This document shows positions 1-64,000 of a stretch of 64,000 nt of DNA, one piece after another. The notes under the pieces were generated by a model. That model made no database searches. It saw only the letters and a list, made by a program, of their open reading frames with translations, and was not told the DNA's origin. The stretch lies in contig JAJYRN010000006.1 of assembly GCA_021794095.1 (NCBI GenBank), forward strand, positions 62,001-126,000. The letters are read 5' to 3'. The stretch comes from Acidobacteriota bacterium (GTDB lineage: Bacteria > Acidobacteriota > Holophagae > Holophagales > Holophagaceae). How positions within the stretch are numbered: the stretch's first letter is position 1; each line of letters opens with the position of its first letter. The position numbers were made by a program, and so were the translations under genes.

Positions 1-1385
1 CAAGCCGTGGCGGCCAGGGCCTGGGCGCCCTCGATGAGATCCGCCGGGATCACATGGGTGAAGGTGTCCGCCTGGCTGTGGTGGGTGATCTTCATGTAGT
101 CCACCGGATCCTGGATGGCGGCGAAGGCCGGCACGCCCAGCTGGAAGAAGGGCCAGTGGTCCGTATCGCCGGGCTGCTTGAAGGCCCCGATCTCCCGGCA
201 GCCCAGGTTGTTGGCCGGGGCCATGGCCACGGCGAGGGGCGCGCGCCAGGCCTCCTGGCCCATGTCAGGCCAGCCCTGAATGGCTCCGGTGCCCATGTCG
301 TCCACCAGCACCGCCTGCCAATTCGCAGCCTCGGCCTTGTGGGCCTTGGCGTAGGCCGTGGACCCCAGCAGGCCCTGCTCCTCACCGCTGAAAAGGATCA
401 CGCGGAGGGTGCGCTTGGGCTTCAGGCCCAGGGCCTGGATGGCGCGCAGCACCTCCATGGAGGCCATGGCGCCGGTGCCGTTGTCCGTGGCGCCCGTGCC
501 CAGATCCCAGGAATCCAGATGCCCGCCCACGATCACCACCTGGTCGGGCCACTCGGAGCCTTTGATCTCCGCCACCACGTTGTGGGCCTGCACCGGCTTC
601 GCGCTGGTCTTGCCCTCGATCTGGATCTCCACCTGGGGATGCTCCCCGCGCGCCACAAGGCGCTCCAGCAGGTCCGCCTGCTCGCCCGAGAGGAAGGCCG
701 TGGGGACCGTCGCCTTGCCCCAGCGGGCGACGGGACTCCCCGTCATGTTCAGCAGATCGTCGGGGCGGCCGGAACTCCGCAGGATCACCGCGGCTTTCAG
801 ATCCTTCATGACCCCCATGATCTGACGGTAGTAGGCGCGACGGTCAGCCTTGGGGTCCGGCTTCGGCAGGGCGCCGATCAGGACGATCTTCCCGTCCAGG
901 GTCGGCACCAGCGCCTTCAAATCCTCCAGCGTCTTCCCCTGCAAGACCGCCACTTCACCCTTCACGGGGCCCTTCGTCGTCGGGCTCCAGGCCATGGCCG
1001 CCAGGTGCAGGTTCTGGCCGTTCAGGTTCAGCAGGCGCCCCCAGTCGTGGCCCCGCGTCCAGCTCGGGCCGAAGTCGTAGGCCTCCTCGTGGACGTTCAC
1101 CGCGCCGTAGGCCTTGAACCTGTCCATGGCCCAGCGCTCCGCCTCGCGCAGGTGTTCGGAGCCCGTGAGCCGGGCTCCGATGTCATCGCTCAGGGCCTCG
1201 ACATTCGTCACCACCTGCGGGTGCTCGCCGATCTCGCGCATCAGGCGGGCCACATCGCTGGTGAACGGGGCATCGGGGATGCCGAATTCAAAGCGGGGCT
1301 TCTCCGGCTTCTTCCCCGGGGCGGGGGCCTGGGCCACGAGGGAGAGGGCACAGAAGCCAAGGACGAGAGAGGCGGGCAAGCGCAT
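1..1385 (-). CDS. M28 family zinc metallopeptidase, secreted (partial, C-terminus beyond window)
   Basis: Reads leftward from an ATG at 1385 and runs off the window, giving 461 codons without a stop. The N-terminus is a signal peptide ending near LVAQ-APAP, so the enzyme should be exported. A long N-terminal/PA-like region is followed by the M28 zinc site: GHLDSWDLG with the His and Asp ligands, then TDNGTG, GEEQGLLGS with the catalytic Glu and a ligand, and a late THHSQADT carrying the last His. M28 enzymes of this layout are co-catalytic di-zinc aminopeptidases or carboxypeptidases; the substrate cannot be inferred. It is divergent from yceH across 103 bp. A long plus-strand frame over the same bases is a GC-skew shadow. 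Confidence 0.9.
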   Translation of the reverse strand, partial: MRLPASLVLGFCALSLVAQAPAPGKKPEKPRFEFGIPDAPFTSDVARLMREIGEHPQVVTNVEALSDDIGARLTGSEHLREAERWAMDRFKAYGAVNVHEEAYDFGPSWTRGHDWGRLLNLNGQNLHLAAMAWSPTTKGPVKGEVAVLQGKTLEDLKALVPTLDGKIVLIGALPKPDPKADRRAYYRQIMGVMKDLKAAVILRSSGRPDDLLNMTGSPVARWGKATVPTAFLSGEQADLLERLVARGEHPQVEIQIEGKTSAKPVQAHNVVAEIKGSEWPDQVVIVGGHLDSWDLGTGATDNGTGAMASMEVLRAIQALGLKPKRTLRVILFSGEEQGLLGSTAYAKAHKAEAANWQAVLVDDMGTGAIQGWPDMGQEAWRAPLAVAMAPANNLGCREIGAFKQPGDTDHWPFFQLGVPAFAAIQDPVDYMKITHHSQADTFTHVIPADLIEGAQALAATA

Positions 1386-1488
1386 GGGCAGACTCCGGAT
1401 GGACCCCTCACCATACGAGGGCTTTTCCGGCCCCGCAACCGAAAACCCGGCCTACCCCGATGCCCCGGGCTGGGGTCCAATACCTCCC

Positions 1489-2118
1489 ATGAGCCTGCCG
1501 GTCCTTTCCCCCCTCGAACAGCGCGTGCTGGGCTGCCTGCTGGAGAAGGAGCTCAGCACGCCGGATGTCTATCCCCTGTCCATGAACGCCCTGCTCCACG
1601 CCTGCACCCAAAGCAGCAACCGCGATCCCGTGATGCCGGTGGCCGAGGTGGATCTCGTCGAGCCCGTGGCCCAGCTGGTGGCGCTGGGACTGGCGGAACC
1701 CTGGCCGGGCCGCGTGGCAAAGGTGGCCCATCTGGCCAAGCAGCTGTGGAACCTGTCGGTGCAGGAATGCGCCCTGCTCGCAGAGCTGCTGCTTCGGGGC
1801 GCCCAGACCCCGGGCGAGCTGCGCGCGAATACGCGGCGCATGTATGTCTTCCCGGACATGGCTGAGCTGGAAGGCTGCTTGCAGGCCCTGCTGGAGGCCG
1901 AGCCGCCCCTGGTCGAACGCCTGCCCCGGGCGCCGGGGGCCCGGGAAGCCCGGCTCCGCCACCTCCTGGGAGAGGAGACGCCGTCGGCCCTGGCCGCGCC
2001 GGGACCGGGCGTGGATCGCGGCGATCGCCTGGCGGAGCTGGAACAGGAGGTGGCGGAGCTGCGCGACGAGCTGGCCGCCCTTCGCGCCGCCTTCGAGGAT
2101 TTCCGCGCCCAGTTCTGA
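1489..2118 (+). CDS. YceH-family (DUF480) winged-helix protein
   Basis: This 209-residue protein opens with LPVLSPLEQRVLGCLLEKEL and continues with TPDVYPLSMNALLHAC, the recognisable start of the DUF480/YceH family of tandem winged-helix proteins. The last 30 residues (RLAELEQEVAELRDELAALR) form a coiled coil, as in E. coli YceH. I chose the ATG at 1489 because family similarity begins directly after it, although the frame stays open much further upstream. Function is not established in the family; a DNA-binding or structural role is only suggested by fold. It converges on the MFS gene, with 8 bp between stops. Confidence 0.88.
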   Translation: MSLPVLSPLEQRVLGCLLEKELSTPDVYPLSMNALLHACTQSSNRDPVMPVAEVDLVEPVAQLVALGLAEPWPGRVAKVAHLAKQLWNLSVQECALLAELLLRGAQTPGELRANTRRMYVFPDMAELEGCLQALLEAEPPLVERLPRAPGAREARLRHLLGEETPSALAAPGPGVDRGDRLAELEQEVAELRDELAALRAAFEDFRAQF

Positions 2119-2126
2119 ACCGGGCG

Positions 2127-3449
2127 TCAGGCGTCCTTGGCCCGTCCCGCCTCCAGCACGCCGCCCAGCCGCTTGTCGGAGCGGAGCAACAGGAAGGCGA
2201 AGATGAGCCCCGCGACGCCCAGCCCCGCGAACATGATCTGGGTGGCCGTGTAGGTGCCGGTCTTGTCGCGCAGCCAGCCGTTCAGGAAGGGGAAGAGGCC
2301 GAGGCCGAGGTTCTGGATGGCGGTCATGAGGCCGAAGGCGGTGCCCACGCGTTTCTCGTCCACCACCAGGGGCACCGAGGGCCACATGGCCGCGGGCACC
2401 AGCACGAAGGCCGCGCCCAGCATCACCATCATGGGAATGGGATTCCAGTGGGTGACCCCCATGAGCAGGTGGGCGGGAATCAGGATGAGGGAGCCCAGCA
2501 CCATCAGCGAGGCGCGCTTCCCGATGCGGTCCACCAGATCGCCCGCGAAGGGCGCGAAAATCATGGACGCGGCGATGACGATGCTAGTGATGCCCGGCGC
2601 CGTCGTGAACATGTGGGTGAAGTTGAAGAACACCTGGGACAAGAAGCTGCCGGAGCTGGGGCTCACCAGGGGCAGGCCCCACTTGCCGTGGAACATGTCC
2701 GTGGCCAGGGCCGTGAAGGGGAAGATGGCGCTGTAGAAGGTCACGCAGAGCAGCACCACGAGCCAATAGGAGGACGAGAACTTCCCGATGTCCGAGAGGA
2801 CGATCTTGTCGCCGGCATCGGGCTTGGGCAGCGCCAGCACCTTCTCGCCGTGCTTGTCCATGACGTTGTAGACCAGGTTGCAGAGCACCGAGAAGAGGCA
2901 CAGGAGGGCCGCCGCCCACAGCGCCGGGCGGAAGCCCCCGAAGTAGCGGGCGATGAGCTCCTCGGTGTTGAAGCTGAAGAGGGTGCCGACGCGGCTGATG
3001 GTCAAGGCGATGCCGAAGGCCATGGCCATCTCCTTGCCCTTGAACCAGCGGCTGATGATGGCGCTCTGGACCACGATGAGGGATTCGGAGCCCGCGCCGA
3101 AGATCAGGCGCCCGCCGAAGAGCATCCACTTGGTCTTGGCCAGGGCCACCATCACGGCGCCCACGAACACCAGGCTGCTGAACAGGAGGCTGGCCCGGCG
3201 GGGGCCCAGCTTGTCGTAGAGGATGCCGCCGAAGAACACGATGGCGATGGCGGCGACGGAATAGGCCGTATAGAGGTTGCCGATGGTGCTGCGGGTGATG
3301 TGGAGTTGCTGCATCAGGGTGGTTTCAAGGGCCCCAATGCTGTCGTAGGCGAAGTAGCTGCCCAGGACCAGCAGGCTGATGAACAGCAGGATCGTGAACC
3401 GGTAGAGGCGGGTTTCCGGGTGGAACACGCCAGAGGATTCCAGGGCCAT
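2127..3449 (-). CDS. MFS transporter, MFSD1-like
   Basis: A 440-residue protein with about 12 hydrophobic segments. The first membrane helix (RFTILLFISLLVLGSYFAYD) is followed by a loop and GGILYDKLGPRRA, a variant of the MFS loop 2-3 signature. The arrangement and the long central loop between the two six-helix halves resemble MFSD1-type proteins. Substrate is unknown. A GTG three codons upstream is possible, but GGAG lies 8 nt before the ATG at 3449 and favours it. No neighbour points to a pathway. Confidence 0.85.
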   Translation of the reverse strand: MALESSGVFHPETRLYRFTILLFISLLVLGSYFAYDSIGALETTLMQQLHITRSTIGNLYTAYSVAAIAIVFFGGILYDKLGPRRASLLFSSLVFVGAVMVALAKTKWMLFGGRLIFGAGSESLIVVQSAIISRWFKGKEMAMAFGIALTISRVGTLFSFNTEELIARYFGGFRPALWAAALLCLFSVLCNLVYNVMDKHGEKVLALPKPDAGDKIVLSDIGKFSSSYWLVVLLCVTFYSAIFPFTALATDMFHGKWGLPLVSPSSGSFLSQVFFNFTHMFTTAPGITSIVIAASMIFAPFAGDLVDRIGKRASLMVLGSLILIPAHLLMGVTHWNPIPMMVMLGAAFVLVPAAMWPSVPLVVDEKRVGTAFGLMTAIQNLGLGLFPFLNGWLRDKTGTYTATQIMFAGLGVAGLIFAFLLLRSDKRLGGVLEAGRAKDA

Positions 3450-3542
3450 GGGAAGCACTCCGTTCCGCAGGATGGTGGGAGAGGGAAGCCCCTACGGTAT
3501 CAACCTTCGGCGCGGCGCGCCTCACAGGATTGAGACACCGTG

Positions 3543-4829
3543 TCAGACGCGGGTAAAGGCAAAGGCCTGGAAGCCTTCGCCCTCCCAGATCATGGGATCG
3601 GGCCTGAAAAAAGCCGTACGATCGTCACGGATGTCGGCTGGAGCCCCGCAGGCGGCGGGCCAGACGGGCGCGGGACGCAGATCGGGGTGAGACGCGAGCA
3701 GGGCCTCCCGGTGCGCGGCCCCTTCCTCCGGCAGCCAGGAACACACGGCATAGATCAGCACCCCCCCAGGTGCCAGGTGATCCACCGCCGCCCCCAGGAG
3801 GCGGCCCTGTTCCGTCACCAGACGGGGCAGGTCCAGCGCATCCCCGAGCCAGGGCAGTTCGGGATGCTTCTGGAGGGTGCCGCTGCCGCTGCAGGGGGCA
3901 TCCAGCAGGATGAGATCGAAGGAACGGCGGCCCCCGTCCAGCCATGCGGCCGCATCGGCCTGGACCACCTCGGCCGTGAGGCCCCGCTGGGTCAGGGTCC
4001 GCTTCAGGCGCTCGGCGCGGCGGGGCTGGCGCTCCAGGGCCCAGAGCTCGGCGCCGGGATGACGCAGGGCCAGGGCCGTGGTCTTCCCGCCGGGGGCGGC
4101 GCAGGCATCCAGGATGCGGGCCGGAGCCGGCCCCCACGCATAGGCCAGCAGGGCCTGGGAACTGCGGTCCTGCACCATCCCCGCGCCCGATTCCAGCCAG
4201 GCCCGGGGAAAGGGGGCCCCTTCGATCTGGCGCAGGCAGCCGCGCACGTCGGGGTCGGGTTCGAGCCCCTCGGGCACCGCCCCGTTCAACACGCGGAAGG
4301 CCGCGCGAGGGGGGCGGCTCAGGCGCGACCAGAGGGCTTCGACCTCGGCGCTTTGGCCATGCGGAGCCAGCGCCTCGGCCAGCACCCGCTCCGCGAAGGG
4401 ACTCCGGTCCAACCGCGCGGGCAGCGCATCCAGGGCCACGCCGAGGGCGGCGCGGTCCTTCGCCGCCCGGCGGAGCAGGGCGTTGACCAGGCCCCGGTGG
4501 GGCGGGAAGCCGATGGCCCGATCGGCGGCCAAGCCCACGGCCTCGTTCACGGCGGCGAAATCGGTCACACCGGGCAGCCAGGCCAGCTGAGCCAAACCCA
4601 CCGCGAGGGCCACCCGGGTGCCCAGGGGTACGCCCCGGTCGGGATCCTTCAACTGGGGCCGCACGAAGGCCTGGAGCCGGCCCCAGTTCCGGAGGCAGAG
4701 CCCCAGCAGGGCCTGGCCCAGGGCCGCATCCTCACCCAGGCCGCGATCCCAGACATCGGGCACCCGCTCCCCGTCACCGAAGACCGCGTGCAGGGCATGG
4801 GCGACGTGCAGGCGGGCGGGGGTGGGCAT
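3543..4829 (-). CDS. rsmB: 16S rRNA m5C methyltransferase RsmB-type (NusB domain plus SAM methyltransferase)
   Basis: 428 residues. The first ~130 residues form a NusB-like RNA-binding domain. The C-terminal half is a Rossmann methyltransferase: ILDACAAPGGKTT (motif I, SAM binding), LILLDAPCSGSGTLQKHP (motif IV, with the PC cysteine) and YAVCSWLPEEG (motif VI, the catalytic cysteine). Both RNA m5C methyltransferase cysteines are present. RsmB methylates C967 of E. coli 16S rRNA. The usual fmt-rsmB neighbourhood is absent. It is transcribed divergently from the OsmC gene across a palindromic 81-bp spacer. Confidence 0.92.
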   Translation of the reverse strand: MPTPARLHVAHALHAVFGDGERVPDVWDRGLGEDAALGQALLGLCLRNWGRLQAFVRPQLKDPDRGVPLGTRVALAVGLAQLAWLPGVTDFAAVNEAVGLAADRAIGFPPHRGLVNALLRRAAKDRAALGVALDALPARLDRSPFAERVLAEALAPHGQSAEVEALWSRLSRPPRAAFRVLNGAVPEGLEPDPDVRGCLRQIEGAPFPRAWLESGAGMVQDRSSQALLAYAWGPAPARILDACAAPGGKTTALALRHPGAELWALERQPRRAERLKRTLTQRGLTAEVVQADAAAWLDGGRRSFDLILLDAPCSGSGTLQKHPELPWLGDALDLPRLVTEQGRLLGAAVDHLAPGGVLIYAVCSWLPEEGAAHREALLASHPDLRPAPVWPAACGAPADIRDDRTAFFRPDPMIWEGEGFQAFAFTRV

Positions 4830-4843
4830 GGGGCTCCTGGGCT

Positions 4844-4883
4844 GTCCCGATTATCGCCCGGATCGGGACCGGACCCGGTCCGG
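4844..4883. promoter_or_regulatory. Two adjacent palindromes in the rsmB/OsmC divergent spacer
   Basis: GTCCCGAT (4844-4851) pairs with ATCGGGAC (4862-4869) across a 10-nt gap. It is immediately followed by CCGGACC-C-GGTCCGG (4869-4883). They lie between two divergent start codons and are close to both, so they could be an operator. A transcript hairpin is the alternative. No regulator can be assigned. Confidence 0.35.
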
Positions 4884-4910
4884 CTACCCTGGCTGTCCGA
4901 GGAGTCTCCC

Positions 4911-5357
4911 ATGGCCCACGCCTATCCGCTCACGCTGACCTGGACCGGCAACACCCTGGACAGCCCCTACCCCCGCAACGCCACCGTGACCACCGAGGGG
5001 AAGCATCCCCTCGCCGTGAGCAGCGCGCCCGAATACGCCGGCGACGGCAGCCGCTGGAACCCCGAGGATCTGCTGGGCTCGGCCCTGGCCACCTGCCACA
5101 TGCTCACCTTCCTGGCCCTCTGCGCCAAGGCGAAGGTGGAGGTGCTCGGCTACGAGGATCACGCCGAATCCGTGCTGGACACGGTGGACAAGGTCACCCG
5201 CATCACCCAGGTGCGGCTCCGCCCGGTGATCCGTGTGCCCCGGGGCACCCCCATGGCCAAGGTGGTGGAGCTCTTCGAGAAGGCCCACAAGTACTGCTTC
5301 GTGGCCAACTCCGTCACCTGCGAGGCGGTGATGGAGCCCCGGGTGGTCGAAGTCTGA
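4911..5357 (+). CDS. OsmC/Ohr-family peroxide-detoxifying protein
   Basis: 148 residues matching the OsmC fold. The region after PEDLLGSALATCHMLTFLALC contains the first redox cysteine at the start of the central helix, and NSVTCEAVMEP near the C-terminus supplies the second. OsmC/Ohr proteins reduce organic hydroperoxides using this cysteine pair; they are cytosolic dimers. The sequence is closer to the YhfA/OsmC-like branch than to classical Ohr, so the precise substrate is open. The ATG at 4911 has GAGG-type pairing 10 nt upstream. nrdR follows in the same direction 34 bp later. Confidence 0.87.
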   Translation: MAHAYPLTLTWTGNTLDSPYPRNATVTTEGKHPLAVSSAPEYAGDGSRWNPEDLLGSALATCHMLTFLALCAKAKVEVLGYEDHAESVLDTVDKVTRITQVRLRPVIRVPRGTPMAKVVELFEKAHKYCFVANSVTCEAVMEPRVVEV

Positions 5358-5391
5358 GGCCCCGTCCAGCGCGACCTGTTAGCGTTCAGGC

Positions 5392-5952
5392 ATGCGCTGT
5401 CCGTTCTGCGGCCACATCGAGGACAAGGTGGTGGACTCTCGTGAATCGCGGGAGGGGGACTCCATCCGCCGACGGCGCGAATGCCTCTCCTGCGCCCGCC
5501 GCTTCACGAGCTATGAGCGCGTGGAGGAACTGCCCCTGGTGATCATCAAGAAGGACGGGCGGCGGGAACCCTTCGACCGCCAGAAGCTCATGAAGGGCCT
5601 GCTGCTGGCCTGCCAGAAGCGGCCCGTCTCCCTGGCCCGGCTGGAGGAGCTGGTGACGGACGTGCAGGCCCGGCTCATGGAGCGGCCCGACCGCGAGATC
5701 CGCTCCCGGGAGCTGGGCGAGTGGGTCATGGATGAGCTGAAGGGGCTCGACCAGGTGGCCTATGTGCGGTTCGCCAGTGTCTACCGCGATTTCAAGGATC
5801 TGCCTGATTTCGTCAAGGCGCTGGAAGGCCTCATGCACAAGGAAGCCGCCGCAGGGCGTCCGGGCGTCCCCGAACCGCCCCGCCCCCAGGCCCAGGCGCT
5901 GTTCCCGGGCGAAGCCGCCGAGCCGCTCATGCCGAAGCCCCGGAGGAAGTAG
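5392..5952 (+). CDS. nrdR: Transcriptional repressor NrdR
   Basis: 186 residues. The N-terminal zinc ribbon has CPFC and CLSC pairs and the VVDSRESREGDSIRRRREC core typical of NrdR. An ATP-cone domain follows (residues ~49-140, starting VIIKKDGRREPFDRQK). NrdR senses dATP/ATP and represses ribonucleotide reductase genes through NrdR boxes; no nrd gene is in this window. The protein extends about 35 residues beyond the usual ~150, ending in a Pro/Ala-rich tail. lon begins 27 bp downstream on the same strand, so co-transcription is likely. Confidence 0.95.
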   Translation: MRCPFCGHIEDKVVDSRESREGDSIRRRRECLSCARRFTSYERVEELPLVIIKKDGRREPFDRQKLMKGLLLACQKRPVSLARLEELVTDVQARLMERPDREIRSRELGEWVMDELKGLDQVAYVRFASVYRDFKDLPDFVKALEGLMHKEAAAGRPGVPEPPRPQAQALFPGEAAEPLMPKPRRK

Positions 5953-5979
5953 GGGTAGACTGGATCCCCGAGGTTTTCC

Positions 5980-8382
<2,403 letters not shown>

Positions 8383-8475
8383 CGTTCGTTGGCCACACCT
8401 CTTCCTGAGGGGACCCGGCTTCCCCGCCCCAGTCCAGCTCCTAAATCCCAGTAAATCCAAGGTTCTAGAGTCGTT

Positions 8476-8489
8476 GTTCCACGTGGAAC
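8476..8489. other. Candidate parS (ParB/Spo0J centromere site) 1
   Basis: Perfect 14-bp palindrome GTTCCACGTGGAAC in the lon-ftsY intergenic gap, preceded by T. It matches the core of bacterial parS sites (TGTTNCACGTGNAACA). It is one of four copies clustered within about 11 kb of dnaA. ParB binding here is inferred from sequence and position. Confidence 0.75.
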
Positions 8490-8520
8490 CCGGGCTGCGG
8501 GTAGACTGGTCCCCGATGAG

Positions 8521-9438
8521 GTGGGCGTGGGCGTGCTGGGTGGCCTGTTCGACAAATTCAAGCAGGGCCTTCGGCGCACCCAGAACCTGGTGCTCGCACC
8601 CCTGGGCCGCCTGCTGGGCCTCCGGCACCTGGATGAGGATCAGCTCCAGGAATTGGAAGATCTCCTGCTTCAGGCGGATCTGGGCGTGCATGGCGTGGAC
8701 CGTTTAATGGCCCGCCTCCGCTCGGAATTGAAGGGCGGCGCCGAGGTGGACCCCAAGGCCATCCTCAAAGACGAGCTGCTCCAGATCCTCCGCCAGCGGC
8801 CCGCGCAGCCCTTCCAGGTAAAGGGCACCCAGGTGGTGCTCCTCGTGGGTGTGAACGGAGTCGGCAAGACCACCACCCTGGGCAAGCTGGCCGCCCACCT
8901 CAAGGGCCGGGGCGAGGACGTCCTGGTGGTGGCCGGCGACACCTTCCGGGCCGCGGCCATTGACCAGCTGGAGCGCTGGGGCGAGCGGGCCGGGGTGCCC
9001 GTCATCCGCAACCAGATGGGGGGCGATCCCGCCGCCATCGCCTTCGATGGGGCCGCCAGTGCGAAGGCCAAGGGCACCCCCTGGGTGCTCATTGACACGG
9101 CGGGCCGCCTCCATACCAAGGACCACCTCATGAAGGAGCTGGACAAGATCCGGCGCAGCCTCCAGAAGGTGATCCCAGAGGCACCCCACCGGGTACTGCT
9201 GGTGCTGGACGCCACCACGGGGCAAAACGGCCTGGTCCAGGCCGAGGCCTTCACCCAGGCCGCAGGCGTGACCGACCTGGTACTCACCAAGCTGGACGGC
9301 AGCGCCAAGGGCGGGGTGGTGGTGCCCATCCTGGAGCGGCTCAAGCTCCCCATCACCTTCGTGGGCGTGGGCGAGGCCGTGGATGACCTCATCCCTTTCG
9401 ATCCCGAGGCCTTCGTGGACGGGCTCCTGGATGTCTAA
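8521..9438 (+). CDS. ftsY: Signal recognition particle receptor FtsY
   Basis: 305 residues: a short N-terminal N domain and a G domain with GVNGVGKTTTLGKLA (P-loop), DTFRAAAIDQL, DTAGRLHTK and TKLDGSAKGG. FtsY is the GTPase that docks SRP-bound ribosomes at the membrane. The acidic A domain of E. coli FtsY is absent, as in many bacteria. GTG codons at 8521, 8527 and 8533 are alternative starts; I give the longest. The stop overlaps the proposed ribD start (ATGTCTAA), which implies translational coupling. Confidence 0.95.
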   Translation: MGVGVLGGLFDKFKQGLRRTQNLVLAPLGRLLGLRHLDEDQLQELEDLLLQADLGVHGVDRLMARLRSELKGGAEVDPKAILKDELLQILRQRPAQPFQVKGTQVVLLVGVNGVGKTTTLGKLAAHLKGRGEDVLVVAGDTFRAAAIDQLERWGERAGVPVIRNQMGGDPAAIAFDGAASAKAKGTPWVLIDTAGRLHTKDHLMKELDKIRRSLQKVIPEAPHRVLLVLDATTGQNGLVQAEAFTQAAGVTDLVLTKLDGSAKGGVVVPILERLKLPITFVGVGEAVDDLIPFDPEAFVDGLLDV

Positions 9439-10648
9439 AGTGAACGAGGGGGACCGCCCGCTTCCTCCGGCCACCCTGCGTCCCCCTCGGGCTCCCCGCG
9501 GAGGGTCCGAGCCGAGCCCGACCCCTCCGCCTGACCTCACCCCCGACCTCGCCTGGGCCCTGGCCACGGGCGGCCCCTGGCCCGATCCCAAGGCGCTTTC
9601 CGGGGATCCGCGCTTCATGGCCCTGGCCCTCCAGGAAGCCCTGAAGGGCGTGGGGCTTTCCAGTCCCAATCCGCCCGTGGGCTGTGTCCTCGTGAAGGAC
9701 GGGCGCGTGATCGGCGCCGGCGTCCACACCCGGGCGGGCGATCCCCACGCGGAAATCATGGCCCTCCGCGATGCGGAAGCGCGGGGGGAGGATGTCCAGG
9801 GCGCCACGGCCTACGTCACCCTGGAACCCTGCTGCCACCACGGGCGTACCGGCCCCTGCACCCTGGCCCTGATCCAGGCCGGGGTGGTCCGGGTGGGGGT
9901 CGGCGTCCGGGATCCCAATCCCCGGGTGGACGGTGGTGGCCTCGCCATCCTGCGCGCCCAGGGCCTGGCGGTGGAGGAGGGCATCCTGGGCGAAGCCTGC
10001 GCCCGCTTCCACGCCCCCTTCTTCAAACTCATTCACACGGGCCTGCCCTGGGTGAGCCTCAAGCTGGCCCTGGGGTCCGATGGCGCCCTGGGCCCCGAAG
10101 GCCGGCCCACCCCCGTGACGCCGCCCGAGGTGCAGCACCTGGCCCACGCCCTGCGCCGGGCCTCCGAAGCCATCGTGGTGGGGCGCCACACCGCGGAGGT
10201 GGATGACCCCCAGCTCACGGACCGCTGGCCGTTCCCCACGGCTCCCCACCGCACCTTCTACCGCGTGGTGCTGGACCGCGAGGGGCGCGTCCCGCCCACG
10301 GCCCGGGTCTGGCAGGCGGTGCAGGGGCAGCCGGCCCTCCGGGCCGTGACGGGGGATCCCCAGCCCCTGCGCGGGGTGGAGGATCTTCACCTGCCACCGG
10401 GCCCGGGAGGATGCAGTTTGCGCCACCTGTTGCACGAACTCGCGGCCCTCGGTGTGGGACGCGTGCTCGTGGAGGGCGGGGGCGACCTGGCCCGCGCCTT
10501 CCTCGACCAGGAGCTGGCCGACGAATTCCACCGGTTCCAGGCGGAAATCCCCGCCGGGGGCCCCGCGATTCACCTTGTTCTGCCACGCTCCTGGCGGCTC
10601 GAGGCCTCGGCATCCTGGCGGGGCGGTCGCTGGGAGGTCTGGCGCTAG
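9431..10648 (+). CDS. ribD: Riboflavin biosynthesis bifunctional deaminase/reductase RibD
   Basis: 405 residues from the ATG overlapping the ftsY stop. The deaminase half has SSPNPPVGCVLVKDG, the zinc His/Glu in DPHAEIMAL and the zinc cysteines in EPCCHHGRTGPC. The C-terminal half (WVSLKLALGSDG, VGRHTAEVDDPQLT, RVLVEGGGDLARAFL) is the NADPH reductase domain. It catalyses steps two and three of riboflavin synthesis. Oddity: about 62 residues rich in Pro and Arg precede the conserved start; an ATG at 9617 (MALALQEAL) gives a family-length protein, so the true start is uncertain. Confidence 0.9.
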   Translation: MSKVNEGDRPLPPATLRPPRAPRGGSEPSPTPPPDLTPDLAWALATGGPWPDPKALSGDPRFMALALQEALKGVGLSSPNPPVGCVLVKDGRVIGAGVHTRAGDPHAEIMALRDAEARGEDVQGATAYVTLEPCCHHGRTGPCTLALIQAGVVRVGVGVRDPNPRVDGGGLAILRAQGLAVEEGILGEACARFHAPFFKLIHTGLPWVSLKLALGSDGALGPEGRPTPVTPPEVQHLAHALRRASEAIVVGRHTAEVDDPQLTDRWPFPTAPHRTFYRVVLDREGRVPPTARVWQAVQGQPALRAVTGDPQPLRGVEDLHLPPGPGGCSLRHLLHELAALGVGRVLVEGGGDLARAFLDQELADEFHRFQAEIPAGGPAIHLVLPRSWRLEASASWRGGRWEVWR

Positions 10649-10655
10649 CCTGACT

Positions 10656-10670
10656 TGGCACGACCCTTGT
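10656..10670 (+). promoter_or_regulatory. Candidate sigma-54 (-24/-12) promoter
   Basis: TGGCACGACCCTTGT sits 32 nt before the lipoprotein start codon. The sigma-54 consensus is TGGCACG-N4-TTGCA. The -24 element is perfect and spacing is exact. The only mismatch is in the -12 element, GT instead of GC. An enhancer-binding regulator would be required. Confidence 0.5.
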
Positions 10671-10701
10671 GTTTGTCCCCGTCATTCCCTCCGGAGGCCC
10701 C

Positions 10702-12390
10702 ATGTCCGTTCCTATCGGGCGATTCCTGCCAGCCCTGCTGCCCTTGGTCCTGCTGACCGCCTGCGGGGGGTCCAGCAGCTCCTCCAGCCCAGAGGTCCAG
10801 ATCACCCTCCAGGCCCAGTTCCAGAAGCAGATCCTGACGCCGACGGGGTTCAACGGCACCACGACGCTGCCGGCCCGCTACTGCTACGCCGAGGTTTACG
10901 ACGCGAATTCCGGCAACCTCCTGGCCTCGGGCTACCTGGGAAGCTCCGGGAGCGGCACGGTCAGTGTGCCCCAGGGGCTCCAGGTCTACGCCCAGATCTA
11001 TGCGGACTACCAGATTCCGAGCGCCGATCCCACCAGCCCTTTCCTGCACGGCCTGGTCCTGAACGCCCCCCTGTACACCACCCCCTACCTCAGCAGCAGC
11101 ACCTACCAGGCCACCCCTGAGTGGTCCGTCAGCAGCAACACCATCTCAGCCAACCAGGACGGCACCCTCACGGTCACCGCCCTGAACGACAGCAACCACA
11201 TCGCGGGGGCCTTCAACATTGCCGACCAGGCCGTCACCTTCGCTGCCGCGATCCGCGATATGGATGGCACGGGCACCCTACGCCTTCCGGATCTGGCCAC
11301 CTACTGGACCACCAGCACCAACCCCAATGACCAGACCCGGACCTATCCTTCGGTCACCCTGGCCTCCGCCAGTACCCTCCTCCAGGCGGCGGATGGCCGC
11401 GCGATCTTCAGCCACCAGGTCGAGGGGCTGGAGGGCGGTGGCGCCAACACCGAGACCGACGAATGGGACGATGGCGTGCTCCAGGAGACCTTCGCCCACC
11501 TGCTCTTCGCCGATGACAGCTACAAGCCCGATGGCAGCAGCGCCCTGTCCCTCCTGCGCCGGGACAACGACAACGTCGCTGTGAACCGCTACGGGCCCAG
11601 CGAATCCACGGTGGCCTTCGTGGGTGGCTTCTGCGATTTCCTGGCCGGCGCCGCGCTCCACCAGAGCCAGCTCCTGGACAGCTATGTGGATGCCTCTGGG
11701 GTTCAGCAGGTGGAAGACTTCGACCTTTCCAGCCATGCCATGGTGCCTGTCGCCGACAAGGGCGAGTTCACCCGGGGTTCCATCGCCGTAAGCCTGTGGG
11801 GCATCTGGCAGAACGCCCTGGGCGGATCCCAGTCCGGCCTTCAGACCCTCTGGCAGGCCATCACCTCGCCGACCGCCTACGCCGATGGCACCGGCGAATA
11901 CAACGGGGCCACCCTGGGCTGCTATCCCAGCTACCTGCTGGGCGTGCAGAGCCGGGTCACGGCCGCCACCTGGACGACCACCCTGAACGAGCTGTCCCTG
12001 GAATCCATCCAGGCCCCCACCACCGACTATTTCAAATCCAACGCCCTCTGGCAGACCGTACCCGTGCCTTTTTCCGCTAGCGGCGCCCTCCAGACCTACG
12101 ATCCCTCCCAGTTCCGCTACTACGACCGGGACCAGAGCCAGGCCTACCGCTTTACCCAGGCCGCCAGCGGCACCCGGACCCTCACCATGACCCCCACCGG
12201 CGGCCAGGACTTCTACCTCGAGCTGATCGGCCCCGGGGGCTGGGTGGCCGGCAGTTATGACAGCGCCCTGACTGGCCAGCCGCGTACCCTGACGGTTCCG
12301 AACCTCGCCCCGGGTGTCTACGCCGTGCGGGTGCGGGCGGGGGCGACCACGGCGACGGGAACCTACGGGTACACGCTCAGCATCAACTGA
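10702..12390 (+). CDS. Secreted lipoprotein with C-terminal PPC-like beta domain, function unknown
   Basis: 562 residues. The N-terminus (FLPALLPLVLLTAC followed by GGSSSSSS) is a type II signal peptide with lipobox LTAC and a Ser linker. GGAGG lies 6 nt before the ATG at 10702. The middle (~residues 30-450) is Ser/Thr/Asn-rich and matches no enzyme family I recognise. The final ~90 residues (AYRFTQAASGTRTLTMTP to YAVRVRAG) resemble the pre-peptidase C-terminal (PPC) beta-sandwich, often attached to secreted hydrolases. Probably an envelope or surface protein. A near-consensus sigma-54 promoter precedes it. Confidence 0.75.
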   Translation: MSVPIGRFLPALLPLVLLTACGGSSSSSSPEVQITLQAQFQKQILTPTGFNGTTTLPARYCYAEVYDANSGNLLASGYLGSSGSGTVSVPQGLQVYAQIYADYQIPSADPTSPFLHGLVLNAPLYTTPYLSSSTYQATPEWSVSSNTISANQDGTLTVTALNDSNHIAGAFNIADQAVTFAAAIRDMDGTGTLRLPDLATYWTTSTNPNDQTRTYPSVTLASASTLLQAADGRAIFSHQVEGLEGGGANTETDEWDDGVLQETFAHLLFADDSYKPDGSSALSLLRRDNDNVAVNRYGPSESTVAFVGGFCDFLAGAALHQSQLLDSYVDASGVQQVEDFDLSSHAMVPVADKGEFTRGSIAVSLWGIWQNALGGSQSGLQTLWQAITSPTAYADGTGEYNGATLGCYPSYLLGVQSRVTAATWTTTLNELSLESIQAPTTDYFKSNALWQTVPVPFSASGALQTYDPSQFRYYDRDQSQAYRFTQAASGTRTLTMTPTGGQDFYLELIGPGGWVAGSYDSALTGQPRTLTVPNLAPGVYAVRVRAGATTATGTYGYTLSIN

Positions 12391-12393
12391 TCC

Positions 12394-12594
12394 TCAGCCC
12401 CCACCCACCAGCCGCACCACCTCCAGGCGGTCGCCCTCCTTCAAGTGGGTAGCCGCTTGGTCGGCGCGGCGGATGATCTCGCCGTTCAACTCGACGGCGC
12501 TGCCGAAGGCGGGCAGGTCCAGCCAGGCGGCCAGCTCCGCCACCGTGGCCAGCTCTGGCGCATCCCGAGATTCTCCGTTGAGGATCAGCTTCAC
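12394..12594 (-). CDS. thiS: ThiS-like sulfur carrier protein
   Basis: 66 residues with a beta-grasp ubiquitin-like sequence beginning MKLILNGESRDA and ending VRLVGGG. The C-terminal diglycine is the thiocarboxylate attachment site in ThiS, where it delivers sulfur for the thiazole ring of thiamine. Its start ATG overlaps the stop of the upstream PLP enzyme (ATGA, 4 nt). No thiG, thiF or thiH is nearby. The pairing with a sulfur amino-acid enzyme raises the alternative that it serves Cys/Met synthesis. It converges on the lipoprotein gene with 3 bp between stops. Confidence 0.85.
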   Translation of the reverse strand: MKLILNGESRDAPELATVAELAAWLDLPAFGSAVELNGEIIRRADQAATHLKEGDRLEVVRLVGGG

Positions 12595-13784
12595 CGCGCC
12601 TCCGCGGCGGCCTGGAAGCCCCGTTCCAGGTCGGCCACGAGATCTGCCTGGTCCTCGATGCCCACGGAAAACCGGAGCAGGCCGTCGCTGATCCCCAGGC
12701 GGGCCTTCACCTCAGGGGGTGTTTTCAAGTGGCTCATGCTGGCCGGATGCTGGATCAGGCTCTCCACCCCGCCCAGGCTCACGCCCCGGGTGACGATCTC
12801 CAGGGCCTCGCAGAAACACTGGCCCGCCCGCAGCCCGGCGCGCAACTCGAACCCGATCATGGCGCCGAAGCCCTCCACCATCTGCCGCTGGGCAACCTCG
12901 TGCCCCGGGTGGGTGGGCAGGCCGGGGTAGTCCACCCGGGCCACATGGGGCTGCCAGAGCAGCCACTGGGCCAGGGCCTGGGCGTTGTCCGAAGCCCGGC
13001 GCACGCGCAACGGCAGGGTCTTGAGGCCCCGGTGCAGCAGCCAGGCGGCCATGGGATCCAGGGTCGGCCCGAAGAGCTTGGTCATCTGCCAGCAGGCCAC
13101 CACATCGGCCTCGGAACCGGCGATGACGCCCGCCACCACATCGGAATGGCCCCCCAGGTACTTGGTGGCCGAGGCCACGCTGAGGTCCATCCCAAGGGCC
13201 AGGGGTTTGGTGTGGATGGGACTGGGGAAGGTGTTGTCGGCCACCGTGCGGATGCCATGCTTGCGCCCCAGGGCGGCCACGGCAGCCAGATCCGTGATGG
13301 CCAGGGTGGGGTTGGAGGGCGTCTCCACCCAGATCATGCGGGTCTCGGGCCGGAGGGCCGCGGCCCACTCGCCCAGATCCAGGGTGTCCTGGATCCAGGT
13401 GACCTTGAGGCCCCGCTCCGCCTCCCAGCGACGGATGAGCTGTTCCGTGCCCAGGTAGATGGCCGCCGGAGCCACCAGGTGGTCGCCGGTCTTCAGGAAG
13501 GCCTCGAAGACCAGGGCGAAGGCACCCATGCCCGAGGCCGCCACCAGGGCCCGTTCCGCCCCTTCCAGGTCCGCCAGAACGGCCTCCACCTCGCTGGTGT
13601 TGGGGTTGCCCCAGCGGGTGTAGAAGGCTGGGGGCTCGATGCTGGCGGCGAACTCCGCACCCTCGCGGTTCTCCTGGAGCTGGAACACCGAGGTCTGGAA
13701 GATGGGCGTGGTCACGGCCCGCGTCGGGTTGAAGCGCTTCCCGGCATGGATCGCGGTGGTGGTGGGTCCCCAGGCTCTGGACAT
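12591..13784 (-). CDS. Cys/Met metabolism PLP-dependent enzyme (cystathionine gamma-synthase / O-acylhomoserine sulfhydrylase family)
   Basis: 397 residues of the Cys/Met metabolism fold-type I family. Recognisable parts are TTTAIHAGKRFNP at the N-terminus, YTRWGNPNTSEVE, ALVAASGMGA, ETPSNPTLAITD, the VADNTFPSP region and the PLP lysine in SVASATKYLGGHSDVV. Members make cystathionine or homocysteine, or cleave sulfur amino acids; the branch cannot be fixed from sequence alone. The ATG at 13784 has GGAG 6 nt before it. The gene overlaps thiS by 4 nt, so carrier and enzyme are probably translated together. Confidence 0.88.
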   Translation of the reverse strand: MSRAWGPTTTAIHAGKRFNPTRAVTTPIFQTSVFQLQENREGAEFAASIEPPAFYTRWGNPNTSEVEAVLADLEGAERALVAASGMGAFALVFEAFLKTGDHLVAPAAIYLGTEQLIRRWEAERGLKVTWIQDTLDLGEWAAALRPETRMIWVETPSNPTLAITDLAAVAALGRKHGIRTVADNTFPSPIHTKPLALGMDLSVASATKYLGGHSDVVAGVIAGSEADVVACWQMTKLFGPTLDPMAAWLLHRGLKTLPLRVRRASDNAQALAQWLLWQPHVARVDYPGLPTHPGHEVAQRQMVEGFGAMIGFELRAGLRAGQCFCEALEIVTRGVSLGGVESLIQHPASMSHLKTPPEVKARLGISDGLLRFSVGIEDQADLVADLERGFQAAAEAR

Positions 13785-13819
13785 GGTCAGCTCCGATCCC
13801 AAGGATAGGCGGGGAACCC

Positions 13820-14107
13820 CTACCGCATCCAGAACACGATGCCCAGGGCCACGATGGCGAAGAGGAGCACGACGACCACACGCCAGAAGGTGGGTCGCTC
13901 ATCGGGGAGATCCACGGGGCTCCGGTCCTCCAGGGCCTGGCGCGTCAGTTCGTCCTCCGGGGGCGCCACCAGCCCTCGGCACTCCGTGCAACGGAAGGGT
14001 TCGCCGGGGGTTTCCACGGCATCCACGATGAGGCGCCCGCATTGGGAACAGGCGTGGCCCACACCGGGAAAGTAGGCCTGGAGGGAGGAGGGGATTTCGG
14101 TGGACAT
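13820..14107 (-). CDS. Small zinc-ribbon protein with C-terminal membrane anchor
   Basis: 95 residues. Two cysteine pairs (CSQC and CTEC, about 20 residues apart) suggest a zinc ribbon in the first half. An acidic linker follows, then one transmembrane segment (WRVVVVLLFAIVALGIVFW) at the C-terminus, so it is likely a tail-anchored inner-membrane protein with the ribbon in the cytosol. I recognise no family function. It follows gatB by 20 bp on the same strand and may be co-transcribed. Confidence 0.7.
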   Translation of the reverse strand: MSTEIPSSLQAYFPGVGHACSQCGRLIVDAVETPGEPFRCTECRGLVAPPEDELTRQALEDRSPVDLPDERPTFWRVVVVLLFAIVALGIVFWMR

Positions 14108-14127
14108 GCCCCAGGATGGGTCCGCGC

Positions 14128-15594
14128 TCAGGATTTGGCGAGGAACTCCGGCAGAATGCGATCGAGCGCCTCGTTCACGCCTTTCGGATCCAGCCGCCCG
14201 CCGCCAGCCTTCAACACCTGACCCACCAGGAAGCCGCGGAGGCGTTCGCGGCCCGCTCGGATCTGAGCCACCACGTCGGGATGGGCCGCGAGCACCTGGC
14301 GCACCAGCGGGGCGATCGCCGCCGCATCGGAAACCTGCTCCAGCCCCCGCTGGGCCACGATGGCCTCGGCCGGGCCCTCTCCGGCGAGGAGGGCCGGAAA
14401 GACCACCTCCCGGGCGGCACCCAGCGGCAGCCGCCCCTGGTCCACCAGCCGAATCAGTCCGGCCAGGGCTTCCGGGGCCACACCGAGCTGCGTGATGGCA
14501 AGGCCCCGCTCGTTCAGGACGCGGCTCACCTCGCCCAGCATCCAGTTCGCCGAGGCTCTGGCCTGGCCGCTCGCCTGAACCAGAGCCTCGAAGAAGTCGG
14601 CGAAGCTGGGGCTCTGCATCAGGGTGAGGGCCTCGTCCTCCGTAAGCCCGTGGGCTTCCTGGAAGCGATGGATCCGCGCCTCGGGAAGCTCGGGCAGCCC
14701 CGCCTGAACCGCGGCCACTTCAGCCGGATCCACCCGCAGGGGGGGCAGATCGGGCTCGGGGAAGAATCGGTAGTCCATGGCTGCTTCCTTCGTCCGCTGG
14801 CTGCGGGTCGTCCCCGTCGCCGCGTCCCAGCCGCGGGTTTCCTGACTCACCCGCTCGCCCCGATCCAGAAGGGTAGATTGGCGCCCGATTTCGAAGGCCA
14901 GGGCCTGCTTGACGAACCGGAAGGAATTGAGGTTCTTGACCTCCACCCGGGTTCCGAAGCCCGCGCTGCCCGCCGGACGCACCGAGACATTGGCATCGCA
15001 GCGGAAGCTCCCTTCCTCCAGGTTGCCGTCGCAGATGCCCAGAAAGACCACCAGCCGATGCAGAACCTTCAGATAATCCGAGGCTTCCTGGGGGCTGCGC
15101 AGGTCCGGTGCGCCCACAATTTCCAGCAGCGGCACACCGGCCCGGTTGAGATCCACCCAGCGTTCCCCCTCCCCCTGGAGACTCTTGCCGGCATCCTCTT
15201 CAAGGTGGGCGCGCTCCAGGTGAGCGCGGAAGATCCCCGTTGCCCCCCGCACCGCGGCATCTCCCGGGAGGTCCAGTGCCCCGCCGTGGACCACCGCCAC
15301 GGGCCCCTGGGTGATCTGATAGCCCTTGGGGAGATCCGGATAGACATACTGCTTCCGGTAGAACGTGCTGACAGGCTGGATCTCCGCACCCACGGCCAGG
15401 CCGAAGGCCAGGGCCTGGCGCACGGCCTCCCCATTGAGCACGGGCAGGGCCCCGGGTAGGCCCAGGCAGACCGGACAGGTGAGGCTGTTGGGTGGCGCCC
15501 CGTAGGCGTTCCGGCACCCGCAGAACAACTTGGTCCGCGTCCGGAGCTGGACATGAACTTCGAGACCAATGACGGCTTCCCATCCCGGCTGCAT
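14128..15594 (-). CDS. gatB: Asp/Glu-tRNA amidotransferase subunit B
   Basis: 488 residues starting PGWEAVIGLEVHVQLRT, followed by the zinc cysteines of the cradle domain (KLFCGCRN and LTCPVCLGLPG). VSTFYRKQYVYPDLPKGYQ and DYRFFPEPDLPPL are GatB signatures. The C-terminal YqeY-like tail domain is present. GatB is the kinase/tRNA-binding subunit of GatCAB, which converts Glu-tRNAGln and Asp-tRNAAsn. gatA and gatC are not adjacent. The ATG at 15594 lies 13 bp after the mnmE stop; the frame extends 12 codons upstream into mnmE, but similarity starts here. Confidence 0.96.
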   Translation of the reverse strand: MQPGWEAVIGLEVHVQLRTRTKLFCGCRNAYGAPPNSLTCPVCLGLPGALPVLNGEAVRQALAFGLAVGAEIQPVSTFYRKQYVYPDLPKGYQITQGPVAVVHGGALDLPGDAAVRGATGIFRAHLERAHLEEDAGKSLQGEGERWVDLNRAGVPLLEIVGAPDLRSPQEASDYLKVLHRLVVFLGICDGNLEEGSFRCDANVSVRPAGSAGFGTRVEVKNLNSFRFVKQALAFEIGRQSTLLDRGERVSQETRGWDAATGTTRSQRTKEAAMDYRFFPEPDLPPLRVDPAEVAAVQAGLPELPEARIHRFQEAHGLTEDEALTLMQSPSFADFFEALVQASGQARASANWMLGEVSRVLNERGLAITQLGVAPEALAGLIRLVDQGRLPLGAAREVVFPALLAGEGPAEAIVAQRGLEQVSDAAAIAPLVRQVLAAHPDVVAQIRAGRERLRGFLVGQVLKAGGGRLDPKGVNEALDRILPEFLAKS

Positions 15595-15607
15595 GGCGTC
15601 CCTCTCC

Positions 15608-16918
15608 CTACTTTCCCAGACAGAATCCATTGAAAACCTGGTCGAGGGCGCTCTCGGCCCGATCCTCCCCCGTCAGACGCCCCAAAAGCCCCCAGGCACC
15701 CTGGAGGAGGGAGGCTGGCAGTTCGGGCGGCGCGTTGGGTTCCAGTGCCGCGAGCAGATCCACCTGCTGGACCAGCTCCTCCAGAAGCGCCAACTGGCGG
15801 CCCGTCGCCAGTGCGCCGAGACAGGCATCCGGCGCGAAGCCCCCCAGAACCCGTTCTCGAAGCGCCGTCTCCAGGGCATCCAGATCCCCCGTCCTGGCCG
15901 AAACCACCACCGCACGGTCTGGATCGGCTCCCGGCAGATCCCCCATGGTCCGGATCCGGAGCACCTTGCCCGCATAGGGCGCGAGAACCGGAGCCACATC
16001 GGGAGGCTCGCCGCCCGGCGGGATCAGATGCAGTACTAGGTCCGCGGCCTCCAGAAGGGGCCCGATCCGCGCCACCCCCAGGCGCTCGACCGGATCCTCC
16101 GTCTTCCGCAGACCCGCGGTGTCGTAGAGGCGCAGGGGCAGGCCCCGCCACTCGCAACGCATCTCCAGCACATCCCGGGTCGTGCCCGGGAACTCCGTCA
16201 CAATGGCCCGGTCCTCGCCGGCGAGGACATTGAAGAGCGTGCTCTTGCCCGCGTTGGGCTGGCCCACCAGGGTCAGGCGGAGGCCATCCCGCAGGTGCCG
16301 GGCGGCCTGGGCCCGTCGGCGTTCCACGTGGAACAAGGTCTGCAGGGGCTCCAGGGCAACCCGCATCCCGTGTAAATTCAACTGGATGCCTTCATCCTCC
16401 CCATAGTCCACCGCGGCCTCGGCCCGGGCCATCCAGGGCGCCAGGGTGGCCCGGGTGGCCACCATCCAGGCGGGAAGCGCTCCGGCCCGGGCCTGGGCGA
16501 GTCGCACCTGGGTATCGGTCTCCGCAGACACCAGGTCCCGCAAGGCTTCCACCTCCAACAGGCCTTGCTTGCCACTCAGGAGGGCCCGGCGTGTGAACTC
16601 GCCGGGTTCCGCCAGGCGGAACCCCTGGCGAACCAGGTGTTCGAGAAAGCGTTGAACCAGCAGGGGATTGCCGTGGAGCTGGAATTCCACCACGTCCTCA
16701 CCTGTGTAGCTCGCGGGAGCGGGGAAGAAGACCACCAGCGCCCGTTCCCGAAAACCGTCCCAGGCCAAGGTCCGGAGGGCGGCCCGGCGGGGCTCGGGAA
16801 GGGCCACGAAGGGGTGCAGGAGCGCGGGGAGATCCGCTCCAGAGGCCCGCACGATGGCCACCGCCGAGGGCAGCAGCGGCGTCGCGGGGGCGCAGATGGG
16901 ATCGGGAACAGGGGCCAC
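15608..16918 (-). CDS. mnmE: tRNA modification GTPase MnmE
   Basis: 436 residues. An N-terminal folate-binding domain includes PASYTGEDVVEFQLHGNP. A helical region flanks the G domain with GQPNAGKSTLFN, TEFPGTTRD and DTAGLRKTEDP. The C-terminal FNGFCLGK supplies the catalytic Cys and the C(I/L)GK end characteristic of MnmE. It works with MnmG on the wobble uridine of several tRNAs. Start is a GTG at 16918. The gene contains a perfect parS-like site at 16321-16334. rsmG and parAB, which often follow mnmE, are absent; gatB follows instead. Confidence 0.96.
   Translation of the reverse strand: MAPVPDPICAPATPLLPSAVAIVRASGADLPALLHPFVALPEPRRAALRTLAWDGFRERALVVFFPAPASYTGEDVVEFQLHGNPLLVQRFLEHLVRQGFRLAEPGEFTRRALLSGKQGLLEVEALRDLVSAETDTQVRLAQARAGALPAWMVATRATLAPWMARAEAAVDYGEDEGIQLNLHGMRVALEPLQTLFHVERRRAQAARHLRDGLRLTLVGQPNAGKSTLFNVLAGEDRAIVTEFPGTTRDVLEMRCEWRGLPLRLYDTAGLRKTEDPVERLGVARIGPLLEAADLVLHLIPPGGEPPDVAPVLAPYAGKVLRIRTMGDLPGADPDRAVVVSARTGDLDALETALRERVLGGFAPDACLGALATGRQLALLEELVQQVDLLAALEPNAPPELPASLLQGAWGLLGRLTGEDRAESALDQVFNGFCLGK
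16321..16334. other. Candidate parS 2, inside mnmE
   Basis: Perfect palindrome GTTCCACGTGGAAC, followed by A, inside mnmE codons about 3.4 kb from the dnaA start. Coding-embedded parS sites are common near origins. Binding by ParB is inferred. Confidence 0.75.
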
Positions 16919-16934
16919 GCCGGCAGTGTACCGG

Positions 16935-17399
16935 CTATGCGCGGAACACCCTCACGGGCTTGAAGGTGCCGGTGCCTTCACTCTCGGTGCCCAAGCCCTC
17001 CTCACGGCTGACCACCAGGTGCACCCAGCGGCGCTCCCGGGGGCTGAGCGCGCCCAGGGTGTGGCTGCCCAGCTCGCGGGCCCGCTCCGCCGCCAGACGG
17101 CCCATGGCCATGACTTCCTGCATGCGGAACAGGCGGGCGCCCTTCACATCCAGGTAGGCCAGTTTGGTGTCCTCGCGTTCGCCTTGGGTCTCGTGGACGA
17201 GGAATTGCAGCGCGTCCAGGGCCTGGCCCCGGCTGGCGGCCAGCCAATCCGCATCAGGCCCGGAGACCAGCAGGCGATTCGGGAAGGCCTCTTCATCCCC
17301 GGAGGGCTGGAACCGGGCCTCCACCTTGAGGCCGAGCAGGCCCATCCAGCGGGAGACGAGTTCGGGAACGGTTTCCAGGCTGGCGTGCTGCTTCCGCAT
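16935..17399 (-). CDS. R3H/KH-domain RNA-binding protein, Jag (KhpB)-like
   Basis: 154 residues between yidC and mnmE, the usual place of jag. The first half resembles a KH-like fold (RLLVSGPDADWLAASRGQAL). The second half holds the R3H motif (SPRERRWVHL, Arg and His three residues apart) within the typical LGALSPRERR context. Jag/KhpB binds RNA and affects cell elongation in Gram-positives. The N-terminal Jag-N domain of longer homologues is absent. GGAG precedes the ATG at 17399; yidC ends 9 bp upstream. Confidence 0.85.
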   Translation of the reverse strand: MRKQHASLETVPELVSRWMGLLGLKVEARFQPSGDEEAFPNRLLVSGPDADWLAASRGQALDALQFLVHETQGEREDTKLAYLDVKGARLFRMQEVMAMGRLAAERARELGSHTLGALSPRERRWVHLVVSREEGLGTESEGTGTFKPVRVFRA

Positions 17400-17408
17400 G
17401 GGGTCTCC

Positions 17409-18956
17409 TCACACCTTGATGGGCTGGGGCACGTAGTTCCGCTTGACCCACCAGGTCTGCACGATGCCGATGAGGTTCGAGGCGAAGTAGTAGATGATCA
17501 CGCCGGACGGCAGCTTGGCGAACATCACCATCATCATCACGGGCATGAGGATCATCATCATCTTGCGCTGGGCCGGATCTCCAGTGATGGGCGTCAGGGC
17601 CTGCTGCGCGAACATGGAGACCCCCATCAGCACCGGGTAGATGTAGTAGGGATCGTGCACGGACAGATCGTGGATCCAGCCGAAGAAGGGGGCGTGCCGC
17701 AGTTCGAAGACGGAATGGAGCATGGACCAGAACGCCAGGAAGACCGGCATCTGAAGCAGCATGGGCAGGCACCCGCCCATGGGGTTGTGGCCGTTCTTCT
17801 TGTAGAGCTCCATGAGCTCTTTCTGCATTTCGGCCTTCTTGGTCATGTCGCTGCCGAACTTCTCGTACTTCGCCTGCAGCGCCTTCTGATGCGGCTCGAA
17901 GTCCTTCATGCGCATCATGTTGATGATCTGCTTGCTGTTCAATTGCCAGGTGGCCAGGCGCAGGAACAGGGTGAGGATCACGATGGACCACCCCCAGTTG
18001 CCCACCACGACCTGGATCTTCTGGAGGAACCAGAAGAACAGTTGGGCCACGGCCCCAAAAAAGCCGTAGTCAATGACCCGGGTGAAGGCATGGCCGAAGG
18101 CGAGCAGGGGGGAAGCCTGTTTCGGCCCCAAGTAGAGGGCCGCGGACACCTGGCCCCCCTCGGGCGCCAGGGTGTAGCCCGAGGCATCCCGCCCAGCGAC
18201 GCGCGGCAGTTTCCAGAGCGCTGCAAAATACTGGTTCGTCTGGGTCTTGGGATCTTTATCCAGGCCCGCGTCCATGCCCAGGCGGGATTCCGGTGGCGGC
18301 AGCACTTTGCGTTTGGCCCCAAGGAAGCTGAAGAACGGATCCTTGAGCATCTGGAGCCAGGTCACGGCCTCGACCTTCGATTCCGTCAAGGTAAAGACTC
18401 GGCCGGGATACTCGGGATACTCGTCGGGCTTCAGGGAGGCGGGCAGCGGGATCAGGCGCAGATCCTGGCCGTTCGCGAGGGTGCCCTTCAGGCTCAGGTT
18501 GTAGCCATGGAGCGGCACCTGGTAGACCAGCCGGTCGCCCTGGGCATTCTCGAAAATCACCTGGGTGCCCTCCGGCCCCGCCTGCTCGTGAACGCCCTGG
18601 AAGGCCGCGCCCTCAAGGGCGCCGAGGCCTGGAAAGGTCTCAGGGAAGAAGCGGGTGCCATCATGGCGCCAGACCGCCTGCCGGATTGCGCCCGTGGCCA
18701 CTTGCCAGGTAATCCGAAGGTCGGACGTCTGCAGGGTGTAGATCGCTGAAGAATCCACGCCCGTCACCGGGACGGGGGCTGGAACAGAGGGGGTGGCCAC
18801 AGGGGTCGCGGGCACGGGTGCCGGCGCGGGCCCAGTCACCACCGGCGCCGGGCTGGGTGGCTTGACGGGAGGGGCGTACCTCGAGGTGAGCCACATCTGC
18901 AGCCCGAGCAGCCCAACGGTGCCCAGAATGAACAGAAAGACATTGCGATTCTTCAT
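17409..18956 (-). CDS. yidC: Membrane protein insertase YidC
   Basis: 515 residues of the Gram-negative long form. After MKNRNVFLFILGTVGLLGLQ, the first transmembrane helix, comes a Pro/Ala linker and a large periplasmic domain to about residue 300. The conserved 60KD_IMP core follows (NWGWSIVILTLFLRLATWQL, MKDFEPHQKALQAKYEKF, NPMGGCLPMLLQMPVFLAFW). It inserts and folds inner-membrane proteins with or without Sec. Its start overlaps the rnpA stop by 4 nt (ATGA), so the two are probably coupled. The GC-rich open frame upstream is not part of the gene. Confidence 0.96.
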   Translation of the reverse strand: MKNRNVFLFILGTVGLLGLQMWLTSRYAPPVKPPSPAPVVTGPAPAPVPATPVATPSVPAPVPVTGVDSSAIYTLQTSDLRITWQVATGAIRQAVWRHDGTRFFPETFPGLGALEGAAFQGVHEQAGPEGTQVIFENAQGDRLVYQVPLHGYNLSLKGTLANGQDLRLIPLPASLKPDEYPEYPGRVFTLTESKVEAVTWLQMLKDPFFSFLGAKRKVLPPPESRLGMDAGLDKDPKTQTNQYFAALWKLPRVAGRDASGYTLAPEGGQVSAALYLGPKQASPLLAFGHAFTRVIDYGFFGAVAQLFFWFLQKIQVVVGNWGWSIVILTLFLRLATWQLNSKQIINMMRMKDFEPHQKALQAKYEKFGSDMTKKAEMQKELMELYKKNGHNPMGGCLPMLLQMPVFLAFWSMLHSVFELRHAPFFGWIHDLSVHDPYYIYPVLMGVSMFAQQALTPITGDPAQRKMMMILMPVMMMVMFAKLPSGVIIYYFASNLIGIVQTWWVKRNYVPQPIKV

Positions 18957-19321
18957 GGGGCGCCCTTGGTGACCAGACATCCAAGGGCCGAAGCCAGCAT
19001 GTCCCGGATGTCGTGATAAGAGATCTGTTCCAGGCTGGGCCCCCTGCGGGAGGGACGGACCCAGACCACCCATGAATCAAGCCGGTGCTCGCCAGGGAGC
19101 GCCAGGAACGCCATGCGCGCACGACGCCGGAAGCGGTTGCGGATCACCGCCGGGCCGGCTTTCCGGGGAGCGGTGACCAGCAACAGGGATTGTTCAGCCC
19201 CAGGGTGTCGCCAGGCACGGATATCCAGGGAAGATCCCGCCCCGAGAAGGGGGCGCGGAAGCGCCGCTGGAACCGCGTGGTCCACGTGGCGGACCGTCCG
19301 GAATCGCCCCTTGAAGATCAC
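18953..19321 (-). CDS. rnpA: Ribonuclease P protein component
   Basis: 122 residues. The RNase P protein signature is present: VIRNRFRRRARMAFLAL, matching the RNR motif that contacts the catalytic RNA. The basic N-terminus (GRFRTVRHVDHA) replaces the usual FxxLxRxGRR helix. It matures tRNA 5' ends with the rnpB RNA, which is not in this window. rpmH lies 20 bp upstream and yidC overlaps its stop, the standard rpmH-rnpA-yidC order. Confidence 0.93.
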   Translation of the reverse strand: MIFKGRFRTVRHVDHAVPAALPRPLLGAGSSLDIRAWRHPGAEQSLLLVTAPRKAGPAVIRNRFRRRARMAFLALPGEHRLDSWVVWVRPSRRGPSLEQISYHDIRDMLASALGCLVTKGAP

Positions 19322-19341
19322 AGAAGAACCCGGAACCGGGT

Positions 19342-19476
19342 TCAGAGGGCGAGGACGTGGCGGCCCTTGGCCCGGCGGCGCTTGAGCACCAGCCGGCCGT
19401 TCTTGGTCTTCATGCGGCTGAGGAAGCCATGGGTCTTGGCGCGGCGACGGTTATTCGGCTGGAAGGTTCGCTTCAT
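19342..19476 (-). CDS. rpmH: 50S ribosomal protein L34
   Basis: 44 residues: [18 protein letters not shown], then [10 protein letters not shown] and [16 protein letters not shown]. This is the full-length L34 pattern with every usual basic block. L34 is a small structural protein of the large subunit. It is the first gene of the leftward rpmH-rnpA-yidC unit, whose promoter should lie in the 215-bp spacer shared with dnaA. Confidence 0.98.
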
Positions 19477-19691
19477 GGTTCCACCTTGGAGCCCCCTCGC
19501 GGGAGGAGGACGAACCTTCGATGGTATCCGTCCAGGCCCCCAACCTCAAGGTTGTTTCTCGCCCCCCGGCACCCCGGCAAGATGCTAGATTGGGATCCCC
19601 TCTCAGGCCTCCTGGAGTCAGGACGCAGCGTGCGTCCTGCACGCGGCGCGCCTCGCGCCTGTCCGCTCCAGCCTGTCACCCCCGGTGAACC
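19477..19691. promoter_or_regulatory. rpmH/dnaA divergent intergenic region
   Basis: 215 bp between the divergent rpmH and dnaA starts, so promoters for both must lie here. I see no DnaA box resembling TTATCCACA on either strand and no AT-rich unwinding segment. GGACGCAGCGTGCGTCC (about 19621-19637) is a perfect short palindrome centred 62 bp before dnaA. This spacer is therefore less likely than the dnaA-dnaN gap to be the origin. Confidence 0.5.
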
Positions 19692-21083
19692 ATGCCCACA
19701 GCTGATCCCGACACCCTCTGGGAAACCCTTCGACAGGGACTGTCCAAGCAGCTTCCGGAGGCCAGTTTCGAGGAGTGGATCGCCCCCTGCCGGCCCCTCC
19801 GCCTGGAGGACGGGGTGTTGTGGATCCAGGTACCCAGCCCCGCCGCGAAGCTCTGGATTGAGCAGCAACTCCCCGAGGAGTTCAATGACGCCCTGGACCA
19901 GGGGGGGCTTAAGCACCTGCAGTTGATGTTCCAGGCCGGCGGGGAGCTTGGCTTGCTTTCACCTCAGGCCTCGCACCCGGCCCCAAGCCGGGCTACCCAG
20001 AACACTGCGGGCCCCCTAGGTGAACCTTCTATCTCCTTCCCGCACCTGTTCCATCGCTATACGCTTGACCGCTTTGTTGTGGGCCCCGGCAGCCAGTTGG
20101 CCTTCGCGGCCGCCCGGGCCGTGGTGGACACCTACGGCCGGGCTGCTACACCCCTCAACATGAATCCTTTGTTCATCTACGGAGGCGCGGGACTGGGCAA
20201 GACCCATCTCATGGTGGGCATCGGCAAGGATCTCCTCGCCCTCCAGCCCAACCTTCGGGTGGCCTATCTCAAGGTGGATCACTTCTTCAATGAATTGACC
20301 GCCGCCATCAAGGCCAAGAACACTGAGCCCATGCGGAAAAAATACCAGCAGAACGATGTGCTGCTGCTGGATGACGTCCAGACCCTGGGCAAGATGGAGC
20401 GCACGCAAGAGGAGATCTTCTACATCCTCGAGTACCTCCTGCAGCATGGAAAACAGATCATCATCACCTCCGACAAGCCCCCGCAGCGGCTCGAGGGTTG
20501 CCACGAGCGGCTGATCACCCGATTCAAGTGGGGCCTTACCGCGGACATCCAGCCCCCGGATTTCGAAACCCGCATCGCCATCTTGAAAAAGAAGCTGGAA
20601 GATGGGGATTTCAAAGGGTTGCCCCTGGTTCCGGAAGACGTGCTGACTTTCATCGCCCACAAAGCCAAGGGCAGTGTGCGGGATCTGGAAGGCCTCCTCA
20701 CCCGGGTCATCTTCCAGGCCAGCCTCAAGGGTGAAGCCCCGACCCTGGAAGTCGCCCACGCTGCGTTCCAGGGTCAGAGCGGGGAAGAACCCACGGGTTC
20801 TGTTCCGCCTGAACGCATCTACCGCATGACCGCGGAGACATTCAATGTGCCCTTTGGTGACCTCATGAAAAAGCGCTCGCGCCAGCAAGCCATCATGGTC
20901 CCGAGGCAGGTGGCGATGTATCTGGCGCGGGAAATCGCCTCCATCCCTTTCACGGACATTGGCCGTTCCTTCAACATGCATCACTCGACGGTGATGAATG
21001 CCATTGATTCCGTGAAGCTGCGCATGCGGCGGGACCAGGAATTCCACCGGATGGTCCAGGCCCTCTTGAATAGCATCCATTGA
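19692..21083 (+). CDS. dnaA: Chromosomal replication initiator protein DnaA
   Basis: 463 residues with all four domains. Domain I begins LWETLRQGLSKQLPEASFEEWI. A linker precedes the AAA+ domain, which has Walker A GGAGLGKTHL (Lys170) and Walker B LLLDDVQTLG. Domain IV ends with the DNA-binding signature MHHSTVMNAIDSV. It binds DnaA boxes at oriC and opens the duplex. The ATG at 19692 matches the family N-terminus. dnaN follows after a 217-bp gap holding box-like sequences. Confidence 0.98.
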   Translation: MPTADPDTLWETLRQGLSKQLPEASFEEWIAPCRPLRLEDGVLWIQVPSPAAKLWIEQQLPEEFNDALDQGGLKHLQLMFQAGGELGLLSPQASHPAPSRATQNTAGPLGEPSISFPHLFHRYTLDRFVVGPGSQLAFAAARAVVDTYGRAATPLNMNPLFIYGGAGLGKTHLMVGIGKDLLALQPNLRVAYLKVDHFFNELTAAIKAKNTEPMRKKYQQNDVLLLDDVQTLGKMERTQEEIFYILEYLLQHGKQIIITSDKPPQRLEGCHERLITRFKWGLTADIQPPDFETRIAILKKKLEDGDFKGLPLVPEDVLTFIAHKAKGSVRDLEGLLTRVIFQASLKGEAPTLEVAHAAFQGQSGEEPTGSVPPERIYRMTAETFNVPFGDLMKKRSRQQAIMVPRQVAMYLAREIASIPFTDIGRSFNMHHSTVMNAIDSVKLRMRRDQEFHRMVQALLNSIH

Positions 21084-21300
21084 TTTGGGTTGTGTTGCTA
21101 TGAAGTCCACAGATCTGCACAGGCAGAAATCCACAGGGGCCCTTCCCGAGGCCTCCTGTTCGTTCGAAGCTCAGGGGATCCACGCCTGTTCTCATCTTCT
21201 CCACAAGCTCCCAAGGCACCCGAAACTCCGGTAGGATGGTGCTTTGACGCTCGTTTCCGCAGGCAGCACCCGTCCTCATCAGCATCAAGAAGGGTGATTC
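21084..21300. other. Candidate oriC in the dnaA-dnaN spacer
   Basis: 217-bp non-coding gap with at least three DnaA-box-like nonamers on the plus strand: AAGTCCACA (21103-21111), AAATCCACA (21127-21135) and TTCTCCACA (21197-21205), each within one to three bases of TTATCCACA. ATCTGCACA (21112-21120) is weaker. The first 45 bp are comparatively AT-rich for this genome and could unwind. The dnaN promoter should also lie here. Origin function is inferred from location and boxes. Confidence 0.6.
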
Positions 21301-22434
21301 ATGAGTCATCAATTACAGGTTTCCAAGGATCGTCTGGATCGTACCCTGGGCATCCTGCGGCATGCCTTGGATCGCCGGGTCACCCTGCCGATCCTGCAGC
21401 ACGTCCTGTTGGATGTCCGGGCGAAGGAAGTCGTCCTCAAGGCCACGGACATGGAGTTGGCCTTTGAAGCGAGCCTGCCTGGCGAAGGGCAGGGGCAATG
21501 GACCATGGCCATTCCGGGCAAGAAGTTTATTGAAACGGTACGCGTCTTCCCGGAGGGGGTTCTGACGCTCGAATGCCCCGACGCGACGGGTCGTCTGTGG
21601 CTTCGGGCCAAGGGCATGAATTCCGAGCACAACATTCAGCCCGGCGAGGGCTTTCCCGAACTGCCCACTCCCGCCAAAGAACTGCCGGTGGTGAAGATTC
21701 CAGTGCTGCGCTTCAAGCGTGCCATTCAGCTCGGTTCCATCGCGGTGAGCAAGGATGCAACAAAGCCGACCCTGTCCGCGGTGCTGCTCCATTTGTCCAA
21801 GCATCACGTCCGGGTGGTTTCCACCGACGGGTTCCGGTTGGCGGTGGCCGAGGTTCCCTGTGACACCGGCTTGAACGACGAGGTCCGCCTCATCGTGCCC
21901 AAGCGGGCGCTGGATCTCATTCCCACCCTGCTGGGGGACGAGGGCGAGGTGTCCATCTGCTGGGACGGCACCACCCTCTTCCTGGATCAGCCCGGCCTCA
22001 AATTCAGCACCCGCCTGGTGACCGGGAACTACCCCGCCTACGAGAAGGTGCTGCCCGCGGAGCTCCCCAAGCGCGTCATCCTCGATCGGGAAGACTTCCT
22101 TAAGACACTGCGCTTCGTCGGGTTGAAGAAGGATGACTACAACAAGAATGTCCGGCTTTTCTTTGAATTCCCGAACCTCCGGACCGTCTTCCAGCACCCG
22201 GATGAAGGCGTCAACCAGGCCACTCTGCCGTTTTCGGGGGAGGAGCAGTCCTTCGAACTCGCCTTCAACATTGACTACCTGATCGAACTGCTGGAACGCC
22301 TTCCGGGCGAGGAAGTTGTTTATCAATTCAAGGATGAGGTCGGGCAGGGGGTTTTCATGTCCCCGAGCCTGGAGGACTTCAGCTTCCGCTACGTGCTGAT
22401 GCCCGTCCGTTTCGCCTCCCCCGCCAACGCCTAG
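21301..22434 (+). CDS. dnaN: DNA polymerase III beta subunit (sliding clamp)
   Basis: 377 residues starting MSHQLQVSKDRLDRTLGIL, then LPILQHVLLDV. Three clamp domains follow, with STDGFRLAVAEV in the second and a C-terminal end (FRYVLMPVRFASPANA) close to the usual MPMR(L/I). As a ring-shaped dimer it tethers polymerase III and other DNA enzymes to DNA. gyrB starts 41 bp downstream; recF, the usual next gene, is absent. Confidence 0.97.
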   Translation: MSHQLQVSKDRLDRTLGILRHALDRRVTLPILQHVLLDVRAKEVVLKATDMELAFEASLPGEGQGQWTMAIPGKKFIETVRVFPEGVLTLECPDATGRLWLRAKGMNSEHNIQPGEGFPELPTPAKELPVVKIPVLRFKRAIQLGSIAVSKDATKPTLSAVLLHLSKHHVRVVSTDGFRLAVAEVPCDTGLNDEVRLIVPKRALDLIPTLLGDEGEVSICWDGTTLFLDQPGLKFSTRLVTGNYPAYEKVLPAELPKRVILDREDFLKTLRFVGLKKDDYNKNVRLFFEFPNLRTVFQHPDEGVNQATLPFSGEEQSFELAFNIDYLIELLERLPGEEVVYQFKDEVGQGVFMSPSLEDFSFRYVLMPVRFASPANA

Positions 22435-22469
22435 CGGCCAGCCGCGGTCCCCATTTCCCAACCAAGTGA

Positions 22470-25019
<2,550 letters not shown>

Positions 25020-25047
25020 CTGTCTTGTCTACAAGATGTCGAATCGC

Positions 25048-25061
25048 GTTCCACGTGGAAC
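25048..25061. other. Candidate parS 3, gyrB-gyrA spacer
   Basis: Perfect GTTCCACGTGGAAC palindrome, followed by A, in the 54-bp gap between gyrB and gyrA. It lies 13 bp before the gyrA start codon, so bound ParB could in principle affect gyrA expression. Confidence 0.75.
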
Positions 25062-25073
25062 ACCGGAAGTGAC

Positions 25074-27674
25074 ATGAGTCGAATCGAGCCCCTGGAAATT
25101 GAAAAAGAAATGCGGAAGTCCTACCTGGACTACGCCATGTCCGTCATCGTGGGCCGGGCCCTGCCCGATGTGCGGGATGGTCTGAAGCCGGTGCACCGGC
25201 GCATCCTCCACGCCATGAAGGAGTCCGGGAACGAGTGGAACCGGGCCTACAAGAAGTCCGCCCGCACCGTGGGCGATGTGATGGGTAAGTACCATCCCCA
25301 TGGTGACTCAGCCATCTACGACACCATGGTGCGCATGGCCCAACCCTTCTCCATGCGGCATGTGCTGGTGGATGGCCAGGGCAACTTCGGCTCCATTGAT
25401 GGCGATTCCGCGGCGGCCATGCGCTACACCGAGGCCCGCCTTTCCCGGCTGTCCAACGAGCTCATGGGGGATATTGACCAGGAGACCGTGGATTTCGGGC
25501 CCAACTACGATGGCAGCATGGATGAGCCCCTGGTCCTGCCGGCCCGGTTCCCCAACCTCCTGGTGAACGGAGCCCAGGGCATCGCGGTGGGCATGGCGAC
25601 CAGCATCCCCCCCCACAACCTGCGGGAGTGCTGCGCGGCGCTGGTGACCCTCATTGACCACCCCGAGACGGGCCTGGAGGGCCTCATGGCCCACATCCAG
25701 GGCCCTGACTTCCCCGGGGGGGGGCTCATGATGGGCACCGAAGGGGTATTGGATGCCTATCGCACGGGCCGGGGCCGCTGCGTGGTGCGGGCCAGGGGCC
25801 ATGTGGAACAGATCAAGCGGGCAGGGGACCGGGAGCAGCTGGTCTTTACGGAACTGCCCTACCAGGTGAACAAGGCCACCCTCATCGAGAAGATCGCCGA
25901 ACTGGTGCGCGACAAGAAGCTGGATGGCATCAGCGACCTGCGGGACGAGTCGGACCGGGAGGGCATCCGTCTCGTGGTGGAGCTCAAGAAGAACGAACCC
26001 AGCGACATCGTCTTGAACCAGCTCTACCAGCAGACCCAGCTCCAGAACAGCTTCCCCATCACCATGCTGGCCATCGTGAACGGCCAACCCCGCATCTGCA
26101 CCCTGCGGGAGATCCTCCAGGAGTTCATCGGCTTCCGGCGCGAAGTGGTGACTCGGCGCACCCTCTTCCAGTTGAAGAAGGCCGAGGAACGACACCACAT
26201 CCTGCTGGGCCTCAAGATCGCCCTGGACCACCTGGATGCGGTGATCAAGCTTATCCGCGCCGCCAAGACCCCCGAGGAGGCCAAGGCGGGCCTCATGGCC
26301 GGCGCCTTCGCCACCGCGGCGGCCCTCAAGAAGGATCCCACCCTCTGCCTTTCGGCGGTGCAGGCCCAGGCCATCCTGGACATGCGCCTCCAGCGCCTCA
26401 CGGGGCTCGAGCGGGAGAAGATCCTGGCCGAGCTGGCCGAGATCGAAGCCCTCATCCAGCGCCTGCGGGCCATCCTGGATGATGAGCAGCGGTTGCTGAA
26501 GGTCATCAAGGACGAGTTGGTGCAGCTCTCCGAGGCCTTCGGGGATGCGCGCCGCACGGAGATTGTGGGGTTCACGGGCGAAATCCGCATGGAAGACGTG
26601 GTGCCGGATGATCCCATGGTCGTCACCATGTCCAAGGCCGGCTACATCAAGCGGACCGACCTGACCGCCTACCGCCGCCAGCGCCGCGGGGGCAAGGGCA
26701 AGGTGGGCATGAAGACCAAAGACGAAGATTTCGTCGAGCAGCTCTTCATGACCAAGGCCCACGACACCCTCATGGCCTTCACCGACAAGGGCATCGTGTA
26801 CGCCCTGAAGGTCTATGACCTGCCCGAGGCCGCCGCCTCCACCCGGGGCAAGCACATCCGCAACCTGATCTCCCTCAAGGACGGGGAGAGTGTGGTCACC
26901 CTCATGGCCCTCCGGGAGTTCCCCGAAGGCGAAAACCTGGTGTTCGCCACCGCGGACGGCACCATCAAGAAGTCCAGCCTCGCCGCCTACGCCAACATCC
27001 GTGCGAACGGCCTCATCGCCCTCAACATCGAGGACGGCAATGCCCTCGTAGCGGTGCGCCGCTCCACGGGCACCCAGCAGATCGTCCTGGCCACGGCCCA
27101 GGGCAAGGCCATCCGCTTCCCCGAGGAGGATGTCCGCGCCACGGGCCGCGCCACCACCGGCGTGCGCGGGATGAAGCTGGCCAAGGGCGACCACATCGTG
27201 GATATGGAAGTGGCGGACTCCCTGCCGGACCTGCCGGAAGGCGTGGAACCCGATGAGAGCACCGAGGACCACGGCATGCTGCTGACGGTCTGCGAGAAGG
27301 GCTACGGCAAGCGCAGCCTGCTCCAGGACTACCGGCTCCAGGGCCGGGGCGGAACCGGTGTCATCAACATCCGGGCGGGCGTCCGCAACGGTCAGGTGGT
27401 GGGCTTCAAGCTCGTCAAGCCCGGCGAGGGCTGCCTCCTCATCAGCCAGGAGGGCATGGTCATCCGCTTCTTGATTGACGAGGTCCGCAAGACCGGCCGC
27501 AATGCCCAGGGCGTCAGCCTCCTCAAGCTGGCCAGTGGCGACGACCGTGTCGTGGGGCTGGCCAAGATTGACGGTTCAGCCATGGCCCTGGACGAAGAGG
27601 ATGACCTGGTCGAGCCCGAAGTGGGCCATCCCGGGCCCGACGAGACGGGGCAGCAACCGAAGCTCGATCTGTAG
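25074..27674 (+). CDS. gyrA: DNA gyrase subunit A
   Basis: 866 residues. The catalytic Tyr118 lies in [11 protein letters not shown]. The quinolone-determining region reads [19 protein letters not shown] with Ser79 and Asp83 intact, the usual wild-type residues. The GyrA box QRRGGKG (about residue 540) opens the C-terminal beta-pinwheel and identifies gyrase rather than topoisomerase IV ParC. The last 20 residues are acidic. It cuts and rejoins DNA in the A2B2 complex with GyrB. A candidate parS lies just before the start codon. Confidence 0.98.
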
Positions 27675-27688
27675 GCCTCACCCCGTCG

Positions 27689-28120
27689 TTAGAGGTAGGG
27701 CCCCCAGTCACCGCTGAGCACCTCGGTGGCTCCCCGCTCTAGTCGGGGCAGGCGTTCCACATGGAACACATAGGCCCAGGCGTGGTAGTGGTGGCCGAGC
27801 TCCAGGACCACGGGCAGGAGGGCGCGGCTGAAGCGGCCCTCTTCCACCCCCTGGAGGGGGTCCAGGTCGGCCAGGGCGGCCTCCAGGTCCGCGGGATCCC
27901 CGTAGCCCACGAAGTCGCCGACCACCCATCCAGGACCCGGAGGTGGCGCGGGGGGCTCGGGCCCAGGTACCAGGGCGGGGTGACCCTCGGGCAGGTGGAA
28001 AAGCCGCCCCGGCATCCAGGCCCGGGTCGAGCCCTCGGGCTGGGTGCGCTGGAGCCAGGCGTGCTGGGAACCGCCCGCACGCAGCGGCCCGTACACGAAC
28101 AGCCCATCCGCCTCGACCAT
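27689..28120 (-). CDS. Gamma-glutamylcyclotransferase-like (AIG2/GGCT fold) protein
   Basis: 143 residues. The start DGLFVYGPLRAGGSQHAWL matches the (F/Y)VYGxL motif of the GGCT/AIG2 fold, and GRLFHLPEGHPAL and VVGDFVGY fit the following strands. Family members cyclise gamma-glutamyl peptides or act on gamma-glutamylamines; the substrate is unknown. AGGAGG precedes the ATG at 28120. The 3' part contains a one-mismatch parS-like site (27754-27767). It converges on gyrA with 14 bp between the stops. Confidence 0.78.
   Translation of the reverse strand: MVEADGLFVYGPLRAGGSQHAWLQRTQPEGSTRAWMPGRLFHLPEGHPALVPGPEPPAPPPGPGWVVGDFVGYGDPADLEAALADLDPLQGVEEGRFSRALLPVVLELGHHYHAWAYVFHVERLPRLERGATEVLSGDWGPYL
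27754..27767. other. Imperfect parS-like site 4
   Basis: GTTCCACATGGAAC differs from the perfect palindrome at one central base and is followed by A. It lies in coding sequence about 8 kb from the dnaA start. It may be a weak ParB site or chance. Confidence 0.45.
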
Positions 28121-28144
28121 GGGGCCTCCTGCCTGAAGAACATA

Positions 28145-28171
28145 CCGCCAAAACGCAGGGCGCTTTGGCGG
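28145..28171 (-). terminator. Hairpin downstream of glyA
   Basis: CCGCCAAA (28145-28152) pairs with TTTGGCGG (28164-28171), with an extra CGC/GCG inner stem around a 3-nt loop. It follows the glyA stop and precedes the next leftward gene. No strong T-run follows, so termination may be partial. Confidence 0.5.
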
Positions 28172-28199
28172 CAGGCGGCACGAAAGGGGCTCGGGAGGG

Positions 28200-29438
28200 T
28201 TATTCCGGGATGGGGAACTGATCCGTCAAGTGGAAGACCTCCTGCTTGATCCGGGCGAAGGTGCTTTCGTCAGCCCGATGACGCAGGGTGACATCCATGA
28301 ACCGGGCGATCTGGTCCATTTCCTCCTCTTTCATGCCCCGGGTGGTGAGGGCGGGGCTGCCCAGGCGGATGCCAGAGGGCTTGAGGGGCGGGTTGGGGTC
28401 GAAGGGGATGCCATTCTTGTTGATGGTCATGCCGGCGCGGTAGAGGCAATCCTCCGCCTCGTGGCCCTGGAGGCCGTGGTCGCGCAGGTCCACCAGGAAC
28501 ATGTGGTTGTCCGTGCCACCGCTGACGATGCGCCAACCGCGTTCCTGGAGACCCTTGGCCAGGGCGTGGGCGTTGCGGATGACCTGGCCGCTGTAGGCTT
28601 TGAATTCCGGCTGCATGGCCTCGTGGAGGGCCACGGCTTTGGCCGCGATGACGTGCATGAGGGGGCCGCCCTGGACGCCGGGGAACACGGAGCGGTCGAG
28701 ATCCTTGGCGTACGGGGCCTTGCATAGAATCATGCCGCCCCGGGGCCCCCGCAGGGTCTTGTGGGTGGTGGTGGTGACGTAGTCCGCGTGGGGCACGGGA
28801 CTGGGGTGGTGCCCCGTGGCCACGAGCCCGGCGATATGGGCCATGTCCACCATCATCAAGGCGTCCACCTCGTCGCAGATCTCGCGGAAGAGGGGGAAGT
28901 TCCAGGTGCGGGAGTAGGCGGAGGCACCCACGACGATCATGTGGGGCTTGTGTTCCCGGGCCAGGGCGCGGACCTCGTCCATGTCCACCCGCTCGTCCTC
29001 CTTGCGCACGTGGTAGGGGATGAACTTGTAGAGGATGCCGGAGCTGTTCAGGGGGTGGCCGTGGGTGAGGTGCCCGCCGTGGGCCAGGTCCAGGCCCATG
29101 ACGGTGTCGCCCGGCTTCAGGGCCGCCAGGTAGACGGCCATGTTGGCCTGGGCGCCGCTATGGGGCTGCACGTTGGCGTGTTCCGCGCCGAACAGGGCCT
29201 TGGCGCGGTCGCGGGCCAGGTTCTCCACCGTGTCCACGTGGCTGCAGCCACCGTAGTAGCGCTTGCCGGGGTAGCCCTCGGCGTACTTGTTCGTGAAGTG
29301 GGAGCCCATGGTCTGCATGACGGCGCGGGAGGCGTAATTCTCCGACGCGATGAGTTCCAGGTGGTGGCGCTGGCGCTGGACCTCCAGTTCCAGGGCCTGG
29401 AACACGGCAGGATCGGACGTTCGGATCACTTCGTACAT
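28200..29438 (-). CDS. glyA: Serine hydroxymethyltransferase
   Basis: 412 residues. SHMT landmarks are [17 protein letters not shown] near the N-terminus, [36 protein letters not shown], and the PLP lysine in [16 protein letters not shown]. It interconverts serine and glycine while charging tetrahydrofolate with a one-carbon unit, which also feeds purine synthesis; purB lies divergently 118 bp away. No glycine-riboswitch-like sequence is visible in the short leader. Confidence 0.97.
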
Positions 29439-29556
29439 GGCAAGGACTCCGGAATGTTGTCCCTATCCTAGCCGCGGCCTGCATCCGCCAAGGGGCTCGA
29501 TTCGTGAGCGGGGTCACAGCTCCGCGACCGTGCGAAACTGGAGGGCCGGAGCATCC

Positions 29557-31008
29557 ATGACCTTCCTGCCCCCCCACGACGGCCCCGAGCTGGAGCGGTT
29601 CGAGCATCCGCTGGCCAGCCGTTACGCCAGCAAGGCCATGGTGCGCCTGCTCTCGCCCCTCTACCGGCAGCGGGTGTGGCGGCGGCTCTGGATCGCCTTG
29701 GCGGAGGCTGAATCCGAGCTGGGCTTGCCAGTGACGACGGCGCAGATCGCCGAGCTGCGCGCCACCCAGGACGCCGTGGATCTCGACGCCATCGCCCGGC
29801 ACGAAGCCGCCCTGCGGCACGATGTCATGGCCGCCATCCACGCCTGGGGCGAGCAGGCGCCTGGCGCCCGCCCCATCCTCCACCTAGGCGCCACCAGCTG
29901 CTTCGTCACCGACAACGGCGATCTGCTCATCTGCCAGGAGGCTTTGGCTCTCCTGCGGCGGCGCCTGCAGGACGTCCTCGCCGCCTTGGCCGTCTTCGCG
30001 GACACCTGGAAGGATCAACCCACCCTGGGCTTCACCCACTTCCAGCCGGCCCAGCCCACCACCGTGGGGAAACGGGCCACCCTCTGGATCCAGGACCTGC
30101 TGCTGGACCTGGAGGATCTCGACCATCTCATCCGCACCACGCCCGTGCGGGGCGTGAAGGGCACCACCGGCACCCAGGCCAGCTTCCTCGAGCTGTTCGA
30201 GGGTGACGGCGCCAAGGTGGAGGTGCTCGAACGGCGCTTCTGCGAAAAGGTGGGCTTCCCGGCCATCCCCGTCAGCGGCCAGACGGCCACCCGCAAGCTG
30301 GAGGACCGCATCGGCCAGGTGCTCTGCGGGATCGCCGCCAGTGCCGGGAAGTTCGCCAGCGACCTGCGCCTGCTCCAGCACCTGAAGGAGGTGGAGGAGC
30401 CCTTCGAGTCCAAGCAGATCGGCTCCAGCGCCATGCCCTACAAGCGCAACCCCATGCGCTCGGAGCGCATCAACAGCCTCGCCCGGTTCGTGCTGGGCCT
30501 GATGCCCTCCACCTACCAGACCAGCGCCAACCAGTGGATGGAGCGCACCCTGGACGACAGCGCCCACCGGCGCCTGGCGATCAGCCAGGGCCTCCTGGCC
30601 GTGGACGCCATCCTCGTCCTCTACCGCAACGTGGCCTCGGGCCTCGTGGTGTATCCGAAGATGATCGAGGCGCGCCTGGCCCAGGAGCTGCCCTTCATGG
30701 CCGCGGAGGTGCTGCTCATGGAGGCCGTGAAGCGGGGCGGCGACCGCCAGGAGCTGCACGAACGCTTCCGTGGGGCCGCCCTGGAAGCCGGTCGCCGCAT
30801 CAAGGCGGAAGGCCGCCCCAACGAACTGCTGAAGCTGCTGGCGGAGGATCCCGCCTGGGCCATGACCGAAGCCGAACTGGCCGCCCTCCTGGATGCCCGC
30901 CGCTTCACAGGCCGCGCCGGGGAGCAGGTGCGGGCCTTCCTGGCCGGCCCCGTGGCCGGAGCCCTGAAGGGCCATGTTCCGGCGGATGAAGCCGCTGTCC
31001 GTGTTTGA
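29557..31008 (+). CDS. purB: Adenylosuccinate lyase
   Basis: 483 residues of the fumarase/aspartase superfamily. The signature SSAMPYKRNPMRSE with its catalytic loop Ser, HLGATSCFVTDNGDLL and TLGFTHFQPAQPTT identify adenylosuccinate lyase of the longer, eukaryote-like branch. It acts twice in purine synthesis, on SAICAR and on adenylosuccinate. The ATG at 29557 has GGAG upstream and begins the conserved region; the open frame before it is not used. The semialdehyde-dehydrogenase-like gene begins 17 bp after the stop, so the two share a transcript. Confidence 0.95.
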   Translation: MTFLPPHDGPELERFEHPLASRYASKAMVRLLSPLYRQRVWRRLWIALAEAESELGLPVTTAQIAELRATQDAVDLDAIARHEAALRHDVMAAIHAWGEQAPGARPILHLGATSCFVTDNGDLLICQEALALLRRRLQDVLAALAVFADTWKDQPTLGFTHFQPAQPTTVGKRATLWIQDLLLDLEDLDHLIRTTPVRGVKGTTGTQASFLELFEGDGAKVEVLERRFCEKVGFPAIPVSGQTATRKLEDRIGQVLCGIAASAGKFASDLRLLQHLKEVEEPFESKQIGSSAMPYKRNPMRSERINSLARFVLGLMPSTYQTSANQWMERTLDDSAHRRLAISQGLLAVDAILVLYRNVASGLVVYPKMIEARLAQELPFMAAEVLLMEAVKRGGDRQELHERFRGAALEAGRRIKAEGRPNELLKLLAEDPAWAMTEAELAALLDARRFTGRAGEQVRAFLAGPVAGALKGHVPADEAAVRV

Positions 31009-31025
31009 AACCTGAAAGGTTGTCC

Positions 31026-31859
31026 ATGCTGAAGCTTGCGGTGATCGGCGCCCAGACCCTGCTGGGACGTGAACTGGTGGGGGCCCTGGAGACCCAGGAG
31101 GCCTCGGTGGTGCCGCTGTCCACCGGGCCCTTGACCCTGGAGGAAGAGGAGGGGGACCTGGTGATGTTCGCGCCGGACCCCGCCCTGCTGGAGGGCCTGG
31201 ATGTCGTGCTCCTGGCCGATGCGCCGGGCCCGGGACAGCTGGACACCTATCATGGGCGGCTTTTGGATCTGAGGCCGGAGCCCGATCTGAAGCTGGAGCC
31301 CATGCCCCTCGCGGGTGGCTGGCCCCCGGGAGCCGGGGCGCTGCGGGTGCGGCCGGCCCTGGAGCAGGTGCTGACCCTGCTGCCCGCCCTGGTGGAGCAC
31401 CTGGGTGAAGTGGCGGGCACCCATCTGCGCCCGGTCGCCTGGCTGGGCGACCGCGGCCTGGATGGTCTCATCGAGCAATCCGTGGCCGTGCTCCAGGGGG
31501 AGGATCCGGATACCACGCGGCTGGGCTACCGCCAGGCCTTCGAGGTGGTGCCCGTTCCCGCGCTGGCGGGGAAAGGGCGGCTCCTGGAAGTGCGCGTGCC
31601 CGTGTTCCACGGTGATCTGCTGATCCTCCACCTGCGGGCCGCCGAGGGCCAGCGTCTGGCCCGGAAGGAGCCGCCGGAAGGTGTGCGCTGGACCCAGGCG
31701 CCTCCCAGTTCCCGGGAGGTGGCGGTCAGTTCGGATCTCCTGGCCTACCTGGAAGCCAGTGGCGATGGCCAGAGCGCCACCCTCACGCTGGGCTTCGATC
31801 CCATCCTGTGGGGGGTGATGCGGCCAGCCCTCCGGGTGCTGGGCCTCCTGGGCGCCTGA
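31026..31859 (+). CDS. Aspartate-semialdehyde-dehydrogenase-like protein lacking the catalytic cysteine (Usg-like)
   Basis: 277 residues. The N-terminus LKLAVIGAQTLLGRELV is an NAD(P)-binding Rossmann start as in aspartate-semialdehyde dehydrogenase, and the middle (GVRWTQAPPSSREVAVSSD and preceding strands) fits its dimerisation domain. There is no cysteine anywhere in the protein, so the thioester chemistry of true ASADH is impossible. E. coli Usg is a comparable catalytically dead paralogue. It sits between purB and a ferredoxin gene, whose start overlaps its stop (TGATG). Function is unknown; a binding or scaffold role with the ferredoxin is speculation. Confidence 0.75.
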   Translation: MLKLAVIGAQTLLGRELVGALETQEASVVPLSTGPLTLEEEEGDLVMFAPDPALLEGLDVVLLADAPGPGQLDTYHGRLLDLRPEPDLKLEPMPLAGGWPPGAGALRVRPALEQVLTLLPALVEHLGEVAGTHLRPVAWLGDRGLDGLIEQSVAVLQGEDPDTTRLGYRQAFEVVPVPALAGKGRLLEVRVPVFHGDLLILHLRAAEGQRLARKEPPEGVRWTQAPPSSREVAVSSDLLAYLEASGDGQSATLTLGFDPILWGVMRPALRVLGLLGA

Positions 31860-32506
31860 TGGCCAAGCGGTTCGAGGAGCCCCAGGCGCGCGGAGACTTC
31901 TTCAAGTCCCTGGGAACGCTGTTCGCAGGCTTCGTCGCCAGCCGCCTCGAGGATACGGTCACGGGCCTGGGTCCGAAGCTCCACCGTCCGCCCGGGGCCC
32001 TGGACGAGTTCGCCTTCCTCACGGCCTGCACCCGTTGCGACAAGTGCATCCGCGCCTGCCCGGAGAACGCCATCCGGAAGGCGGGCGCCAACCAGGGGCT
32101 GGCCCTCAACTCGCCGTACCTGGATCCCCGCAGCGTGCCCTGCTTTCTTTGCACCGCGCTGCCCTGCATCACGGCCTGCGAGGATGGCGCCCTGGTCTGG
32201 CCCCGGCGGGTCCAGGCGGATGGCGCGGTGCTTGAGGGGCCGAAAGCCGTGCGCATGGGCACAGCCACGGTGAAGCCCAACCGCTGTGTCACTTACGAAC
32301 GAGACACCCGGGCGCCCCAGGCCTGCCGGGTCTGCGTGGACCGCTGCCCCTATCCCGAGGAGGCCATCCGCATCGCGGACCCCATCGAGGGCGAACCCAT
32401 TGGCCACCCAGAGGTCATCGCGGAGGTTTGCACCGGGTGCGGGATCTGTGTCTTCGCCTGCCCGACGCCCGAGTCGGCCATTGTCGTGGTGCCCCGGCGG
32501 GATTGA
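31859..32506 (+). CDS. NapG/MauM-like ferredoxin-type protein with four [4Fe-4S] clusters
   Basis: 215 residues. After about 55 residues come four cysteine sets: CTRCDKCIRACP, CFLCTALPCITAC, a split set from NRC followed by CRVCVDRCP, and CTGCGICVFACP. This spacing and the ALDE preceding the first set match NapG-type electron-transfer proteins, usually periplasmic or membrane-associated partners of quinol oxidation. No twin-arginine signal is evident and no NapH partner is present. The start overlaps the previous stop, so the two proteins are probably made in equal amounts. The electron donor and acceptor are unknown. Confidence 0.85.
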   Translation: MAKRFEEPQARGDFFKSLGTLFAGFVASRLEDTVTGLGPKLHRPPGALDEFAFLTACTRCDKCIRACPENAIRKAGANQGLALNSPYLDPRSVPCFLCTALPCITACEDGALVWPRRVQADGAVLEGPKAVRMGTATVKPNRCVTYERDTRAPQACRVCVDRCPYPEEAIRIADPIEGEPIGHPEVIAEVCTGCGICVFACPTPESAIVVVPRRD

Positions 32507-32555
32507 TCCCGGGCGCCAGGTGCATCTCCCGGTGATTTGATGGATCCTGGGGGGG

Positions 32556-33269
32556 ATGACCGCCCCGGCCCGACGCCTTTGCCCCAGTTGCCAGACGACC
32601 TTGTCGCCCCTGGCGGCGGAATGCCCGGAATGTGGCCTGGGACTGGCCCCGCCCCGGCGCGAGCGCCCCATGCTGTTCCAGGCCTCGGCCCTGGCCCAGG
32701 CCCGCTTCGATCCACCACCCCGCGCACTCACCTCCCCCGCTCTGGGCCGGGTGGCGCCGGTGGCCATCGAGATTGCCCCGGAGGAACTCCAGCGGGCGCC
32801 CTCGGCGGAGGCGCCAGGCCCGGAGCTGCCGCAGACCCTGCCCGAGCCCCAGGAACCCGTGGCCAGTTTCTGGCCGCTGGTGAAGGTGGAATGCCTGGAG
32901 GCCCTCCTGCTCGCGGGCGTGCTGTCCTTGGCGCTGGTCCTTCCCGCCTGGGCGTTGGACGTGACACCGGTCCGGCTCTGGGGCGGGGCGTGGCCCTTCC
33001 TGCTCCCCTACCTGCTGGCCACGGCCTGGATCCTCTTCATGGCTCCGCTCGTCCTCACCGGGCAATCCCCCCTCATGGGCCGCTACGGGGTCACCCTGGC
33101 GGAGGAGTCACCCGAACGCCGGATGGCCTTTTCCCTCGTCCACCTGGTGTCCGTGACCCTGTTTCCGATGAGCTTTCTGTGCATGGTGCTCAGCCCGCGC
33201 CACCAGACCCTCGCCGAACTGCTCAGCGGCCAGGAACTGCTGGCGCGGCCCGTGGAGCGGTTGCGGTAG
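32556..33269 (+). CDS. Zinc-ribbon RDD-family membrane protein
   Basis: 237 residues. The start has a CPSC and CPEC pair, a zinc ribbon (residues ~9-27). A Pro/Glu-rich linker to about 105 precedes an RDD domain with two or three transmembrane segments (ALLLAGVLSLALVLPAW, FLLPYLLATAWILFMAPLVL, and one around LVSVTLFPMSFLCMVL). The ending RHQTLAELLSGQELL is typical of RDD proteins. Function is unknown in this class. The start is 49 bp after the ferredoxin stop, so it may be the last gene of that transcript. Confidence 0.75.
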   Translation: MTAPARRLCPSCQTTLSPLAAECPECGLGLAPPRRERPMLFQASALAQARFDPPPRALTSPALGRVAPVAIEIAPEELQRAPSAEAPGPELPQTLPEPQEPVASFWPLVKVECLEALLLAGVLSLALVLPAWALDVTPVRLWGGAWPFLLPYLLATAWILFMAPLVLTGQSPLMGRYGVTLAEESPERRMAFSLVHLVSVTLFPMSFLCMVLSPRHQTLAELLSGQELLARPVERLR

Positions 33270-33290
33270 GAAGCCGGAACGGAATCGTCG

Positions 33291-35180
33291 CTATTCCAGC
33301 ACGGGTTCCAGGTGGTAGGGGATGGAGATCACGACCGTTTTGGGTTTCAGGAAGAGCACGGCCTTGATGCGCCAGGCCGTCTGGTTGTGGAGGAGGTTCT
33401 CCCACCAGTGGCGGGTCACGAATTCAGGCAGGATCACGGTGACGGTGTACTCGGGCTCATTCATGCGCATGCGGTCAAGATCCTCGATGATGGGCTCGAC
33501 GATCTTCCGGTAGGGGCTCCGGAGGATCCGCAACGGGATGCCTTCGCAGTAGGTCGGCCAATCGGCCTGGAGCTTCTGGAGCGAGGCGCTGTCGCGTCCG
33601 TGTTCGTCCGGGAAGTCCACGGTGAGGGCTTCGATCTGCCCGTGCTCGGCGATGGCTTTGGCGTAGTTCAATGCCTGCACCACGCCGGAATGGATGCCCG
33701 AGACCAGCACCACCACGCGGTTCTTGCGGGGCGCGATGAAATCGGCGCGACTGGCGGCCAGGATGGACTTCACGCGGATGTAGTGGCGGTGGATGTTGAG
33801 GAAGATCGCCACCATCAGCGGCACCAGGAGGATGACGATCCAGGCCCCGTGAACGAAGCGGGTCAGGGTGATGACCAGTGCCACGGTCAAGGCCGTGAGG
33901 GCCCCCACGCCGTTGATGACCGCCTTGGATCGCCAATGCGGGCCCTTGTGGCGGAACCAGTGCCGCACCATCCCGGTCTGGCTCAGCGTGAAGCCCATGA
34001 ACACACCCACGGCATACAGCGGCAGCAGGTGGTCCTCCTTGGCCCCGAAGAGGAACACCAGGATGCCCGCCGCCACGGACAGGATCAGGATGCCGTTGGA
34101 GAACACCAGGCGGTCGCCCTGGCTGGTGAACTGCCGGGGAAGGAAGCCATCCCGGGCCTGGATGGCGGCCAGCCGGGGGAAGTCGGCATAGGCCGTGTTG
34201 GCTGCCAGGGCGAGGATGGCCATGGTGAAGCCGGTCAGGGTCAGATAGGCGAAGTGGCCAAAACCATGCCCCGCGCGACCGAGGATGATGTGGGCGAGCT
34301 GGGAAAGCAGGGTCTCCGGGGCATCGGGGCTGTAGGTCAGGCCGTAGTGGTTGGTCAGGTAGGTGATGCCCAGGAACATCGTGCCCAGGAGCGCCACCAT
34401 CCAGGTCATGGTCTTGGAGGCATTGTGGGCGACGGGCTCCCGGAAGGCCTGGACGCCATTGCTGATGGCCTCCACGCCGGTCAGGGCGGTGCAGCCCGCA
34501 CTGTAGGCCCGGGCGAAGAGCCAGACGGCCACCCATCGGCTGACGTCGGCAATCTGGGGGGCGACGAAATGGACGGCGGGGTGGGGGTGGATCAGCATGT
34601 CCCAGAAGCCCCGGGCCAGCAGGGACAGGACGCAGATCACGAAGCCGTAGGTGGGCACCGAAAAGACCAGGCCGCTTTCTTTGACGCCGCGGAGGTTCAC
34701 GAGGGCCACGAACGCGATGATGCCTTCGGCCAGAAAGATCCGGTGGGGTTCCATGGCCGGGAAGGCCGAGGTGATGGCCGAGACACCCGCGGAGACAGAC
34801 ACGGCTACGGTCAGGATGTAGTCAATGAGCAGCGAGGCGCCCGCCGTCTGGGCGGCCAATTCTCCGAGGTTGTCCTTGGCCACCAGGTAGGCGCCCCCGC
34901 CGCCGGGGTAGGCGTGGATGGTCTGCCGGTAGCTGAAGGTGAGGATCGCCAGCAGGGCCACGATGCCCAGCGCCACATACCAGGACCAGCCCAGAACCCC
35001 CGCGCCGAACATGGCCACGGCCATGGTGAGGGGCGTCATGATCTCCTGGGTGCCGTAGGCCACCGAGGAGAGGGCATCCGAGCTGAATACGGCCAGGGCG
35101 ATGGGATTGTTGATCCGGGTGTGCTGCGTCTCTTCGCTGGACAGGCGACGCCCGAGAAGGATCCGTCTAAGGTTCGGCAT
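33291..35180 (-). CDS. KimA-like potassium transporter (APC superfamily with cytosolic C-terminal domain), copy 1
   Basis: 629 residues: about 12 transmembrane helices, then a hydrophilic ~170-residue tail. It carries the diagnostic blocks of Bacillus subtilis KimA (YdaO): SSDALSSVAYGT, AYPGGGGAYLVAKDNLGE, LLIDYILTVAVSVSAG, GCTALTGVEAISNG and ARDGFLPRQFT. The tail has a nucleotide-binding-like fold (VVVLVSGIHSGVVQALNYAK) and ends NLLHNQTAWRIK with IPYHLEP. KimA is a proton-coupled K+ importer. c-di-AMP control in Firmicutes acts through the tail; here it is untested. A second, similar copy lies upstream 36 bp away. Confidence 0.82.
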   Translation of the reverse strand: MPNLRRILLGRRLSSEETQHTRINNPIALAVFSSDALSSVAYGTQEIMTPLTMAVAMFGAGVLGWSWYVALGIVALLAILTFSYRQTIHAYPGGGGAYLVAKDNLGELAAQTAGASLLIDYILTVAVSVSAGVSAITSAFPAMEPHRIFLAEGIIAFVALVNLRGVKESGLVFSVPTYGFVICVLSLLARGFWDMLIHPHPAVHFVAPQIADVSRWVAVWLFARAYSAGCTALTGVEAISNGVQAFREPVAHNASKTMTWMVALLGTMFLGITYLTNHYGLTYSPDAPETLLSQLAHIILGRAGHGFGHFAYLTLTGFTMAILALAANTAYADFPRLAAIQARDGFLPRQFTSQGDRLVFSNGILILSVAAGILVFLFGAKEDHLLPLYAVGVFMGFTLSQTGMVRHWFRHKGPHWRSKAVINGVGALTALTVALVITLTRFVHGAWIVILLVPLMVAIFLNIHRHYIRVKSILAASRADFIAPRKNRVVVLVSGIHSGVVQALNYAKAIAEHGQIEALTVDFPDEHGRDSASLQKLQADWPTYCEGIPLRILRSPYRKIVEPIIEDLDRMRMNEPEYTVTVILPEFVTRHWWENLLHNQTAWRIKAVLFLKPKTVVISIPYHLEPVLE

Positions 35181-35216
35181 GCAGTTCCATCATCCGGCCC
35201 GGCCGGTTCCAGAAAG

Positions 35217-37130
35217 CTACTCTAGATCCGGCTCCAGATGGTAGGGAATGGAGATCACCACCGTCTTGGGCTTCGCGAGCAGGGTGCCCTTAATGCGCCA
35301 GGCGGTCTGGTTGTGGAGCAGATGCTCCCACCAGTGGGCTGTGACGAACTCCGGGATGATGACCGTGACGGTGTACTCCGGTTCCGCGCGCCGCATGCGG
35401 TCGAGATCCTCGATGATGGGTTCGACGATCTTCCGGTAGGGGCTGCGGAGCACGCGGAGGGGCACGCCCTCGCAGTAGTAGGGCCAGTCAGCCTGGAGCT
35501 TCTCCAGGGCGGCGCTGTCGCGGCCGTTCTCGTCGGGAAAGTCCACCGTCAGCGCCTCGATCTCCCCGTGTTCGGCGATGGCCTTGGCGTAGTTCAGCGC
35601 CTGCACGACGCCGGAGTGGATGCCGGAAACCAGCACCACCACGCGATTTCGGCGGGGCGTGAGGAAGTTGGTCCGGCTGGCGGCCAGGCGGGATTTCACG
35701 CGGATGTAGTGGCGGTGGATGTTGAAGAAGGTGAACACCAGGATCGGCACCAGCAGCACCACCACCCAGACGCCATGGGTGAACTTGGTGGCGATGATGA
35801 CGCACATGACCAGGAAGGTGGTCATGGCCCCAATGCCGTTCACCACGGCCTTCAGGCGCCAGCCCTGGCCGCCCTCCTTCCTCCAGTGGAGAACCATGCC
35901 CGTCTGGCTGATGGTGAAGCCGATGAACACGCCCAGGGCGTAGAGGTCCAGGAGGTGGGTCTCGTGGGCATCGAACAGCACGATCAGGATCGCCGAGGCC
36001 ACGCTGAGGATGATGATGCCGTTGGAGAAGACAAGGCGGTCGCCCTGGCTGGTGAACTGGCGGGGCAGGAAGCCATCCCGGGCGTGGAGCGCCGCCAGAC
36101 GGGGAAAATCCGCATAGGAGGTGTTGGCCGCGAGCGAGAGGATGGCCGTGGTGAAGAACTGCTGGGCAAAGTAGACGGCCTTCCCCAGGCCGGAGGTGCC
36201 GTAGATCTTATGCCCCAGCATGGAGAGCAGTGATTCGGCCATCGCGTCGTTGTGGCCCAGGTGGTAGTGGTTCGAAAGGTAGGTGATGCCGAGGAACATG
36301 GTGCCCAGCAGGAGCACCATGGAGGTCATGGTCTTGGCGGCGTTGTCGGAGACCGGAGGTTTGAACGCCGTTACGCCGTTGCTGATGGCCTCCACCCCCG
36401 TCAAGGCGGTGCAGCCCGCGGCGTAGGCCCGGGCGAAGAGCCAGATGGCCGCCAGCTTGCCGAGGGTGTTGACGTGGAGCATCTGGACCCGTACCGGCTC
36501 GATGAGCGCGCCATCGGTGTGTGTGACGGCCCGCACCACCCCGATGCCCACCATGGTCAGGATCAGGCAGACGAACCCGTAGGTGGGGATCGCGAACACC
36601 GCACCGCTCTCCTTCACGCCCCGCAGGTTCATGAGGGCGATGAAGGCGACGATGAGCAGCGCCATGGCCACCCGGTGGGGTTCCAGGGCCGGGAAAGCGG
36701 AGGTGATGGCGGTGACGCCGGCGGAGACCGACACCGCCACGGTCAGAATGTAGTCAATGAGCAGGGAGGCCCCCGCCGTCTGCGCCGCGAGCTCGCCCAG
36801 GTTGTCCTTGGCGACCAGGTAGGCGCCACCGCCGGACGGGTAGGCGTGGATGGTCTGCTTGTAGCTCACCATCAGGATGAGCAGGAGGGCGCTGATGCCC
36901 AGGGCCGCCCACCAGGACCAGAAGATGGCACCCATGGCCATCGCGGCGGTGAGGCCGAGCGACGGGGTCACCCGGCTGATGGTGTTCATGATGGCTTCCG
37001 TGCCGTAGGCCACGGAGGAAAGCGCATCCGAGCTGAACACCGCCAGGGCGATGGGGTTGCTGATCTTCGTGGTGTGGCTCTCCTCGCTGCCGAGACGGCG
37101 GCCCAGGAGGATGCGTCGGAGCTTGGGCAT
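35217..37130 (-). CDS. KimA-like potassium transporter, copy 2
   Basis: 637 residues, clearly paralogous to the next gene downstream along the full length. They share MPxLRRILLGRRL, SSDALSSVAYGT, GGGAYLVAKDNLGE, the AITSAFPALEP block, NNIHRHYIRVKS-type tail start and the closing HLLHNQTAWRIK and IPYHLEP. Differences concentrate in the loop around residues 195-240 and in the helix after GAIFWSWW. The tandem pair probably arose by duplication and diverged enough to differ in affinity or control. Predicted inner-membrane K+ importer. Confidence 0.82.
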   Translation of the reverse strand: MPKLRRILLGRRLGSEESHTTKISNPIALAVFSSDALSSVAYGTEAIMNTISRVTPSLGLTAAMAMGAIFWSWWAALGISALLLILMVSYKQTIHAYPSGGGAYLVAKDNLGELAAQTAGASLLIDYILTVAVSVSAGVTAITSAFPALEPHRVAMALLIVAFIALMNLRGVKESGAVFAIPTYGFVCLILTMVGIGVVRAVTHTDGALIEPVRVQMLHVNTLGKLAAIWLFARAYAAGCTALTGVEAISNGVTAFKPPVSDNAAKTMTSMVLLLGTMFLGITYLSNHYHLGHNDAMAESLLSMLGHKIYGTSGLGKAVYFAQQFFTTAILSLAANTSYADFPRLAALHARDGFLPRQFTSQGDRLVFSNGIIILSVASAILIVLFDAHETHLLDLYALGVFIGFTISQTGMVLHWRKEGGQGWRLKAVVNGIGAMTTFLVMCVIIATKFTHGVWVVVLLVPILVFTFFNIHRHYIRVKSRLAASRTNFLTPRRNRVVVLVSGIHSGVVQALNYAKAIAEHGEIEALTVDFPDENGRDSAALEKLQADWPYYCEGVPLRVLRSPYRKIVEPIIEDLDRMRRAEPEYTVTVIIPEFVTAHWWEHLLHNQTAWRIKGTLLAKPKTVVISIPYHLEPDLE

Positions 37131-37140
37131 GGAAATCCGT

Positions 37141-37551
37141 TCAGCGGGCCATCAGCCAGAGGCCCGCCAGCGTCGCGGCAAGGCCCAACAGGCGGGAGGG
37201 CTGGAGGTGTTCCCGGAAGAACAGGAACGCCAGGAGGGCGACCAGCAGGAAGTTCGCATTCATGATGCCGACCGCCACGGCCGTGCGCGCGCCGCGGGCG
37301 AAGCTTTCATTGACGAAAACCAGCGCGAGGGCGGTGAGGAGCCCCGCGCCAAGGCCCCAGCCCACCGCATCCGGCGAGGCAAGGTGGCGTCCCCGGGCCA
37401 GCCAGTAGGCCAGGGCGAGGGGCAGTTCGCCGATCACCACCCAGAGCAGCACGCCCGCGGAATCAAGCCCCCGCTGACCGGCCCCCTTCATGCCGAGGTT
37501 GGCCAGTCCCATGAATACGAATGCCGCGAGCGCCCATCCCAGCCAAGCCAT
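37141..37551 (-). CDS. EamA-like half-size small-molecule transporter
   Basis: 136 residues with five hydrophobic segments and the EamA/DMT pattern, ending AVGIMNANFLLVALLAFLFF, REHLQPSRLLG and LAATLAGLWLMA. That is a single EamA repeat, so the transporter would work as a dimer. I start it at the ATG at 37551 (MAWLGWALAA), which begins the first membrane segment; the open frame continues 20 codons upstream. Substrate unknown. The start of copy 2 of the KimA-like gene lies 10 bp beyond the stop. Confidence 0.7.
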   Translation of the reverse strand: MAWLGWALAAFVFMGLANLGMKGAGQRGLDSAGVLLWVVIGELPLALAYWLARGRHLASPDAVGWGLGAGLLTALALVFVNESFARGARTAVAVGIMNANFLLVALLAFLFFREHLQPSRLLGLAATLAGLWLMAR

Positions 37552-37861
37552 GCTTCCTGCCCAAAGGGAACCATTATGGCCGCGCCATCCTGCACCAGAT
37601 GGCACAAACACCCCGAAGGAGATTCCCCGGAATTGCCCCCCCCCGGACGAAGGGGTTGTATGGATGCGATAATATTTTTTATTTATTGAAATATTGTAAT
37701 TTATTTTTAATCGAAATCCATTGTTGCTCTAACTGCGAGTGATTCACGTCACAGAGGGGAAGTTCCCTGCACCGTAGTCCCTACCACCCGTTGTTCCGGT
37801 GGATTCCATTCCGGGTCCGAAGACCCATTGCGGCGGCGTTTGTCCGCCAGGAGGCTCTCCC
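37552..37861. promoter_or_regulatory. 310-bp intergenic region with an AT-rich island upstream of the bufferin-like operon
   Basis: Non-coding spacer between divergent genes. From about 37668 to 37720 nearly every base is A or T, in sharp contrast to the surrounding GC-rich DNA. It contains a -35-like TTGAAA (37686-37691) but no clear -10 at 17 bp. It probably holds the operon promoter and perhaps an UP-type element or nucleoid-protein site. A Shine-Dalgarno AGGAGG lies just before 37862. I see no gene or recognised metal-regulator palindrome in it. Confidence 0.55.
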
Positions 37862-38131
37862 ATGAACCGCACCCACCCCGCCCTCGCCACCCTCTTTGCC
37901 GCCGGCGCCTTTGTGGCCGCTGGCGCCGTTCCGGCCATGGCCGCCACCGCCACCTCCACCCGCACCAGCACCAACCTGGTCGAAGCCGGCTGCGGCGCCA
38001 AGGGTGCGAAGGGCGCGAAGGATGCCAAGTGCGGCAAGGGCGCCAAGACCAAGAAGGACGCGGCCAAGAAGGGCGCGAAGGACGCCTCCTGCGGCAAGGG
38101 TTCCTGCGGCAGCAGCAAGAAGAAGGGGTGA
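37862..38131 (+). CDS. Bufferin-like (BufA/HvfA-type) secreted precursor peptide
   Basis: 89 residues. A signal peptide (ALATLFAAGAFVAAGAVPA, cleavage near AMA-A) precedes a Thr/Ser stretch and a Lys-rich core with four Cys-Gly pairs at Cys44, Cys57, Cys77 and Cys82. Three of them fit [DE]-A-x-C-G (EAGCG, DAKCG, DASCG); the fourth is GSCG. Gly-Ala-Lys repeats (GAKGAKGAKDAK) separate them. About 15 lysines lie after the signal. Known BufA2/HvfA precursors carry EGKCG motifs whose cysteines are converted by a DUF692 enzyme, encoded next here. The product is predicted to be a periplasmic copper-binding peptide; modification and metal are inferred. Confidence 0.75.
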   Translation: MNRTHPALATLFAAGAFVAAGAVPAMAATATSTRTSTNLVEAGCGAKGAKGAKDAKCGKGAKTKKDAAKKGAKDASCGKGSCGSSKKKG

Positions 38132-38148
38132 TCCCGGTCTTTGATTTC

Positions 38149-38173
38149 CCCGGGGGCGCCTGGCGCCCCCGGG
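38149..38173 (+). terminator. Intra-operon hairpin between precursor and enzyme genes
   Basis: CCCGGGGGCGCC, T, GGCGCCCCCGGG: a perfect 12-bp inverted repeat 17 bp after the precursor stop, followed by ACTGTTT. It looks like an attenuator or partial terminator that would make precursor mRNA more abundant than enzyme mRNA, or a 3' stabiliser of the precursor message. Confidence 0.65.
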
Positions 38174-38192
38174 ACTGTTTAACGAGGCTCCC

Positions 38193-39035
38193 ATGGCATT
38201 CACCGGCGTTGGTCTGGGCCTGCGGCGGCCCCACATGGAGCAGGTGGCGGCGCTCGACGTCGCTCCCGTGCCCTTCTGGGAGATCGCGCCCGAGAACGTG
38301 GTGGGCCAAGGCGGGGCGCGGCATCGCCTGGTCATGGGCATTCTCGAACGGGACGATGTCCTCACGCACGGCCTTTCCATGTCCATGGGCGGCTTCGACG
38401 CCTGGGCGCCCGAGGTGCTGGAGCAGCTCGTGGCCTTCCTCAAGGCCACAGGCACGCCCTGGCATTCCGAGCATCTCTGCTGGAGCAGCTTCGGCGGGGC
38501 CCACACCCACGAACTGCTGCCCATGCCCTTCACCCGCGAGGCGGCGCGCCACGCCATCGCCCGCGTGAAGACCCTGCAGGCCAAATTGCCCGTGCCCTTC
38601 CTGCTGGAGAACATCAGCTATTACGCCGAACTGGGCGAGCCCGAGATGAGCGAGCGGGATTTCCTGCTGGAGGTGCTGGAGGGTGCCGACTGCGGCTGGC
38701 TGCTGGACATCAACAACGTCTATGTGAACAGTGTGAACCACGGCTTCGACCCGAAGGAGTGGCTCGCGGGGATGCCCCTGCACCGGGTGGCCCAGATGCA
38801 CATTGCCGGCCATACCTGGCTGGAGGCCGAGGGCGTCCTTCTCGACACCCACGGCGCCCCCGTGGTGGATCCCGTCGTGGACCTGATGGCCTGGGTGCTG
38901 CCGCGCATCGGCCGGCCCGTTCCGGTGCTGCTGGAGCGGGATCATGAGATCCCGGATTTGGCCGTGCTTCTGGCGGAACGCGAACAGCTCCAGGCTGCCT
39001 ACGAGGGTGCCCTGGCGGGGGTGGCCCATGCGTGA
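38193..39035 (+). CDS. DUF692 multinuclear iron enzyme, BufB/MbnB/HvfB-like
   Basis: 280 residues of the DUF692 TIM-barrel family. Likely metal ligands are all present: His91-Ser-Glu93-His94 (TPWHSEHLCW), Glu139-Asn140 (FLLENISYY), Asp172-x-Asn-Asn (LLDINNVYVNS), His203 (MHIAGH) and Glu248-x-Asp250 (LLERDHE). In MbnB and HvfB such sites hold a multinuclear iron centre that oxidises cysteine to an oxazolone-thioamide or related heterocycle. GAGG precedes the ATG at 38193. Substrate is inferred to be the upstream Cys-Gly peptide. The stop overlaps the next gene by 8 nt. Confidence 0.88.
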   Translation: MAFTGVGLGLRRPHMEQVAALDVAPVPFWEIAPENVVGQGGARHRLVMGILERDDVLTHGLSMSMGGFDAWAPEVLEQLVAFLKATGTPWHSEHLCWSSFGGAHTHELLPMPFTREAARHAIARVKTLQAKLPVPFLLENISYYAELGEPEMSERDFLLEVLEGADCGWLLDINNVYVNSVNHGFDPKEWLAGMPLHRVAQMHIAGHTWLEAEGVLLDTHGAPVVDPVVDLMAWVLPRIGRPVPVLLERDHEIPDLAVLLAEREQLQAAYEGALAGVAHA

Positions 39036-39807
39036 ATCCCGCCTTGCCCACCTTCAGTCCGCGGTCCTGGACCTGGCCTTTGATGCAGATGCCGAAGCCT
39101 TCCGGGCTGATCCGGCCACCTGGGCCCAGGCCCGGAACCTCGTTTCCGCCGATGGACGGACGCTGGCCACCCGCCACGAACGCTGGCTGCTCTACCGCGA
39201 CCTGATCCGCACGACCCTGGAAGATCCCCTCGCGGACACCTTCCCCATCACGCAGACGCTGCTGGAGGAAGCTTCGGCCTGGGCCGAATGCGTGGATGCC
39301 TTCCTGGCCAGCCGGACAATCTCCAGCCCCTACTACCGCGAGGTGGCCCCCGCGTTTGTGGCCTGGCTGGCGGCCAGCCACTGGGGCCTGGAGCGCTGGC
39401 CCTTCCTGCTCCAGCTGGCTCACTACGAGGCGGTGGAACTGGAGGTGTTGTGGGCTCCGGATGCGTCCCCGGCCATCGGCCTGTCCGCCGAGCCCGCCCT
39501 TGACCGTGTCGCCGTGCTGGATCCCGCCGCCCGGAACCTGGCCTACGGCTTTGCGGTCCAGCTGGCCACGGTGGAGGCACCCGAGCCACCTCCCGCTTGT
39601 GCTCGGCTGCTCTGCCATCGGGACCGGGAAGGCGCCTTCCACGTCCTGGAACTCACGCCCCCTGTCTCCGCCCTGCTGGCCCGCAGCCAGGAAGGCCAGG
39701 CCCTGGGGCCGGCCTTGGCGGAGCTGGGGGCAGATCCGGTCGAAGCCTTCGCCCTCCTGCGCGAATTCCGGGACCAGGGTGTGCTTCAGGGATTCCGAAG
39801 CGCCTGA
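39028..39807 (+). CDS. DUF2063 partner protein, BufC/HvfC-like
   Basis: 259 residues. The N-terminus (RLAHLQSAVLDLAFD) begins the DUF2063 putative DNA-binding-like domain found in MbnC/BufC/HvfC-type partners. The middle (RTISSPYYREVAPAFVAWLA, then LPFLLQLAHYEAVELEVLW-like residues) has the HYE(A/W)VE pattern of the family. In characterised systems the partner binds precursor and DUF692 enzyme and is needed for activity, rather than binding DNA. It overlaps the enzyme gene by 8 nt, and its 3' end overlaps the convergent unknown gene by 22 nt. Confidence 0.85.
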   Translation: MRESRLAHLQSAVLDLAFDADAEAFRADPATWAQARNLVSADGRTLATRHERWLLYRDLIRTTLEDPLADTFPITQTLLEEASAWAECVDAFLASRTISSPYYREVAPAFVAWLAASHWGLERWPFLLQLAHYEAVELEVLWAPDASPAIGLSAEPALDRVAVLDPAARNLAYGFAVQLATVEAPEPPPACARLLCHRDREGAFHVLELTPPVSALLARSQEGQALGPALAELGADPVEAFALLREFRDQGVLQGFRSA

Positions 39808-40715
39808 TCTCTGGTGGGCCGCGCGCGGAGGGCCTCCACGAGGTGCCGCTGGCCCGGAGCCAGATCCCAGAGCCACCGCTCGGCCCCCACCACGGCCAGA
39901 CCCAGGCGCACGAGGGCCGTGCGGACATCCACGCCGGCCAGGGCGTCCCGGGCCTCCAGCGCACCGGTCTCCGCCCGCAGCTGCCGGGTCCAGGGATCCT
40001 CCCAATCCCCCAGCGCCAGCCGCCCCCCGCTGAACACCACGGCCCGGTCGTGAACCAACCACAGGTCTGCGCCGCTCGCCGCCAGGGTCTCTAGGAAGGC
40101 CGTCACCGTGCGGGCTGTCCAGGCCTCCAAGGCTTCCGCCAGGGGATCGGTCCGCTCGGGATCCGCCACCCAGGGCGAGGCGGGCGCGAAGGCCGCTTCG
40201 ACCAGGGATTCCGCCAGCACGCCGAACTGGCCCATGAGGTTGGCCGCGAGGATGGTGCCGGGGCGATGAACCGCGATCCAGGCCGCCAGGGCCACCGGGC
40301 GGGGCTGGAGTGAGGGCAGAAGCCCCGCCAGGCGCAGGGCGGCCGTGGCGGGATCCCGCCGGCGTTTCGACCAGGGTTCCATCACCGCCCGGCGCACCGT
40401 GGCCTCCAGATCGGTCAGCGCCCCGGTGGCGTCCTCGAAGATCCAGGGCACCCAGCGGCGGTGGCGCAGGAGCGTCCGCAGCCGGCTCCAGGGCTCCGCA
40501 TCCCAGCCCACCGTCGCGGCGGGCGCCTGGTCCCAGGGCACCTCCAGCCCCGAGCCGGCGCCCAGCACCAGCACGGGCCGCCCGGGGTCTGCCGCCTGCA
40601 GGCCCTCCCCCAGGAAGGCCCGGATCCTGGCCAGATGCGCCTCCCAGGCGGACCGATCCCGCGCCAGGAAGGCGTGCTGCTCGTGGCGCAGCAGGCGGGA
40701 CAAGGGCTTGGACAT
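39786..40715 (-). CDS. Unrecognised protein with a possible methyltransferase-like fold
   Basis: 309 residues. The section GRPVLVLGAGSGLEVPWD (about residues 46-63) resembles a Rossmann-fold SAM-binding motif I, and VGWDAEPWSR could be motif II. The Trp/Arg-rich region after it and the C-terminal half match no family I can name. It begins MSKPLSRLLRHEQHAFL. It is divergent from lipA by 39 bp and its 3' end overlaps bufC in the opposite direction. A role in the peptide system is possible but unsupported. Confidence 0.6.
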   Translation of the reverse strand: MSKPLSRLLRHEQHAFLARDRSAWEAHLARIRAFLGEGLQAADPGRPVLVLGAGSGLEVPWDQAPAATVGWDAEPWSRLRTLLRHRRWVPWIFEDATGALTDLEATVRRAVMEPWSKRRRDPATAALRLAGLLPSLQPRPVALAAWIAVHRPGTILAANLMGQFGVLAESLVEAAFAPASPWVADPERTDPLAEALEAWTARTVTAFLETLAASGADLWLVHDRAVVFSGGRLALGDWEDPWTRQLRAETGALEARDALAGVDVRTALVRLGLAVVGAERWLWDLAPGQRHLVEALRARPTRDQALRNP

Positions 40716-40754
40716 GGCTCGATCCTACGGGAAACTGGAGGATCAGGAGGCCCG

Positions 40755-41690
40755 ATGCCCCGTTTCTCGAAGCGTGCCGGCCGCGAGGTGCTGGATGGCC
40801 ATCCCCGGCTGCCCGAGTGGATCACCAAGGAACGCGTGAAGCTCGGCGACCTTCACGCCATGAAGACGGATCTCCGCGCCTCGGACCTGCACACGGTCTG
40901 CGAGGAGGCCCGCTGCCCCAACCGCACCCACTGCTTCACCCAGGGCACGGCCACCTTCCTGCTCATGGGCGAGGTCTGCACCCGGGCCTGCGGCTTCTGC
41001 AGCATCCAGAGCGGCAAGCCCCGGTCCCTGAACCCCGCGGAGCCCCAGGACACCGCTGAGCGCGTGGCGGCCCTGGGCCTGCGGTTCGCGGTGCTCACCA
41101 GCGTGAATCGGGATGACCTGCCGGATGGCGGCGCCGCCCACTTCGCCGAGACGGTGCTGGCCATCAAGCGACGCAACCCGGGCGTGGGCGTGGAGGTGCT
41201 GGTGCCCGACTTCCTGGGCGACCTGGACGCCGTGGCCCGTGTCGTGGCCGCTGGCCCCGCCGTCTTCAACCACAACACGGAGACCGTGCCGAGCCTCTAT
41301 CCCGAGGTCCGGCCCGCGGGTCGCTTCGAGCGCAGCCTCGCGGTGCTGCGCCACGCCAAGGCCCTGGGCACCTCGCTCTACGGCTCCGCCTTCCGCACCA
41401 AGAGCGGCCTCATGCTGGGTCTGGGCGAAACCGAGGCCGAGCTGATGACGGTCTTCGAGGCCCTTTCGGGCGTCGGCGTGGACATTCTCACCCTGGGCCA
41501 GTACCTGCGCCCCACCCGCCACCAGCTGCCGGTGAAGCGGTACGTCCACCCCAACGAATTCGCCGAACTCGAGCGGAAGGCCAAAGCCCTCGGCTTCCAG
41601 ACCGTCTACGCCGGACCCCTGGTGCGCTCCAGCTTCAACGCCCACGAGGTGGCGGAGAGGGGCGGCCCCGGGGGGGCGGAGCACACCTGA
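40755..41690 (+). CDS. lipA: Lipoyl synthase
   Basis: 311 residues of a radical-SAM lipoyl synthase. The auxiliary cluster motif CEEARCPNRTHC and the radical-SAM motif CTRACGFC are both complete, and RSSFNAHE carries the C-terminal Ser that ligates the auxiliary cluster. It inserts two sulfurs into octanoyl groups on lipoyl-dependent enzymes. A strong AGGAGG lies 5 bp before the ATG at 40755. lipB is not adjacent; the gene appears to be alone. Confidence 0.97.
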   Translation: MPRFSKRAGREVLDGHPRLPEWITKERVKLGDLHAMKTDLRASDLHTVCEEARCPNRTHCFTQGTATFLLMGEVCTRACGFCSIQSGKPRSLNPAEPQDTAERVAALGLRFAVLTSVNRDDLPDGGAAHFAETVLAIKRRNPGVGVEVLVPDFLGDLDAVARVVAAGPAVFNHNTETVPSLYPEVRPAGRFERSLAVLRHAKALGTSLYGSAFRTKSGLMLGLGETEAELMTVFEALSGVGVDILTLGQYLRPTRHQLPVKRYVHPNEFAELERKAKALGFQTVYAGPLVRSSFNAHEVAERGGPGGAEHT

Positions 41691-41756
41691 CCCGCTACGA
41701 AGCCTGCGGAGACCGGACCATCGGCGGTAGCATCCGGAATGGAGCCGGAGATCCCC

Positions 41757-42128
41757 ATGCCCCATTGCATCCTGGACGTCTCGGACAACCTGCTGGATTC
41801 GCCGGATTGGCAGGATCTGCTGGGCGCCATCCACCGGACACTGGTGGGCACGGAGCTCTTCTCCGAAACCGACATCAAGAGCCGGGTGATCCGCCACGAC
41901 ACCTTCCGCGTGGCCGATGGCGCCCCGGACCGGGCCTTCGTCACCCTGGAGGTGCAGGTTCTCGAAGGGCGCCCGGATGAGGTGAAGGCCCGGATCAGTG
42001 ACGTCCTGCTGCCCGTCCTGACGGGGGCCTTCCCTCGCAGCGCCACCGGGATGAAGCTGAACATCACGGTTCAGGTCAGCGAGTTGCATCGTCTGAGTTA
42101 CCGGCGGCACCAGAGCCAGCCCGGCTAG
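41757..42128 (+). CDS. 5-carboxymethyl-2-hydroxymuconate isomerase (CHMI)-like tautomerase
   Basis: 123 residues starting Met-Pro (PHCILDVSDNLLDSPDWQ). Removal of Met would expose Pro1, the base in the tautomerase superfamily. The central SRVIRHDTFRVADGAPDRAFVTLEVQVLEGR resembles CHMI (HpaF), which acts in homoprotocatechuate breakdown. No other catabolic genes are present, so the physiological substrate is doubtful. GGAG lies 7 bp before the ATG at 41757; an in-frame ATG at 41739 would bury the proline and is less likely. Confidence 0.82.
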   Translation: MPHCILDVSDNLLDSPDWQDLLGAIHRTLVGTELFSETDIKSRVIRHDTFRVADGAPDRAFVTLEVQVLEGRPDEVKARISDVLLPVLTGAFPRSATGMKLNITVQVSELHRLSYRRHQSQPG

Positions 42129-42161
42129 CCTCCGCCCCGCCCGTGTCCGCCAGGAGCTCCC

Positions 42162-42368
42162 GTGTCTGAACCCATCACCCCCCGCCAGTTGATCCTGCTC
42201 CAGCTCGTGGCCAAGCATCCCGATGTGGCGCGGGACCATCTGGTGAAGGCCGGGGCTACGGATCTGGACCTGGTCTACCTGGAGCGCCACGACCTCATCC
42301 GGGAGCGGGAGCTGGGGCACTACCGGGTGTCCCACCTGGGCCAGCAGGTGTTGAAGCGGGGGATCTGA
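42162..42368 (+). CDS. Small winged-helix-like protein, unknown
   Basis: 68 residues (start SEPITPRQLILLQLVAKHP, end HYRVSHLGQQVLKRG) from a GTG with GGAG nearby. The helix-turn pattern and final beta-hairpin-like segment resemble the winged-helix of PadR/MarR-type proteins, but the protein is too short to be sure. It follows the CHMI-like gene by 33 bp, so the two may be one transcript. No ligand domain is present. Confidence 0.55.
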   Translation: MSEPITPRQLILLQLVAKHPDVARDHLVKAGATDLDLVYLERHDLIRERELGHYRVSHLGQQVLKRGI

Positions 42369-42438
42369 GCCAGCCCGCCGTCCGCGTCTCCCTCCCGCCT
42401 TGGCGGGCCCTCCCGATCCCTGCATCCATTCGGCGCCC

Positions 42439-43692
42439 ATGACCACGCCACCGCCCCGTTCCAGCCCTCTCGCGCACGATCCCTGGCCTCCCGCCGTCAA
42501 GCTCATCATGGCGGCACGGTTCGCCCGCAGCGTCGGCCAGGGGGCGCTGGTGGTGGGTTTCACCCTCTACCTGCACGCCCTGGGCTGGCACGCGGCGCCC
42601 ATCGGCGGGCTGCTGTCGGCCGCGCTGCTCTTCGGGGTGGCGCTGACGGTACTGATCGGGCCAGCCAGCGACCGGCTGGGCCGCAAGCCGTTCCTGCTGG
42701 CCTACGAGGGCGTGCTGATCCTCAGCGCGCTGCTGGCCCTCTCCAGCAGCGCCACCTGGGTGCTGTCGCTGGGTGCCGTGCTGGGCGGGTTCGGGCGCGG
42801 GGCCAACGGCGCTGCCGGTCCCTTCGGCCCCCTGGAACAGGCCTGGCTGGCCCAGGGCCTGGCCCCCTCCCAGCGGGCCCGGGTCTTCAGCCTCAACTCC
42901 ACCCTCGGCTTCACCGGCATGGCGGTGGGCGCCCTGCTCGCGGGACTGCCCGCGGCCTGGGGGCACCTGTGGCCGGGGTCGCTGGCCTATCGGCCCCTGT
43001 TCGCGCTGCCCCTGCTGGGCTCGCTCCTCGGGCTCGCCCTGATCCTCCGGGCACCGGACGCGCAGCAGCCAAAGCCTGCCGCCAGCTCCGGGGCCACCGC
43101 AACGGAAGGAACCGCCACGCGCCGGGCGGAGAACCGGCAGCTCCTGCGCCTGGCTTTCGCCAACACGCTCAATGGTTTCGGGATCGGTCTGGTGGCGCCC
43201 CTGATGGCGTACTGGTTCCTGCGCCGCTTCGGCCACGGCCCCGCCAGCATCGGCCTGGCCCTGGCGGCCGGGTTCGTGCTGGCGGCCCTCGGCGGTCTGG
43301 TCGCGGCGCGCATCTCCAATCGGCTGGGCGTGGTGCGCACCGTGGTGGTCATGCGCGGGGTGGGCCTGGTGCTGATGGTGCTCACCCCCTTCATGCCGCT
43401 CTTCGGCCTCGCCGCCGCCCTGTGGGCCGTGCGGGCCGCCTTCAACCAGGGCACGCTCGGGGTGCGCCAGGCGCTGACCATGGGCCTGACCCGCCAACAC
43501 CGCCAGGGCCTGGCCGCCACCGTGAACAACGTCTCCATCCAGGTGCCGCGCGCCATCGGGCCGGCCATCGCTGGCCTGATGCTCCAACGTGGCTGGCTCA
43601 CCGCGCCCTTCGTGGTGGCGGGGGTCTTCCAGTTGGCCTACGTGTTCGTCTACCAGCGCTTCTTCGGTAGCCTGGACGCCGCCACCGACTGA
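42439..43692 (+). CDS. MFS transporter
   Basis: 417 residues, 12 predicted transmembrane segments. GPASDRLGRKPFLLAYEG is the loop 2-3 MFS signature, and a second short version appears in ARISNRLGVVRTVVVM in the other half. The pattern resembles drug/metabolite antiporters. Substrate unknown. I start at the ATG at 42439 (MTTPPPRSSPLAHDPWPPAVK), since the upstream frame has a poor start context. A strong bidirectional terminator follows the stop. Confidence 0.83.
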   Translation: MTTPPPRSSPLAHDPWPPAVKLIMAARFARSVGQGALVVGFTLYLHALGWHAAPIGGLLSAALLFGVALTVLIGPASDRLGRKPFLLAYEGVLILSALLALSSSATWVLSLGAVLGGFGRGANGAAGPFGPLEQAWLAQGLAPSQRARVFSLNSTLGFTGMAVGALLAGLPAAWGHLWPGSLAYRPLFALPLLGSLLGLALILRAPDAQQPKPAASSGATATEGTATRRAENRQLLRLAFANTLNGFGIGLVAPLMAYWFLRRFGHGPASIGLALAAGFVLAALGGLVAARISNRLGVVRTVVVMRGVGLVLMVLTPFMPLFGLAAALWAVRAAFNQGTLGVRQALTMGLTRQHRQGLAATVNNVSIQVPRAIGPAIAGLMLQRGWLTAPFVVAGVFQLAYVFVYQRFFGSLDAATD

Positions 43693-43708
43693 CGGTCTGG
43701 ATGCCTGT

Positions 43709-43755
43709 CCGCAGAAAGGACCGGGGCGCGGGCTGCTCCCCGGCCCTTTCTGCGG
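43709..43755. terminator. Bidirectional terminator between MFS gene and prolyl oligopeptidase
   Basis: CCGCAGAAAGG-A-CCGGGG pairs with CCCCGG-C-CCTTTCTGCGG: a 17-bp stem with one mismatch around an 11-nt loop. It sits between two convergent stop codons. U-rich tails are weak, but the stem is very strong. Confidence 0.7.
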
Positions 43756-43764
43756 TGGATGGCC

Positions 43765-45891
43765 CTACTTCAACTGGTCCCAGAGGAAGTCGTAGGCCAG
43801 GGCGTGCATGGTGGCCGCCTGCTTGTTGTCGGCACCGGCGCCGTGGCCGCCTTCGAGGTTCTCGAAGAACCACACATTCGGGAGGCCCATGCCTTCCATC
43901 TTCGCGGCCATCTTGCGGGCCTGCGCAGGGCCCACGCGGTCATCGCTGGTGGTGGTGTAGAACAGCACCGGCGGGTAGTGGGTGGCCTTGTTCACGTTCT
44001 GGTACGGCGAGAAGGTCTTGATGAAGGCCCACTGCTTGGGATCATCGGGGTTGCCGTACTCGGCGATCCACGAGGCGCCGGCCGACAGGTGCGTGTAGCG
44101 CTTCATGTCCAGCAGGGGTACCTCGCAGGAGATCGCCCCGAACAGATGCGGGTACTGGGTCAGCATGTTGCCCATCAGCAGGCCGCCGTTGCTGCCGCCC
44201 TCCGCGCCGAGGTGGGCGGGCGAGGTGACCCCCCGTTTGATCAGATCCTCGGCGACCGCGGCGAAGTCCTCGTAGGCGCGGGGCCGGTTGGCCTGGAGGG
44301 CGGCCTGGTGCCAGCGCGGGCCGTACTCGCCGCCCCCGCGGATGTTGGCGACCACATAGACCCCGCCGCGATCCAGCCAGGCCCGGCCGATGCTGCCGCT
44401 GTAGAACGGCTGGAGTGAAATCTCGAAACCACCGTAGCCATAGAGCAGGGTGCGATTCATGTGGTCCAGCTTCAGGCCCTTCCGGGCGATCTCGAAGTAG
44501 GGCACGCGGGTGCCATCCTTCGAGGTGGCGAAGTGCTGGCTCACCTCGTCCTTCGAGGCGTCGAAGAAGGCCGGGCTCGTCTTGATCGTTTCCGCATGGC
44601 CCTTGCCCAGCACGCCGCGTTCCAGGGAGGGGGGCGTGAGGAAGCCGGTGACCGAGAGCCAGTACTCGTCGCTGTGATCCGGATCGGTGCCCACCACGCT
44701 CACCGTGCTCATCGCCGGGGCGCCTGGCATGGCCGCCTGCGCCCAGGCGCCCGCCTTCGCGGGGGGCGTCAGCACCTCCAGCCGGCTCTTGACGTCATCC
44801 AGCACATCGAGGATCAGGTGGTGCCGGGTCCACGCGTAGCTCGACAGCGCCGTGTGCGCGTTGGGTTGGAACAGCACGGTGAAGGCGCGCTTCCCCGCCA
44901 TGAAGTCGTCGTAGTTCGTGGCCAGCAGGGCGCCGGAGGGGTAGGTCGCCCCGCCCACGGTCCACGGGGACCGCGGCTGCACCAGCAGCCATTCCCGGTG
45001 CGGATCGGCGCTGGCATCCGTGGGCACATCCACCCGAACCAATTTGCCGTGCTTGCGCTGGTACATCACGCTGTGGAAGAAGTCGGTCGAGACCCCCACG
45101 AAATCACGCTCGAAGCCGGGGGTGCGGTCGTGGAAGGCGGTGACAGCCATGTCGCTGGGCTTGCCTTCATATACGGTCGTGGCCGTGGCCAGGGGTGTTC
45201 CCCGCGTCCATTCCTTCGCGATGCGCGGGTAGCTGGATTCGGTCATCGAGCCCGGCCCGAAGTCGGTGCCCACGTAGATGTGGTTCTGGTCAATCCAGCC
45301 CACCTGGCTCTTGGCGATCGGCAGATCAAACCCATCCTTCACGAAGGAGCGGGTCCGGAGGTCGAACTCGCGCACGGCCACCGCATCGCCCCCATCGGGC
45401 GACAGCGAGACCAGGAAACGGTCATAGGCGGGCTTGAGCCCCTGCGCGCCCTTGAACACCCAGCGCTTGCCCTCGGCCTTGTTCAGCGCATCCACATCCA
45501 GCAGCACCTCCCATTTCGGGTGGGCCTTGCGGTACTCGGCCAGCGTGGTGCGCCGCCAGAGGCCGCGCGGGTGCGCCTTGTCCTGCCAGAAGTTGTAGAG
45601 ATAGCCGCCCATCCGCCGGACGAAGGGAATGCGGGCGTCCGAATCGAGCACCTGGAGGATCTGCGCGCGGGTCTGCGTGAACTCGGGCGACTTCATGAAC
45701 TGCTTTTCCGTCAGGGCGTTCTGCGCCTTCACCCAATCCAGGGCGCGGGTTCCGTGGATCTTTTCCAGCCACAGGTAGGGATCGTCGGAAGAGGTGGCAG
45801 AGCTTGCAGGTGGATGACCCTGCGCGTAGGCGAGGCCGCTCAGCGTGGCACCAAGCGCCAGCGCGAGCCCGATGGAGGTCTTCGATGCCAT
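43765..45891 (-). CDS. Secreted prolyl oligopeptidase family serine peptidase (S9)
   Basis: 708 residues. Signal peptide: SIGLALALGATLSGLAYAQ. A beta-propeller region (~residues 45-430) precedes the alpha/beta-hydrolase domain. The nucleophile is in GAEGGSNGGLLMG, the Asp in TTSDDRVGPAQARKM and the His in GGHGAGADNKQ. The YGYGGFEISLQPFYSG block is typical of prolyl oligopeptidase. It cleaves short peptides after proline; the signal peptide makes it periplasmic or secreted, unlike the cytosolic mammalian enzyme. The ATG at 45891 is chosen because the signal peptide begins there. Confidence 0.92.
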   Translation of the reverse strand: MASKTSIGLALALGATLSGLAYAQGHPPASSATSSDDPYLWLEKIHGTRALDWVKAQNALTEKQFMKSPEFTQTRAQILQVLDSDARIPFVRRMGGYLYNFWQDKAHPRGLWRRTTLAEYRKAHPKWEVLLDVDALNKAEGKRWVFKGAQGLKPAYDRFLVSLSPDGGDAVAVREFDLRTRSFVKDGFDLPIAKSQVGWIDQNHIYVGTDFGPGSMTESSYPRIAKEWTRGTPLATATTVYEGKPSDMAVTAFHDRTPGFERDFVGVSTDFFHSVMYQRKHGKLVRVDVPTDASADPHREWLLVQPRSPWTVGGATYPSGALLATNYDDFMAGKRAFTVLFQPNAHTALSSYAWTRHHLILDVLDDVKSRLEVLTPPAKAGAWAQAAMPGAPAMSTVSVVGTDPDHSDEYWLSVTGFLTPPSLERGVLGKGHAETIKTSPAFFDASKDEVSQHFATSKDGTRVPYFEIARKGLKLDHMNRTLLYGYGGFEISLQPFYSGSIGRAWLDRGGVYVVANIRGGGEYGPRWHQAALQANRPRAYEDFAAVAEDLIKRGVTSPAHLGAEGGSNGGLLMGNMLTQYPHLFGAISCEVPLLDMKRYTHLSAGASWIAEYGNPDDPKQWAFIKTFSPYQNVNKATHYPPVLFYTTTSDDRVGPAQARKMAAKMEGMGLPNVWFFENLEGGHGAGADNKQAATMHALAYDFLWDQLK

Positions 45892-45980
45892 GGGGTGCTC
45901 CTGTTTCAGGTGAGGCGCAACCATTGTGACACGAGGTAGCGTTCTTGCCAGCAACGCACCGGGTGCGCCCAGGCCGCCGG

Positions 45981-46044
45981 TGTTTCTCGCTGGTCCGAGT
46001 CCTTTAGAATCTTGTCCCCTGGTGCGCCCAGCTGGACTCGAACC
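45981..46044. repeat. 64-bp direct repeat, copy 1 (contains a tRNA-Arg 3' fragment)
   Basis: Identical over 64 bp to 46124-46187. Its last 25 bp equal the CCA end, acceptor strand and T-arm of tRNA-Arg, but the rest of the tRNA is missing, so this is a tRNA 3'-end fragment. A further 11-bp piece of the acceptor end (GGTGCGCCCAG) occurs at 45962-45972. Confidence 0.9.
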
Positions 46045-46075
46045 GCCACCGGCTGGCCCCGGCCATCACGCCTCC

Positions 46076-46096
46076 GGTCCGACATCGAGTCGGACC
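46076..46096. repeat. Perfect 8-bp hairpin between the two tRNA-end repeats
   Basis: GGTCCGAC-ATCGA-GTCGGACC, flanked on both sides by TCCGG, lies in the 79-bp spacer between the direct repeats. It resembles a small REP-like or transposition-generated palindrome; nothing further is identifiable. Confidence 0.6.
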
Positions 46097-46123
46097 TCCG
46101 GCTATGGCCTACCGGGCCGCCAT

Positions 46124-46187
46124 TGTTTCTCGCTGGTCCGAGTCCTTTAGAATCTTGTCCCCTGGTGCGCCCAGCTGGACTCGAACC
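46124..46187. repeat. 64-bp direct repeat, copy 2 (overlaps the intact tRNA-Arg 3' end)
   Basis: This copy covers 25 bp of the functional tRNA-Arg 3' end and 39 bp downstream of it. Together with copy 1 at an offset of 143 bp it shows that the tRNA end plus flank was duplicated. Confidence 0.9.
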
Positions 46188-46239
46188 AGCGACCTGCGGC
46201 TTAGAAGGCCGCTGCTCTATCCACCTGAGCTATGGGCGC
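46163..46239 (-). tRNA. tRNA-Arg (anticodon UCU), CCA encoded
   Basis: 77 nt forming a complete cloverleaf. Acceptor GCGCCCA pairs with TGGGCGC, followed by A and CCA. The D-arm holds AGCTC and GGTGGATA. The anticodon stem GCGGC encloses CTTCTAA with anticodon TCT, which reads AGA. The T-arm is CTGG-TTCGAGT-CCAG. The gene encodes its own CCA end. A partial copy of its 3' end lies 143 bp downstream. Confidence 0.95.
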
Positions 46240-46260
46240 GAGGGGGCGGATGGGGCCATT

Positions 46261-46773
46261 CTAGCGGGGTGAGCTGGGTTCGAGCTCCAGGAGACGGATG
46301 GCGTAGCGGGGATGTTCGAAGGGCTGACTGTCGGGAAAGCGGGCAAAGAGCCATCCACGGTAGAGCTGGTGGCCATGCTCGGTAATGAGCACCTGGGCGG
46401 CCGGGTTCTGAGGGGCGTCGCTGCGGCTGGTAATCACCCCGTTATCCAGGGTGAAATCGGGCACCAGGGCCAGGATACGGAACGTGAGGCTGCCGCCTGG
46501 CAGGGTGAAATCCTGGCCCCTGGACACGAGGTAGGTCGCCTCCTGGCGCTGCGTCAGATCAATCACCCCGATCTTCATGCCCGTCCAGCGCGACCGCACG
46601 GAGGGCGCGAGCCGCAGGGCCGGGCCCATGGCCGCGGAAGCGGACGCCGCGGGCGCGCCGCCGGCCTGGACCGGGGCGGCCATCACCAGGTTCCGGTCGC
46701 CCGCGCGGCGGCAGCCGGGCGCCACCAGGGCAAGGGCCAGGGATGCGGCGCACAGCATGGGACGGGATGTCAT
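46261..46773 (-). CDS. DUF2155-family periplasmic protein or lipoprotein
   Basis: 170 residues. An N-terminal hydrophobic segment (LCAASLALALVAPGC) could be a signal peptide with a weak lipobox (APGC). From about residue 70 the sequence (TYLVSRGQDFTLPGGSLTFRI, YRGWLFARFPDSQPFEHPRYA) matches DUF2155, whose hallmark is a GW(M/L)FA segment followed by EHPxY. Function of the family is unknown. GAGGG lies 9 bp before the ATG at 46773. The open frame continues upstream through tRNA-Pro and must not be used. Neighbours are the two tRNA genes. Confidence 0.8.
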   Translation of the reverse strand: MTSRPMLCAASLALALVAPGCRRAGDRNLVMAAPVQAGGAPAASASAAMGPALRLAPSVRSRWTGMKIGVIDLTQRQEATYLVSRGQDFTLPGGSLTFRILALVPDFTLDNGVITSRSDAPQNPAAQVLITEHGHQLYRGWLFARFPDSQPFEHPRYAIRLLELEPSSPR

Positions 46774-46882
46774 CAACAAACCCTCACTGGGAGTTCCCGG
46801 GGCCTGGATCCTGCCGGAGCGGTGGATGAAGGGTGGGAGGGCGCGAACCGTGTCTGGGGGCCGGACATGCCTCTGATCCTGC

Positions 46883-46959
<77 letters not shown>

Positions 46960-47052
46960 ACGAGGCTCCAGGATACCTCAGGGGCGGATTCACGCTGAGG
47001 GCGGATTGTGCCGATACAGTCCATGACGTCCAGTCGGGACACGGAGGTCCCC

Positions 47053-47352
47053 ATGGCGCTCTCTGACGACTTGCCCATCACGCACGTGGATCCCATCACC
47101 CGGGTGGGGGCGGTGTTGCGCGGCCAACGGGTCGGCGCCATCCAGCTTCCGCCCGGCGTGGTGCCGCCCGTGGGCCAGCGGCTTCAGTCGGCCTGGCAGC
47201 GCCGGAGGCAGGGAGGGAAGGGCTCCACCACCGATGCGGAGGAACCGCCCGTGGCGGTGGATCCTCCGGAAACCTATGGGGAGCACGGGGAGCTGCATCC
47301 TGCACATGGCGGCCTGGAAGCCGCCGGCCCCTGGGTGGACCTGACCGCCTGA
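47053..47352 (+). CDS. Unknown 99-residue protein
   Basis: Starts MALSDDLPITHVDPITRVGA, with GGAGG 5 bp before the ATG at 47053. It is rich in Pro, Val and Arg, has one basic stretch (QRRRQGGKG) and no membrane segment or signal peptide. I recognise no family. The strong ribosome site and the start of a clean frame support it as real. It is followed 19 bp later by the end of a convergent gene. Confidence 0.5.
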   Translation: MALSDDLPITHVDPITRVGAVLRGQRVGAIQLPPGVVPPVGQRLQSAWQRRRQGGKGSTTDAEEPPVAVDPPETYGEHGELHPAHGGLEAAGPWVDLTA

Positions 47353-47371
47353 TCCGCTGCCACCGGGCATC

Positions 47372-48478
47372 CTAGCGCGAGGAGACTGCCACACTGCGGA
47401 GGTTCAGGCCCTGACGCTGGAGGTTGAAGATTTGGCCCGCGAGGGCGATGCCCAGCTGGGTTTCCAGTTCCTCCTTGCCGCGCCGCGCCGCGCCGGCGGG
47501 CGGGAGGGCGGCGATGGCTGCGGGCGTCAGGTTGCTGGACCAGCTGAGGTCGAGGGCGAAGGAGATTCGCTTGTCCTTGCTGCTGAGTTCACCGGCGACA
47601 TGGCTCATGCGTCCGTCCGGGCCGTAGCCGACCCGCAGCCAGCCGGGGCCTTCAAAGCCGCGGCTGCTGTTGGTGATATCCACAGCCTGCAGATGGCCGC
47701 CCTGGCCGTAGGCAAAGGTCATGCGGGTGTGCACGCCCTGCTCGTTGTTGCGGAAATCCATGCGCTGGGGCAGGTGGGTGGTCTTGTCCACCAGAATCTC
47801 CATGTGCCCGCGCTTCCAGAAGCCGAGGCTCTGGGCCATGCTCTGTTCGCGCCGCTTGGCATCCCAGGGGCTGGTGGGCGCGTCGAAGACGATGCGCTCG
47901 ACCTTCTGGCCGCCCAGGGAGTCCTCCCCGGCGAGCCTGGCCTTGAAGGTGCCTGCATCCACGTAGACGGCCTTGACCTCGTTCACGACCTGCTGGAACC
48001 AGGACATCCAGGTGAGGGGGGCGTCCGTGTCGGGCAGATCCACGCGGGTGGTGTAGGCGTTCAGATCCTTGCTGTAGAGGAAGCCCCGGTCACCGCGGCG
48101 AGCATAGAGCAGGTTCCCGAAATCCCCGGTGAGGTTTGTGCGGAAGTCGCCGTTGGCGAAATAGGTGCCATTGACCGTGAGGTTGGCCTGGCCGCCCTGG
48201 CTGTGGGACTGCAACTGGCCGTTGCTGAGCTGGTTCACCTTCCGGTTCACCGCAGCCCCACTGAGGGCGATGCCGAGCGTTCCATCCACTCGGACCGCGG
48301 TGATTCCCTGGTAGGGCTGGCCGAACCAGTGGGCGCTCACCGCGTCCAGGGTCTCCATGAAGGCGTGGCGCGCCGCGTCGGCGGTGGATGCCTTGGCCGG
48401 GGCTCCTGCGGCTGCAAGCGGCATCTGGGGCGCCAGCAGGCCCGCGGCCAGCAGAAGCGAAGGGATGGACAGACGCAT
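47372..48478 (-). CDS. Secreted protein of unknown function, outer-membrane-lipoprotein-carrier-like beta fold possible
   Basis: 368 residues. Signal peptide LSIPSLLLAAGLLAPQMPL with cleavage near AAA-GAP. The mature protein alternates short beta-prone segments (FRTNLTGDFGNLLYARRG, THLPQRMDFRN, VHTRMTFAYGQGGHLQAVD) similar in flavour to LolA/DUF2092-type proteins, but I cannot assign it. GGAGG precedes the ATG at 48478. The open frame continues upstream but lacks a ribosome site. Probably periplasmic. A zinc-ribbon gene ends 13 bp upstream and could be co-transcribed. Confidence 0.65.
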   Translation of the reverse strand: MRLSIPSLLLAAGLLAPQMPLAAAGAPAKASTADAARHAFMETLDAVSAHWFGQPYQGITAVRVDGTLGIALSGAAVNRKVNQLSNGQLQSHSQGGQANLTVNGTYFANGDFRTNLTGDFGNLLYARRGDRGFLYSKDLNAYTTRVDLPDTDAPLTWMSWFQQVVNEVKAVYVDAGTFKARLAGEDSLGGQKVERIVFDAPTSPWDAKRREQSMAQSLGFWKRGHMEILVDKTTHLPQRMDFRNNEQGVHTRMTFAYGQGGHLQAVDITNSSRGFEGPGWLRVGYGPDGRMSHVAGELSSKDKRISFALDLSWSSNLTPAAIAALPPAGAARRGKEELETQLGIALAGQIFNLQRQGLNLRSVAVSSR

Positions 48479-48491
48479 GGGACCTCCAGAT

Positions 48492-48911
48492 TCAACGGCG
48501 GGAAGGCCGCGGGGGACGCGTGGGCTTGGGCCGCTCGGCTGCGAAACAGGCCCTACAGAGGGCCTTGGCGGGATCCTCCGGCACGAAGGGAACGTATTCC
48601 TGGGCTCCGCAGCGGGCGCAGGTGATGTGGGTGAGAATGCGGGCGGCATCCCCGGCTCCGCGCGATCGGTAGCTGAAGGAGCGCCGGTAGCAATCCGGGC
48701 AGAGAAAGAATTTCTTGCCGGGATCAAGGCGAAACCGGGCACCGCACTCCGAGCAGACCTTCTCGCGGGCGGCATCCGCGCTGGGCGGGGCCACAGCGAC
48801 GCGCTTGGTGAGCCGGACGCCGACCGCAGGCGACTCGACAGCCGGGGCGGATCCGGTGGGCTCCGGGTCTCCGGGAACCGGTACGGGCGACGGAGCAGGC
48901 CTTCGATTCAT
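48492..48911 (-). CDS. Cytoplasmic double zinc-ribbon protein
   Basis: 139 residues. A Pro-rich start (~45 residues) precedes four cysteine pairs: CSECGARF and CPDC form the first ribbon, CARCG and CRAC the second. The tail is Arg/Pro-rich. The spacing resembles zinc-ribbon proteins attached to regulatory or RNA-binding functions, but I do not recognise a family. Same strand as the secreted protein gene that follows, 13 bp away. No membrane segment. Confidence 0.65.
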   Translation of the reverse strand: MNRRPAPSPVPVPGDPEPTGSAPAVESPAVGVRLTKRVAVAPPSADAAREKVCSECGARFRLDPGKKFFLCPDCYRRSFSYRSRGAGDAARILTHITCARCGAQEYVPFVPEDPAKALCRACFAAERPKPTRPPRPSRR

Positions 48912-49077
48912 GGGGATGATTCCACTTCGACCCTGTGGCCGAACCCTGAGGGTAACCCAGTCGGGCGGCCTCTGGCGAGGCGCGAAATCCGCATGAACCC
49001 TAGCTTTTTGTCACGCCGGCGTCACCGTTCCTCCGAAGGGGCCCGGGTCCAGCCTTCACGTCTGGCATGCTGGGGGC

Positions 49078-50016
49078 ATGGACACCGCCCGCCAGATCCT
49101 GGAGCCCCTGCGCCTGGGGAACCCCCGGGCTGTGGCGCGGGCCATTTCCTGGATGGAGAACGGGCACCCCGAAGCCCGGGCCCTGATGGCGGCCCTGTGG
49201 CCCCACCTCGGCCGGGCCATGGTCGTGGGCCTCACGGGCTCGCCCGGCGCTGGCAAGAGCACCCTCACCGATCAACTCGCGCGCGCCCTCCGCGCAGAAG
49301 GCCAGAGGGTGGGCATTCTGGCCGTGGATCCCACCTCGCCCTTCAGCGGCGGCGCCATCCTGGGCGACCGCATCCGCATGCAGCGCATCGCGGCTGATCC
49401 CGGCATCTTCATCCGCAGCATGGCCACCCGCGGCGCCCTGGGCGGCCTGGCCCGGGCCACCCAGGACGCCATTGACCTGCTGGATGCGGCGGGCTTCGAC
49501 ACAGTGATCGTGGAGACCGTCGGCGTCGGCCAGGACGAGGTGGACGTGGTGAGCTGCGTCCATGCCTGCTGCGTGGTGCTGGTGCCCGGCATGGGCGATG
49601 AGATCCAGGCCATCAAGGCCGGGATCATGGAAGTGGCCGATCTCTTCGTGATCAACAAAGCGGATCGCGAAGGTGTGGATCAGGTGGAGCGCGAGATCGA
49701 AGCCATGAAGGCCCTCGCGCCGGCGCGGGGCTGGGATCCGCCAGTGCTGCGGACCGTGGCCGCCCAGGGCGAGGGGGTGCCCGCCCTCCTGGAGGCGATC
49801 CGGGCCCACGGCGTCTGGCTGCGGGCCCACGGGGGCCTGGCGCGCAAGGCCCGGGAGCGGGCCCGGCTGCGCTTCGAGTCGCTGCTGGCGGAAGAAACCC
49901 TGCGCCGGGCCAAGGCCCAGGCGGGGGCCGGGCGCATCGCGGCCTCGGTGGAGGCCATCGCCGAAGGCCGGATGGATCCCTACGCGGCGGTGGCCGCGAT
50001 CCTGGGCGAGGGCTGA
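49078..50016 (+). CDS. meaB: Methylmalonyl-CoA mutase-associated GTPase MeaB/ArgK
   Basis: 312 residues of the MeaB/ArgK G3E-type GTPase. VGLTGSPGAGKSTLTDQL is the P-loop, LAVDPTSPFSGGAILGDRIRM the conserved switch/metal region, VETVGVGQDEVDV the Walker B region and FVINKADREG the base-specificity motif. It loads and protects the B12 cofactor of methylmalonyl-CoA mutase; no mutase gene is in this window. A repeat region separates it from the glycosyltransferase gene downstream. Confidence 0.93.
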   Translation: MDTARQILEPLRLGNPRAVARAISWMENGHPEARALMAALWPHLGRAMVVGLTGSPGAGKSTLTDQLARALRAEGQRVGILAVDPTSPFSGGAILGDRIRMQRIAADPGIFIRSMATRGALGGLARATQDAIDLLDAAGFDTVIVETVGVGQDEVDVVSCVHACCVVLVPGMGDEIQAIKAGIMEVADLFVINKADREGVDQVEREIEAMKALAPARGWDPPVLRTVAAQGEGVPALLEAIRAHGVWLRAHGGLARKARERARLRFESLLAEETLRRAKAQAGAGRIAASVEAIAEGRMDPYAAVAAILGEG

Positions 50017-50048
50017 GGCCTCCCGGGACACCGCGTGGGGATCCCCCA

Positions 50049-50110
50049 TGGGGGTGCACGAGGGGGGACATCGCGAACCGAAGGTGAGCAGGCGGTCCCC
50101 CCTCGTTCAT
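50049..50110. repeat. 62-bp repeat unit, copy 1
   Basis: Two near-identical units lie 99 bp apart between meaB and the glycosyltransferase gene, differing at only two positions within the unit. Each contains an inverted repeat: ACGAGGGGGGAC with GTCCCCCCTCGT in copy 1 across a 25-nt loop. Reading leftward, both units encode the same peptide. Confidence 0.85.
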
Positions 50111-50147
50111 GGCAGACGCGGCGTCCCGGCTTGGCCGGGATCCCGCG

Positions 50148-50209
50148 TGGGGGTGCACGAGGGGGGACATCGCGAACCGGAGGTGAGCAGGCGGCCCCCC
50201 CTCGTTCAT
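50148..50209. repeat. 62-bp repeat unit, copy 2
   Basis: This unit differs from copy 1 by two A/G or T/C changes, so the outer part of its hairpin stem has one mispair. It lies 73 bp before the glycosyltransferase start. It is not CRISPR-like: only two units, with a 37-bp spacer. Confidence 0.85.
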
Positions 50210-50281
50210 ATCGCCCGGGTGGTATCCTCGCCACGACAACTGGGCGCGTTGAACGTGGCACAGGGATCGAGGAACTTCCCG

Positions 50282-52564
50282 ATGGACTCCACGCTGCCGG
50301 ACCGCATTGCTTTTCTGGGTGGGTACCTTCCGAGGCTCTGTGGCATTGCCACGTTCACCCACGATCTCTGCGAGGCCGTGGCCGCGGCGGCTCCGGCTTC
50401 CCTGTGCTACACCGGGGCGGTGAACGACCGGGCCGAGGGCTACGTCTATCCGCCACGCGTGCGCTTCGAACTCGACGAGAAGGATCTGGATTCCTACCGG
50501 CGCGGGGCGGATTTCCTGAACTTCGACAACGCGGATGTCCTGTGCGTGCAGCATGAGTTCGGCATCTACGGAGGCCCCGCCGGGAGCCACCTCCTGGCCC
50601 TGCTCAAGGAAGTGCGGATGCCGGTGGTGACCACGCTGCACACGGTGCTGCGCGATCCGAATGCCGACCAGCGGAAGGTGATGGAGGAGCTGATCCGCCG
50701 GAGCGGCCGGTTGGTGGTGATGGCCCGCAAGGGCGCGGAGATCCTGCGCGAGACCTACGGCGCGCCCGAGGCCAAGGTGGACATCATCCCCCATGGCATC
50801 CCGGACATGCCTTTCCTGGAGTCGAGCGTCTACAAGGCGCAATTCGGTGTGGAAGGCCGTCAGGTGCTGCTCACCTTCGGCCTCCTGGGACCGGGCAAGG
50901 GGATCGAGTACGCCATCGAGGCCCTGCCGGAGATCGTGAAGCGCCACCCGAACGTGGTCTACCTCGTGCTGGGCGCCACCCACCCCCATCTCGTCGCCCG
51001 GGAGGGCGAAAACTACCGCCTGGGCTTGGAGCGCCTAGCCGAAGACCGTGGGGTGAAGGATCACGTCATCTTCTACAACCGCTTCGTCTCGGCGGAGGAT
51101 CTCAAGGAGTTCATCGGCGCCACGGACATCTACCTCACGCCCTACCTCAACGAGGCGCAGATCACCTCGGGGACGCTGGCCTACGTCTTCGGGGCGGGCA
51201 AGGCCGTGGTCTCCACGCCCTACTGGCACGCCCAGGAACTGCTCGCCGAGGGGCGCGGCACCCTGGTGCCCTTCCGTGATCCGCGAGCCATCGCCGAAGG
51301 CGTGTGCGCCTACCTCGATGATCCGGTTCGCTTGCAGCGGACCCGCCAGGAGGCCCATCGGCTTGGGCGCGAAATGATCTGGCCGTCCGTGGCCCAGCGC
51401 TTCCTCGAATCCTTCCAGCGGGCCCGCAGCGAGCGGCGGGCTGCGCCCAGGGCCGCCTTCGCCGGGTGGACGCTGGCCAGCCGGCCCTACGACCTGCCCC
51501 CCCTCCGGCTCGACCATGTCCTCCGCATGAGCGACGGCACGGGCATCCTCCAGCACGCCACGTTCAACGTGCCCAACTTCAACGAGGGGTACTGCACGGA
51601 CGACAACGCCCGAGCCTTCATCCTCTGCAACCTGCTGGACGAGCTCGGCGGACATCCCCCCTCGGAGAACCTGGACCGCCTGGCCACCAGCTACCTCGCC
51701 TTCCTGGCCGCCGCCCTGAACCAGGGGACCTGCCGCTTCCGCAACTTCATGAGCCACGGACGGCAGTGGCTGGAAGACTCCGGCAGCGAGGACAGCCATG
51801 CCCGGGCCTTGTGGGCGGCGGGTACCGGTGCCGGCCGCTCCCGCAACGAGGGCCATCGGAAGTTGGCGATGCACCTCTTTGAACGGGCCCTGCCGGTGGC
51901 CGAGTCCTTCTCCTCTCCGCGCGCCTGGGCCTTCACCCTGCTGGGGATCCACGAGGTGTTGCGTCGCTTCCCGGGACATGGCCCGGCCGAGGCGGCACGG
52001 GAACACCTGACAGCGCGGCTCATCCAACTGTGGGATGGCTGTGCGACCGAGAATTGGCCCTGGTTCGAGTCCATCGCCACCTACGACAATGCGCGCCTTT
52101 CCCAAGCCCTGCTGCTCAGTGGCCAGGCCATGCCCCATCCCAGGGCCCTGGAGATCGGCCTCAGCTCCCTCGGATGGCTCGCCTCCGTGCAGAAGACGCA
52201 GGCGGGCCATTTCCGGCCCATCGGCAGCAACGGCTTCTACGAGCGCGATGGCGGCCACGCCTACTTCGACCAGCAGCCGGTAGAGGCGCAGGCCATGGTG
52301 GCGGCCTGTCTCGAAGCCTTCCGCGCCACGCAGGATCCGGCCTGGTCCCGGGAGGCCAAGCGGGCCTTCGAATGGTTCCTCGGCCGCAACGACCTCGCCT
52401 TGCCGCTCTACGACCCCAGCAGCGGGGGCTGCGGAGACGGCCTCCACCACGATCGGGTCAACGAGAACCAGGGTGCCGAATCCACGCTGGCCTTCCAGCT
52501 CTCCCGCGCCGAGATGAACTTCCCTGAACATTCGATCGCCGCTTCGGCGAGCAAGGATCTATGA
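50282..52564 (+). CDS. GT4-type glycosyltransferase fused to a C-terminal helical domain
   Basis: 760 residues. The N-terminal half (~1-390) is a GT-B glycosyltransferase: GGYLPRLCGIATFTHDL at the acceptor side, VTTLHTVLRDPN, FGLLGPGKGIEYAIEALPEI, YLTPYLNEAQITSGTLAYVFGAGKAV and a later PYWHAQELL. The C-terminal half has repeated Trp/His-containing helical elements (FNEGYCTDDNARA, ENWPWFESIATYDNARLSQALL) like an (alpha/alpha)6 barrel; catalysis there is unproven. The stop overlaps the GH130 start (ATGA). Activity is probably on mannose- or glucose-containing surface or storage glycans. Confidence 0.83.
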   Translation: MDSTLPDRIAFLGGYLPRLCGIATFTHDLCEAVAAAAPASLCYTGAVNDRAEGYVYPPRVRFELDEKDLDSYRRGADFLNFDNADVLCVQHEFGIYGGPAGSHLLALLKEVRMPVVTTLHTVLRDPNADQRKVMEELIRRSGRLVVMARKGAEILRETYGAPEAKVDIIPHGIPDMPFLESSVYKAQFGVEGRQVLLTFGLLGPGKGIEYAIEALPEIVKRHPNVVYLVLGATHPHLVAREGENYRLGLERLAEDRGVKDHVIFYNRFVSAEDLKEFIGATDIYLTPYLNEAQITSGTLAYVFGAGKAVVSTPYWHAQELLAEGRGTLVPFRDPRAIAEGVCAYLDDPVRLQRTRQEAHRLGREMIWPSVAQRFLESFQRARSERRAAPRAAFAGWTLASRPYDLPPLRLDHVLRMSDGTGILQHATFNVPNFNEGYCTDDNARAFILCNLLDELGGHPPSENLDRLATSYLAFLAAALNQGTCRFRNFMSHGRQWLEDSGSEDSHARALWAAGTGAGRSRNEGHRKLAMHLFERALPVAESFSSPRAWAFTLLGIHEVLRRFPGHGPAEAAREHLTARLIQLWDGCATENWPWFESIATYDNARLSQALLLSGQAMPHPRALEIGLSSLGWLASVQKTQAGHFRPIGSNGFYERDGGHAYFDQQPVEAQAMVAACLEAFRATQDPAWSREAKRAFEWFLGRNDLALPLYDPSSGGCGDGLHHDRVNENQGAESTLAFQLSRAEMNFPEHSIAASASKDL

Positions 52565-54018
52565 CCTCCATCCGGCTTCGCCATCTCGGCGTGTCGCTCG
52601 TTCCCGAGAGCGCCCGCGTCATCCTGCGGCCCTTTATTCCGTCGCACATCCAGCGCGTCACTACGATCATCGGTCGCGCCCTGGCTCTGAGCGAGGCGGA
52701 CGCCACCCGGGATCTGGCGGCCATGCTCCGGGAATTCGACGGCCGGCACCTCGACCTCGAATCCGCCCTGCTCGCGAATTACGAGCAGGTGGCGCCCCAC
52801 GTCTTCACGCAACGTCCCCTGTCGCAGGCGCGCAGGCTGCTCATCGGCGCGCTCTTCTCCGGGGAGTACGCCTTGGAATCCGCGGCGCTCTTCAACCCCT
52901 CCATCGTGCCCCATCCGGATCAAGACGGGATTCCTGCGGGCTCGCTGCGATTCATCTTGAGCCTCCGGGCCACGGGAGAGGGGCACATCTCCTCCATCGA
53001 ATTCCGCACGGGCCTCATCACCGCGGAGGGTGCCATCGCGCTGGACCCCGTCTCCCGCTTTGTCACCGTTCCGGAGGTGGATCCCAACCCCACCTACATG
53101 AAGGGTCCGTTCGCGCTCAAGCTGCACGAGATGGGCTTCGACAACGCCCACGCGGTGGCCGTGATGGAACCGCTCGGCGAGGACTTCACGCGGAGCGATC
53201 TGGATCAGAGCATCCTGCGCCTCCGACGGGAGGCCCGGCCCGTCACACAGGACCTCAAGAACACGCTGCATGGCATCCAGTGGCTCGCCGAGTCGAACTA
53301 CGAAATGGATTTTCCCCCCGGACTGGACATGGGCGAGCGCGCCCTGTTCCCGGTGTCCTCGAACGAGAGCCACGGCATCGAGGATGCGCGGTTCGTCCGC
53401 TTTACGGAGGACGATGGGACGGCGATGTACTACGCCACCTACACGGCCTACAACGGGCGCGCGGTCCTGCCGCAATTCATCGAGACGAAGGATTTCCTCC
53501 ATTTCCGCGTGCTCACCCTCAACGGCGCGGCGGTACAGAACAAAGGCATGGCGCTCTTCCCCCGGCGGATCGAGGGCAACTACGCCATGCTGTCGCGCCA
53601 GGACGACGAGAACCTTTTCATCATGTTCTCGGACAATCCCCACTACTGGGGCGAGGCGAAGCTGCTCCTGCGCCCATCGGAAGTATGGGAATCCGTGAAG
53701 ATCGGGAATTGTGGCTCGCCCATCGAGACTGAGGCCGGCTGGCTGGTGATCACCCACGGTGTCGGCCCCATGCGCAAATACTGCATCGGCGCCGCGCTGC
53801 TCGACCTCCACGATCCCACGAAGGTCCTCGGCCGCCTGCGCGAACCGTTGCTGGTGCCCGAAGGCCCTGGGCGAGAGGGCTACGTCCCCAACGTCGTCTA
53901 CAGCTGCGGTTCCCTCGTCCATGGCCGGGAACTGGTCCTCCCCTACGCCATGAGCGACCGGGCCACCACCGTCGTGAGCGTATCTCTGGATGACTTGCTC
54001 GCCGCCCTGAAGGCCTGA
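52561..54018 (+). CDS. Glycoside hydrolase family 130 (mannoside phosphorylase-type) protein
   Basis: 485 residues. GH130 hallmarks are ESAALFNPSIVPHPD, the acidic region SNESHGIEDARFV, TAYNGRAVLPQFIETKDF, and the C-terminal HGVGPMRKYCIGAALLDL followed by DP. The family phosphorolyses or hydrolyses beta-mannosides. Its start overlaps the glycosyltransferase stop by 4 nt, so the two are translationally coupled. The donor sugar is not determined. An N-terminal extension (~100 residues before the beta-propeller) is longer than in small GH130 enzymes. Confidence 0.85.
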   Translation: MTSIRLRHLGVSLVPESARVILRPFIPSHIQRVTTIIGRALALSEADATRDLAAMLREFDGRHLDLESALLANYEQVAPHVFTQRPLSQARRLLIGALFSGEYALESAALFNPSIVPHPDQDGIPAGSLRFILSLRATGEGHISSIEFRTGLITAEGAIALDPVSRFVTVPEVDPNPTYMKGPFALKLHEMGFDNAHAVAVMEPLGEDFTRSDLDQSILRLRREARPVTQDLKNTLHGIQWLAESNYEMDFPPGLDMGERALFPVSSNESHGIEDARFVRFTEDDGTAMYYATYTAYNGRAVLPQFIETKDFLHFRVLTLNGAAVQNKGMALFPRRIEGNYAMLSRQDDENLFIMFSDNPHYWGEAKLLLRPSEVWESVKIGNCGSPIETEAGWLVITHGVGPMRKYCIGAALLDLHDPTKVLGRLREPLLVPEGPGREGYVPNVVYSCGSLVHGRELVLPYAMSDRATTVVSVSLDDLLAALKA

Positions 54019-54087
54019 ACGTTCCCTCCCGATTCTCCCGGGGATGCCAAAGGTTGATTCCTGCACGCGGCTTCCGATAAACGGGGC

Positions 54088-55254
54088 ATGAGCCCCTCCA
54101 GCCTGAACCGGGAGGATCCGGAGGCCATCCGCATGGTCCTGCAGCGGCTTTGCCGCGCCGGCGGATCCGCGACCCTTGCTTTCGGGCAGCTGCGGGGCGA
54201 GTTTCGCATCCTGGCCGAAACGCCCGACCGGGTGATCCTGGCCATCAGCGATGTGGAACGGGGCCAGTGGAGCCTCAAGCCCGGTGCCAAGCTCACCCTG
54301 GCCCTGACCGATCGCGGACTGCCTTTCGAAGCGGTGGTGGAATTCCAAGGCCACGGCCGCTTCCACGGGGTGGAGGCCAGCCATGTCTCCCTGCCCCGCC
54401 TCCTGCGGGCCACGGAGGCCCACCGACTGGCGGACTACATTCCCGACCGCCCGGTGCCCTGTTCCTATGCCGACCACCACAGCAATGTCCGCGACGGCCT
54501 GCTTCAGGCCTTCGGCATGGATGGGATGGAGCTTGCCGCCCCTGAGGCCCTGGCGGGTCTCCCCGATGTGCTGCGGTTGCACACGGCGTCCACGGTGGAG
54601 TTTCATGCCCCGGGGGGCACGCATTTCGTCCTGCCGGTGTCGGTGGCCTACCTGGGTGACCGCTACTGGGGCCTGCGGTTCCCGGACGACATGGATCCCC
54701 ATCTGCTCGGGCGCTTCCGGCAATGGTGCCAGGAGGCCCACCGAGCCCAGGCCCAGGTGGATCTGCAGGCCTTTGATCCAGGTGGAGCCGAGGTGCGGGA
54801 CACAGCCCCGAGGGAAGGCACAGGGCCGGAACCTCACTTCCACGCGGACCGGGATCCGCTGATCCTCGTCCTGGCGGAAGGCGAGGCCTTCCCCGTCCGT
54901 CTGGCCGCCGCCGTGGGGCGGAAATTCGGCGTGGCGTCACTGGACCTGGCGCGAGGACAGGTCCGGGCGCACCTGACGAGCCTGGGCGCCGGGCCGGAGG
55001 CGGCCTGGGGAAGGGTTCGCCTGATCCTGATCCACCGGTCCGTGCGCGGCGGGTCGGCCCTGGAGGTCTGCCGCCGGCTGGTCCAGGAGGAGCAGTGTCC
55101 GTTGCCCATCCTGATCGCAGGGACGGAGGAGGAGGCTGACCTCAAGCGGAATCGGGCCATCTCGGCCGGGGCCGTGGATTTCTGTGTGGTTGAACCGTTT
55201 AAAATATTAGGCGTGCTTAAGTTACTAGATGAGACCCTGAAGCTGTTCGAATAG
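54088..55254 (+). CDS. PilZ/YcgR-like protein with a degenerate receiver-like C-terminal domain
   Basis: 388 residues. The first part (~1-125) resembles the flagellar-brake PilZ-N domain; the second ([26 protein letters not shown] onward) fits a PilZ-like barrel without a clear RxxxR or DxSxxG. The final ~125 residues ([61 protein letters not shown]) look like a CheY fold without the phospho-Asp. Likely a c-di-GMP or motility adaptor, by domain flavour. The 3' end (55196-55235) is AT-rich, with rare codons (ATA, TTA, CTA). A chemoreceptor gene follows. Confidence 0.6.
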
Positions 55255-55330
55255 CCCCCGAACTTCAGATTGGTTCGCGCTGGGCCGATCACACAGACAG
55301 GGCCACCGGCCTCTGCTCCACGGGATCCCC

Positions 55331-56500
55331 ATGCCTTTCATTGATCGTCTCAGTGTCCGCGGCAAACTCATTGCCCTGTTGTTGCTGCCTTTCCTCGGCT
55401 TCTCCTACTTCAACCTGAAGGACACCCTCCTCCGGTTGCATCAGATCCAGGGTCTCGACGCGGCCCTCCAGTCCGACGCCTGGCGTTCCTTCACGATCAC
55501 CCTCCTGGTTTCCTTCGCCCTGTGGATGATCACGTTCTACGCCGTCTATCGCGTCGGCCGCAGCCTTACCCGGCCCCTCGCGAAGCTGGTCGAGGGCCTG
55601 AACCACAGCGACTTGACCCTCCAGTTGGCCATCCAGAGCGACGACGAGATCGGCCATGCCGCCGCCGCCTTCAATGCCTACAACGCGCGGATGCGACAGA
55701 TCTTCCAGGGACTGGGCGGCACCTCCTCCCAGGTGGCCAGCGGCTCCATCCAGCTCTCCGCCTCCGCCGAGCAGATCTCCGCCACCAGCACGACCATCGC
55801 CGGGAATTCAGAGGCCCAGCGGGCGGCGTTCGAACGGATTGCCGCCGCGGTGACCCAGCTTTCGGCGTCCATCGAGCAGGTCACCCGCAGCATCCAGCGG
55901 TCCAGTGCCGAATCCCAGGCCGCGGTGGAGGCCGTCCATCTGGGCACGGATGCGGGCGGCCGGTCCGCCGCGGCCATGGAGGACATCCGGCAGGCCACGG
56001 CGCGCATGGTCTCCGCCGTACGGCTCATCCAGGACATTGCCCGGCAGACCAACCTGCTTTCCCTGAACGCTGCCATCGAGGCCGCCAAGGCCGGGGCCAT
56101 GGGCAAGGGCTTCGCGGTGGTGGCCGAAGAGGTCCGCAAGCTGGCCGAGCGCAGTGGTGCCGCGGCCCGGGAGATCGGGGAGCTGATCGAGCGCAGCAAC
56201 GCTTCCGTGGACGATGGCGCCCGCACCGTGGCGGATACGGTGAACGCGCTGGGCACCATTGACCGCAACATCCAGAGCCTGGCAGCCATGGTCCAGCAGG
56301 TGGGTGTGGCGGCCGACGAGCAGGCCCGCACCAGCGGCGAGGTGGCCCGCCAGGTGGATGACAATGTGGTCCGGGTGGCCCAGAACGCCACGGCCACCGG
56401 GGAGTTGGCCCGCGCCGTGGCTGAGATCGCCCACACCGCCGCGGACCTGGCCCGTGCCGCGGAAGAGCAGAACCACGCCATCGGCCAGTTCAAGCTGTAG
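55331..56500 (+). CDS. Methyl-accepting chemotaxis protein with a minimal sensor
   Basis: 389 residues. Two membrane segments ([15 protein letters not shown] near 14 and [20 protein letters not shown] near 60) enclose only ~25 residues of periplasm, too short for a ligand domain. A HAMP-like linker follows ([20 protein letters not shown]). The signalling hairpin has the canonical [14 protein letters not shown] with [18 protein letters not shown], which binds CheA/CheW. Ala-rich methylation helices flank it. It may sense membrane or cytosolic state or another protein. The flavin reductase gene converges on it, 11 bp away. Confidence 0.92.
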
Positions 56501-56511
56501 GCAGGTATCGC

Positions 56512-57129
56512 TCAGGGCAGGCGAGGCGCCTCCAGGCGCAGGGTTTCGCCCAGCACCCCGTAGTTCGGCCCGGCCACGGAGGCCAGCCGCGCCAGGGGCT
56601 GCCAGCGGCTGGCATCGGCGCAATCCAGGGCCTCGTCGTAGATCCGGTCCGCCGCGTGGGCCACGAGGACATCCAGAAGGATGAGGGTGGTGGCCGGTCC
56701 CAGCTCCACTTCCCGGTTCAGGCGGCATTCCAGGGCGACCGGAACCTCCGCCAGGCGCGGCGGGGCCACCCGCAGGGCAGGCAGGGTGGCCAAGCCCAGG
56801 CGTTCCACCTCGCTGACCTCCGGTCCCACCTCCTCGCCGCTGGCGTGAAGGGCTTCCAGGAGGGGGCGATCCGCGAGATGGACCACGGCCTCGCCCCGTT
56901 CCCGGAGGTTGCGGTGCGTGTCCTTCAGGGAGCCGTCCGGCCGCCGCCCCAGCGACACCGCCAGCATGGGCGGCCCGAAGATACCCATGAAGGCGCTGAA
57001 GGGCGCCAAGTTCACGCGGCCGGCGCCATCCACCGTGGTGATCCAGGCGATGGGCCGGGGGATCACGAGGCTGGAAAGGATGCGGTAGACATCGCGCTTG
57101 GGCAGGGAGGCAAGGTCGCGGGTGGCCAT
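56512..57129 (-). CDS. Flavin reductase family (DIM6/NTAB) protein
   Basis: 205 residues. The sequence VIPRPIAWITTVDGAGRVNLAPFSAFMGI is the FMN-binding signature of the DIM6/NTAB flavin reductase family, with later GEEVGPEVSEVERLGL and TLILLDVLVAHAAD. Members use NAD(P)H to reduce FMN or act as FMN-dependent reductases; the partner is unknown. I place the start at ATG 57129, which has GGAG at a 7-bp spacing, rather than the ATG two codons upstream whose GGAG is too close. Confidence 0.85.
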   Translation of the reverse strand: MATRDLASLPKRDVYRILSSLVIPRPIAWITTVDGAGRVNLAPFSAFMGIFGPPMLAVSLGRRPDGSLKDTHRNLRERGEAVVHLADRPLLEALHASGEEVGPEVSEVERLGLATLPALRVAPPRLAEVPVALECRLNREVELGPATTLILLDVLVAHAADRIYDEALDCADASRWQPLARLASVAGPNYGVLGETLRLEAPRLP

Positions 57130-57168
57130 GGTCATGCTCCGGGAAGGTCCACCGGCGAAGCATAACGA

Positions 57169-57196
57169 AAAACCCCGGGCCGGGGCCCGGGGTTTT
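57169..57196 (-). terminator. Rho-independent-like terminator of the modular secreted protein
   Basis: AAAACCCCGGGCC-GG-GGCCCGGGGTTTT is a perfect 13-bp inverted repeat, 15 bp after the stop of the leftward gene at 57211, ending in a T-run on the minus-strand transcript. It also insulates the flavin reductase promoter. Confidence 0.8.
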
Positions 57197-57210
57197 GGGG
57201 ATGCGGGAGG

Positions 57211-59889
57211 TCAGAATCCGGCGATGCTGAAATCGTCGAAGTTCACCCGGTTGGAGGTTCCATCCGTCTTGCGGAGCTCAAAGCGGATGGCGCCGGTCAC
57301 GTTCACCGTGAAGGAGGCCGTGGCCAGGGTGGTGGAGGTGGTGGTCACCAGGTTGCCGGCCTGGGTCCAGGTGGAGCCGCCGTCGGTGGAGTACCAGAGG
57401 CCCCAAGTGGAGCTGCCGTCCGACCCGAACTTGGCGTGCTTCACGGACACCGTCTGGGCCCCGGTGGCGAAGTCGAAGCCCATGGTGACCTTGCCGCTGT
57501 TGCGGACGCGGACGCTCTGGGCGCCGACCTTCCGGTCGCTGCTGCTGCCGCCCAGGAGGGCGTCGGTCAGGGTCCAGGTTCCTGTGGACAGGGTGACCGT
57601 GCCGGTGGCGTACGAGCCCTTGCTGCCCGTGTCGAACGATTCCGCCAGGTTGGAGCCGGTGGGGACGTTGTTGCTCACGGAGAAGCTCACAGCGGGGGAA
57701 CCGCCCACGTTGCCAGCAGCGTCGTAGGCCTTGGCCGTCAGCGAGTGGCCGCCGTTGGCCAGGGTGGCGCTGTCCAGGGTGAGGGTGTAGGGGCTCGCGG
57801 TGTCCGTGCCCTTCAGGGCACCATCCACGTAGAACGCCACCTTCGTCACACCCACGTTGTCGGAGGCCGTGGCCGTGAAGGTGATCGTCCCGCTGGTGCC
57901 GTTCTCCGTGGCCGAGACGGTCGGGGGGGTGGTGTCGGAACCGCCGCCACTACCGGAGGCGGTCACGTTCAGGGCGAAGTCGTCCACCACGAAACTGGTC
58001 TGGGCTGAGCTGTCCTCGGTGCCCACCAGGTAGACCTGGAGGGTCTGGCCTTTGTAGGCGGAGAGGTCAAAGCTCTGCTGCGTAAATCCGTTGGCGGCGT
58101 TCAGGTTGGAATAAGTGGCGAGCGTCGCCAGGACGGTGCCCGAGCTGGTGCGCAGCTGGACCTTCAGGGTGTCGTAGGCCGTGCTCGTGGTCGTCTCAGC
58201 GGTGTCCACGTGCAGCCAGAAAGTCAGGGTGGCGGCGGTCGCCGTGGGATCAAGGGCCACCTGCTGATAGAGCGAATCCGTGTGGCTGCTGCCGTAGCCA
58301 TCCAGCCAGGCCTTCCAGCTGCCGCCGTGGGCGGCTTCCGAGCTGCTGTTGTCAATCACGCCGGAGGTGGCGGTCCAGGGGCTGGCCGTGCCGGTCTCGA
58401 AGCCGGGGTTACCAAGGAGCTGCGTGGTGGTGCCCCCACCCGTGGGGTTGTTCACGGAGAAGGCCACGCTGCTGGAGGTGCCGCTATTGGCGGCGGCATC
58501 ATAGGCCTTGGCCACGAGGCTGTGGGCGCCGTTGGCCAGCTTGGTGGAATCGTAGGCCAGGGTGTAGGGCGCGGCGGTGTTGGTGCCCACCAGGGCGCCA
58601 TCCACGTAGAACTCGACCTTCGTGACGCCCACGTTGTCGGTGGCGTTGGCCGTGAAGGTGAGGGTGCCGCTGGTCCCGCTTTCGGCGACGGACACCGTGG
58701 GCGGCTGGGTATCCGGCGCGGCGGTCACGGTGATGATCCGCGTCGCGGAGGCCGATTGGCCCTGGTTACTGGTGGCCGTGAAGGTGGCGGTGTAGGTGCC
58801 TGCCGTGGTGTAGGTATGGCTGACGGGGCCCTGGAGGGCGGCGGTGGCGCCGTCGCCGAAGGACCAGCTGTAGCTCAGGGTGCTGTTGTCGGAGAGGGTG
58901 GCGCTGCCCTGGAAGCTGATCGCGTTGCCGGCGGCGATCGTGGTGTTGGAGGCCGGGGACTGGATGCTCACCACGGGCACCGGCGCGCTGCTGGTCGCAC
59001 CGGCGAGGTAAGCCGTGGCATTCAGGAAGAAGGCCCGGTTGCTGTTGGCGGTCCAGCTCACATACAGCTTCTTGCCCGATGTGGTGGTGGTGCCGTCATC
59101 CGCCGGGGCGCTGTCGCTGATGGCCACCACCCGCCCGCTGCCGATGGTGCAGGTGGCGATGAAGGAGCCCGTGTCGCCGCTCACCTGCGTGTGGAGGATC
59201 TCCTGCACGCTGGGGTTCTGGGCAGCGTTCTCGTTCAGGTACGAGTAGGAATGGAAGTCCATCATGCCCAGCGCTCCGTAGGTGCCATGGACGATGGCCT
59301 GGGCTGCGGGGGTGGCGCTGGTCGTGAAGGCAGTGCTGGTGGTGTTGGCCTTGGCATCCCCGGGGCCATGGCCGGGCACAAAGGTGAACCCGTAGGGGTT
59401 CGTGCCATTGACCTGCACCATGTCGTTGAAGACGGTGTAGGCGTCCGTGCCGCCGCTGTAGCGGGCCGCGCCCACATGGTTGCCCACGATGAACAGGCCG
59501 CCGCCATGCTGGACGTAGCTGAGGATGGCTTGCTTCTCCGCGGCTGTGAACAGCACGTAAGGCTCGTCAATGATGTAGGCCGCGTAGTTGGAAAGATCCT
59601 GCGCGTTGGTGGCGTCGCCGTAGGTGACGCGGCCCGTGGGCGGCAGGGACTGGACCTTGTAGCCGGCCTGGTAGAGATCGAAGGCCCAGGCGCTGATGCC
59701 GCCGTTCCAGTCGGTTTCGGCGGTGGGGTTGACGGGCGAGGGATCCGGCTCGCTGGCGGAGCAGATGATCCAGTAGGCGGAGGTCCCCGCCTCCTCATGG
59801 CGGGTGTGGTCGAATAGGATCTTTTTCGGGGTTTGCGCCCCCAGGCTCAGGGCCAGGAGGGGCAGCAGAAGGATGCGAAGGCGTCTCAT
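57211..59889 (-). CDS. Large modular secreted protein (ThuA/GATase-like + PKD + Ig-like + carbohydrate-binding-like domains)
   Basis: 892 residues. Signal peptide LRILLLPLLALSLGAQ, cleaving before TPKK. Residues ~20-300 form a ThuA/GATase-like domain (KILFDHTRHE, YIIDEPYVLFTAAEKQAIL, GLFIVGNHVGA). A PKD domain follows (~305-395, SYSWSFGDGA, HTYTTAGTYT). Ig-like repeat 1 (~395-480) and repeat 2 (~650-740) share DNVGVTKVxFYVDGAL. Between them is a jelly-roll-like region (~490-640, NPGFETG, SFVVDDFAL). The C-terminal ~150 residues resemble a galactose-binding domain ending VNFDDFSIAGF. No complete hydrolase triad is visible. Probably acts on or sticks to external polymer. Confidence 0.82.
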   Translation of the reverse strand: MRRLRILLLPLLALSLGAQTPKKILFDHTRHEEAGTSAYWIICSASEPDPSPVNPTAETDWNGGISAWAFDLYQAGYKVQSLPPTGRVTYGDATNAQDLSNYAAYIIDEPYVLFTAAEKQAILSYVQHGGGLFIVGNHVGAARYSGGTDAYTVFNDMVQVNGTNPYGFTFVPGHGPGDAKANTTSTAFTTSATPAAQAIVHGTYGALGMMDFHSYSYLNENAAQNPSVQEILHTQVSGDTGSFIATCTIGSGRVVAISDSAPADDGTTTTSGKKLYVSWTANSNRAFFLNATAYLAGATSSAPVPVVSIQSPASNTTIAAGNAISFQGSATLSDNSTLSYSWSFGDGATAALQGPVSHTYTTAGTYTATFTATSNQGQSASATRIITVTAAPDTQPPTVSVAESGTSGTLTFTANATDNVGVTKVEFYVDGALVGTNTAAPYTLAYDSTKLANGAHSLVAKAYDAAANSGTSSSVAFSVNNPTGGGTTTQLLGNPGFETGTASPWTATSGVIDNSSSEAAHGGSWKAWLDGYGSSHTDSLYQQVALDPTATAATLTFWLHVDTAETTTSTAYDTLKVQLRTSSGTVLATLATYSNLNAANGFTQQSFDLSAYKGQTLQVYLVGTEDSSAQTSFVVDDFALNVTASGSGGGSDTTPPTVSATENGTSGTITFTATASDNVGVTKVAFYVDGALKGTDTASPYTLTLDSATLANGGHSLTAKAYDAAGNVGGSPAVSFSVSNNVPTGSNLAESFDTGSKGSYATGTVTLSTGTWTLTDALLGGSSSDRKVGAQSVRVRNSGKVTMGFDFATGAQTVSVKHAKFGSDGSSTWGLWYSTDGGSTWTQAGNLVTTTSTTLATASFTVNVTGAIRFELRKTDGTSNRVNFDDFSIAGF

Positions 59890-60030
59890 AGGAACCTCGG
59901 TGAAATGAAGTCCCCATTTCAATCGAGTTGGCTGTAAACAGGTGGTGAATTCCGATTTCTTAACATCATTTAACAACGGCTGTTCTCGGCCTTTCCCGGC
60001 ACACTGGGTGAATTCACCCGGACTGCGCCC
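59890..60030. promoter_or_regulatory. Divergent promoter region with two TTAACA half-sites
   Basis: 141 bp between two divergent secreted-protein genes, more AT-rich than its surroundings. TTAACA occurs at 59960-59965 and 59970-59975, one helical turn apart, suggesting an operator. Ribosome sites are GAGG (leftward gene); the rightward gene lacks a clear one. Confidence 0.45.
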
Positions 60031-61053
60031 ATGACTCGCCGCCTTGCCATTCCTTTTGCCCTGGTGTCCATGTTGCTGGGCGCCCAGGCCCCTTCCCCGA
60101 AAGCTGCGGACCCCGTTCCGCCCGCGCAGATCACGCTCACGACGCCCTTTCCGGTCCATTTGGGCAGTGTCGGCCCCAGGGAGGTGAAGGATGCGGTCTA
60201 TGGCATCCGCAGCCTGGCCGATCATCCCTTCCACCTGAAGGTGATGGATCTGTCCCTGGGGCTCAGCCTGGACGAGCGCCAGCTCCAGGCGGCCCTGAAG
60301 CCAGGGGAAGTGCGCCTGGTGCATGTCCGTGTGGACCCGGACGGCATGCTGGGCTACATCCGCGGCGCGGTGCGGCTGGGCACGGATGATCCTGCCCAGC
60401 CCTTCTACATCCTCCGCTACGACATGATGGTGCGGCCCGAGGTGACGGTGGATGCGGAGCGTCGGGATCTGGGCGCGGTGGCCCCCTACGAAAGCCCCAC
60501 TGCCACCTTCCATTTCACCCGGGAAGGGGGCGAGCCCCTGCGCGTGGCGCTGACCTCCGCCCTGCCGCCGTACCTCGACGCCACCGTGGTGCCCCGGGGC
60601 GCGACGGCTGATCTCCAGATCACTTTCCGGCCTTCCCGCCTGAAGCCGGGCATGCTGGCGGGGCTCGAGGTGCTGAAGGTGGCCACCAACGGCCCCCGGC
60701 AGCCAGCCTTCACCCTGTACCTGGATTGGCGCCTCGCGTTGCCCGTGATCCCCACCCCTTCCCGCGTGGTGTTCGACGATCGGACGACCACCTTGCAGGC
60801 TCTGTACCTGGCCTCCCGGGATGGCAAGCCCTTCCGCATCGCCTCCGCCACTGTCGAGGGTCGCGGCTTCCAACTCATTGACCGCCCAGGACCGCCGGCG
60901 GCGCGGCAAGTGCTGCGGGTCCGGCGCACGGGCAGCGATCCAGCGGCCCTGCTGGTGCTGCGGTTCGCAGGCCAGGACGAACCGCTGCGCGTGCCCCTGG
61001 TGTTTCTCGATCCCTTGGCTCCGCGCGGTGGGTCAGATTCCAGCGGGAGGTGA
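60031..61053 (+). CDS. Secreted Ig-like (DUF1573/hydin-type) protein
   Basis: 340 residues. Signal peptide LAIPFALVSMLLGAQ, then APSPK. Three consecutive beta-sandwich-like regions follow, typified by FPVHLGSVGPREVKDAVYGIRS, RRDLGAVAPYESPTATFHF and PSRVVFDDRTTTLQALYLAS. This repeat style (a conserved Gly-x-V/A, then a short hydrophobic strand) resembles DUF1573/ASPM-SPD2-hydin Ig-like domains. No enzyme motif. Likely periplasmic or outer surface. The last 7 codons overlap the protease gene end on the other strand. Confidence 0.7.
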   Translation: MTRRLAIPFALVSMLLGAQAPSPKAADPVPPAQITLTTPFPVHLGSVGPREVKDAVYGIRSLADHPFHLKVMDLSLGLSLDERQLQAALKPGEVRLVHVRVDPDGMLGYIRGAVRLGTDDPAQPFYILRYDMMVRPEVTVDAERRDLGAVAPYESPTATFHFTREGGEPLRVALTSALPPYLDATVVPRGATADLQITFRPSRLKPGMLAGLEVLKVATNGPRQPAFTLYLDWRLALPVIPTPSRVVFDDRTTTLQALYLASRDGKPFRIASATVEGRGFQLIDRPGPPAARQVLRVRRTGSDPAALLVLRFAGQDEPLRVPLVFLDPLAPRGGSDSSGR

Positions 61054-62202
61054 GGCGGGCGTCTTCAGGTTGAGGTGAAGCTTGACCACCTGCCCGTTGC
61101 GCAGGACATCGAACACCACCTCGTTCGCAGGCGGGGCCACCTCCAGCAAGGCCGCCAGCTGCCCCTCGTCCTTCAGGGCCAAGCCCTGGTAGGCCAGGAT
61201 CACATCGCCCAGCTGGACCACCTGCCCCTGGGCATCCCGTTTGACTCCCAGGAGCCCCGCCCGGGCTGCCGGAGTGTCCGGATCCACCTTGTCCACCACC
61301 AGGCCCTGGCGGACGCCCATCTGCATGGCATCGTAGGCGCTGAACACCGTGAAGCCCATGCGGGGAGGCTCCAGCTGGCCCCGGCTGATGAGCAGGGGCA
61401 CGATCTGGTTCAGGGTGTCCACGGGGATGGCGAAACTGATGCCGATCGAGGCCCCCGTGGCCCTGGGAATGGCGGTGTTCATGCCGATGAGGCGGCCCGC
61501 GCTGTCCAGCAGGGGACCGCCCGAATTGCCCGGGTTCACGGCCGCATCCGTCTGGATGCCCTTGAGCACCTGGGTCTGGTAATTCGTGGGGATGGGCCGG
61601 TCCAGGGCCGACACGATGCCCTTGGTAAGGGTGTGGTCGAAGCCGAAGGGGTTGCCGATGGCCATCACATCCTGGCCCACCTGAAGGTCGTCGCTGCGCC
61701 CGATGGGAATGGGCTTCATGGCGTTCAGGGGCGCGAAGACCTGCAGCACCGCGATATCAAAGGCGAAGCTGAAGCCGATGACCCGGCCTTGGTAGGTCTT
61801 CCCATCCGACAGCGTCACCTCCACCACGGGGGTTTCCCCCATGCGCTGTCCCTCCGGGCCATCCATGGTGACCACATGGTGGTTCGTCACCACATGCCCG
61901 TACTGGTCCCAGACCAGGCCCGAGCCGCTACTGACCGCTTTCTGGGTGATCGCGCCCGTGACGGGGTTCTTTTGCATCTGGACCGCGGTGATGTACACCA
62001 CGCTTTTGCGGACTTCCTTGAACCGACGGATGGTATTGCGTTCCTCGGCCGTGAGCGGCCCCCTCGGTGTGGGCGTGCGGGGTGCCGCGAAGGCCCGGTA
62101 GCGTGCGATCAGCGCATCCTCCGCCGAGAGCGCCTTTGGCGAGGGAGCCTGGGCCAGCAGGGGCCCTGCCAGCAGGAGGAGAGAAACGAGGCGTCGGATC
62201 AT
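61033..62202 (-). CDS. Trypsin-like serine protease with PDZ domain (DegP/HtrA-like)
   Basis: 389 residues. Signal peptide LVSLLLLAGPLLAQ then APSPK. The protease domain has the triad: His in VVTNHHVV, Asp in FAFDIAVLQV and Ser in GNSGGPLLDS. The region ITQKAVSSGSGLVWD matches HtrA. A C-terminal PDZ domain (residues ~280-385, GFTVFSAYDAMQMG, VDKVDPDTPAARAG, LGDVILAYQG) completes a one-PDZ HtrA. It degrades or refolds envelope proteins. GGAG precedes the ATG at 62202. The 3' end overlaps the convergent Ig-like gene by 21 bp. Confidence 0.92.
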   Translation of the reverse strand: MIRRLVSLLLLAGPLLAQAPSPKALSAEDALIARYRAFAAPRTPTPRGPLTAEERNTIRRFKEVRKSVVYITAVQMQKNPVTGAITQKAVSSGSGLVWDQYGHVVTNHHVVTMDGPEGQRMGETPVVEVTLSDGKTYQGRVIGFSFAFDIAVLQVFAPLNAMKPIPIGRSDDLQVGQDVMAIGNPFGFDHTLTKGIVSALDRPIPTNYQTQVLKGIQTDAAVNPGNSGGPLLDSAGRLIGMNTAIPRATGASIGISFAIPVDTLNQIVPLLISRGQLEPPRMGFTVFSAYDAMQMGVRQGLVVDKVDPDTPAARAGLLGVKRDAQGQVVQLGDVILAYQGLALKDEGQLAALLEVAPPANEVVFDVLRNGQVVKLHLNLKTPASPPAGI

Positions 62203-62287
62203 GGGAACTCCGTGCCCCTGAGTATGGAACCGGCGCGCGCCTTCCGGGATGCCCCATCCAGGCCCCTCCAGGGGCCGAAGCCTGCCC

Positions 62288-62587
62288 TCAACGCGTGCTG
62301 GCCCCATAGCCCCGTAGGGCACGTGCGCCTTGCTCCTGCTGCCGGAGTTCCACCCGGATTGCCTCACGCTGCTCCTCCGCAGCGGCCTGGCGGAGCGCCA
62401 CCTGCCCAGCCAGCCGATGGGCCCGCTCGATCAAGCCCTCCCAGCCCGGGCCCCGTTCCGCTGCGGCCACGGCCGCCTGGAACCGGCCATTCCAGTCCGC
62501 CAGAAACACCGGATCCAACGGCGCCGCCGCGTCGCCCACCCAGGCCTCCAGGGCCTCAATGGCCGCGCGGACGTCCGCGTCGCTCAT
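62288..62587 (-). CDS. Small flagellar protein, FliT-like chaperone candidate
   Basis: 99 residues, predicted mostly helical (IEALEAWVGDAAAPL, WEGLIERAHRLAGQ, EEQREAIRVELRQQEQGARA). Its start overlaps the fliS stop (ATGA) and fliD lies upstream, the place of fliT in many operons. Sequence similarity to FliT is too weak to prove identity. It might be a chaperone for FliD or an unrelated small helical protein. Confidence 0.6.
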   Translation of the reverse strand: MSDADVRAAIEALEAWVGDAAAPLDPVFLADWNGRFQAAVAAAERGPGWEGLIERAHRLAGQVALRQAAAEEQREAIRVELRQQEQGARALRGYGASTR

Positions 62588-63012
62588 CCCACCATGTCCT
62601 GGAGCTGGGAGCCAGTGGGAACCGTTGCGCTCCCCCGCTGTTGCTGATCCAGCTGTTCCCAGGTCTGGCGCATCTCGCCCATCTGGCGGCTGATGCGATC
62701 CAGGCGCCCTTCATCCTTTGTGGCGCTGGCTGCGAGGATCTCGCGGCTCCACCAGTCATAAAGCCGAGCGAGGTTGGCGGCCAATTCGCCACCCTCCTCC
62801 TGGTCGAGGCGGAGCACCAGTTCTTCCACGATCGCCAGGGTCCGGTTGACGCTGCGGGCCTTGGCCGCGAAATCCTTCCGCCCCATGGCCTGCCGGGCCT
62901 GGGCCAGGAAGCGCTGCGCGCCTTCCAGGAGCAGGGCGACCAGCTGCTGGGGCGAAGCCGCGTTGATGCGCTGGGCGAGGTACTGGTCGCTGGAAGGGTG
63001 GTAGGCCTGCAT
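62584..63012 (-). CDS. fliS: Flagellar export chaperone FliS
   Basis: 142 residues. The helical pattern and landmarks (YHPSSDQYLAQRINAASPQQLVALLLEGAQRFL near the start, RTLAIVEELVLRLDQEEGGELAANLARLYDWW in the middle) match FliS, which binds flagellin and prevents early polymerisation. GGGAG precedes the ATG. fliD is 50 bp upstream on the same strand; the fliT-like gene overlaps its 3' end. No flagellin gene is in the window. Confidence 0.93.
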   Translation of the reverse strand: MQAYHPSSDQYLAQRINAASPQQLVALLLEGAQRFLAQARQAMGRKDFAAKARSVNRTLAIVEELVLRLDQEEGGELAANLARLYDWWSREILAASATKDEGRLDRISRQMGEMRQTWEQLDQQQRGSATVPTGSQLQDMVG

Positions 63013-63062
63013 GGGAAACTCCCTTGGATCGGGTATCGGCAGGGGAACGAAAAACTGGAATC

Positions 63063-64000
63063 TCAGCCCAGCTTGGTCAGGCTCGCGCCCACGGACTGGA
63101 GCTGGCCCACGACGGCTTCCATCTGGGCGAACTGGGCCTGGAGCACCAGCTTGCGCTGGGCCAGCCGGGCCTCGCCGGCGGTGATCTGCTGGGCCAGGCG
63201 GGTGTTGGCATCGGTGACGCTCTGGATGATCTCGGCCAACTGCCCCGTGGTGGAGGCCGTCATGTTGGTGACCAGATCCTGGACGGCCTGTCCCACGCCG
63301 CGGCTGAGGGTGAGGGTGCCGGTCCCGGTGCCGTTCACGTTCAGGATCAGGCCCTCGAGGGGGGTGCCCGTCTGGCCGACCAGCAGGCCGGAGGAGCCGC
63401 TCAGGGTGTAGGGCGTTCCGTTGACGGTGAAGGTGCCCGAGACGGCTCCATTGGGCACATACGAAGTGATGTTGAAGGCCACATCGCCCGTGGTGGTGGC
63501 CGATCCGCCCTGGTAGAACTGGACCGCCGCCGAGGTGGAGGTGCCGCTGAAGGCGAAGACGTTCTTGACGGCGGTGGGATCTTTCGCCAGGGCCGCCTGG
63601 AACGCGGCGGTATCCAGGCTCAGGGTGCCATCCTGGTTGATGGCCACGCCAACGCCACCGGCCGAGGTGTAGGTGGCGGTTGAGGGCAGCCCGCTGGGCA
63701 GGCCGGTGATGGCCGTGCGGATCTGGGAGAGCAGAGAGCGGGCGACGCTGTTGCCGTAGAGCGGCCCTCCCGACGCCGAAGCCGAGGTGAAGTCATGGAG
63801 CATGGCGTTGTACTTGCTGACCACATCCTGCATGGCGCTGGTGATGGTGGCGGTATCCATCGCCACGGAGAGGATGGTGGGGCTGGTCTGGCCGCCCTGC
63901 TTGAGGGTGAGCGTAAGCCCGCTCACCGCGTCCGTCACCACGTTGGAAGTCCGGGTGAGCTGGATGCCATTCACGGTGAAGAGGGCATCCTTGGCCACAT
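63063..64000 (-). CDS. fliD: Flagellar filament capping protein FliD (partial; N-terminus beyond window)
   Basis: The leftward gene enters the window without a start; 312 codons are visible to the stop at 63063. The block AKDALFTVNGIQLTRTSNVV followed by SGLTLTLKQGG is the conserved centre of FliD/HAP2, and the C-terminal helices (QDLVTNMTASTTGQLAEI, ITAGEARLAQRKLVLQAQFAQMEAVV, QLQSVGASLTKLG) are the FliD_C coiled coil. FliD forms the pentameric cap that promotes flagellin polymerisation. fliS and the fliT-like gene follow. Confidence 0.93.
   Translation of the reverse strand, partial: VAKDALFTVNGIQLTRTSNVVTDAVSGLTLTLKQGGQTSPTILSVAMDTATITSAMQDVVSKYNAMLHDFTSASASGGPLYGNSVARSLLSQIRTAITGLPSGLPSTATYTSAGGVGVAINQDGTLSLDTAAFQAALAKDPTAVKNVFAFSGTSTSAAVQFYQGGSATTTGDVAFNITSYVPNGAVSGTFTVNGTPYTLSGSSGLLVGQTGTPLEGLILNVNGTGTGTLTLSRGVGQAVQDLVTNMTASTTGQLAEIIQSVTDANTRLAQQITAGEARLAQRKLVLQAQFAQMEAVVGQLQSVGASLTKLG

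Follow-up and report, generated by a model that had tools for sequence, protein, structure and literature searches.

Judged by its sequence, the three-gene operon described here is a member of the MNIO-PME1 captophorin class, and belongs to a separate clade nearest the EGKCG/oxazolin branch. We consider it likely that this RiPP operon places 5-thiooxazoles on the cysteines of an exported peptide, that the peptide buffers Cu(I) in the periplasm, and that its production is under Crp-type control. Gene identity, conservation, clade, cysteine context, and the recurrence of a hairpin and of an operator come directly from computation; modification, export and copper binding are what we infer, with the chemistry and the copper function resting on homology. 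What is new is a well-defined captophorin-class operon whose substrate motif is shifted and whose operator is probably O2-linked, and it would place a family-wide, putatively copper-binding RiPP system in metal-reducing bacteria that are described as anaerobes. Positions are those of the window, i.e., the whole stretch of 64,000 nt that was analysed:

37739-37753, no strand: Crp-family-type operator GTGATTCACGTCACA (GTGA-N6-TCACA), 123 nt 5' of the precursor start codon
37862-38131, plus strand: precursor gene (A), 89 aa; homologous precursors occupy the same place in Holophagaceae
37862-37942, plus strand: portion of A that encodes the Sec signal peptide (MNRTHPALATLFAAGAFVAAGAVPAMA, followed by AT), by inspection; n-, h- and c-regions and AxA, kept in relatives
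38149-38173, plus strand: strong GC hairpin of 11 bp, CCCGGGGGCGC-CTG-GCGCCCCCGGG, between the precursor and enzyme genes
38193-39035, plus strand: MNIO (DUF692, PF05114) maturase (B), 280 aa; PF05114 at 295 bits, 3BWW, tree and residue table
39028-39807, plus strand: C, the PME type 1 partner of 259 aa, with DUF2063 and an RRE-like domain at the C-terminus; profiles, AlphaFold and Foldseek

Layout, conservation and host of the operon

The three open reading frames lie consecutively at 37862-38131, 38193-39035 and 39028-39807, as the first-pass annotation had them, and those of B and C share the 8 nt (39028-39035) that it had reported. The A-B-C order is kept in more than 20 Holophagaceae loci, signal-peptide Cys/Lys precursors recurring with it, and the dN/dS values against the closest relative (L002) are 0.12 for A and 0.08 for B. 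Since the order is so widely kept and purifying selection acts on A as well as on B, the operon is not a chance arrangement. The constraint on A is looser against more distant relatives (0.44-0.58). The enzyme is present in 17 of 24 sampled genus mates and has no match in the other seven, some of whose genomes are incomplete; such scattered absence is what a non-functional or decaying remnant might leave. We regard a remnant as highly improbable, because B is under purifying selection (dN/dS 0.08-0.20), the ligands and the B-C overlap are intact, and the operator and cysteine motifs are conserved.

The operon belongs to a Geothrix-like member of the Holophagaceae, a metal-reducing bacterium of soil, with a genome of 2.99 Mb; among named relatives, Geothrix rubra is the closest (86% identity for the enzyme). 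The origin-type region that had been proposed for this DNA is borne out by dnaA, which lies in the window at 19692-21083 (within it, approximately 20052-20543, C18:82052-82543); the cumulative GC skew has its minimum near 24 kb. Two adjacent paralogous permeases (AA_permease_2, 629-637 aa) occupy 33291-37130 on the minus strand, and most loci of the window's clade keep this pair beside the operon.

The maturase, its partner and their relatives

PF05114 matches B over its full length (295 bits; cut-off 25), which supports the DUF692 assignment originally made from the letters, and the best solved relative is 3BWW (E 3e-47). Residues H59, H94, E139, D172, H203, D218, H220, E248 and D250 are invariant among the aligned sequences that extend over them. 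The earlier list of likely iron ligands needs correction at H91, the first His of HxEH, which is replaced by Tyr, Phe, Ile or Trp in 71 of 71 non-Geothrix homologues and so is not a general iron ligand.

The partner C, which had been called a DUF2063 protein, matches both DUF2063 (40.4 bits; cut-off 27.2) and NGO1945_C (27.4 bits; cut-off 27). A phmmer search of C against PDB sequences gave no match, but its AlphaFold model (pLDDT 92) did find relatives by fold in Foldseek, namely 3DEE, a Neisseria PME1 protein (E 1.5e-7), and TglI in 8hi7 (E 3.6e-6), with a weak match to the RRE TbiB1. By its profile matches and its fold, C is a PME1 protein with DUF2063 and an RRE-type domain.

None of the three models for named MNIO subfamilies accepts B. 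It scores 265 bits on the HvfB model NF003818 (cut-off 360), where EGKCG-type controls (L045, L043 and L026) reach 389-451 bits; 260 bits on the BufB model NF050167 (cut-off 310), where a Myxococcota control enzyme reaches 337 bits; and 30 bits on the MbnB model TIGR04159 (cut-off 325). A maximum-likelihood tree joins the Holophagaceae enzymes in a single clade (support 100/100) on a long stem (0.73 changes per column); its sister group (100/93) is the EGKCG/oxazolin clade, made up of enzymes from Pseudomonadota and Bacteroidota, while the other Acidobacteriota enzymes group with the Cys-Lys (Buf2) enzymes (95/89).

The locus had first been described as bufferin-like. The class is right, and like the Buf1 (DUF2282) and Buf2 (6/12 Cys) bufferins (PMC12452194) the operon combines an MNIO and a DUF2063 partner with an exported Cys-bearing precursor; it is nonetheless neither Buf1 nor Buf2. 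Its precursor has no Pfam match at E values up to 1, DUF2282 included, nor does it have the Buf2 pattern of 6 or 12 conserved cysteines (Cys-Lys), having four that are all Cys-Gly. The Asp of the Buf2 selectivity site is absent from B, which has His251 there, the BufB cut-off is missed, and the operon is without sigma/anti-sigma or DoxX genes.

The remaining Acidobacteriota MNIO loci (L108-L137) share the phylum and the precursor-MNIO-partner order, but mostly have precursors of a Buf2-like CKGKNxCKGKGGC type and a selectivity site that reads EWD-D, and belong to another clade. PF05114 is found in 94 of 347 sampled Acidobacteriota genomes (27%; 50 of 188 genera), the best-scoring of which mostly have Buf2-like CKGK-type precursors, and the class has already been described as spread through the bacterial tree. 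The extension of range to this phylum that had been proposed is therefore modest, and weak as a claim to new ground. Acidobacteriota go unnamed in the largest survey's main text, and searches of the literature that paired MNIO with Acidobacteria or Geothrix gave no paper on these loci, which supplementary tables of the two main surveys may include.

Three further loci are distinctive. A Geothrix genome has a second, diverged MNIO copy (L103; G008:C1:10715-11524) directly after a reading frame that by eye resembles a radical SAM/SPASM protein with a Cys-rich C-terminus; no precursor was recognised there, and the locus may represent a different MNIO pathway. An MNIO on a contig filed as a Euryarchaeota MAG (L018, match 6001-6801) has a Cys-rich signal-peptide precursor upstream (EGKCG, GEGSCG); the locus is either genuinely archaeal or the result of misbinning. 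In Acidobacteriota locus L136, a precursor at 915-1391, upstream of an MNIO with EWDDD, consists of many tandem SCKGEKA repeats (approximately 16 Cys), an extreme repeat expansion.

Cysteine context and the expected product

As the first reading of the sequence had suggested, the precursor is Cys/Lys-rich and bears a signal peptide. Its 89 residues include a Sec-type signal (AMA-AT, cut after residue 27, as judged by eye and by conservation), and the mature part has four Cys and 15 Lys. The four cysteines, each of which is followed by Gly, are Cys44 (EAGCG), Cys57 (DAKCG), Cys77 (DASCG) and Cys82 (KGSCG). Exact EGKCG repeats are absent from the window precursor, which has a relaxed pattern only. 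Among Holophagaceae precursors, Gly is at +1 for 147 of 156 cysteines and D/E at -3 for 104, and the two occur together for 99, against 3.7 expected from composition (286 of 300 in EGKCG precursors). Ser often replaces Lys, and Lys often comes after the Gly (SCGK, KCGK). The Holophagaceae context is thus a relaxed EGKCG, [DE]-[AG]-[SK]-C-G.

These features connect the operon to fontiphorin (FonABC), oxazolin (HvfABC) and gonophorin (NgoABC), with which it shares the A-B-C order, an exported Cys-rich precursor and a PME1 protein with RRE (PMC12668002). The acidic residue at -3 and the Gly at +1 of most cysteines are likewise those of the Lys-Cys/EGKCG captophorins, whose MNIO is in the sister clade. 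Unlike these captophorins, the operon has a [DE][AG][SK]CG(K) core, His/Asn rather than Phe after the catalytic Asp, an enzyme that misses the HvfB cut-off, no DoxX, and a Crp-type operator. Fontiphorin, oxazolin and gonophorin, as products of the EGKCG clade, carry 5-thiooxazole and bind copper, the structure of oxazolin having been revised to 5-thiooxazole (PMC12668002). By analogy, the expected product is a 5-thiooxazole rather than the oxazolone-thioamide of methanobactin. MbnABC would be alike in that an MNIO modifies cysteines so that a ribosomal peptide can bind copper, but the window operon differs from it in having a DUF2063-type partner instead of MbnC, a Sec signal peptide, and an MbnB score of 30 of the required 325 bits.

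Published tests of FonBC substrates bear on which cysteines are modified. FonBC fully modifies DGKCG, tolerates several residues before Cys, requires a small residue after it, and is blocked by Arg at -3 (PMC12668002). Because of these results, modification is likely for Cys44, Cys57 and Cys77, and uncertain for Cys82, which has Lys at -3.

The residue next to the proposed catalytic Asp250 introduces some doubt about the chemistry. It is His251 in the window enzyme, and in 33 Holophagaceae sequences it is Asn (22), His (9) or, in the rest, Thr/Ser, and never Phe; Phe is found there in 56 of 71 other MNIOs. The position was mapped onto FonB through the shared ERD-F motif and not through the FonB sequence itself. 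In FonB, that Phe contacts the residues flanking the substrate Cys (PMC12668002), and since the window enzyme has His, and most of its relatives Asn, where EGKCG enzymes have this contact residue, the chemistry or the choice of site could differ. An altogether different Cys modification would also agree with cysteine surroundings that depart from the EGKCG group and with the separate, long-stem clade (0.73). We consider it improbable, however, because the FonB variants F250A and F250D still made 5-thiooxazole (PMC12668002), which argues that the residue at this site tunes selectivity and not the product. With its selectivity residue changed, the enzyme and its precursor are a naturally occurring pair on which cysteine choice by MNIOs could be tested.

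In the 5-thiooxazole pathway that we favor, the PME1 protein would bind the precursor in the cytoplasm and present it to the iron enzyme, which with O2 would convert X-Cys pairs (most likely Cys44, Cys57 and Cys77, perhaps Cys82) to 5-thiooxazoles, with a loss of 4 H per site. The Sec machinery would then export the modified peptide and the signal sequence would be removed, leaving a mature, Lys-rich, thiol-bearing peptide of approximately 62 residues that would bind Cu(I) in the periplasm and buffer or sequester copper.

Operator, hairpin and the role of the peptide

The hairpin between A and B is followed by no T-run in the window and so is not a canonical terminator. Within the window's clade, hairpins of 10-13 bp with differing sequences occur in eight of nine loci, while the sister Geothrix clade has short A-B gaps and no hairpin. 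Scans for sigma-70 promoters and intrinsic terminators gave nothing, and an Rfam search gave no RNA family. We propose that the hairpin is an attenuator or an mRNA-stabilising element; through partial termination or mRNA stabilisation, it may act after the first gene, where it would probably raise the output of precursor over enzyme. Many gammaproteobacterial EGKCG loci also have an A-B hairpin, and strong hairpins of other sequence are seen in gammaproteobacterial and Bacteroidota EGKCG operons (L017, L020, L028, L029, L032, L054, L069, L074 and others); the hairpin is possibly general to such operons.

Upstream of A, the half-sites of GTGA-N6-TCACA are invariant and the spacer variable in all eight clade loci with upstream DNA, at 95-128 nt before the precursor start codon. 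The site is present in one other locus and absent from the sister Geothrix clade, so control through this operator is not general. A chance estimate from base composition (approximately nine sites per genome) made 14 sites look weak, and spacing was used as the control instead. In five genomes, N6 occurs 89 times, N5 seven times and N7 18 times, and with N6 so far in excess the motif is real.

The regulon was read site by site. One copy of the motif in the window's genome stands 47 bp 5' of a gene of Crp type (cNMP-binding plus HTH_Crp_2), and orthologues of this gene in six other genomes (92-96% identity) have the site 49-59 bp upstream, i.e., in seven of seven genomes overall. The recognition helix of this protein is SREAFSR, which we take to be comparable to the CRP helix. 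The motif is doubled before cydA (cydAB) in three genomes and precedes 4-hydroxyphenylpyruvate dioxygenase (HPPD) in three genomes, and likewise glyA. In the window's genome it also precedes an operon whose products are a pentahaem ActA-like cytochrome, SCO1 and caa3-type oxidase subunits; in G. rubra it precedes the ActA-like gene. The presence of oxidases and an O2-dependent dioxygenase among these targets suggests an O2-linked regulon, to which the O2-dependent MNIO probably belongs. We infer the ligand and the direction of control, and also that the Crp-type factor is the binding protein. Transcription of the operon would probably be under this autoregulated factor, and since the factor would also govern the terminal oxidases, the O2-requiring enzyme would be made in an O2-related state. 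G. fermentans, of the same genus, has been described as strictly anaerobic (PMC10946571), but O2 for the MNIO is plausible because the window's genome encodes both haem-copper and bd oxidases. The operator common to the oxidases offers a concrete reason why an O2-dependent maturase could work in described anaerobes.

More tentatively, and with less confidence than in the captophorin assignment itself, the peptide may be a distinct captophorin subclass whose production the Crp-type regulator ties to oxygen respiration. It would then be made when O2 is present, both because the iron enzyme needs O2 and because the peptide would buffer or deliver copper during copper-oxidase assembly and oxidation of the anoxic copper pool.

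A third account keeps the biosynthesis and gives the peptide a main role other than copper excess, as a copper store for the caa3 oxidase, with another soft metal, or in oxidative stress. The operon has its operator motif in common with the two terminal oxidase operons, and one of these includes the copper chaperone SCO1, which is consistent with such a role; so is the neighborhood, as no copper-efflux gene adjoins the operon and two Cu-ATPases are encoded elsewhere in the genome. It also counts against the copper-buffering reading that no copper gene or copper regulator adjoins the operon, and that DoxX, a frequent companion, was sought in the genome and not found; the window contains no direct tie between the operon and copper. 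MerC-linked bufferins also suggest other metals (PMC12452194). Characterised MNIO-PME1 products, however, are generally copper binders, and induction by excess metal is frequent (PMC12668002); we consider this account unlikely. Copper handling in general, rather than this operon in particular, is what fits the finding that an enrichment from a former copper mine, amended with copper, was dominated by Geothrix (PMC10946571).

Three other observations concern the motif and its surroundings. The sequence GTGATCGTGGTCACA (G001, G002, G007 and G020) was considered as a conserved promoter site and rejected, as it lies inside the trigger factor gene. A second GTGA-N6-TCACA site is found at 29504 in the window, approximately 65 bp upstream of glyA, and is kept in G. 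rubra and G007. In the sister clade, G007:C2:499000-510000 (L234) has four GTGA-N6-TCAC sites within 7.3 kb, which precede two long lipoprotein-like reading frames (10 CxxCH each) and two Rrf2-like regulator reading frames; together they possibly form a cluster for extracellular electron transfer that the same regulator controls.
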